From: Helicobacter sp.
GTDB lineage: Bacteria > Campylobacterota > Campylobacteria > Campylobacterales > Helicobacteraceae
Assembly (NCBI GenBank): GCA_029264655.1
Contig: JARHZY010000049.1
Location: 1 to 36,742, forward strand
Length of the DNA: 36,742 nucleotides
Reading direction: 5' to 3'
A model generated the notes under the pieces. It did no database searches, had not been told where the DNA came from, and saw only the letters and a program-made list of their open reading frames with translations. The translations under genes and the position numbers were made by a program. Shown here piece after piece: positions 1-36,742 of this stretch; position 1 is the stretch's first letter; every line of letters starts with the position of its first letter.

Positions 1-254
1 ATGATTATTTCATCATTTTCTACATATAGCGTAATATCTTTTAATCTCTCATAGTCTTTATTCACTAGTATTTTAAGCTTGTATTTAAGCTCAATCATTG
101 TATTTAATGCGGATACTAGGAAGTGTCCGCTACCAACTGATGGGTCGCATACTCTTATAGAATCAAAAATATCATTTGCTTCTTTATAACCATTATCTTT
201 ATCTGTGAGTTTGTCAATATGTCTTTTTAGTGATTCTGTGTTTTGCAAGCTAAA
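1..254 (-). pseudogene. 5'-truncated DNA methyltransferase fragment (type IIG/Eco57I-like), continues beyond window start
   Basis: Minus-strand frame reads ...TESLKRHIDKLTDKDNGYKEANDIFDSIRVCDPSVGSGHFLVSALNTMIELKYKLKILVNKDYERLKDITLYVENDEIII; DPSVGSGHFL is a SAM-binding motif I of N6-adenine MTases. An in-frame TAG lies at 255-257 and there is no N-terminal region. Confidence 0.7.
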
Positions 255-295
255 CTACATGCAAACCAAATGTATTTGGTTTGCTTATGCAGTTT
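252..295. repeat. Imperfect inverted repeat/hairpin (perfect 10-bp inner stem GCAAACCAAA-TGTA-TTTGGTTTGC)
   Basis: Seen directly; the outer arms AAACTACAT / ATGCAGTTT also pair with one mismatch and a 2-nt bulge. Confidence 0.75.
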
Positions 296-343
296 GAAAA
301 ATTGGTCTTGATTGCAAGCATTTATTGCATTTAGCAAAAAATG

Positions 344-2182
344 CTAAATATTTTTTAATAAAATTTCATGCACACTATCAATATAGCTTTTTGAATCTTT
401 AAGACTTTGTCCTTCAAGTATTTTTGCACCATTAAATAGGATAAGACAATATTTATTACGTAAGTCTTGCGGCATATCTTTCATTTTCTGGATAAGCTCA
501 TGGTTTATATTGATTTCTATATTTTTCTTTGGTTCTGGCACTTCTTGCCCCATTTGACGCATAATTTGTTCCATATAATTATTATGCATGCCTTCATCTG
601 TTAATGCTAAAGGAGAAGTAAGGTTGGCACTTAAACTCACCTCATGCACACCATCTAAAGCTTTAAAAGATTCTATAAGAGATTGGAAAGCTTTTGTTTG
701 CTCTTCATCTATCTCACTTGTTATGCCTTCGTTTGCTTCTTTACTTGCAATGTCAAGTAATTTTACTCCATCAAACTCACCAACAGCAGGGATAACAAAG
801 CTATCTACCTCATCAGCAAATAAAAGCACATCATAATCTGCAAATTTTTCAAGCACAGGATTATTTTTCAATGTTTCTAAATCTTTACCAATGGCATAGA
901 ATATCCCTTTTTGTTCTGCCTTCATTTGTTCTTTATAGGTCTTTAGACTAATATTTTCACCCTTTTTTAAAGAATATGCACGCACAAGCTGGAGTAATTT
1001 TTCTTTATTTTCATAATCACCATATAATCCTTCTTTGAGCACTTTACCATATTTTGCGTAGAAGTCTTTATATTTTTCTTCATTTTTAGTTAAAGATTCT
1101 ATCATGCTTAATACTTTTTTTACTGATGCACTTTTAATTTGTTCTAAAATTTTATTTTCTTGCAATATTTCTCTACTTACATTTAATGGCAAATCGTCGC
1201 TATCAATAATACCATGAATAAAGCGTAAATATGCGGGCAATAGCTCCTTATCATCATCTGTTATAAATACACGTTTTACATAAAGTTTTACATGTGATTT
1301 ATAATCCATGCGTTGCATATCAAATGGCGGTGTTGCAGGGATATAAAATAAGCTTTTATATTGCAGTTTTCCTTCAGCATGTGTATGTATATAGCTCATT
1401 GGTTTTTCTTTATCATAAGCAAGTGTTGTAAAGAAATCTTCATAATCTTCTTTTTTCAAGTCACTTTTTGCCATTGTCCAAAGTGCTTTTGCTTTATTGA
1501 CTTGCTCTTCTTTTTCTTCTTTAATAGACTCTTCTTTCCCCTCTTCTTTTTTTTCTTCTGTATATTGTAAAAAAATTGGGAATTGAATATGATTTGAATA
1601 ACGTTTAATTATATCTTCAATACTCCATTTATTACAATATTCTTTGGCATCGTCTTTAAGATAGAGTGTGATTTCTGTGCCATAGTCATCTTTATTTGAT
1701 TCTAGAATCTCATATTCACCATCACCATTACTTATCCATGTGTATGCTTTTGTATCAAGTGCTTTTTTTGTAGTAACAATCACCTTACTAGCTACCATAA
1801 AACTTGAATAAAAGCCAACACCAAATTGCCCAATTAAATTGGAATCTTTTTTCTTATCGCCACTTAAATTTTCTAAAAAGCTTTTTGTGCCGCTTTTTGC
1901 TATTGTGCCAAGATGGTTATTTAAATCATCTTCATTCATACCAATACCATTGTCAGCAATCTTTAGAATCTGTTTATCACTATCAAAACTAATAGTAATT
2001 TTTGGGTGAAATGCAAGACTTTTATATGCTTCATCGCTTAAAGTAAGATGGTTTAATTTATCAAGTGCATCGCTTGCGTTTGAGATAAGCTCGCGTAAAA
2101 ATATTTCTTTATTAGAATAAAGAGAATGTATCATTAAATCAAGCAGTTGCTTAATTTCTGTTTGGAATGCTTTTTTTGCCAT
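344..2182 (-). CDS. htpG: Molecular chaperone HtpG (Hsp90 family)
   Basis: MAKKAFQTEIKQLLDLMIHSLYSNKEIFLRELISNASDALDK... with DNGIGM and GQFGVGFYS GHKL motifs. The likely start is the internal MAKK rather than the ORF-track MRSFT. Confidence 0.97.
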   Translation of the reverse strand: MAKKAFQTEIKQLLDLMIHSLYSNKEIFLRELISNASDALDKLNHLTLSDEAYKSLAFHPKITISFDSDKQILKIADNGIGMNEDDLNNHLGTIAKSGTKSFLENLSGDKKKDSNLIGQFGVGFYSSFMVASKVIVTTKKALDTKAYTWISNGDGEYEILESNKDDYGTEITLYLKDDAKEYCNKWSIEDIIKRYSNHIQFPIFLQYTEEKKEEGKEESIKEEKEEQVNKAKALWTMAKSDLKKEDYEDFFTTLAYDKEKPMSYIHTHAEGKLQYKSLFYIPATPPFDMQRMDYKSHVKLYVKRVFITDDDKELLPAYLRFIHGIIDSDDLPLNVSREILQENKILEQIKSASVKKVLSMIESLTKNEEKYKDFYAKYGKVLKEGLYGDYENKEKLLQLVRAYSLKKGENISLKTYKEQMKAEQKGIFYAIGKDLETLKNNPVLEKFADYDVLLFADEVDSFVIPAVGEFDGVKLLDIASKEANEGITSEIDEEQTKAFQSLIESFKALDGVHEVSLSANLTSPLALTDEGMHNNYMEQIMRQMGQEVPEPKKNIEININHELIQKMKDMPQDLRNKYCLILFNGAKILEGQSLKDSKSYIDSVHEILLKNI

Positions 2183-2460
2183 AGTGAAACTCCTCATTTG
2201 TGTTTAAAATATTTGAGTTAGCAATTATAGCATAAGTTTGATAAATAAATATAACCTTTAGTGAATATACTTAACTTTAGTTAGTTTATTGGCATAAGAT
2301 TTATTTAGCCTTAAATTATAACAATACGATAAAGCGGTTGAATCTTGTCATAATAATGGTAGGACATCAACATTTGATTTCTAAAGCATAAGGACATGGT
2401 GTTTGTTAAAATTGCAGTGTATATGAAATACGAAATCTTTAGCTATCTATTGTAAAATCA

Positions 2461-3258
2461 CTATGAGAAATTGCCTAAATTTTGCCTATCATTCATTATA
2501 TATGTGCCATCTTTTAACCATCTTTTTGCTGTGCTTTTTAGTTTTATTACATTATCGCTTGCAAAGAAATCAATGAGGTTTTGTGTGTGTTGTATTGTAT
2601 GAAAGTGCTGTTGCACAAAGTTTGCTATGGCTTCACCTGAATGGATAAAAAGCACATTATTGCCAAAAAATCGCTGCAAAGGTTGTAACAAGAGGGGAAA
2701 ATGTGTGCAACCAAGTATAACTGCATCGGGCTTTAGTGTAGGTGGAAAATAATATGCCAATACAGAATCTACAACCGCCCCATCAAACACATGCTCTTCT
2801 ACTAAGCTTACAAAAAGATTTGTAGCTAAACTTGTAATATTAGTATAACCTAGATTGCGTAGTTTTTTTGCATAACTTTCTGATTTAATTGTGGCTTCTG
2901 TAGCCAATACAAGTATATGCTTATCTTTTGTGATATTTTTTTGCTCAAGTGCTGCAATACCAGATTCAATTACGCCTATGATTGGTATATTGGCACATTT
3001 TTGCATAGCTTCAAGTGCATGAGCAGATGCAGTATTACAGGCAACAACAAGCAAATCAAGCTTAAAATGCCCAAAAAACTCTAATGCTTCTAGCGAAAAA
3101 CGGCGAATAGTTTCTGTATCTTTGTTGCCATAAGGGACGCGTGCAGTATCGCCATAATAGACAATATGTTGGAATCCTACATCTTCAATCAGGCTTTTAA
3201 GCACCGTCAAGCCACCAACACCACTATCAAAGATACCAATATTATGAATTGTTTGCAT
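2461..3258 (-). CDS. murI: Glutamate racemase
   Basis: MQTIHNIGIFDSGVGGLTVLKSL..., VVACNTASA and LGCTHFPLL motifs. Confidence 0.96.
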   Translation of the reverse strand: MQTIHNIGIFDSGVGGLTVLKSLIEDVGFQHIVYYGDTARVPYGNKDTETIRRFSLEALEFFGHFKLDLLVVACNTASAHALEAMQKCANIPIIGVIESGIAALEQKNITKDKHILVLATEATIKSESYAKKLRNLGYTNITSLATNLFVSLVEEHVFDGAVVDSVLAYYFPPTLKPDAVILGCTHFPLLLQPLQRFFGNNVLFIHSGEAIANFVQQHFHTIQHTQNLIDFFASDNVIKLKSTAKRWLKDGTYIMNDRQNLGNFS

Positions 3259-3754
3259 ATATTATCCATTCTAAAAATTTAAAAATGTTATTGTAGCGTA
3301 AAATATGGGATTGCTTCTTGTTTCTCTAAGTTTATGGCATAGACAGATAGTAAAAAACATTGTGTTATTGTGGTGCCGTGCTATAAACTATGTATAGTAT
3401 TTTTTATGAAAACACAATAAAAATGTGAAGATATGGGCTTTTATTAAACAACATATACCAAAAGAAATGTTTTCGTTTATTGCTACCCCACAAGAGCAAT
3501 AATGAATTGCGGGAAAAAGTAGATATGCTTAAAGAATTAACAACACCATATTTTCTATATTGCAGTATTGTTATATATAATTTTTATTTTGGTGATTCTT
3601 TTTTCATAATAATATTTGTGTGAAATATGTTGGCATAAAATTTATATTGAGCAGATAATCTTACACAATACATACTAGAAATTTAAGTATGTGGCATATA
3701 ACATTATTTTGAGATATATGCTAATGTTATGGTTTGCAAAGGGATATAGAATCT

Positions 3755-3772
3755 TTGGAATCTTAATTGCTT
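3755..3772 (+). promoter_or_regulatory. Putative sigma54 promoter (TTTGGAATCTTAATTGCTTA)
   Basis: GG(3757-3758)-N10-GC(3769-3770), about 37 nt upstream of the 3807 start; matches the epsilonproteobacterial TTGGAAC-N-TTGCTT style. Confidence 0.6.
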
Positions 3773-3806
3773 ACTTATTGTTGATTTTTAATAAGGATAT
3801 TGATTT

Positions 3807-4367
3807 ATGTTGCAATATATCGCATTGCTTTTTATGATGATGTGTTCTACTATAATGTGGGCAGATAGTTTTTTAAATGAAGATAACCAGTCGTTTCAAA
3901 AAAGCAAAGAAGATCCAAATATACTTGTTTTTGTAACTTCTCATGTTATCCCAATTACGCCTGCACTTGTGCAAAATACACCCTATGGGCGTATGATAGC
4001 AATTCCCCAAGAAGCATTAAATCCGCAAAATCATGCAAATATTGTTGCAAAGGGAATGTATAATCATGGTAACTATACAATCTTTCGCTCTGATAACAAT
4101 AATATTACTTTCTATCGGCATACACGCAATACGACACGTCAATATACGCGTATGGCACCCAATATTTATAGGGTAACGCATTTTGCAGGGACATTTTATA
4201 AGGTTGAGCCAATGCCCCCACAGCTTACAGCCTGTTCGCTCATTATTTCTCGCACTTTTGAAGCACAAAAAACTTCAAGTCCGCAAGTTTTGCTTGATTT
4301 AAATAAAGTCCCAAATCAAGGCATTGCAAACATTTTGCTTGAATGCCCCAAGCCACCTGAATATTAA
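3807..4367 (+). CDS. Hypothetical secreted/periplasmic protein
   Basis: 186 aa with an N-terminal hydrophobic signal-like segment (MLQYIALLFMMMCSTIMWADS); RBS-like AAGGAT upstream. Confidence 0.75.
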   Translation: MLQYIALLFMMMCSTIMWADSFLNEDNQSFQKSKEDPNILVFVTSHVIPITPALVQNTPYGRMIAIPQEALNPQNHANIVAKGMYNHGNYTIFRSDNNNITFYRHTRNTTRQYTRMAPNIYRVTHFAGTFYKVEPMPPQLTACSLIISRTFEAQKTSSPQVLLDLNKVPNQGIANILLECPKPPEY

Positions 4368-4388
4368 AATCTTATATCTAGGGGATTT

Positions 4389-4985
4389 ATGGAGTTATCA
4401 ACACTCTTTTTGCTTGCATTTATTGGTGCGATTACGCCCGGACCGGATATGTTACTTATTATGCGTAATACTTTAGTATTTGGTTGTATGCAAGGTATCA
4501 AGGTTTTTAGTGGTATTGCTAGTGGCTGTATTATATATTTATGTGTGATTTATTTTGGTTTTGGGTATATTTTAAGTGGTGAAATTGCTCAAATTATTTT
4601 GAGTGTATTTGGGGCGTTATATCTTATGTATATTGCATTGATGCTTTTTAAGAAGAGTGCGACACATATGACTTTTAAGAATGCACAAAACGCACCAGAT
4701 ACTTATATCAAAGCACTTTTTGTCAATTTATCAAATCCAAAAGCAATTTTATTTTTTAGTGTTATTATTACTCCTTTTGTGCAAGTAAATTTATTAATGA
4801 GTTTATTTATGTTATTTTGTGGGTTAAGCAGTGCGTTTTTTGTTGTTATATTGCTTGCTACCTATTTTCGCCATATTATTTGCGATAAGGTTTTTTATAT
4901 TATTGATAAAATTTGTGCCGCTTTATTCATTTGTTTTTCTTTTTTACTCTTTTACCATGCATATAGCATTATGCTAGGTTTATAA
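4389..4985 (+). CDS. LysE/RhtB family amino-acid exporter
   Basis: 198 aa, multi-TM, N-terminal FLLAFIGAITPGPDMLLIMRNTL signature. Confidence 0.9.
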   Translation: MELSTLFLLAFIGAITPGPDMLLIMRNTLVFGCMQGIKVFSGIASGCIIYLCVIYFGFGYILSGEIAQIILSVFGALYLMYIALMLFKKSATHMTFKNAQNAPDTYIKALFVNLSNPKAILFFSVIITPFVQVNLLMSLFMLFCGLSSAFFVVILLATYFRHIICDKVFYIIDKICAALFICFSFLLFYHAYSIMLGL

Positions 4986-5088
4986 GATTGGTGTGAAGGT
5001 TTTTTGTTTATAGGGCTTATTATGGAATATTGCGTTTTTATATAAAAATGCTTACAATAGCATTTATTGCTTTTCTAAAGTCTATTGA

Positions 5089-5247
5089 ATAAGTTTAGAT
5101 TTTTATTTTGCTAACATTGGTTTATTGCATGGGCATTGGATTTATAATGATGATGGCAAAAACTTTAACATTTATTGTTTTGCAACAAATGATATATTGG
5201 AATATAATCTAAAAGATTTAATATCGCAAAAATACTTAGTAATTTAA
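5089..5247 (+). pseudogene. Possible C-terminal gene remnant
   Basis: Open frame without ATG between stops: ISLDFYFANIGLLHGHWIYNDDGKNFNIYCFATNDILEYNLKDLISQKYLVI*. Protein-like composition in an otherwise noncoding gap. Confidence 0.3.
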
Positions 5248-5625
5248 AAAGAGATTTTATAGGTATTTTTTAGTATAGTTTTCAATCCTTTGTAATAAAA
5301 TATTATTATAGATATATTTTGTTTATTTGGTGATTAATGATTTTATTTTTTGGAGTCTATTGAGCTACATATAGCATAAATTATTTATAAGTTTATCACT
5401 ATAGATAAAAAGCATTTTGAACAAGCCTGCAATAAATTTGCTTTGGGTTAAACTTGCCCAAATTCTCATATTATCTATTAATGCGTTATGTTAAAATTGC
5501 TATTGTATGCAACTTGAGCATATTTAGTAAGAATATTATGTAAAGATATATGCTTCTTAGCAACGATTAGTTGTTTTTGTGCTTTAGTGGTGTAGCATAA
5601 ACATTCTTTTGTAATCATATCAAAT

Positions 5626-6159
5626 TTAGGCGTGTATAATCTCAAGAATCTTGTGTTTATTGTAATCAAATTCATCTTTTGTAAGTTCAAAGAAGTAATC
5701 CATTTCACACTCCCTTACAATACGTGCCCCATAGGCTTTATGAAATTGTATTACTTTTTTGTTTGCCTTACGCACTTCAAAATGATTTACATGGAAACCT
5801 AAAATATGGTATGCATAATTTTTTAACAAATATTCTCCTTCTAGCGATTGTGCAATATTTGCTTCATTGGACATAAGCCAGCTGCCAGCCTCAAACCTAG
5901 TGCCACAAACATTATAGATTCTAATTGTGCCAAGTGCTTTGCCTACTTTATCTTCTACAATAAAATACCATTCATCTTTTTTATGAAAATAGTTTGCAAT
6001 ATATCGTTGTTGCAAGCTCACATCATTTTTAGTGGGATTAAGGTATTTTGCCTTTGGGCTACAACGCAATGCCACTACAAATGCAGCATCATTTAAGGTA
6101 ATTTCACGAAGATTGACATATTTTCCTTGCAATGCTTCTTGTTGGATAATTTTTGCCAT
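5626..6159 (-). CDS. GNAT-family (RimJ/RimL-like) N-acetyltransferase
   Basis: YVNLREITLNDAAFVVALR...YFIVEDKVGKALGTIRIYNV...FHKAYGARIV; only 21 nt from the upstream SDR gene. Confidence 0.8.
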   Translation of the reverse strand: MAKIIQQEALQGKYVNLREITLNDAAFVVALRCSPKAKYLNPTKNDVSLQQRYIANYFHKKDEWYFIVEDKVGKALGTIRIYNVCGTRFEAGSWLMSNEANIAQSLEGEYLLKNYAYHILGFHVNHFEVRKANKKVIQFHKAYGARIVRECEMDYFFELTKDEFDYNKHKILEIIHA

Positions 6160-6180
6160 TTAAATCCTTTTATGAGGTTA

Positions 6181-6951
6181 TTATAAACTCCCGCCACCAT
6201 CAATTACAATATTTTGTCCTGTAATCCAGCTGCTAGATATACTCAAAAGAAAGCACACAAGAGGTGTAATGTTTTCTACCTTGCCTATGCCTAGTGGATA
6301 CTCACTTGTGATTTTATCTATAAATTCTTTATCATAAACTTTACTCCAAGATTCTATCATTTCTGTCATTACAAAACCCGGACTAACAGCATTGATGCGG
6401 TATTTTGGTGCAATTTCTAAGGCAATCGATCTTATTGCTGCATTTATTCCTGCTTTTGTGGCAGCATAATTGCTTAATCCTTTTTGTGCTTTCACGCTTG
6501 CATTTGAGCTTATCCACACAAAAGAAGCTCCGTGTATGCTTTTGGCTCTTTTATCAAGCAATCCTTTTAGAATCTGTAAGTTTCCAAAGTAATTGACATG
6601 AAAAATTGCAGTAGCAGTTTCCACAGACAGCACCGATGAAATCGGTGCTATCTGCTGGACTCCAGCAGATAGCACTGCTCCATCAAAGCTACCATATTTT
6701 TTAGCAAGATTCAAAGTCCATTTATCAAGCCCTTCGAATATGCCAATATCTTTTATAACAGGGATAAAATATTCTTTATGAGATGCCATTGCTTTTTTTG
6801 CTTCTAATTTTTCTATATTTCTACCAATTGCAATAACTTCAGCACCTAAAGCATTAAGCTCTAAAGCGATAGCCGCACCTATACCACTACTTGCACCTGT
6901 AATAAGAAAACGTTTGTTTGTGAAGTAGTCTTTACGAAATAATGTTTGCAT
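6181..6951 (-). CDS. SDR family oxidoreductase (FabG-like)
   Basis: FLITGASSGIGAAIALEL (TGxxxGIG), YAATKAG (YxxxK), C-terminal SSWITGQNIVIDGGGSL. Confidence 0.92.
   Translation of the reverse strand: MQTLFRKDYFTNKRFLITGASSGIGAAIALELNALGAEVIAIGRNIEKLEAKKAMASHKEYFIPVIKDIGIFEGLDKWTLNLAKKYGSFDGAVLSAGVQQIAPISSVLSVETATAIFHVNYFGNLQILKGLLDKRAKSIHGASFVWISSNASVKAQKGLSNYAATKAGINAAIRSIALEIAPKYRINAVSPGFVMTEMIESWSKVYDKEFIDKITSEYPLGIGKVENITPLVCFLLSISSSWITGQNIVIDGGGSL
6629..6675. repeat. Two overlapping perfect hairpins inside the SDR CDS
   Basis: AGCACCGAT-GAA-ATCGGTGCT (6629-6649) and GTGCTATCTGCTGG-ACT-CCAGCAGATAGCAC (6645-6675), read directly. Confidence 0.9.
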
Positions 6952-6955
6952 ATTC

Positions 6956-7183
6956 TTACTCTAACCTATCTTTTGCTAGATTAATTAAGTCGGCTATGCT
7001 TTGGCATTGTTTAAGTATGCCACCTGTAAGTTGAATGTGCAACAAATTATCATAAAGAGAGATGAGTGAAATAATTGCTAAGCTATCCCACTCTTCAATA
7101 GAATCCAAACGCATATCAAGATGTAATGGCTCATCTCTTTGTATCGCATCGGCAATATGTTGCAAAAGTTCTGTTTGTGTCAT
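6956..7183 (-). CDS. Acyl carrier protein
   Basis: 75 aa with SIEEWDSLAIISL (DSL 4'-phosphopantetheine attachment motif). Confidence 0.85.
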   Translation of the reverse strand: MTQTELLQHIADAIQRDEPLHLDMRLDSIEEWDSLAIISLISLYDNLLHIQLTGGILKQCQSIADLINLAKDRLE

Positions 7184-7398
7184 TTGTATTTCTCCTTAAT
7201 TGTGGTGAATTTTGCTTTTGAGATGCAAGGTAAAAAGTTATATCTAGAGTTGCTAGATTCTAGGTGTTTTAAGGCTTTGAGATGAATTTGTGGATTGTGC
7301 CAACTTTTTGTGCTAATGTGCATTAAACAAGAAAAAAGCAAACCCGCACAAGATTTTCTTAATACTAAATATTCCAAAAAAATAATATAGTTATTCAT
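7180..7398 (-). CDS. Small protein of unknown function inside the acyl operon
   Basis: 72 aa; start overlaps the upstream KAS III stop (ATGAATAA) and stop overlaps the downstream ACP start (ATGA). No family recognised. Confidence 0.45.
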   Translation of the reverse strand: MNNYIIFLEYLVLRKSCAGLLFSCLMHISTKSWHNPQIHLKALKHLESSNSRYNFLPCISKAKFTTIKEKYK

Positions 7399-8722
7399 AA
7401 ATCTCTACCTTTTGGCATTGAAAGCCTCTATCTAATATGAGCACAGCATTACCCCATGTAAGCCCCGCTCCAAATCCAGCCAAATGCACCTTTAGTGGTT
7501 GTTCTAGCCCGTTGTGAGCAAGCGGGGCTAGAGTGTCGCATATTGTCGCTGGGATAGAGCAACCACTAAGATTCCCGTATTTGTTAGTCGTGGTGTTTGG
7601 CACTTTATCTGTATCAAGTTTCAGTCGTCTTGCGATATTATCAACAATATATTTATTTGCCTGATGGAAGAAAAAGTAATCAATGTTTGTTTTATCGCAT
7701 TGTGCATATTCCATAATTGTATGAAAGGTTTTTGGATATTGCATAATTGCGAAGTTAAAAATCTCTGCCCCATCCATATACAAGTCTCTTAGACTTCTCA
7801 TTTCACTTGTTTGCCACACCTTAGAATCTGTGATAATGTCTTTTGTAGGGATTCTGCATGCACCTTCTGGAATAATGAGTTGATAGAACTTAGAACCATC
7901 GCTGCCTAACTCAAAATAGGCTTTTTGTATTTGCTTTGTATTGAATGCTTGATTTTCTTTTATATTATTAAAGCTTTTAGATTCTATTGCATTTCCTGCA
8001 AATATAGAATCAAGCACTTCATTATTTCCAAATCCCGCAACAAAACCCTGCGTATTTAAATCTTTTCTATTTTGGGAATGACTAGTTTTTGTATTCTTGC
8101 CGTTTTTTGCGGTAGAATAAGCCCTAGAATTTGCATTATGAGATTCCATAAGACTAGAATCTATGCTATTTTTATACGCAAAATCTATTCTCTCTAAAAA
8201 TGTTGCACTCACCCCATCACCAATCATAGGTGCAAGATTAGAATCTAGTGGATTCACAAACTTGCTTAAAGTATCACCAACGATAAGTAGCACGCGATTT
8301 GCAGCACCGCTATCACAAAGGCTATATGCCATATATAGCCCATAGAGATAGCCTGCACAGGCTTGATTAATATCAAAACTAAGGCAGGATTGACTTAATC
8401 CTAATTTGCCATGCAGATAGCACGCACTAGCAGGACAGAAGTAGTCGGGGCTTTGCGTTACAAAAATTAATGCATCGATACTTTCCTTTGGTATTTGCAG
8501 GGATTCTAAAAGCCTTTTGGCTGCTAGCTCACCCAAATCACTTGCAGTAATGTGTTTTTGGGCGATATGGCGAGTTTGCAAACCTATGACTTTTTTAATC
8601 CGCTCTAATGCTTTTTTATCACCTTTATAAATACTATCAAGTTCAGAATCTATATCTATGGTTTTTGGTGGAACTATGGTGCAAATACCTTTTATGCTTG
8701 CGTTACAAAAAGTTGCTTTCAT
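7391..8722 (-). CDS. 3-oxoacyl-ACP synthase III (KAS III/FabH-like) with an internal insertion
   Basis: Cys in SFDINQACAGYLYGL, His in FFFHQANKYIVDNIA, Asn in NKYGNLSGCSIPA; 443 aa with about 85 extra Ser/Asn/Lys-rich residues near 184-268. Confidence 0.92.
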   Translation of the reverse strand: MKATFCNASIKGICTIVPPKTIDIDSELDSIYKGDKKALERIKKVIGLQTRHIAQKHITASDLGELAAKRLLESLQIPKESIDALIFVTQSPDYFCPASACYLHGKLGLSQSCLSFDINQACAGYLYGLYMAYSLCDSGAANRVLLIVGDTLSKFVNPLDSNLAPMIGDGVSATFLERIDFAYKNSIDSSLMESHNANSRAYSTAKNGKNTKTSHSQNRKDLNTQGFVAGFGNNEVLDSIFAGNAIESKSFNNIKENQAFNTKQIQKAYFELGSDGSKFYQLIIPEGACRIPTKDIITDSKVWQTSEMRSLRDLYMDGAEIFNFAIMQYPKTFHTIMEYAQCDKTNIDYFFFHQANKYIVDNIARRLKLDTDKVPNTTTNKYGNLSGCSIPATICDTLAPLAHNGLEQPLKVHLAGFGAGLTWGNAVLILDRGFQCQKVEIYE

Positions 8723-8731
8723 GCTACCTCC

Positions 8732-9445
8732 TTAAGCACACAATGGCTTGTGTGTGGGGTAGTAAAAAGTGAGGATATTGCGGGATTTTGCAAAAGATTG
8801 TTTGGCGTTGAAATAAAAAGGATATTTACTTTCCCCTCCTCTTTTAGTAGCTAAATATTCTAAAAACTTCTTTTCCAGTGTAAGAACATTCCTGCTTCTT
8901 TCTAAAATTCTTTTTGCAGGATTGCCAAAGTAGATTCCAAAAGGTTTTGTAGGGCGAGCAACAAGGCTTAAAGCCCGCACACTTACTCCCTCACTTAAGC
9001 CCTTACTTGAGGGTAAAATCATACTACCAGCTCCTACAATGCAATGCTTTTGCAAGATGATTTTTGAAGTGCTAATACACTTAAAATTTGAGGGTATCAT
9101 AGGATTGGTTAGGCTTTCCCCGCTATAATCATCACTTGAAGTGAAAAGGCTTACACGTTGAGAGAGACCGCAAAAATCTTCTATCACAATACCTACTTCT
9201 CCACCAGAGAGACTAGTCCAAGCCCCTATATGGATAAAGTTACCTATTTGTATATTTCCGCTTAAAATGGCAAAATCATCAATGCGGACATAATTGCCCA
9301 CTGCTATGCGTTCTGCATGATGGAAACTTACCTTTTTTGAAATAAAAATGTTTTTTGGATTTTTTGGAATGCTTATGCCTAAGTCTATTAGTTCATTTAT
9401 AGTGTAAAATCCATTTACATCATATTTTATTTTGTTGTTTTGCAT
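8732..9445 (-). CDS. Left-handed beta-helix (hexapeptide-repeat) acyltransferase
   Basis: Hexapeptide-like repeats (FAILSGNIQIGNFIHIGAWTSL...CIVGAGSMILPSS) and C-terminal FGNPAKRI. Confidence 0.85.
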   Translation of the reverse strand: MQNNKIKYDVNGFYTINELIDLGISIPKNPKNIFISKKVSFHHAERIAVGNYVRIDDFAILSGNIQIGNFIHIGAWTSLSGGEVGIVIEDFCGLSQRVSLFTSSDDYSGESLTNPMIPSNFKCISTSKIILQKHCIVGAGSMILPSSKGLSEGVSVRALSLVARPTKPFGIYFGNPAKRILERSRNVLTLEKKFLEYLATKRGGESKYPFYFNAKQSFAKSRNILTFYYPTHKPLCA

Positions 9446-9448
9446 TTT

Positions 9449-10870
9449 TCATCCCCTCACTTTCTTAAATCTCTCACTCATATTTAAAGTTTCCACAATG
9501 CTTACTTTACTTGGAATCTTAAAAGGAGATAATCTGTTTTTACAAAAGGCTCTTATATATTTTTTTAGTTCTAGATTTGTTGATGGGGTTTGTGATAAAG
9601 ATTGTGTATGTTGTGCAGAATCTTGTAACTTAGAATCTAAAACAACCTTAACACTTACACTCTGTCCTGTGATAGCACTAGATTCCCCATATACTACACA
9701 ATCGCTTATAAATGGAATCTCTAATATTACTCCCTCAACTTCTTGGGGAATCACTTTTTCTCCACCCACATTGATAACTTCTTTTGCTCTGCCTATAATC
9801 TTTATATACTCTTCCCCGTTAAGATTCTTTACTTCTACTAAATCTCCCGTAGCAAAGTAGCCTTTATTATCAAACACGCTATTATCACTATTAAGATAAC
9901 CTAATGCATTTGTGTTAGATTTGATAAAAAGCTCATTATTGATAATCTTATAATCCATATTATCAAGACGGATAAAATTACCCCTTGTTGTGGTTTGGGT
10001 AATGCCTATTTCACTTGCCCCAAATGTTTGATGGAATCTTACTTTTGGAAATGTATTTTTTAGTTTTGTTAAAAGAGAATCTGGCATTTTTTCTGTGCCA
10101 TAAGTAATAAGTTTTAATGAGCTTAAATCATAAAGCTGTGTAGGATTTGAAAGTAAAAAGAGATGCAATAAGCTAGGGCTAGCGGGCAAAAGAGCAATAT
10201 TATAATCTTGGATATTCTTTGCAATCTCTTGCATATCTTTACGATTTTTTAGCCCAATCCCACAAGCTCCAAGACTAAGCACATTAAAAAGCGTATTTAA
10301 ACCTCCTATATGATCAAACATGAGAAATAATAAGATATTTATACATTTTGGTTTTTTTCTTAAAAAGCCTTGAAGCAGAGTATTGAGATTATGAACTATT
10401 GCTTTTGGTTTGCCTGTGCTACCACTTGAAAATAGTATCAGTCCGCTTGTATGGTTTGTCTGTAAAGAAGTGATGATTGCATGTTTTTTCTCCATGTTGT
10501 TTGTAGTATGCAAGGCATTATTATAATATAGATAGTCTATTTGCCCCTCTTTTATATAAGATTGTAAAATAAGAGAGTAGTTATTGGAATCTTGTGGTGT
10601 AAGTGAATGCGATAAAGGCACAATAATATAACACCTTTCTATACATGCTAGAAAAAATGCTATTGTGTGTAAGTCATAATCTCCAAGAATGCCAATAATA
10701 GCACCTTTTTTAATGTTATTAAGAAGAGAAGTTGCTTTGTATGTAGAATCTAAAAGCACACCATAAGTATAAGTCTTGTTATTTGCTATAAGACATATTA
10801 AATCTTTGGCGTGGCTTTGAATCTTATGCAAAAATGGGTGCGTGAAATTATGTATAGAATCGCTATGCAT
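9449..10870 (-). CDS. AMP-dependent synthetase/ligase (acyl-activating enzyme)
   Basis: LILFSSGSTGKPKAIVHN (P-loop signature), YGTEKMPDS, GYFATGDLVEV, C-terminal FKIPSKVSIVETLNMS. Confidence 0.93.
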   Translation of the reverse strand: MHSDSIHNFTHPFLHKIQSHAKDLICLIANNKTYTYGVLLDSTYKATSLLNNIKKGAIIGILGDYDLHTIAFFLACIERCYIIVPLSHSLTPQDSNNYSLILQSYIKEGQIDYLYYNNALHTTNNMEKKHAIITSLQTNHTSGLILFSSGSTGKPKAIVHNLNTLLQGFLRKKPKCINILLFLMFDHIGGLNTLFNVLSLGACGIGLKNRKDMQEIAKNIQDYNIALLPASPSLLHLFLLSNPTQLYDLSSLKLITYGTEKMPDSLLTKLKNTFPKVRFHQTFGASEIGITQTTTRGNFIRLDNMDYKIINNELFIKSNTNALGYLNSDNSVFDNKGYFATGDLVEVKNLNGEEYIKIIGRAKEVINVGGEKVIPQEVEGVILEIPFISDCVVYGESSAITGQSVSVKVVLDSKLQDSAQHTQSLSQTPSTNLELKKYIRAFCKNRLSPFKIPSKVSIVETLNMSERFKKVRG

Positions 10871-11597
10871 TTACGCCTCCTAGATAAATCACTTGAGCGG
10901 TGATAAAATCACTCTTTTCATCTAGGAAAAACTCAATGGTATTAAGCACATCTCTAAACCCACCAAAACGCTTAATGGCTTGCTGGTTTAAAAGGGCGTC
11001 CATTTTTGCTTTTGGAACATTTTTGATTAAATCTGTTGGCACAGGTGTGGGACCAACAGCGTTTATGGTGATACCAAACTCGCTTAACTCTTTAGCACAG
11101 ATTTGTGTAAGACTAACTAAGGCAGCTTTTGAGGCAGCATAGATAGCTTCACCCTCTAGCCTTAATGGTGTGGCAATTGTGGCAAAATTTACAATACGAT
11201 AAGGCATTTGCATTGTAGAATCTTTAGGGAGTTTTTTGTAATTTTGCACCATAATCTTTGCGACTTCTCGCAAAAAAAGAAAGCTACCAAATACATTGGT
11301 ATTGAAAATATTTTGCATAGTCTTTAGTGGTGTGGTAAGGATATGATTCATAGAAGCAATTCCTGCATTATTGAGTAAAATATCAATAGAACCAAACTCT
11401 TTTTTAACTGCTCTTACCATACTTACAACTGCATTTTCATCACACACATCAAGGGTGAAATGTCTGTAATTTTTATGCTCTAAATTGCTTTGCGTCCGTG
11501 AGCAGCCGCACACAATATCGCCTTTATGCAAGTAATATTCGCTTAAATCCCTGCCTATGCCCTTGCGTGTCCCTGTGATAAGTATAACTCTAGGCAT
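10863..11597 (-). CDS. SDR family oxidoreductase (FabG-like 3-oxoacyl-ACP reductase type)
   Basis: VILITGTRKGIGRDLSEYY, LLNNAGIA, YAASKAALVSLT; overlaps both neighbouring genes. Confidence 0.93.
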   Translation of the reverse strand: MPRVILITGTRKGIGRDLSEYYLHKGDIVCGCSRTQSNLEHKNYRHFTLDVCDENAVVSMVRAVKKEFGSIDILLNNAGIASMNHILTTPLKTMQNIFNTNVFGSFLFLREVAKIMVQNYKKLPKDSTMQMPYRIVNFATIATPLRLEGEAIYAASKAALVSLTQICAKELSEFGITINAVGPTPVPTDLIKNVPKAKMDALLNQQAIKRFGGFRDVLNTIEFFLDEKSDFITAQVIYLGGVNA

Positions 11598-11886
11598 TAT
11601 CTTTGCTTTTGTTTAAGATATATGTAGTAAGTGTGGCTACATCTTTAAACGGAGAGTTTCTTGCACTCATTGTTTTTTCATCCGCAAGAATAAGTTCAAT
11701 ATGGAGATTCTCTAAAAGCATTTCTTCTAAATCTGCAATAAAACTTACAAGCGCTAGAGAATCTAAATTGCCTTCAATCCCATAAATTTTTGTATCTAGT
11801 GTTGGATTTTTTAGATTTTCATTATCAAGTTCATCTGCTAAATTTTTGAGAGATGCATAAATTAATGATTGGATTTGTGTTTGCAT
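11590..11886 (-). CDS. Acyl carrier protein-like
   Basis: 98 aa with IEGNLDSLALVSFIADLEEML (DSL motif); first gene of the operon. Confidence 0.8.
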   Translation of the reverse strand: MQTQIQSLIYASLKNLADELDNENLKNPTLDTKIYGIEGNLDSLALVSFIADLEEMLLENLHIELILADEKTMSARNSPFKDVATLTTYILNKSKDNA

Positions 11887-11929
11887 TACCCTTCCTCAAT
11901 TAATACAAAATTAAATTACTAGACTTTCA

Positions 11930-11964
11930 ATTATAATATAAGCAAAATCGTTTTTTTTTTTTTT
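11930..11964 (-). promoter_or_regulatory. Putative promoter of the acyl operon: TATAAT -10 with an A14 tract in the -35/spacer region
   Basis: Minus strand: A14 (11951-11964) - CGATTTTGCTTATAT - TATAAT (11935-11930); RBS-like GAGGAAGG before the ATG at 11886. Confidence 0.6.
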
Positions 11965-12152
11965 GTAAAAAAAGCATAATAAATTTATTTTTATGTAGAT
12001 AATTGTAACTTTTTTATCCCATTTTCCCTATAGGGTGTTCCTGTTGTGTTTTTTATTGCATTTCTCTTAAGTAGTGTTATATGGGTATATGAATATTTTA
12101 ATGTATTGGGAGATTTTAAATTTGTGAATTTTTAGATAATTTATGGTTTTAA

Positions 12153-12872
12153 CTATACACAAAGACTTGCGATATATGTGCTTGTAAGATGGGCAGTGAG
12201 AATATATGGAATTTGGAGGGCATATACTTGCCTTGTTGTATGCAATATGTGCCGCTCTCTATGGCTAAAGCCGCCTTCACAACCAATAATAATTCCATGT
12301 GTAGCATATGTATGCCGCATATCTGTTGATAGATTTTCAAATATTTGAGGTTGTGTGGCATTGCAATCTTGTTGTAGTGATTCTGTATTGAAAGCAAAAT
12401 CGATAGCTATGGCGTGAGGAAATGCTGTGCAAACAGATTCTAAATTTTTGTGTATAGCAAGCTCCATAGTTTTCATACGCCCACATTGCATGCATGAATA
12501 TTGAAGTATTCTTTGTGCTTTATGTATATCAATTTTACGATTTTTTTGGGAGAAATCTGCATAAAAAAGTTGCAGAGAGGCAACATTGAGAGCATTAAGC
12601 ATAGGCAATATATCATAAATGTCTTTTATATCAACCATAGCAAGTATAATATGTGTATGGGCTTGTGGTTGTATTTTTGGACTATGTGTTGTAGTAAGTC
12701 TAAATATGTTTTTTTTCTCATGTATATACTCATAAAGTTGCATATCCACAAGGTTAGATGTTGTGAGTGTTGCCCCTTGTTTCAAGCGACGCACAACAAA
12801 TAGATAATGTGAATCTTTAGGTTCAAGTGTAATATAATTTGCTCCTGAATCTTTATGATAAAAAAACTGCAT
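12153..12872 (-). CDS. rsmE: 16S rRNA (uracil1498-N3)-methyltransferase
   Basis: MQFFYHKDSGANYITLEPKDSHYLFVVRRLKQG..., GIIIGCEGGFSHRE motif; internal start chosen because the ORF-track start overlaps the upstream gene. Confidence 0.88.
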   Translation of the reverse strand: MQFFYHKDSGANYITLEPKDSHYLFVVRRLKQGATLTTSNLVDMQLYEYIHEKKNIFRLTTTHSPKIQPQAHTHIILAMVDIKDIYDILPMLNALNVASLQLFYADFSQKNRKIDIHKAQRILQYSCMQCGRMKTMELAIHKNLESVCTAFPHAIAIDFAFNTESLQQDCNATQPQIFENLSTDMRHTYATHGIIIGCEGGFSHRERHILHTTRQVYALQIPYILTAHLTSTYIASLCV

Positions 12873-12873
12873 G

Positions 12874-13428
12874 TTAGCCCCTATATGCCTTAATAAATCC
12901 GATAACACAAACAAATATCGCAATAAAGCAAAGATACATAATCTTACATATATGCCTATATTTTTGCATGCTAGCAAGATTTGTCTTTGCCTTTTTTAAG
13001 GTTTTCATGCGGTATATTTCCCCAATAAGAAAAAGGATATAGACAAATACCATTGCTATAATGCGTGTATCAAGGACAAAATGCCGCATTGCAAGCAAAA
13101 ACCCACCTGTAATAATTCCTACACCAAGTAAGAAAATTGTAATAGGCATAACAAAATAAATCTTTCTATTCATTTCTAAAAATGTTTTTGCATTATATAG
13201 TATAAAAAGATACCAAAGATATGGGATAAAAAATAAACACGCAAAAAATTCATGCAAAAACACTCCTTGTCCATAAGCGTCATTGTCTATAAATATATGT
13301 AGTGAATCTTGCATTGTATTATGCCTTTCTTGTAAAATAAAAGTGCTATTATATCGTGGAAGCCCAAATGTAGCAATAAGCATAAAAAAGATAGCAAATA
13401 ATATAATGTGGTTTATGGGTATATGCAT
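12874..13428 (-). CDS. Hypothetical multi-TM membrane protein
   Basis: 184 aa with about 4 hydrophobic segments; directly upstream of rsmE. Confidence 0.75.
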   Translation of the reverse strand: MHIPINHIILFAIFFMLIATFGLPRYNSTFILQERHNTMQDSLHIFIDNDAYGQGVFLHEFFACLFFIPYLWYLFILYNAKTFLEMNRKIYFVMPITIFLLGVGIITGGFLLAMRHFVLDTRIIAMVFVYILFLIGEIYRMKTLKKAKTNLASMQKYRHICKIMYLCFIAIFVCVIGFIKAYRG

Positions 13429-13652
13429 ATTTGCTTCGTGTTATAAATTCTAGTATCTAAAACTATTATATATCTAAAGCATTATTTCCAATAATATACT
13501 ATGTATTGATTAACTTTGTATTTTTATTGCATTTTATATAGAGAATTTAATTAAAAATGCTAGAATAAGCCCGTTAATATAATATATGCAAGATTTGCCA
13601 TATTGATAGAGTAAAGAAGCTTTATTGCTACAAGAATCTTGTAATTTTTATT

Positions 13653-15329
13653 ATGTTATTAAAAAGGTGTTGTATGGAAATGTATAATAAGAAAAAAACA
13701 AGTGTAAGTGTTATGCTTAGTGTTGGTTTTGGTGTTTTATTGCTTTTTACATGTATTATTGCAATTATTAGCCTTATTAATGTAGATTATATTATTAAAA
13801 GTTTGCGTCAAATTAATGATGTAAATGCACATAAGCAAAGACATGCTATAGATTTTCGTGGTAGCGTGCATGATAGATCTATTGCTATTCGCGATATTGT
13901 ATTAACAAATAGCACGAATAGCACAGCACTTACAAAATTGGAAAATGATATTCGCTCATTACAAGATTTTTATATGAAAGCTGTTGATGGTATGGAGCAA
14001 AATTTTGTGCAAAAAGGTATGTTTGATTCCGAAGAACAAAGGATTTATAGCAGTATCCGTGCTACCCGCATGATGGTGTTACCAATGATTGATAATATCA
14101 TAACAATGAAAAAGAGTGGGCAAAATGATTTAGCGGAGCGTGAGTTAGAGGCTGTTGCCCCACATTTTGTTACATGGTTGGCACAAATTAATGAATTTAT
14201 TAATTTAGAAGAAACAAAAAATCAGAATCTTACAAAGGAATTAAGAGATGCGGTAGACACCTTTAAATTTATATTATTTGTGCTTGTTGGTGCTAGTATT
14301 CTTTTTGGTGTTTTAATTGCTGTTTATATTATGCGTAGTTTGTTAAATTCTCTTGGTGGCGAGCCACATGCAGCTTCAAGGGCAGTATCTCGTATTGCCA
14401 ATGGCAATTTACAAGAGTGTGTAACATTTAAGGGTGAAAGTAGCATGTTGGCTTCTATTGCAGCCATGCAAACACGATTGAAAGAAATTATACAAGCTGT
14501 TGTAGAATCTTCAAATCATATTAACGAGGCAACGCATAAAGTGGCAGAAACTTCTAATGAAGCACAACAGGCAGCAACTATCCAAATACAAAGCTCTTCA
14601 GCGATTGCAACAAAAATACATGAGATGAATGAAGCAATTTCAGAAATATCCATGGCGGCAAAACAATCTGAACAAAATGCACTAAAGAATGTGGAGCTTT
14701 CTATTGAAGGTGTTAAAGTTGTCAATACAACTGCAGACGAAATTGGCAAAATGACAGCACTTATTAATGATTCGGCAAATAATATGCGTGGTTTGCAACA
14801 ACAATCTCTTGAAATTAGTTCAAGTGCTAGTCTCATTGCAGAAATTGCCGATCAAACAAATTTATTAGCCTTAAATGCGGCAATAGAAGCAGCAAGGGCA
14901 GGGGAGCATGGACGCGGTTTTGCGGTAGTGGCAGATGAGGTAAGAAGGCTTGCTGAACGCACAGCAAATAGCACAAATGAAATTGCAAAAATTATCCAAT
15001 CTATTCAGAATGGCATTGAAACTTCTGTAGAGTCTATTGAAGTTATTGTGCCACAAATTGAAAGGGGACAAGAGCTTATTTCAAATTCTGTATCCTTGCT
15101 TAGCCAAATACAGGACCAAGCAAAAGATTCACTAGCAAAAGCACAAGAAGTCGCACAATCATCAAGCCAACAAGAGACAACAATGGAAAGTATTGCAAAA
15201 GATATGCAAAATATCTCTGATTTATCTGTAAGCACAGGGCAATCACTACACAATACAAATACAACTATCCACCAACTTGAGCAAATTTCTGATGGCTTAA
15301 AACAACATATGCAATACTTCAAGATTTAA
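13653..15329 (+). CDS. Methyl-accepting chemotaxis protein
   Basis: Two TM segments, 4HB-like sensor, HAMP-like linker and the signature [39 protein letters not shown]. The true start may be 13674 or 13680. Confidence 0.95.
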
Positions 15330-15353
15330 TAAATCTTTAAATGTATGCCTATT

Positions 15354-15375
15354 GCCTATGATATATAGGCTTTTT
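15354..15375 (+). terminator. Rho-independent terminator of the MCP gene
   Basis: GCCTAT-gatat-ATAGGC followed by TTTTT. Confidence 0.55.
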
Positions 15376-15622
15376 GTGCCTTATTTTTTTAGATTTTTTA
15401 AGATGATTTTAGCTTGTTGCAGCAGTTTATTGTGTCAAAGTAAAATCTCATTTTAGCTTTATAAGCTTTTCTTTACTATATTGGTATTTTATAAGAAATA
15501 TTCTTTTTGTGCTTATTATAGTAACTATTTGTGTTATATGGATTTTATAAAAATATGTAAAATACATACAATATAGAGTAGCAAATCATTTAGACAAGCA
15601 TATACTTAAAATTTTAATATAC

Positions 15623-16732
15623 CTATCCCATCACCATTTCTTTTTTAGCAACCATTTCATCAATATATTGGTTATAAAGTGTAATATTTTCTTGCATTTT
15701 TGGTAAAGCATTGGTTCTAAAGTTTTGCGTATCTTCCATTGCAGTTAATACATCGTTAAATGCACTTTTAAGCTTTTCCATATCTAACATTGCATTTGCT
15801 GCACCTTCTTGGATAGCTGCACCTTGTTGTTTTAGCTTTGCTCCTGTTTGTGCAATTAAATCACTTGTTTGTGTATTAATATCTTGGACTGCTTTTAAAA
15901 CTCGTTGTTGTTGGTCAAGCCCTTGTGCTACGATAATAGCAACATTAAGGGCATTTAATGTTACACTTTTTGTTCTATCGACACTATTTGCAAGCTCTTT
16001 GTTATTATTTATCAATGTTTTAAGGGCAATTTCTCCTTGTGTATGCACAAGGATTTGCTGTTGAAAATCTGTAATCTTTTGTTTTAAAGGAAAAAGAATT
16101 TGATTTTGTATTTCTAAACGCTTGTCTGGTGTTAGCTCTTGTGTCGTCGTTGTCGCATAAACAACTGGTATAGAATCTGTTGTATTGTCTGGTATTTGTG
16201 TGTTTACCTGTGAATCTTGTGGCAATAAAGGTGTTGTGTGATTTTGCGTCGTATCAGCCAACAAAGATTCTATGTCTGCATTTGCTTCTAATGCTAGTGC
16301 TAATTGTGCTTTTATCTTTGCAACAAGCTCTGCATTTCTTGATGCTTCAATTTCTAATGCAACATTATCACGCAAAAGTATTTGTTTGCCTTCTTCGAGT
16401 TTTTTTATAATTTCATCAAGCAATGCTTGGTTTTCTTGAAATTTTTGAAAATATTTTTGCATAAAATTATTTTTACCGAATAATTTATCAAAAATTGAGA
16501 CTTTAAAATTGCTAGGGTTAATATCATTAACTGCATTTTGTAAAGCATTAAGTGCATTATACACGGGCTTATCATTTGCTTCAAAATTTGCAAGATTACC
16601 TCTTACCATTTGGCTTATTTGCATACTTTCATTGGTTTCTTGTTCTGCAAATTTATCTACCATATCACGATTTATTTTATTGCTATTAATAGCAGTGTAT
16701 AAATCTTTTAAAAGTATATTTTTCTGTGCCAT
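15623..16732 (-). CDS. TelA-family (toxic-anion resistance-like) protein
   Basis: Helical protein with HTQGEIALKTLINNNKELANSVDRTKSVTLNALNVAIIVAQGLDQQQRVLKAV, similar to the TelA core. Confidence 0.8.
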   Translation of the reverse strand: MAQKNILLKDLYTAINSNKINRDMVDKFAEQETNESMQISQMVRGNLANFEANDKPVYNALNALQNAVNDINPSNFKVSIFDKLFGKNNFMQKYFQKFQENQALLDEIIKKLEEGKQILLRDNVALEIEASRNAELVAKIKAQLALALEANADIESLLADTTQNHTTPLLPQDSQVNTQIPDNTTDSIPVVYATTTTQELTPDKRLEIQNQILFPLKQKITDFQQQILVHTQGEIALKTLINNNKELANSVDRTKSVTLNALNVAIIVAQGLDQQQRVLKAVQDINTQTSDLIAQTGAKLKQQGAAIQEGAANAMLDMEKLKSAFNDVLTAMEDTQNFRTNALPKMQENITLYNQYIDEMVAKKEMVMG

Positions 16733-17320
16733 ATTAATCTCCTTTGTGTATTTGGTTTATATGTGCTAAATGTATGAGATTGCAGACTATAATTCATAGC
16801 TACAATGTCTTGCTAATGATAAAAACTTCATTTTCTAGCTTTTTATATTTTCGTATTATCAGATATATTATTTGGTTTCAATTCTTGTGTATTTTACACA
16901 TTCTCCAATATAGCAAAACATTATAGCAAGCTTTTATTAATGGTGTTATGCTATTGTTATGGTTAATATATTGAGTGTCTAAGATTGTATGCAAAGTGTT
17001 GCAGTATGTGTAGGGCTATAGAATCTATGCAACTACTTGTGCCGTTTTGTTATTTCTTTTTAGAGAATTATGTATTAAAAATTATGTTATATCAATGAAA
17101 GCCTGAATATTGTTATAGCTTTGTTAGAGATCTGGAAAGCTTATGACTAGCCACTAAATGTTCTCTAGCAAAGTTTTAGCATTTTGAAGTAGTGTGTTGG
17201 TAATGCTACCAAATATCTTATTATATGCTATCTATAATAGATTCTTATAATCATACATACATATTTTTTTGCAAAATTGATTTATATAAAAATCTAAAAA
17301 TGCAAAAATATTTGTCAAAC

Positions 17321-17479
17321 TTAACTACTTACAAGCTTATATTTGCGTGCGATTGCACCATACCCTTGACTAAGCAATGCATGCACAATGTCCTTAAACC
17401 TCTCGTCATTTTTATTTAAACCACTTGCTTCTTGTGCAAGTTCTTTTGCATGATCTTTATCGCGTATTGTTACTACCAT
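17321..17479 (-). CDS. Small (52 aa) putative DNA-binding/antitoxin-like protein (absent from ORF track)
   Basis: MVVTIRDKDHAKELAQEASGLNKNDERFKDIVHALLSQGYGAIARKYKLVSS*, with an AAGGAG RBS just upstream of the ATG. Confidence 0.6.
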   Translation of the reverse strand: MVVTIRDKDHAKELAQEASGLNKNDERFKDIVHALLSQGYGAIARKYKLVSS

Positions 17480-17496
17480 AAAAACTCCTTAAAAGT

Positions 17497-17547
17497 AAAA
17501 TACCATTAAATGGTGTTTTGTATTTTACAAAAAAAAAAACACGTCAA
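17497..17547 (-). promoter_or_regulatory. Promoter with T11 spacer tract plus operator-like palindrome for the 52-aa ORF
   Basis: Minus strand TTGACG-TG-T11-G-TAAAAT, then the near-perfect palindrome AAAAYACCATTWAATGGTRTTTT at 17497-17519. Confidence 0.55.
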
Positions 17548-17803
17548 GCATATTTTGGTTAAGAGAATATAAGAATGTGTATTTTTGGATATATGTTTGT
17601 CTATAAAAGCAAGATTGAAAACAAGCAAGATGTAAATTAGTGTTGTTTGATATTGTGTTTATGGGAAAATATCATATTTAGGCAATGAATATATGTTGCT
17701 ATATGTGGCTAAAATATCTTATTGTGCATAAAATGTTGTAACTCTTTGGGAAGATGAGATGTGCTAATGTTGTATTCAAAAGAGTTATCATAAGGTTATA
17801 TTG

Positions 17804-18250
17804 TTAGGTATTGCTGTATTGCTCTAACCCTTCTATTTCCGTATCTGTGCATAGAAACGCACTTTTTGTTTTTAGGTTGGCATTTGCTCGCAAACAAGCA
17901 CGCAAAAAGAGATCTGCTTCTTCAAGATTGGAAAAAATAGTTGTAGTTTCAGCAAATGTCATAACTTCATAAAGATTAGTAAATATTCCCATATTTTCCA
18001 TGAATGTTTCAAAACCGCTTACATTATCTTTTAGCACTTGTTCATTGGGGTCAAGTTTATTAATTGTAATTTTATAAAGATGAAACTCATGGATAACACC
18101 GCGTTCAGTCCTTGCATCAAATTTACTGCCCGGTGTTGGTAGAATCATATTTGTGCCATAAAATTCATTTGCACTTACGACAAGCTCTTCTGGCTTTACA
18201 ACTGAAAAAACCATAGGTAAATCAACCAAAAAATCTGCTTTCTTTTTCAT
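17804..18250 (-). CDS. Hypothetical protein
   Basis: 148 aa intact ORF with an RBS-like AGGAGC upstream; family not recognised. Confidence 0.7.
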   Translation of the reverse strand: MKKKADFLVDLPMVFSVVKPEELVVSANEFYGTNMILPTPGSKFDARTERGVIHEFHLYKITINKLDPNEQVLKDNVSGFETFMENMGIFTNLYEVMTFAETTTIFSNLEEADLFLRACLRANANLKTKSAFLCTDTEIEGLEQYSNT

Positions 18251-18602
18251 ATTATGCTCCTAATATGTATGCCTTTAATCTATCATTTTGGAATTATAGC
18301 AATAAAATAAAATGATTGAAATACTTTTATGGTTTTTATAATAGAATTAAATGCATTTTTCACCTAAATTACATTTTATACTATTGTTTGTATAATTTTT
18401 TGCAGGTTTAATATAGGCATTGCAGAAATATTAAGCAGAGATTATTTTGTTGCATATTGTTATATTATCATTTTTTTAGTATGGTATATAGCCTTTTATT
18501 GTGTATCATAATATTTTTGTGCTATATGAATGTTTTGTGAAAAATAGCCATGTTGTTGCTTTTTGATATATTTTTATCAAAAGTTGCAATATATTGGTGT
18601 TT

Positions 18603-18620
18603 TAGGAATGCAATTTGCTT
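18603..18620 (+). promoter_or_regulatory. Putative sigma54 promoter of fliK (TTTAGGAATGCAATTTGCTT)
   Basis: GG(18605-18606)-N10-GC(18617-18618), 45 nt upstream of the fliK ATG. Confidence 0.7.
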
Positions 18621-18663
18621 TATAAATGTTTAAGATTTTACAAACATTATAAAGGGGTGCTTT

Positions 18664-20580
18664 ATGGTCGCTGATATGAATATTGCTGGAATAACCCAAG
18701 CACAAACAACGCCAACAGATAATCCAAAGCAAAAAATAGACACAAATATCGAAACACCTTCATTTTCTGAAGCACTTGCCAACAAAGAAAAAAAAGATTC
18801 TACAAAAACACATGATAAGCAGGCGGATACAAAAGATTCTAAGACATCGCCAAAAGATGCAAAGCAGACAAAAGCAGATGACAAGCAAGTAGATACAAAA
18901 GATTCTAAGACATCGCCAAAAGATGCAGCACCAAATCCTTTAACAACAAAGCCAAATAAAAAGCAAGCAGAATCTACACTTGTAAAAGCGTTAAAAGATA
19001 AAAATACAGATGAGGCAGAGTTGGTTACAAGCGACGAATCAACGCAAAATGATATAAAAGATGGCACACAAGAAAAATCAAAAAAAGCAGATTCTAATAC
19101 GCAAGATTCCATACAAGTAAAGCAAGATAGCAAAACAAAAAATGCAGAAAAAAAAGACAATGCTAGCAAAGCAGATTCTATTGCACTTATGCAAGCGCAA
19201 GAAGAAGGTGCGACAGAAGATAATATGGCAAATAATGTGCTAGATGATGGTGATTTGCCACCTAAAGATAATGCCAAAAATATAGAATCTAAAACCAAAG
19301 GACTTACAGAGCAAAAAGATTCTCAATTAAAAAGTCTCAATGATGTCAAAAAAGAGGCACAAGCACGTAATCTTAATCTACAAAAAATGGAGATTGTAGA
19401 GCATGGTAAAAAAAATCCAATCAACCCCCAAGATCTTATGGATAGAGATATACTTGATGGTAACAAAGAGCGGCTTGCATTTTCTCTACAGGATAAGGGG
19501 AAAGCCCTTAGCACGTCGCTTGCAAAAACAAGCATGCAAGATACAAGCGAACATACTCAAAAAGATGCACTTTTGGCAGAGTTACTGAATCGATATGATG
19601 CAAATGCAAATGCAAAGAGAAAAGCACAAAATGAAATGGAAAAATTGCAGTTTAAGGTTGGTGATGGCGATAAATCAATGATAGTTGAACGCACTTATAT
19701 ACAACCAAAAAATATTACTGAATCTAAATTTCGCAACGAAATCATGGAACAAGAATTTCTTGAAGAATTACATGATATCACTGGTGATGAGGATTTGGGG
19801 GAGTTGATAGAAACAAATAAAGCAAAAATAATAGCACATGTTGCACAACAGACGGCTAAAATAGGGAATGCAAAAGATGGTGTTGTTATACAAAAAACCT
19901 ATCAAGGTTGGGCACAACAAGGGCAGTTCTTAGATCCCAAAGAAATAAAAGATTCTAAAAATACGGCTTTTGAAATGGAAGTGCAAAAGCCTTTTGATGC
20001 TTTTTTTGCAGAGAATCTAAAAGCTGACTCTAAAGCCAAAGAAGCAGAGGTAATGGCTAAAACAGAAAAAAAGACAGAAGAGAAACAGAAAGAAAAGGTT
20101 GATTCTAAACAAGAAGTGGGGGCTATACATACAAAGCAGGAAGTAAGTATGAAAAATGCTATGGCACGCGAAGCTATGAAAAATTTTGCAAGCCAATTCC
20201 GAGAAGAGGTGATGAATTATAAACCACCAATTACGCGTATTAATCTTGAGCTTAATCCTGCAAATTTGGGACAAGTTGCTATGACGATATCAAAGAAGGG
20301 TAAAGATTTGCAGGTAAGCATCACTTCAAATGCCAATGTTATGACAATGTTTGTGCAAAATGCACAAGAGCTGCGACAAAATCTTATGCAAATAGGCTTT
20401 AATAATCTTGATTTGAATTTCAGCACACATGATGGGCAGGGTGGTAATATGCAACAAAATGATTCTAAGGAGCAAAAAGAAAACAATCTAAAGTTGCAAA
20501 GTATTGAAGAGGCAGAAGCACAAATCCAGCTTGGCAATATCCCACAATCAGTTGAAATTTCACTACCACAATATGCATAA
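18664..20580 (+). CDS. fliK: Flagellar hook-length control protein FliK
   Basis: Long Lys/Asp/Ser-rich N-terminus and C-terminal INLELNPANLGQVAMTISKKGKDLQVSITSNANVMTMFVQNAQELRQNLMQIGF (Flg_hook domain). Confidence 0.9.
   Translation: MVADMNIAGITQAQTTPTDNPKQKIDTNIETPSFSEALANKEKKDSTKTHDKQADTKDSKTSPKDAKQTKADDKQVDTKDSKTSPKDAAPNPLTTKPNKKQAESTLVKALKDKNTDEAELVTSDESTQNDIKDGTQEKSKKADSNTQDSIQVKQDSKTKNAEKKDNASKADSIALMQAQEEGATEDNMANNVLDDGDLPPKDNAKNIESKTKGLTEQKDSQLKSLNDVKKEAQARNLNLQKMEIVEHGKKNPINPQDLMDRDILDGNKERLAFSLQDKGKALSTSLAKTSMQDTSEHTQKDALLAELLNRYDANANAKRKAQNEMEKLQFKVGDGDKSMIVERTYIQPKNITESKFRNEIMEQEFLEELHDITGDEDLGELIETNKAKIIAHVAQQTAKIGNAKDGVVIQKTYQGWAQQGQFLDPKEIKDSKNTAFEMEVQKPFDAFFAENLKADSKAKEAEVMAKTEKKTEEKQKEKVDSKQEVGAIHTKQEVSMKNAMAREAMKNFASQFREEVMNYKPPITRINLELNPANLGQVAMTISKKGKDLQVSITSNANVMTMFVQNAQELRQNLMQIGFNNLDLNFSTHDGQGGNMQQNDSKEQKENNLKLQSIEEAEAQIQLGNIPQSVEISLPQYA
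18826..18927 (+). repeat. 36-bp exact direct repeat (two copies, 66-bp period) inside fliK
   Basis: gatacaaaagattctaagacatcgccaaaagatgca at 18826-18861 and 18892-18927, encoding DTKDSKTSPKDA twice. Confidence 0.95.
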
Positions 20581-20660
20581 AATAGTATTTGGACGGCATT
20601 ATTCTTTCTTTATTTATAAAATATCGCTAGAATAATCCTTTCATAAGTTTTTAAGGATAT

Positions 20661-21020
20661 ATGATGCAAGAGTATGGCAAGAGAAATAAAAGTTTCGCAA
20701 AGGCTGTTTATATAGAGGAAGTAAATATGCAGGACTATATAATGGTTGATATGCGAGACCCAGAAGAAGTTTGTGCAGCACGCATTAAAGGTGTCCCAAA
20801 TATTAAAGAAATACATGCACTTTATAATCTTGCTAAAGATAATCCCGATAAAAAAATACTTATTCATTGTAAACTGGGTGGACGTGCTTCGGCAATGGGG
20901 AGTAGGCTTGTAGAGCTTGGTTGTGATAATATTTATTTTTTTGATGATGCATTCTCAAAGTTTTATGAGAAGTTTGAAATTGTTGGGACTGCAAAGGATT
21001 GTTTGCGAAATTTACAATAA
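20661..21020 (+). CDS. Rhodanese-like domain protein
   Basis: MVDMRDPEEVCAARIKGVPNI...ILIHCKLGGRASAMGSRLVELG; catalytic-Cys loop. The true start may be downstream (for example MQDYIMVDMRD). Confidence 0.88.
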   Translation: MMQEYGKRNKSFAKAVYIEEVNMQDYIMVDMRDPEEVCAARIKGVPNIKEIHALYNLAKDNPDKKILIHCKLGGRASAMGSRLVELGCDNIYFFDDAFSKFYEKFEIVGTAKDCLRNLQ

Positions 21021-21052
21021 CTCAATTTAATTTTATTTTTGGATATAACGAA

Positions 21053-22438
21053 ATGAAAAAGCTTAATTTATATATGTTATCAGGGGTTTTATCTTCAGCA
21101 TTGCTTGTGGGTGGGTTTGGAGTCTTGCAGGCACAAAATATTGCAGAACAAACGCAAATGCATCTCGCACAAGAAATGCCAAACATACAAACACCACAAA
21201 AGAAAAAGCTCACTCAAGCAGAGCGAGATAGGGCTATGCAGCGTTTTATGGCAGCAGTTAATATTGTTGAGCATAGCTATGTGAGCGATGTTGATGCTAA
21301 TGAAATTATAGAAAAAGCGATTTCTGGCATGTTAAGTAATCTTGATGCACATTCAGCTTATTTGCCACAGAAAGATTATGAGGACTTGCGTGCAAAAACA
21401 AGTGGTAGTTTTAGTGGCATAGGTATTACGGTTGGTATGAAAGATGGTGCATTAACTGTTATCGCTCCGCTTGATGATACGCCTGCAAAAAAAGCAGGAT
21501 TAAAAAGTGGTGATATTATTTTAAAAATTGATGATAAGCCAACACTTGATATGAAGATAGACCAAGCAGTTTCGTTAATGAAGGGCAAAAAAGGCACAAA
21601 GGTAATACTTACTATAGTAAGAGCGGGCGAAACAAAACCATTGAAATTTGAAATTAAACGCGACGATGTGAAAGTCCGCTCTACTCTTGTAAGTAAAATT
21701 GAAGATACAAATTATGCTTATGTGCGTGTGGCGACTTTTGATCAACATGTTACGCGGGAGGTTAAAAAAGGCTTGAAAGATATTGGCAAGTTTGATGGTA
21801 TTGTGCTTGATTTGCGTGGGAATCCGGGCGGGTTGCTTGATCAGGCTATTGGGCTTGTTAGTCTTTTTGTTAAAAATGGTGTTGTTGTAAGTGAACGCGG
21901 TAAAATAGAGAATGTAGAGTTAAAAACTTCTGGACAAGCAGAGTTTTTGCATACACCGCTTGTTGTGCTTGTTAATGGCGGGAGTGCTTCTGCGAGTGAA
22001 ATTGTGGCTGGTGCATTGCAAGATTATAAAAGAGCAGTTGTTGTTGGAGAAACAACTTTTGGCAAGGGAAGTGTGCAAAAGATTTTTCCATTTGGCAGAG
22101 AATCTAAGGAGGCATTAAAGCTCACTATAGCAAAATACTACCTTCCAACAGGGAGGAGCATACAGGCTGTTGGCATTACGCCTGATCTTATTGTTGCAGA
22201 CGCTGAAGTGCCTATAGGACCTGAAAATCAGCTTGAATTTAAAGAAGCAGATTTAAAGCGGCATTTAAAAAATGAGTTATTGCAAGATGATAAGAAAGAT
22301 CAAATAAAAACAAATATTTTAGATTCTGAAAACAAAAATATCACCCAAGCTATGATTATGAAAGATATGCAGTTAAAGAGTGCTGTTGATGTATTGAGAA
22401 CTTGGGCAGTGATTAAAAGCACACCACAGACAAAATAG
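21053..22438 (+). CDS. ctpA: S41-family C-terminal processing protease (CtpA/Prc)
   Basis: PDZ region ([36 protein letters not shown]) and catalytic [35 protein letters not shown]. Confidence 0.93.
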
Positions 22439-22461
22439 CGTATATGTTGGATGGAGTTATT

Positions 22462-23235
22462 ATGAAAAACATAATTGATAATCAGACGCAATTTCTACAA
22501 GATACTTTAATGGAAGCAAATTTGCTTTATGAGGGTAAAGGAAAAAAGCTTTATAAAACACAGATAAAAGATACTTTGCTTGCTGCATTTAAAGATGATT
22601 TAACTGCATTCAATGCACAAAAAAAAGGTAGTGAAGTTGGTAAGGGTAGCTTAAATTGTCAGATTTCAACACAAATTTTTATGCTCTTAGAATCTCATAA
22701 TGTGCATACTCATTTTATACAAACCCTGCAAGATAAATATATGTTATGCAGGCAATTAACAATTATACCTATTGAAGTTGTGGTAAGAAATATTGCTACA
22801 GGAAGCTTAAGTAAGCGTTTGGGTATTGCCGAATCATTAGATATTAAAACAACGCCACTTGGGACACCGCTTGTAGAGTTTTATTATAAAGATGATTCTC
22901 TCAATGATCCTATTATTACAGATTCTCATTGTTTGCTTATGGGTATTGCAAATAATAATGAGATAGCAAAACTAAAAGATCTTGCATTGCAGGTAAATAA
23001 GATATTGCAGGAATATTTTGATAAAGCCTCCTTAAGACTAATAGATTTCAAGCTTGAATTTGGGCGAGATAATAAGGGTAATATTTTGCTTGCTGATGAG
23101 ATTAGCCCAGATAGCTGTCGGTTATGGGATAAACAAACAAATAAAAAAATGGATAAAGATATTTTTCGTCAGAATCTAGGCAATGTAACAAGTGCTTATC
23201 AAGAAGTGTTGTCGCGTTTAGTAGAAATTAAATAG
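22462..23235 (+). CDS. purC: Phosphoribosylaminoimidazole-succinocarboxamide synthase
   Basis: [41 protein letters not shown]...[15 protein letters not shown]. Confidence 0.96.
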
Positions 23236-23281
23236 CATTGTATGCTAACAATTTGGCACTACATATTATTGTTTGTCGTGA

Positions 23282-23899
23282 GTGAGAAAAATGCGGTTAT
23301 TAATATATGCAACTTGTGCAGCTTGTTTATTTTTATTGTTAGGGTGTTCTATTAACCGCCAATTAGTGCCACTTGCTAAAAGTAAAGAGATTGGCTTTGT
23401 AAGTGATGGCAGCTTTGTATTGCAAGATCCACCAGCAGGAAAAGCACGCATTTATGTATATCGAGAAAATAATCATGTGGGTTCTTATCTAGGTTATACA
23501 TTACGCATTGAATACCAACCAAAGACAGATTCTAAAGGACGCCCACATTACGACAATTATCAAGATTCTCTTGGTTATATGGCAATGGGAAAAACATTTT
23601 TAGCTGATGTTGAGGCGGGTTATCCCATTGCTCTTATGGCACACACAGAAGCAACATCATATGTTTTATTTACTCCTATGGAAGGTGCGATTTATTGTAT
23701 TAAAGGAAGCATGCGTAATGGATGGACTATGCCAAGACCACATATTGTTTTTGTAGATAAGCAAACATGTGAAGAGGCATGGATTGATTATTTTTCAAAC
23801 AAAAATATAGAGTTTCAGAATCAATGGCGTAAAGTCTATAATGAAAAAGGAGATAGGATACGACTTGATACTCCGACACAGGCGAGAGTTATAAAATAA
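23282..23899 (+). CDS. Lipoprotein, DUF2846-like
   Basis: Lipobox LLLGCS; body PPAGKARIYVYRENNHVGSYLGYTLRI. Confidence 0.75.
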   Translation: MRKMRLLIYATCAACLFLLLGCSINRQLVPLAKSKEIGFVSDGSFVLQDPPAGKARIYVYRENNHVGSYLGYTLRIEYQPKTDSKGRPHYDNYQDSLGYMAMGKTFLADVEAGYPIALMAHTEATSYVLFTPMEGAIYCIKGSMRNGWTMPRPHIVFVDKQTCEEAWIDYFSNKNIEFQNQWRKVYNEKGDRIRLDTPTQARVIK

Positions 23900-23950
23900 A
23901 ATACCAATATATTAAAAATATAAAGCCATAAAGAAGCAATAATCAAAAGA

Positions 23951-23973
23951 AACTCACTTTAGAAAAGTGAGTT
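23951..23973. terminator. Hairpin between convergent genes (possible bidirectional terminator)
   Basis: AACTCACTTT-AGA-AAAGTGAGTT perfect 10-bp stem; T-rich downstream on the minus strand. Confidence 0.5.
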
Positions 23974-24192
23974 AAAGATATGCAAAGCTATACAAATAAG
24001 CATGATGAAAACAATAATATTATATCAAACATAAAACATATATCTTATATTCCAAATGTTGTTGCACTTGTATATTTTTTATTGTCGCAATACGAGTTGT
24101 GTGGATACCACATTGAATTTTGATAAATTATTCCCAATAATCTCACATATATGTAAGGCTAATTTTGTAGCATATTTTTCATATTTAGTTTT

Positions 24193-25983
24193 TTAACGAA
24201 CATAGCCCAAATCACGCAATGTATTTGCAAGTTCTGCAAGTAATGGACCACCACGTCCGCCACTACCACCATGCTCTATAAGAATAGTAATAACATATTT
24301 TGGATTTTCATAAGGTAAAAATGCGGTAATCCAGCTTTGTGATCTATGCCAATATTCCATATCAGCCTCCCTTTTTCTTCTGATTGCATCTTGGGCAATA
24401 CCTACGACTTGAGCTGTCCCTGTTTTACATGCAAGTGTAACTTTTGTGCTTCGTGTTACGCGATATGCAGTGCCTGATGGATCGGAGCAAACTTGATACA
24501 TGCCAAGCCGCAAAGCAGGTAATTTTGTATGTTCAAATTTTGTTAATACATCTTGTGTGGGTATTTTTGTTGGCATACCACCTAACTCTTTAGCAAAATG
24601 GGGAGTTACAAGCTTGCCGCTTGCAATCAAAGCAGTATAACGTGCAATTTGCATAGGTGTTGCAAGGAAAGAACCCTGCCCAATTGAAGTAACAATGGTG
24701 TCCCCCACATACCATTGTTGCGAATAATTTTTCATTTTCCACTCTGGTGTTGGAAAGATTCCCATATTTTCATAGGGCAAATCAATGCCTGTTTTTTGAC
24801 CAAAGCCCATTTTATTCATAATTAAGGAAATATTGTTAATACCTGCAATTTGCGAAAGCTTATAAAAATAGACATCAACACTTTCTCTAATAGCTTTATA
24901 CACATCGGCACTACCATGCCCTCCAGCTTTCCAATCACGAAATTTATGTTTATTTACTTCGATATATGGGGGAGTATTGATAATTGTTTTTTCTGTTGTG
25001 TCTGTAAATTCTAGAAATGCAAGTGCCATACCCATTTTAATAACAGAACCCGGTGGGTATTGCCCACTAATAAGTTTGTTGATTAGGGGTTTATAGGGAT
25101 TTTCTAGTAAATCTTTGTATTTTTTGTGTGATATTCCACCTACAAAATCATTAATATTATATTCAGGATAACTTCCTGCAGCAAGTATCTCACCATTATG
25201 TGCATCCATTATAATGGCTGCCCCATTATGTTCGCTAAAAACCGAATCAAGCTTTTCTTGCAAACGCATATCAAGACTTACTTTCATATCATTATTGCTT
25301 GTAGCAGGTATTTCTTGAATAAGTCTTAATTGTTGGTTAAGGCTATTTACCTGTATGGTTTTCTCACCAAGCTGCCCTTGTAAAAACTCATTATAATATT
25401 TTTCAAGCCCCTGCTTACCAATAATTTTTGTATATCGTGAAACACGATCATTTTCCCTATCACGCACATCACTTGCACCAATATATCCTATAACATGTGC
25501 AGCTGATGCATTATTTGGATAGAATCTTTTTGTGGTTGGTGTTATAACAATATTCTTTTTTTGTATCATGGTGGCATACACAATTTGCATTTGTGCATAA
25601 GGAACAAAGTCTATTAAAGTAACGGGTGTGCGTCTATAAATGCTATTAAATTTTTGGTATGTTTCACGCAATTCATCTACATCCACATCAATAATATGTG
25701 TCGCTATGAAGGCAAGCTCTTGCTCAAGTTCATCGCGATTTAAGCGGTTACGCAATGCAAGATTAAAGCCCAGCTCATTAATCGCTAAAGGCTCATTATT
25801 TCTATCGAGTATTTGTCCTCTTGTTGGCACAAGAATTTCAGTTTTTATGGTATTAGCTACAGATAGCTTATTGTAATATTCATGCCTTGCAATCGATAAT
25901 ATATAAAGCTTAATGATAATAGTAGCAAAGATAATACCAAACACTACATAAAGAATTTTAAAACTTTGTGGTATTTTTTTCAT
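24193..25983 (-). CDS. mrdA: Penicillin-binding protein 2 (peptidoglycan transpeptidase)
   Basis: GRILDRN-like RGQILDRNNEPLA, active site PPGSVIKMG (SxxK), KTGTAQ motif. Confidence 0.95.
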   Translation of the reverse strand: MKKIPQSFKILYVVFGIIFATIIIKLYILSIARHEYYNKLSVANTIKTEILVPTRGQILDRNNEPLAINELGFNLALRNRLNRDELEQELAFIATHIIDVDVDELRETYQKFNSIYRRTPVTLIDFVPYAQMQIVYATMIQKKNIVITPTTKRFYPNNASAAHVIGYIGASDVRDRENDRVSRYTKIIGKQGLEKYYNEFLQGQLGEKTIQVNSLNQQLRLIQEIPATSNNDMKVSLDMRLQEKLDSVFSEHNGAAIIMDAHNGEILAAGSYPEYNINDFVGGISHKKYKDLLENPYKPLINKLISGQYPPGSVIKMGMALAFLEFTDTTEKTIINTPPYIEVNKHKFRDWKAGGHGSADVYKAIRESVDVYFYKLSQIAGINNISLIMNKMGFGQKTGIDLPYENMGIFPTPEWKMKNYSQQWYVGDTIVTSIGQGSFLATPMQIARYTALIASGKLVTPHFAKELGGMPTKIPTQDVLTKFEHTKLPALRLGMYQVCSDPSGTAYRVTRSTKVTLACKTGTAQVVGIAQDAIRRKREADMEYWHRSQSWITAFLPYENPKYVITILIEHGGSGGRGGPLLAELANTLRDLGYVR

Positions 25984-25985
25984 AA

Positions 25986-26462
25986 TTACTCTTTAATAAA
26001 AATATAATAATAAAGGATTGCAAATATGCAATCCATGATAAGATAATAGATATAAATAGATGAAATTGCAAGCATGGGGGTTTTAAACAATATATTACAC
26101 AATAATAATCCCGCGAAATAAAGCAAATAAAGTGCACAAATATAAATGAGAATAAAAAAGGCATTAACAAGCAGTATAGATTCTAATTGTTGGGCTATAA
26201 ATAATTGCACAATAAAAAATACACAAGGAATAATCCCAGTAAGCAATGCTTTATCAAACTCATAAAAGAATAAACAACCTATAATAACTATTGGAATATA
26301 AAACTTTTCTTCATTATAATGTTGGTGAAATATGAGAAATAAAATACCCATAAGCGGGGGTAAAAGCGGATAAATATCACTCATCACAATATAAAGAAAA
26401 TATGTTATAACTCCACCAACAACAAGAAGAATATATTTTGCTTTTGTGCGTTTATATATCAT
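25986..26462 (-). CDS. MreD-like membrane protein
   Basis: 158 aa, multi-TM, immediately upstream of mrdA; assignment mainly positional. Confidence 0.5.
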   Translation of the reverse strand: MIYKRTKAKYILLVVGGVITYFLYIVMSDIYPLLPPLMGILFLIFHQHYNEEKFYIPIVIIGCLFFYEFDKALLTGIIPCVFFIVQLFIAQQLESILLVNAFFILIYICALYLLYFAGLLLCNILFKTPMLAISSIYIYYLIMDCIFAILYYYIFIKE

Positions 26463-26477
26463 AAGGGCATACTCTTT

Positions 26478-26640
26478 TTATTTATAATTATACATCATTC
26501 TAGCTTGAAGTGCAAGATTTAAGGTAAGAAATGCATTCTCATGCTGCATAAATATGTATATAGAGTGCTGTATTGTTTCTTGATAATTCTCAAACAATTT
26601 ATTTTCTTTTAACCATAGTTCTAAAGTATTGAAAATGATA
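26478..26640 (-). pseudogene. Possible decayed gene upstream of the mreD-like gene
   Basis: ATG-less frame ...IIFNTLELWLKENKLFENYQETIQHSIYIFMQHENAFLTLNLALQARMMYNYK*, ending 15 nt before the next start. Confidence 0.3.
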
Positions 26641-26949
26641 TATTATCACCTTTATAGGCTATATTATCTTTGGTTGTTAAAGGAATAGTGATAAAGAAGT
26701 ATAAATAGTATGAAAAGTTTATTTCAACTAGCAAATATATACGGATATATAGTATATTTGATATATAGCACTTCTATAGAAAATGAGTAAAATTTTTATG
26801 ATAGATATTAAAGCCCAAAAAATACACCATAAAAGTAATATGATAAAAAAGTGTATTCAAGTTTTGCTGCCACTCTATTAGGAAGTATTTACACATAAGA
26901 CAGATTAACCAATGGTAAAATATTTTTTAGATATTGAGTATATTTCAAT

Positions 26950-27050
26950 ATTTAAATAATGCCAATAATAGCTATTGGGTTTTTCAATAATACTAGCACT
27001 TGCATTTTCTAGTAAATCATATGCAAGAAAGCATACTCAATATCAAAGAT
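26950..27050 (-). pseudogene. Decayed duplicate of the 3' end of rplY
   Basis: Aligns colinearly with about 27111-27210 at roughly 156 bp offset; minus-frame remnants LLENASASIIEKP versus [14 protein letters not shown], with frameshifts. Confidence 0.75.
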
Positions 27051-27099
27051 ATTCGCATAAACTCTATTCATTATTATTGAAAAATATTGTAATGTTGTC

Positions 27100-27636
27100 T
27101 TATTTTGCCTTAATAACACCAACGATAGCTACTGATGGCTTTTCAATGACACTAACACCTGCAATCTCTGGTAAATCACGCACAAGAATGGCATGCCCAA
27201 CATCAAGACTGCTTACATCAAGTGTATAATCATTTGGTAGCACCGCCGCATCACATTTTACTGCTACTCTTTTACGCGAAAATACAAGCACACCTTTATT
27301 TTTTAAACCAACAGGCGAGCCTGTAACTTTGATGGGAACTTTATATTTTGCTATGCAACCTTTTATTGCAAACATCATATCTACATGCAAAATATCGCTT
27401 GTTACTGGGTCTTTTTGGTATTCTTGCACAACAACATCATATGTGTTATTTCCGATTTTAACAGGGAAAATAAGTGTCTGTTTGGTACGCATATATCTAA
27501 TAAAATCGTTGCGTTTAAATGCACAATGTATATTTTCTTTCCCTTTACCATAGATATTGGCAATTAGATAACCATCTCGTTTTAACGCTTTGGCGTTAGC
27601 TTTACTAATACTATCTCTAAGCTTGCCTTCTAACAT
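27100..27636 (-). CDS. rplY: 50S ribosomal protein L25 (Ctc-type)
   Basis: [40 protein letters not shown]...[20 protein letters not shown]. Confidence 0.94.
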
Positions 27637-27841
27637 TAATAAATCCTTTCAAGATAAAATAAAAGGGCATATTATATCATATTGATAACAATATGTCAAA
27701 GATTCTATCCAAATATTGATATTCTAAGGTATAGTGCATTGTAAATTTTATTAAGAAACACATAAATAAAAATATTTATCATTTTTATTGACAAAAATAT
27801 GGTATTATAATGTTTTTATTATTTATTATAAGGAGCGATAT

Positions 27842-28591
27842 ATGAGCGTTACAAGTATTATAGAGCACATGAATGGACATCATGCAGCAGAGCTGTTAGG
27901 TTTGGTAAAGCATTATGGCGGTTTTGACGCAAAGGAAGTAGCACTTGCTAATGTTACAGAAGATGGTATGTATATACAGGCTGATGGCAAGGAGATTTTT
28001 GCACCATTTCCTACAAAAACTGCACCACAAGATTATAAAAATGCTATTATAGGGCTTTGTGGCACTATTAGTAAAAAAGATGAACAAATAGCTGATGAAG
28101 TAGAATCTTTTAAAGATGAGTTTAATACCATATTGCTTGCTTCTCTTTCCAAAGACAATAAGCCACATATTAGCTATTCGCCATTATTGCGATATCAGGG
28201 AGAATATTATCTTTATATAAGTGAAGTTGCAGCCCATTGTCAAAATTTACGCACTAATTCAGATTCTGCTCAAGTTATGTTTATTGAAAATGAAGATAAA
28301 GCAAAAAGTATCTTAGCACGAAAACGTCTTACTTATGATGTGAGTGTAAAGTTTTTGCCACGCGATGATTTTTTTAATAAGGTTTATGATAGCTTTGAAG
28401 AGCGTGTAGGTAAAAATGCTGGTCTTGCACAAGTGCGTGGAATGGAGGATTTTCATTTAGTAAAAATACAATTTAAAGAAGGACGCTTTGTAAAAGGGTT
28501 TGGACAAGCATATAGCATTGATGAACAAGGTAAAATTGGACATGTTAGGGGTGGTAGTGGTGGTATGCCACACAAGATGGGACATAAATAA
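27842..28591 (+). CDS. hugZ: HugZ-family heme oxygenase (split-barrel)
   Basis: MSVTSIIEHMNGHHAAELLGLVKHYGG..., ASLSKDNKPHISYSPLLRY, RGMEDFHLVKIQFKEGRFVKGFGQAY; RBS AAGGAG. Confidence 0.88.
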   Translation: MSVTSIIEHMNGHHAAELLGLVKHYGGFDAKEVALANVTEDGMYIQADGKEIFAPFPTKTAPQDYKNAIIGLCGTISKKDEQIADEVESFKDEFNTILLASLSKDNKPHISYSPLLRYQGEYYLYISEVAAHCQNLRTNSDSAQVMFIENEDKAKSILARKRLTYDVSVKFLPRDDFFNKVYDSFEERVGKNAGLAQVRGMEDFHLVKIQFKEGRFVKGFGQAYSIDEQGKIGHVRGGSGGMPHKMGHK

Positions 28592-29397
28592 TAAAATATA
28601 GTTTTGCATTGCTTTATTTAAGTATAAGTCAATTGCAAGACTTTGTGTTTTGATTATTTTATGGTGGCAAAGCATATATAAACTATATACTTTGTCTATG
28701 ATGGAATCTGTAAAATATTTTTTTGGCTTATTTTTATGTGTTTTAAGAACCAAGAAAAGCAGTTAGCATTGTAGTTTTTTATTATAATTTGTCGTTTGTA
28801 AAAAAGCTCATAATGCAAGAGATACAAGGATTACACAATAAAATAACTCTCTCTACTAAGGTTTTTTATCTTTATTGAGCTAAACAAGCTTCAATATATC
28901 TAAAATATATTCTTTGGTGGGTGTTTTGGATATTCTTTATTCTTTTATTTATATTCAATCTGCTTTATTTGAATAATAGCTTAGAATCTATATGAATTGA
29001 TATATGTTTCTCTAAACCATGCAACACATAAAGCACATGTTGTGGATTTGTATCGATGGGTTCTTTTTAGAATATAGTCAATAGCACAAAAGTTATAATA
29101 TGTGTTTATAGCCAAAAAATATATTTTTACAAAATAGAGAGTATTTCAATTTATGGGAATAGTAGATTTTATTTATATGTTGGATTATTTATTGCATTAT
29201 AGATTCAAAGCTTGATATTTGCTTTAGATAATATTATAAGCAATACTGCCCTTACGCTTTAGAATCTAAATCATTTTTATAGCCATGTAGGCTACAAAGC
29301 AAGCATGCAATAATAAAATAAAAAGCAAAATATTTTATTATTTTTTATTGAAGCACATTATGACTAAATATAAAATCACTATATTGATAGCAATATA

Positions 29398-30009
29398 TTA
29401 GAATTTATAGGAGTAAGATGAACCAACATAAATTGCTGCACCTACGCTTGTTTTAGAGCCTTCTGCATTCAATGCAGCACCAATTTTTATACCAATATCA
29501 AATTCATGGTGTTCATTTACCGTTGTTCTTGAGCCAAGATTAATACCTAATGTTGTGGCAACTGTTGTATCCGCACGCGTCATACCTTTAGGCACATATA
29601 TTGGTGTGCCCATGAGCATCCCACCAAAGAAGCCAGCATACATACCGGTTGTAAAAGCACTATCGCTAACAAAATCAAAAAGCATATCTCCATTAAGATC
29701 AGCCATAACATTTAAATTCACATTCATGCTAGCACTTGTAGTTTGAGTTGCAGGGATTGCCAAGAGTCCAAATGCACTAATAGCAGAAACATAGAATCTC
29801 GCACCAATATGCTCATAGAAAAATGCTTGGTAACCACCTTTGAAACCAATTGCAAGGGAAGAGTTTAAAGCTGCCCCATTACTTAATTGTCCTGTAATCA
29901 TACCACCAAGGTTTAAACCCAAAAAGCCGCCATTATTATTTTCTGCCGCATTCATACTAGTAAAGCTAAGCACACTGGCAAGCACACTTGAGAGTAACAA
30001 TTTTTTCAT
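29398..30009 (-). CDS. Outer membrane beta-barrel protein (Helicobacter OMP-like)
   Basis: Signal peptide MKKLLLSSVLASVLSFTSMNAAENN; alternating beta pattern; C-terminal YSYKF. Confidence 0.8.
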   Translation of the reverse strand: MKKLLLSSVLASVLSFTSMNAAENNNGGFLGLNLGGMITGQLSNGAALNSSLAIGFKGGYQAFFYEHIGARFYVSAISAFGLLAIPATQTTSASMNVNLNVMADLNGDMLFDFVSDSAFTTGMYAGFFGGMLMGTPIYVPKGMTRADTTVATTLGINLGSRTTVNEHHEFDIGIKIGAALNAEGSKTSVGAAIYVGSSYSYKF

Positions 30010-30045
30010 ATCGCATTCCTTACAAAAAAGATAAATATTTGTCGC

Positions 30046-30075
30046 ATTTTACAAAAAAAAAAAAACAAAAGTCAA
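30046..30075 (-). promoter_or_regulatory. OMP promoter with T13 tract in the spacer
   Basis: Minus strand TTGACT-TTTG-T13-G-TAAAAT; 18-nt spacer as read; about 37 nt upstream of the start. Confidence 0.7.
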
Positions 30076-30449
30076 GACCACTATTCTATTTTTTATATAT
30101 TTAGACTTTTATATAACAATATGTAACATTTTTTAAAAAAATATTCAATATATATAAATATAATACAACTATACAAAGCTTTTATTTTTGTTTGTAAAAT
30201 GACAAAATTGAGTAAAATGTTGTATATTTGGTGATGTGGTAGTGTAATGAGATTCTGTATTTATGGACAATAAAATCAAAAAAGTGCCTATTCTTTATGA
30301 GTCTATATAGCACTTCTTTTGTTTTTGATTTAAATTGTTAGAATAGATAAAAGCATTAACCATGTAAATGCAGTAAAATCTAATATGCATCCATTGAATA
30401 TAATGCAATATATTATTACAAGAGAGTTTTGTTGGCTATATTTATTGTA

Positions 30450-31085
30450 TTAATATGCGAGTGTAACAGAATCATAAAAATCTTGCATTGTTTGTTGTTT
30501 GTTGGTTATATTGTATGTTTGTAAATATTTATGTAGCATACTTGCGATACTTCGTGTAATAATATCAGTTTCAATATTTACTCTCCGCCCTACTGCATAT
30601 TGCATAAATAGTGTATTTTGCATAGTATGGGGAATAAGCACAAGGCTAAAAGTGCTATCTTGCACTTTATGTATTGTAAGACTAATACCATCAATACACA
30701 CACTTCCTTTTTCAATCATGCATTCAAGGGTTTTTGCTGTTGTTTCTATGTAAAAGATATGTTGGTTTGCTTGTGTTTCTTTAGCTTTTATGATACCAAT
30801 AGAGTCGATATGCCCCTGCACGATATGCCCATGTAATCCATCATGCAAACGCAAAGCAGGTTCAATATGCACGAGTCCTTGTAAATTCTCTATAGCAATA
30901 AGTGCTGCTGTAGCCGTGCTTAACTCAACACTAAAATGTGTTGGTGTGCTCTCTATAGCAGTTAAGCATGCACCATTTACCGCGATACTATCACCTATTG
31001 ATGGGTATAAATCAGATTCTAAGCATAGAATCTGATTCCGATAGAAACGCACTTTTGCAAATTTTCTGACAAGTCCGCTAAACAT
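30450..31085 (-). CDS. ribE: Riboflavin synthase alpha chain
   Basis: MFSGLVRKFAKV, DSIAVNGACLT, GHIVQGHIDSIG, GSVCIDGISLTI internal duplication. Confidence 0.94.
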   Translation of the reverse strand: MFSGLVRKFAKVRFYRNQILCLESDLYPSIGDSIAVNGACLTAIESTPTHFSVELSTATAALIAIENLQGLVHIEPALRLHDGLHGHIVQGHIDSIGIIKAKETQANQHIFYIETTAKTLECMIEKGSVCIDGISLTIHKVQDSTFSLVLIPHTMQNTLFMQYAVGRRVNIETDIITRSIASMLHKYLQTYNITNKQQTMQDFYDSVTLAY

Positions 31086-31549
31086 ATTGAATCTCCATAT
31101 TTTAATTGTGATAGATTTTTCATATCATAAAAATATAAAATTCTATTTTTATAGTGAATTATACGATATAAAATCCCTAATATCTATCATTTTTTATTGT
31201 TTTGTGTGATTTAGGCGTGTGATATTGTAGAATTACAATGCCTATATTGTAAAATTTTTATTTTGTGGCAACAAACTAAAATATATCTATTGCACCAATA
31301 CTATAATTTCACACACTATGTAATTTTAGATTCTAAAATAACTTCTTTTTACGACATGTTGCTTATTCTTATAGGATTTTCCTTGTTAGCATAAAAAATA
31401 AAGTTTGTTTTTGGTAATATTTGAGAGTAATAGAATGTAGAAAATTATAATATAATTATTCAAGGGCATAAATACATTTTATGCTTTGGTGTGGGAGATT
31501 AAAAGCTATATTATGGGCTATATGAGAGTATTTATATGCATAATACCCT

Positions 31550-31975
31550 TTATCTAGCCCCCATAATTTTCCATTCAAAAGGTAATGTAACTTCTATGGT
31601 CTGTAAAGCTGCATTATCTGATTCTGTAATATATGCAGGAAAATCAAGACTTGCACGATTTAATGTTTTTGTAATTTCACTTTCAATAATTTCATTACTT
31701 AATCCTTCGGATTTTTGTAGAATTTCTACATCGTGTAATACCACTTCCTTACCTGATATATGCACATGTGCTAATGCTTTTACCCCATATCCATTTAAAA
31801 CCCATTCTTGTGGATAACGCATTGCATTATTAACGATATAGCGATAAAGTGCAAAATTTTGCACATTTTCGTTCATCTCTGCATGGCGTTCCATACTATA
31901 GGGGAAGCGTTCCCATCTTTTTTCTTCAAGTTGTTTTGCTGCATTATCTGCAAGCATTGCTAAAACAATATCCAT
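31550..31975 (-). CDS. Hypothetical protein with possible TonB C-terminal-like fold
   Basis: 141 aa; starts 33 bp after the flgE stop; C-terminal half ALAHVHISGKEVVLHDVEILQKS...IEVTLPFEWKI. No signal peptide or TM apparent. Confidence 0.65.
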   Translation of the reverse strand: MDIVLAMLADNAAKQLEEKRWERFPYSMERHAEMNENVQNFALYRYIVNNAMRYPQEWVLNGYGVKALAHVHISGKEVVLHDVEILQKSEGLSNEIIESEITKTLNRASLDFPAYITESDNAALQTIEVTLPFEWKIMGAR

Positions 31976-32008
31976 GTGTTACCTCCTTTCAACCACCGCA
32001 TTCCTATA

Positions 32009-34165
32009 TTATTGCTTTAAACTCAGCAATGTATTCAGAATTTGATCTGATGTTGTAATTGCCTTTGAGTTTGCTTGGAAACCTCTTTGCACAACGATAA
32101 GCTGCGTTAAAGCCCTGCTTAAATCCACATTACTCATTTCTAGTTTAGAGCCGCTTACACCACCTCTACGTCCTGTATTTGCTGCACCTATGATTGGCTC
32201 ACCGCTATTGCCTGTTTCTGAAAAGATATTATTGCCCTCTGCTTGCAAACCAGCACTATTGGCGAAATTTGCTAGACCAACTTGTGCTAATGCAAGCGTT
32301 TTTCCGTTACTAAATGCACCAAGTAATGCCCCATTCGCATCAAAGCGAACATCCATTAAATCCCCAGCATTATAACCATTTTGTGCAATATTGTAAGTTT
32401 CAGAACGTTTATCTACGCTTGTTAAGCCGTCAAATGTTTGGTTTTTACCAAAGTTAAGCTCAAGTCTTTGTGGTGATTCAGAGCCATTTTTTGGATCAAA
32501 CTGCAACATAGGTGGGTTCATTCCTGCTAAACTACCATCATTATTGAAGGATACTCTACCGCCTTCAAAAATATTGGGATTATCGGGGCTACCACCAATA
32601 AATTGTGCTGGTTCAGGCACAATTGCTCTAAATGTCCATTCCTTGCCGCCACTTTTTGTAAATTCAAAGCGGATAGTATGCTTACTGCCTAAACTATCAA
32701 ATAAATCAATACTTGTCGCATGTCTTGCATGTGTAAGTTTTCCGCTTGCTACACTTGCACCGCCCTCAATGAGTGAAGCAGTGTTTAATGCACGCATTGC
32801 ATCACGCAATAAAATATTGCTTGAAACTTGCCCTGAACTATATGCACTTGCCATAATTTGCAAATTGTCGGTTACTCCATCATCATCATCTTTGTTTGCT
32901 ATCTCAAACATACCAAAGCGATTTAAGGTAACGCTTACACTTGCAGTGCTGTCTTTATATGGTTTGCCCGGACTTTTTATCATGTTTGCATCATATTGCA
33001 TTAAAGCACGCAAGTCTTCTGTTGTTTTAAATTGCCCTGTTGTAGAATCTGGATCATTTGATTTTGTATAACGATAACGGAATGCGGTAATATCTTTATC
33101 TCCCTCTACAAAGTTTGCAAATGCACCTGTTCCGCTTTTTGTGATAACAATATTTTTTGTATTTTCATCACCATCCATTTCATTACGATTTTCAAGTCGC
33201 AATTGCCCATTATCAACATATGCCTCAATACCTGTTTTATCACGCACTGCATTAATAGCTGAAACAGCAGCAGCAAGTGTGCTTGTCCCAGAAAGCCCAG
33301 AATCATTTGTGAAACTTACTTTTTGTCCATTAAGGAACATTATGCTTGGTTCTTTTGTGGTAACAACATTATTCACAAGGCGAGCAGTTTTATAGCTCAT
33401 CCAAAAGCCTTGATTCTCATTTAATGCAAACGAATCGCCATCTGCATTAAAAAGTGCACCAAAATCTTCTGCCATTTGTGTTAAATTACCTTTAGAATCA
33501 TATCTTGGGCTAATACCATCAGCAGCAGTATAAGTTGTCGAGTCAAGTGCTGCTACATTTACTACATCATCTACATGCCGCCCCGCACTAAGATTTGCCC
33601 TTAATGTTACTTTACTTGTAGGACGTGCAGGCATAACCATACCGGGATCGATTTGAATGCTTTCAAGCGGTCCCGTGTTATCTACCTTAAAGAATTCATT
33701 ATCAGTCATTGTAGAACCAGATCCTTGATCGAGTGGAGGTCTATTCCACCCTTGCACCACATAGCCACCATTTGTTACGAGATTCCCTTTTGCATCAAAC
33801 AAAAACTCACCATCTCTTGTGTAATTTTTAGTTTCACCTCTATCTCTACTAATAATGAAAAATCCATCTCCCTCAATAGCCAAATCTGTTTTCACATCAG
33901 TATTTTGTGTATTTCCTTGTGAAAATACCTTTGTTGTTGCATTGATACCAACACCCATACCAACTGAAAAATCATTTTGTCCCCCAAGTCCATTTTTATA
34001 GGGGGAAGTAGCAATTTGCTTTACTTGGGAAAGCATATCCACAAAAGATGCACGAGAATACTTAAAACCAACGGTATTCACATTTGCGATATTATTACTC
34101 TCTACATCTAATGCGACTTGGTGGGCTTGAAGCCCACTAACACCTGACCATAATGAGCGTAGCAT
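32009..34165 (-). CDS. flgE: Flagellar hook protein FlgE
   Basis: MLRSLWSGVSGLQAHQVALDVESNNIANVNTVGFKYSRASF..., C-terminal LTQLIVVQRGFQANSKAITTSDQILNTLLSLKQ. Confidence 0.97.
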   Translation of the reverse strand: MLRSLWSGVSGLQAHQVALDVESNNIANVNTVGFKYSRASFVDMLSQVKQIATSPYKNGLGGQNDFSVGMGVGINATTKVFSQGNTQNTDVKTDLAIEGDGFFIISRDRGETKNYTRDGEFLFDAKGNLVTNGGYVVQGWNRPPLDQGSGSTMTDNEFFKVDNTGPLESIQIDPGMVMPARPTSKVTLRANLSAGRHVDDVVNVAALDSTTYTAADGISPRYDSKGNLTQMAEDFGALFNADGDSFALNENQGFWMSYKTARLVNNVVTTKEPSIMFLNGQKVSFTNDSGLSGTSTLAAAVSAINAVRDKTGIEAYVDNGQLRLENRNEMDGDENTKNIVITKSGTGAFANFVEGDKDITAFRYRYTKSNDPDSTTGQFKTTEDLRALMQYDANMIKSPGKPYKDSTASVSVTLNRFGMFEIANKDDDDGVTDNLQIMASAYSSGQVSSNILLRDAMRALNTASLIEGGASVASGKLTHARHATSIDLFDSLGSKHTIRFEFTKSGGKEWTFRAIVPEPAQFIGGSPDNPNIFEGGRVSFNNDGSLAGMNPPMLQFDPKNGSESPQRLELNFGKNQTFDGLTSVDKRSETYNIAQNGYNAGDLMDVRFDANGALLGAFSNGKTLALAQVGLANFANSAGLQAEGNNIFSETGNSGEPIIGAANTGRRGGVSGSKLEMSNVDLSRALTQLIVVQRGFQANSKAITTSDQILNTLLSLKQ

Positions 34166-34200
34166 AGAAATCCTTTACAATAATTTTAGAATATTATAAA

Positions 34201-34216
34201 GCAATTAGAGTTCCAA
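34201..34216 (-). promoter_or_regulatory. Sigma54 promoter of flgE (TTGGAACTCTAATTGC)
   Basis: Minus strand GG(34214-34213)-N10-GC(34202-34201), 36-50 nt upstream of the flgE ATG. Confidence 0.85.
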
Positions 34217-34301
34217 TTATAGAGGTAGTGCATTAAAATATGCTTGTTTATAGAATCTATTTTATTTTTTAATGCCATAATAGACAATAAAATACATTAA
34301 A

Positions 34302-34316
34302 CATGTATTTTACATG
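34302..34316. repeat. Palindrome CATGTA-TTT-TACATG in the flgE/flhB divergent region
   Basis: Perfect 6-bp arms, read directly. Confidence 0.7.
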
Positions 34317-34643
34317 AAAAAAAGTAAAAATATAAGTATATCTTGGTAATACTTGCAAAAGAGCTTCATGATAGATATAGATAATGAATTATTGTTGGTT
34401 TTAGAATCTGCTCTATTCTCTTTTGTTTTCGATTCTAAAAAGTCTATTTATTTGCAATGTTATTTTGCTTTCTTAAATTTTATACAATAAGACTAAAAAA
34501 TAAATCTCATGTAAATAATTTGCACAACAATCTTAATAGGTTTATCTTGCATAAGAATTTAAGGCTAGTGAAAATAAGCATATAGACATAATAAAATTTG
34601 CTATAATTATAAATGATAATTTATTGGCTAATATGAGGATATA

Positions 34644-35768
34644 ATGGCAGAAGAAGAAAAGACGCACGCCCCATCCCATCGTAAAATACAAAAAGCAAGA
34701 GAAGAGGGAAGTATTGCAAAAAGTCCTGATTTAGTGGGGCTTGTAGGCTTGGTTGTCGGGCTTATGCTTCTTTTTATCATTTTTCCATTTTGGGTGCAAA
34801 CTTTTAAGGGATTGTATATTGAATGCACGAAGCTTTTTCTTATGGATTTCAATATGCATACAATTTTTTCAATTACATTAATTGTATTAAAAGTTGCGGC
34901 AATGTGTGCTATGCCCTTTTTTCTCGCACTTATGGTGGCAGGGATTATTGGCAATGTTGCACAATTTGGATTTTTACTAAGTTTTAAGATCATTAAACCA
35001 AAAATTGATAAAATCAATCCAATTAAAGGTGCAAAAAATCTTTTTTCATTAAAGAAACTTCTTGATGGATTTATTATTACACTAAAGGTTTTTATTGCAT
35101 TTGCGGTAGGATTTTTTATTTTCATTGGCTTTTTAGATGAAATAGCCAATATTTCAATGAGCCCATTAGACCAACAACTTGCATGGTTTTATAAAAAAGC
35201 ACTTATTCTTATTGGAGCATTACTTTTTTTGTTTTTGGTAATGGGTATTTTAGATTTTTTAATAAAAAGGTATCAATATATAAAAAGTTTGCGTATGAGC
35301 AAACAAGAACTTAAAGATGAGTTTAAACAACAAGAAGGGAATCAAGAGGTTAAAGCAAAAATACGCCAAATCATGATGAAAAATGCTATGAATAAAATGA
35401 TGAGTGCTATTCCTAGTGCCAATGTGGTAGTAACAAACCCAACACACTATGCAGTTGCATTGCGTTTTAATAGTGAAACAGAATCAGCCCCTGTTGTAGT
35501 AGCAAAGGGGATAGATCATCTTGCGGTAAGAATAAAAGGTATTGCAAGGGAGCATGAGATTCTAATCATTGAGAATCCCCCATTAGCAAGAGAGCTTTAT
35601 AGACTTGTTGATGTGGATAGAATGATACCGGGTGAAATGTTTGAAGCTGTTGTTGAGCTATTCCAGCAAGTCGCTAAACTTGAGGCAGAACGCGGTCGCA
35701 TTCCAGACTTTATGAAAAAAGCAGAAGATAAAAAACAACAACAGATAAAACGGCAACGCAATGTATAG
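34644..35768 (+). CDS. flhB: Flagellar biosynthesis protein FlhB
   Basis: EKTHAPSHRKIQKAREEGSIAKSPDL..., autocleavage motif VVVTNPTHYAVAL. Confidence 0.97.
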   Translation: MAEEEKTHAPSHRKIQKAREEGSIAKSPDLVGLVGLVVGLMLLFIIFPFWVQTFKGLYIECTKLFLMDFNMHTIFSITLIVLKVAAMCAMPFFLALMVAGIIGNVAQFGFLLSFKIIKPKIDKINPIKGAKNLFSLKKLLDGFIITLKVFIAFAVGFFIFIGFLDEIANISMSPLDQQLAWFYKKALILIGALLFLFLVMGILDFLIKRYQYIKSLRMSKQELKDEFKQQEGNQEVKAKIRQIMMKNAMNKMMSAIPSANVVVTNPTHYAVALRFNSETESAPVVVAKGIDHLAVRIKGIAREHEILIIENPPLARELYRLVDVDRMIPGEMFEAVVELFQQVAKLEAERGRIPDFMKKAEDKKQQQIKRQRNV

Positions 35769-36491
35769 CTATTATCCACTAAAAAAATCACAGAAAGAGT
35801 GTAATAAAATAATTACTACTAGTGCATGGAATCTAAGATAAAATCTCTATAGATTCTAAAGCTATATACTAAATACCAAAAGTATAGAGCTAGTTTAACA
35901 ATCCAAATACACTAGATTAAAAATGCTTAATGTTGGGTTTATACTCAAATAAATATAAGCAATAAAAAAATCATAGGAAAACAGAAAATAAAATGCCCCC
36001 CATAAATTTAAGAAATAAGGCAGAAAAACACTCACCATAAATTAAAATAGTTACAAGGCATAACGATTTTTACACAATATGTAAAAAAATAATATATTTT
36101 AAAGTGTGTGTAGATAGAGATAGGTTTGATTAGTGTATCTAACTTAGCATTGAATAATTTCATATATGGTATATTAAAACAAATATAAAAACAATCAATC
36201 TCTAAACACTAATTTAATTTTGCAAATACTTTTACAGATTTTACTATTTCACCAATTAGTAGCTATAAAAAGAATGAAAGAAAGTTTATGTTAGCATTGT
36301 GAGTATAAATAGAATCCAGAATCTTTGCCATAAAACAATAGGCAAGATTTAATAACTATAAAGAGAGCGTATCAATAATATTTCTTTATTAGGACAATCT
36401 AACTGCTAGAAATTTAGCAATAAAGAATATGAAGCCCCATAAGATAATCTTGCGGGGAAGATATATAAAATGGATTTATGGGTTATCGCAT

Positions 36492-36742
36492 TTATGCAGC
36501 TTGAGATAAAAACGCCTGTTTAAAGCTTGCTACAAATACGATTAATATAATAACAGGAATAATATATTTTATATATAAAAACCATATATCAACAAGTAAT
36601 TTGTGCTTTTCACTGCCTCTTAATATTTCCTCTTTTGCTTCATCTTTTAGCACCCAACCAACAAAAAGAGCACAACCAAGTGAAGTAAAGATAAAGAATA
36701 TTGTTGCACTAATATCATCAAAGGCATCAAAAATACTTTTAC
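36492..36742 (-). CDS. Sodium-dependent (NSS/SNF family) transporter, C-terminal part, cut by window end
   Basis: Minus frame KSIFDAFDDISATIFFIFTSLGCALFVGWVLKDEAKEEILRGSEKHKLLVDIWFLYIKYIIPVIILIVFVASFKQAFLSQAA*. Confidence 0.75.
   Translation of the reverse strand, partial: KSIFDAFDDISATIFFIFTSLGCALFVGWVLKDEAKEEILRGSEKHKLLVDIWFLYIKYIIPVIILIVFVASFKQAFLSQAA

Follow-up and report, generated by a model that had tools for sequence, protein, structure and literature searches.

We identified in a gut Helicobacter genome an operon that most likely places one or two short acid groups on amino sugars of the cell surface. The operon lies on the minus strand, at positions 5626-11886 of a 36,742-nucleotide contig (hereafter the window), and comprises two separable acyl-donor modules, A and B, together with a GNAT-family transferase. 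Its products would probably make short carrier-bound acyl groups and use them to acylate the free amino group on a nucleotide-activated amino-deoxy sugar destined for a surface glycan. We infer the individual reactions, the pairing of donors with transferases, and the final glycan from the sequences and their relatives.

Operon architecture and gene content

The original prediction described nine collinear minus-strand reading frames, of which eight were confirmed in position by the ORF list and profile searches. Comparison with one related cassette yielded dN/dS values of 0.05-0.24 for all eight; the operon is therefore real, consisting of eight conserved genes under purifying selection. The ninth frame (7180..7398, minus strand; 72 amino acids) occupies the 207-base gap between the KAS III and ACP2 genes; it had no family match in profile searches, and none of the loci retrieved up to that point contained a relative. 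It was consequently rejected as a gene and is probably spurious. The predicted overlaps and very short gaps were borne out, with neighbours from ACP1 through KAS III overlapping by 8 bases or lying 3-9 bases apart, 4 bases separating ACP2 from SDR2, and 21 bases separating SDR2 from the GNAT gene. A ribosome-binding-like sequence, GAGGAAGGGTA, was read directly ahead of ACP1 (11887..11900, minus strand), and a promoter and terminator scan of the operon region returned matches at the chance level seen in shuffled sequences. As anticipated, a dehydratase, an enoyl reductase, and a thioesterase are all absent from the operon. No sugar gene lies next to it within the window, and neither a VioA-like aminotransferase nor a glycosyltransferase was found near it there.

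These features also bear on whether the operon could be left over from a legionaminic-acid locus and now be decaying. Legionaminic-acid genes are absent from the window's genus, and among related cassettes one (H. bilis 37372_8) is spread across several frames and another (genome G239) is broken; however, each of the eight genes in the window has an open frame, retains its active site, and shows the low dN/dS values above, which makes decay highly improbable.

Two separable acyl-donor modules

Module A consists of a carrier, a reductase, and an acid-activating enzyme, all on the minus strand. ACP1 (11590..11886; 98 amino acids; dN/dS 0.12) had no match in profile searches and carries the site GNLDSLALV, and its relatives, at 43-84% identity, stand before SDR1 in other genomes. 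The second putative carrier, ACP2 of module B (6956..7183, minus strand), reached a PP-binding E-value of 0.0017 with a Pfam score of 19.0, just below the cut-off of 20.8, and follows KAS III in most relatives. Both retain the DSL phosphopantetheine site, and their assignment as carriers, weak by profile, rests on this site, their length, and their conserved position. SDR1 (10863..11597; Pfam adh_short, 3.6e-36) is a FabG-like reductase whose best PDB matches are FabG; its motifs TGTRKGIG, NNAG, and YAASK keep the Tyr and Lys, whereas the usual Ser is replaced by Thr. The AMP-forming acyl-activating enzyme, or AMP-ligase (9449..10870; PF00501, 1.9e-27; PF13193, 6.3e-10), scored under the cut-off of the MenE model. 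A motif comparison of its FDHIGG region hints at a substrate other than an amino acid, a hint we do not count as evidence. The AMP-ligase would activate a small carboxylic acid and load it onto ACP1, where SDR1 would act on the bound acyl group, most simply by reducing a 3-oxo to a 3-hydroxy form. The acid so loaded could differ from 3-hydroxybutyrate.

Module B, contiguous at 6181-9445, comprises a KAS III, a reductase, an ACP, and an acyltransferase, the gene content of a viosamine-type module. The FabH2/VioS-like KAS III (7391..8722, minus strand) keeps its Cys-His-Asn residues and matches NF009519 with 408 bits, below the cut-off of 436, in two stretches (8177-8722 and 7394-7936) split by an insertion of ~80 residues (about 7937..8176, minus strand). 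This insertion is missing or of different length in relatives, marking a site of lineage-specific inserts. SDR2 (6181..6951, minus strand; adh_short_C2, 1.6e-39) is a FabG/VioR-like reductase with Ser-Tyr-Lys kept. The AntD/VioB-like LbH acyltransferase (8732..9445, minus strand) found its best PDB match in 3vbi (1.3e-45), an entry for AntD, which is cited as an anthrose N-acyltransferase; the similarity extends over the LbH domain common to both, and the window protein conserves the Ser and Asp that are varied in the mutant entries. AntD draws on a CoA donor, whereas an ACP-bound donor is predicted for the window protein. KAS III would condense a primer with malonyl-ACP2 and SDR2 would reduce the product to 3-hydroxybutanoyl-ACP2 or a close homologue, thereby supplying the LbH protein as a probable N-acyltransferase; the GNAT would be the probable N-acyltransferase supplied by module A. 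A 3-hydroxybutanoyl identity for the acyl group is a tentative assignment, which we hold at somewhat less than even confidence.

The original prediction treated these genes as a single pathway with one condensing enzyme. Taken as such, the AMP-ligase would load a starter on ACP1, KAS III would extend it with malonyl-ACP2, SDR2 would reduce the product, and the LbH protein or GNAT would transfer a longer hydroxyacyl group. The tight run of both modules in the window is consistent with this scheme, as is the rarity of KAS III without a starter module: the AMP-ligase is present in 12 of the 17 KAS III genomes, and KAS III stands beside an FkbH-cluster gene in four of the other five, the FkbH family match itself being found for the Campylobacter member only. 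However, module A and a GNAT occur without KAS III in several genomes (G233, G254, G259, G134, and others). One of these relatives, G233, has lost module B and retained ACP1, SDR1, the AMP-ligase, and the GNAT at a locus (L149) where its own relatives also carry module B. Furthermore, a viosamine-type module functions with no AMP-ligase in its island, and FabH enzymes usually take acyl-CoA primers. A linear pathway is thus unlikely, though it is the most credible of the rival schemes; because modules A and B occur apart in other genomes, the operon is better described as two modules than simply as one.

Module A recurs across the whole phylum Campylobacterota. Relatives of the AMP-ligase were identified in 31/121 Helicobacteraceae and 63/397 Campylobacterota genomes, and 47 of the 51 Campylobacterota loci we examined carry the full trio of ACP1, SDR1, and AMP-ligase. 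In 14 loci a sugar N-acyltransferase of the GNAT family lies 3-77 bases from the module and is either FdhC-like or PseH-like, tracking the sugar locus. It is possible, though we put this forward with some reserve, that module A is a phylum-wide acid-activating cartridge feeding one acyl-ACP to GNATs of several amino-sugar pathways (pseudaminic, legionaminic, and 3-amino-3,6-dideoxyhexose), such that a change of terminal transferase would redirect this acyl group from one surface sugar to another; the window operon would then be this cartridge joined to a second acyl module.

Candidate amino-sugar acceptors

The original prediction left the acceptor unknown, and it can now be narrowed to a nucleotide-activated amino-deoxy sugar. 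The best PDB match of the FdhC-like GNAT (5626..6159, minus strand) is the sugar N-acyltransferase FdhC (5kta, 1.1e-17), with the next match at 8e-4, and the GNAT groups with GNATs of FdtA-bearing genomes, apart from PseH. Among 121 Helicobacteraceae genomes, 20 carry relatives of the window GNAT, and FdtA is found in all 20, compared to 32 of 121 overall (Fisher 6e-15, kinship not corrected for). A predicted structure of the GNAT, built from two sequences, had a mean pLDDT of 50.8, too poor for fold comparison. We also considered whether the GNAT could serve as the genome's pseudaminic-acid PseH; this was rejected given a score of 23.7 bits against the PseH model (TIGR03585; equivalog cut-off 93.1) and the presence of a PseH domain with PseG elsewhere.

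RmlA, RmlB, and FdtA occur together on one contig of the window's genome (C48), an FdtB/QdtB-like aminotransferase on another (C165), and the operon on a third (C176), placing the GNAT outside the FdtA/FdtB locus in an assembly that is 86% complete. Given these genes, dTDP-Fuc3N or dTDP-Qui3N is the likeliest acceptor, and we would give a dTDP-3-amino-3,6-dideoxyhexose of this kind about an even chance of being the sugar used by the GNAT. The FdtA locus holds likely 3-N-acetyl- and 3-N-formyltransferases of its own, and the GNAT is therefore not a missing step. For the LbH protein, no 4-amino-sugar acceptor was found in the window's genome beyond the PseC product.

The main competing acceptor, a nonulosonic-acid precursor of the pseudaminic acid pathway, draws on the genomic settings of related cassettes, which are located in nonulosonic-acid as well as dTDP-amino-sugar loci. 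That of H. cinaedi sits between LegB, LegC, NeuD, NeuB, and NeuC, a legionaminic-acid locus, as do cassettes of other genomes in loci of this kind, and module A is found in Pse loci of other families. Pseudaminic acid genes are present in the window's genome, and Acinetobacter is known to have both Leg and Pse in 7-N-3-hydroxybutanoyl form (PMC9676051). Set against this are the clustering of the GNAT away from PseH, a PseH of the genome's own, and the absence of LegB from 13/13 genomes examined of the window's genus, and we consider such an acceptor distinctly unlikely. Legionaminic acid itself was rejected as the acceptor here on the absence of LegB from these 13 genomes, although the window's genome is incomplete. 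A dTDP-3-amino sugar is thus the acceptor we favor.

Relationship to characterized systems

The viosamine island of Pseudomonas syringae makes 3-hydroxy-1-oxobutyl viosamine, and its vioR mutant lacks modified viosamine (PMC3927599). Its vioS, vioR, acp, and vioB genes cluster a KAS III, 3-oxoacyl-ACP reductase, ACP, and acyltransferase as in module B; vioA, vioM, and vioT are missing from the window, which has module A and the GNAT in addition. This shared set supports the earlier view that a short 3-hydroxyacyl-type group is handed to an acceptor rather than built into a membrane fatty acid, and, together with the nonulosonic-acid and dTDP-amino-sugar settings above, upholds the comparison drawn with flagellin-glycan loci. 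FdhC and QdhC are described as 3-hydroxybutanoyl transferases of Fuc3N and Qui3N, respectively (PMC4869667; PDB 5kta). FdhC is the closest solved match to the window GNAT, in a genome with FdtA and an FdtB-like gene, but the window GNAT lies outside the sugar locus and is accompanied by dedicated ACP-based donor genes.

A possible counterpart of module A is found in the Aeromonas group II flagellar glycosylation island, where orf1-orf2-orf3 lie downstream of pseH with luxE and luxC nearby (PMC7874193). These three encode an ACP, a 3-oxoacyl-ACP reductase, and an AMP-dependent synthetase in the same order as in the window, beside a GNAT as for module A of other Campylobacterota, a comparison made on gene order and annotation; a KAS III module is not reported there. 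The proximity of luxE and luxC, and the use of KAS III, ACP, and FabG-like enzymes in small fatty-acid, polyketide, or signal-molecule pathways, would suit a function with no glycan link, but the resemblance of both the GNAT and the LbH protein to amino-sugar N-acyltransferases and the repeated location of relatives in sugar loci render this very improbable. In the Campylobacter fabH2/acpP region (L078), likewise, an NF009519 KAS III precedes an ACP2-like carrier, and pseB- and pseC-like genes share the locus; the region differs from the window in its upstream FkbH, methyltransferase-like gene, and additional ACP. A literature search on C. jejuni Cj1298-Cj1307 and fabH2 returned no paper on their function.

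Most likely, then, the window operon joins a known 3-hydroxy-acid module to a second, acid-loading module found across the phylum. Unusual N-acyl groups on surface sugars affect how phages and immune systems see bacteria, and the origin of the acyl donors for such sugars is mostly unknown. If correct, our reading would provide a testable source of these donors across Campylobacterota and a role for the ACP, reductase, and AMP-ligase trio noted with no assigned role beside Aeromonas pse genes, and it would predict that the H. bilis group carries acylated Fuc3N or Qui3N.

Organization and integrity of the operon

The acyl operon of the window (minus strand, 11886 to 5626) comprises eight genes, in the order ACP1, SDR1, AMP-ligase, LbH acyltransferase, KAS III, ACP2, SDR2 and GNAT, with neighbouring genes overlapping or almost abutting except for a gap of 207 bases between KAS III and ACP2. 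The original prediction had counted nine collinear ORFs; eight correspond to these genes, while the ninth, which falls within the KAS III/ACP2 gap, yielded no match in family searches and no relative among the loci fetched from related genomes. Active sites are conserved in the operon enzymes, and all eight genes display dN/dS ratios of 0.05-0.24 relative to the related cassette (the operon's counterpart) of genome G234, with synonymous sites near saturation in some genes. The G+C content of the operon (35%) is slightly higher than that of the window (32.6%). As first noted, no sugar gene adjoins the operon, the flanks within the window being devoid of any such gene.

The heptamer AGATTCT, counted in both orientations, was found at 18.2 copies per 10 kb across the whole window, compared to an expected 2.3; its density reached 20-40 per 10 kb in loci of the H. 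bilis and H. cinaedi groups, and was about 2 per 10 kb in one Campylobacter locus. Also identified were in-frame, lineage-specific inserts, in KAS III at window 7937-8176 and in the KAS III, SDR1 and AMP-ligase genes of relatives (loci L036, L062 and L090). Several inserts from loci of H. bilis and H. labetoulli share a peptide resembling EVSL..F.........SYL, which is present in an unrelated gene too and recalls the Rickettsia palindromic elements.

Two modules and their proposed reactions

Based on family membership and module context, the operon probably encodes two sets of reactions. In module A (ACP1, SDR1 and AMP-ligase), an acid would react with ATP and be loaded onto ACP1, the bound group would be acted upon by SDR1, and the resulting acyl group would be transferred by the GNAT. 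In module B (LbH acyltransferase, KAS III, ACP2 and SDR2), KAS III would act with malonyl-ACP2, SDR2 would reduce the product, and the LbH protein would transfer the acyl group. The gene content of module B equals that of the viosamine module of P. syringae (PMC3927599).

Searches with the AMP-ligase returned matches in 31 of 121 Helicobacteraceae and 63 of 397 Campylobacterota genomes. The module A trio was complete in 47 of 51 loci, with the order ACP1-SDR1-AMP-ligase in every locus whose layout was read, and two of the four incomplete loci stop at a contig edge. KAS III was not seen in many of these loci. A GNAT lies 3-77 bases from module A in 14 loci, one of which has only the AMP-ligase on its contig. 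Six of these GNATs are FdhC-like, four of them sitting with dTDP-3-amino-sugar genes, and eight are PseH-like and occur in pseudaminic or other nonulosonic-acid loci; the three PseH-like proteins checked scored 68, 59 and 32 bits, under the PseH cut-off of 93. A corresponding ACP-reductase-AMP-ligase trio has been described near pseH in group II flagellar glycosylation islands of Aeromonas, where the authors interpreted it as fatty acid genes with a putative role, possibly yielding a liposugar (PMC7874193). Many module A loci further carry a second, tandem AMP-ligase (L171, L177, L178, L179, L182, L183, L184 and L190), mostly with 39-49% identity to that of the window.

Whether the two modules work in parallel or in series may be considered from these arrangements. 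In the locus that it shares with H. bilis-type genomes, genome G233 (L149) retains the trio and the GNAT, with LbH, KAS III, ACP2 and SDR2 missing; the finding of module A and its GNAT alone favours action in parallel. Elsewhere, module B often adjoins a gene of the cluster containing a Campylobacter FkbH protein, and the tendency of KAS III to occur with a starter module favours action in series. In several relatives (L064-L068 and L078) a gene of the FkbH cluster lies beside KAS III, at the position that module A would take, often accompanied by an ACP of its own and by a gene of the glyoxalase family.

Distribution of the cassette among Helicobacter relatives

KAS III relatives were identified in 17 of 121 Helicobacteraceae genomes (1e-40). 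The cassette of H. cinaedi is placed among LegB, LegC, NeuD, formyltransferases, NeuB and NeuC. Examination of 30 genomes detected LegB in ten, nine of them with KAS III as well; the 13 genomes belonging to the same genus as the window yielded no LegB. H. bilis-type genomes harbour a solitary cassette like that of the window, with identical gene order and the GNAT last. In H. bilis 37372_8 (L036, L063 and L090), the genes for the AMP-ligase, KAS III and SDR2 are broken across several frames, and this cassette is therefore probably inactive. In Acinetobacter, both Leg and Pse are known to occur with N-3-hydroxybutanoyl groups (PMC9676051); a limited literature search found no paper on the function of the cassette in Helicobacter.

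Transferases and a candidate acceptor sugar

Among solved structures, the LbH protein matched PDB entry 3vbi and the GNAT matched FdhC; the literature describes FdhC and QdhC as enzymes that transfer 3-hydroxybutanoyl groups to Fuc3N and Qui3N (PMC4869667). FdtA was detected in all 20 genomes carrying a relative of the window's GNAT, and the two genes are near neighbours in several of them. Phylogenetic reconstruction firmly grouped the cassette GNATs with those of FdtA-bearing genomes and separated them from PseH; where exactly they fall within this group is not firm (81/67), and long branches are involved.

Beyond the window, contig C48 of the same genome encodes RmlA, RmlB and FdtA, and contig C165 an FdtB/QdtB-like aminotransferase, from which we infer that the amino-sugar substrate is probably made in this organism. 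Contig C48 also carries 3-N-acetyltransferase-like and 3-N-formyltransferase-like genes; the substrate may thus be N-acylated in other ways, and the GNAT does not fill a gap in the sugar pathway.
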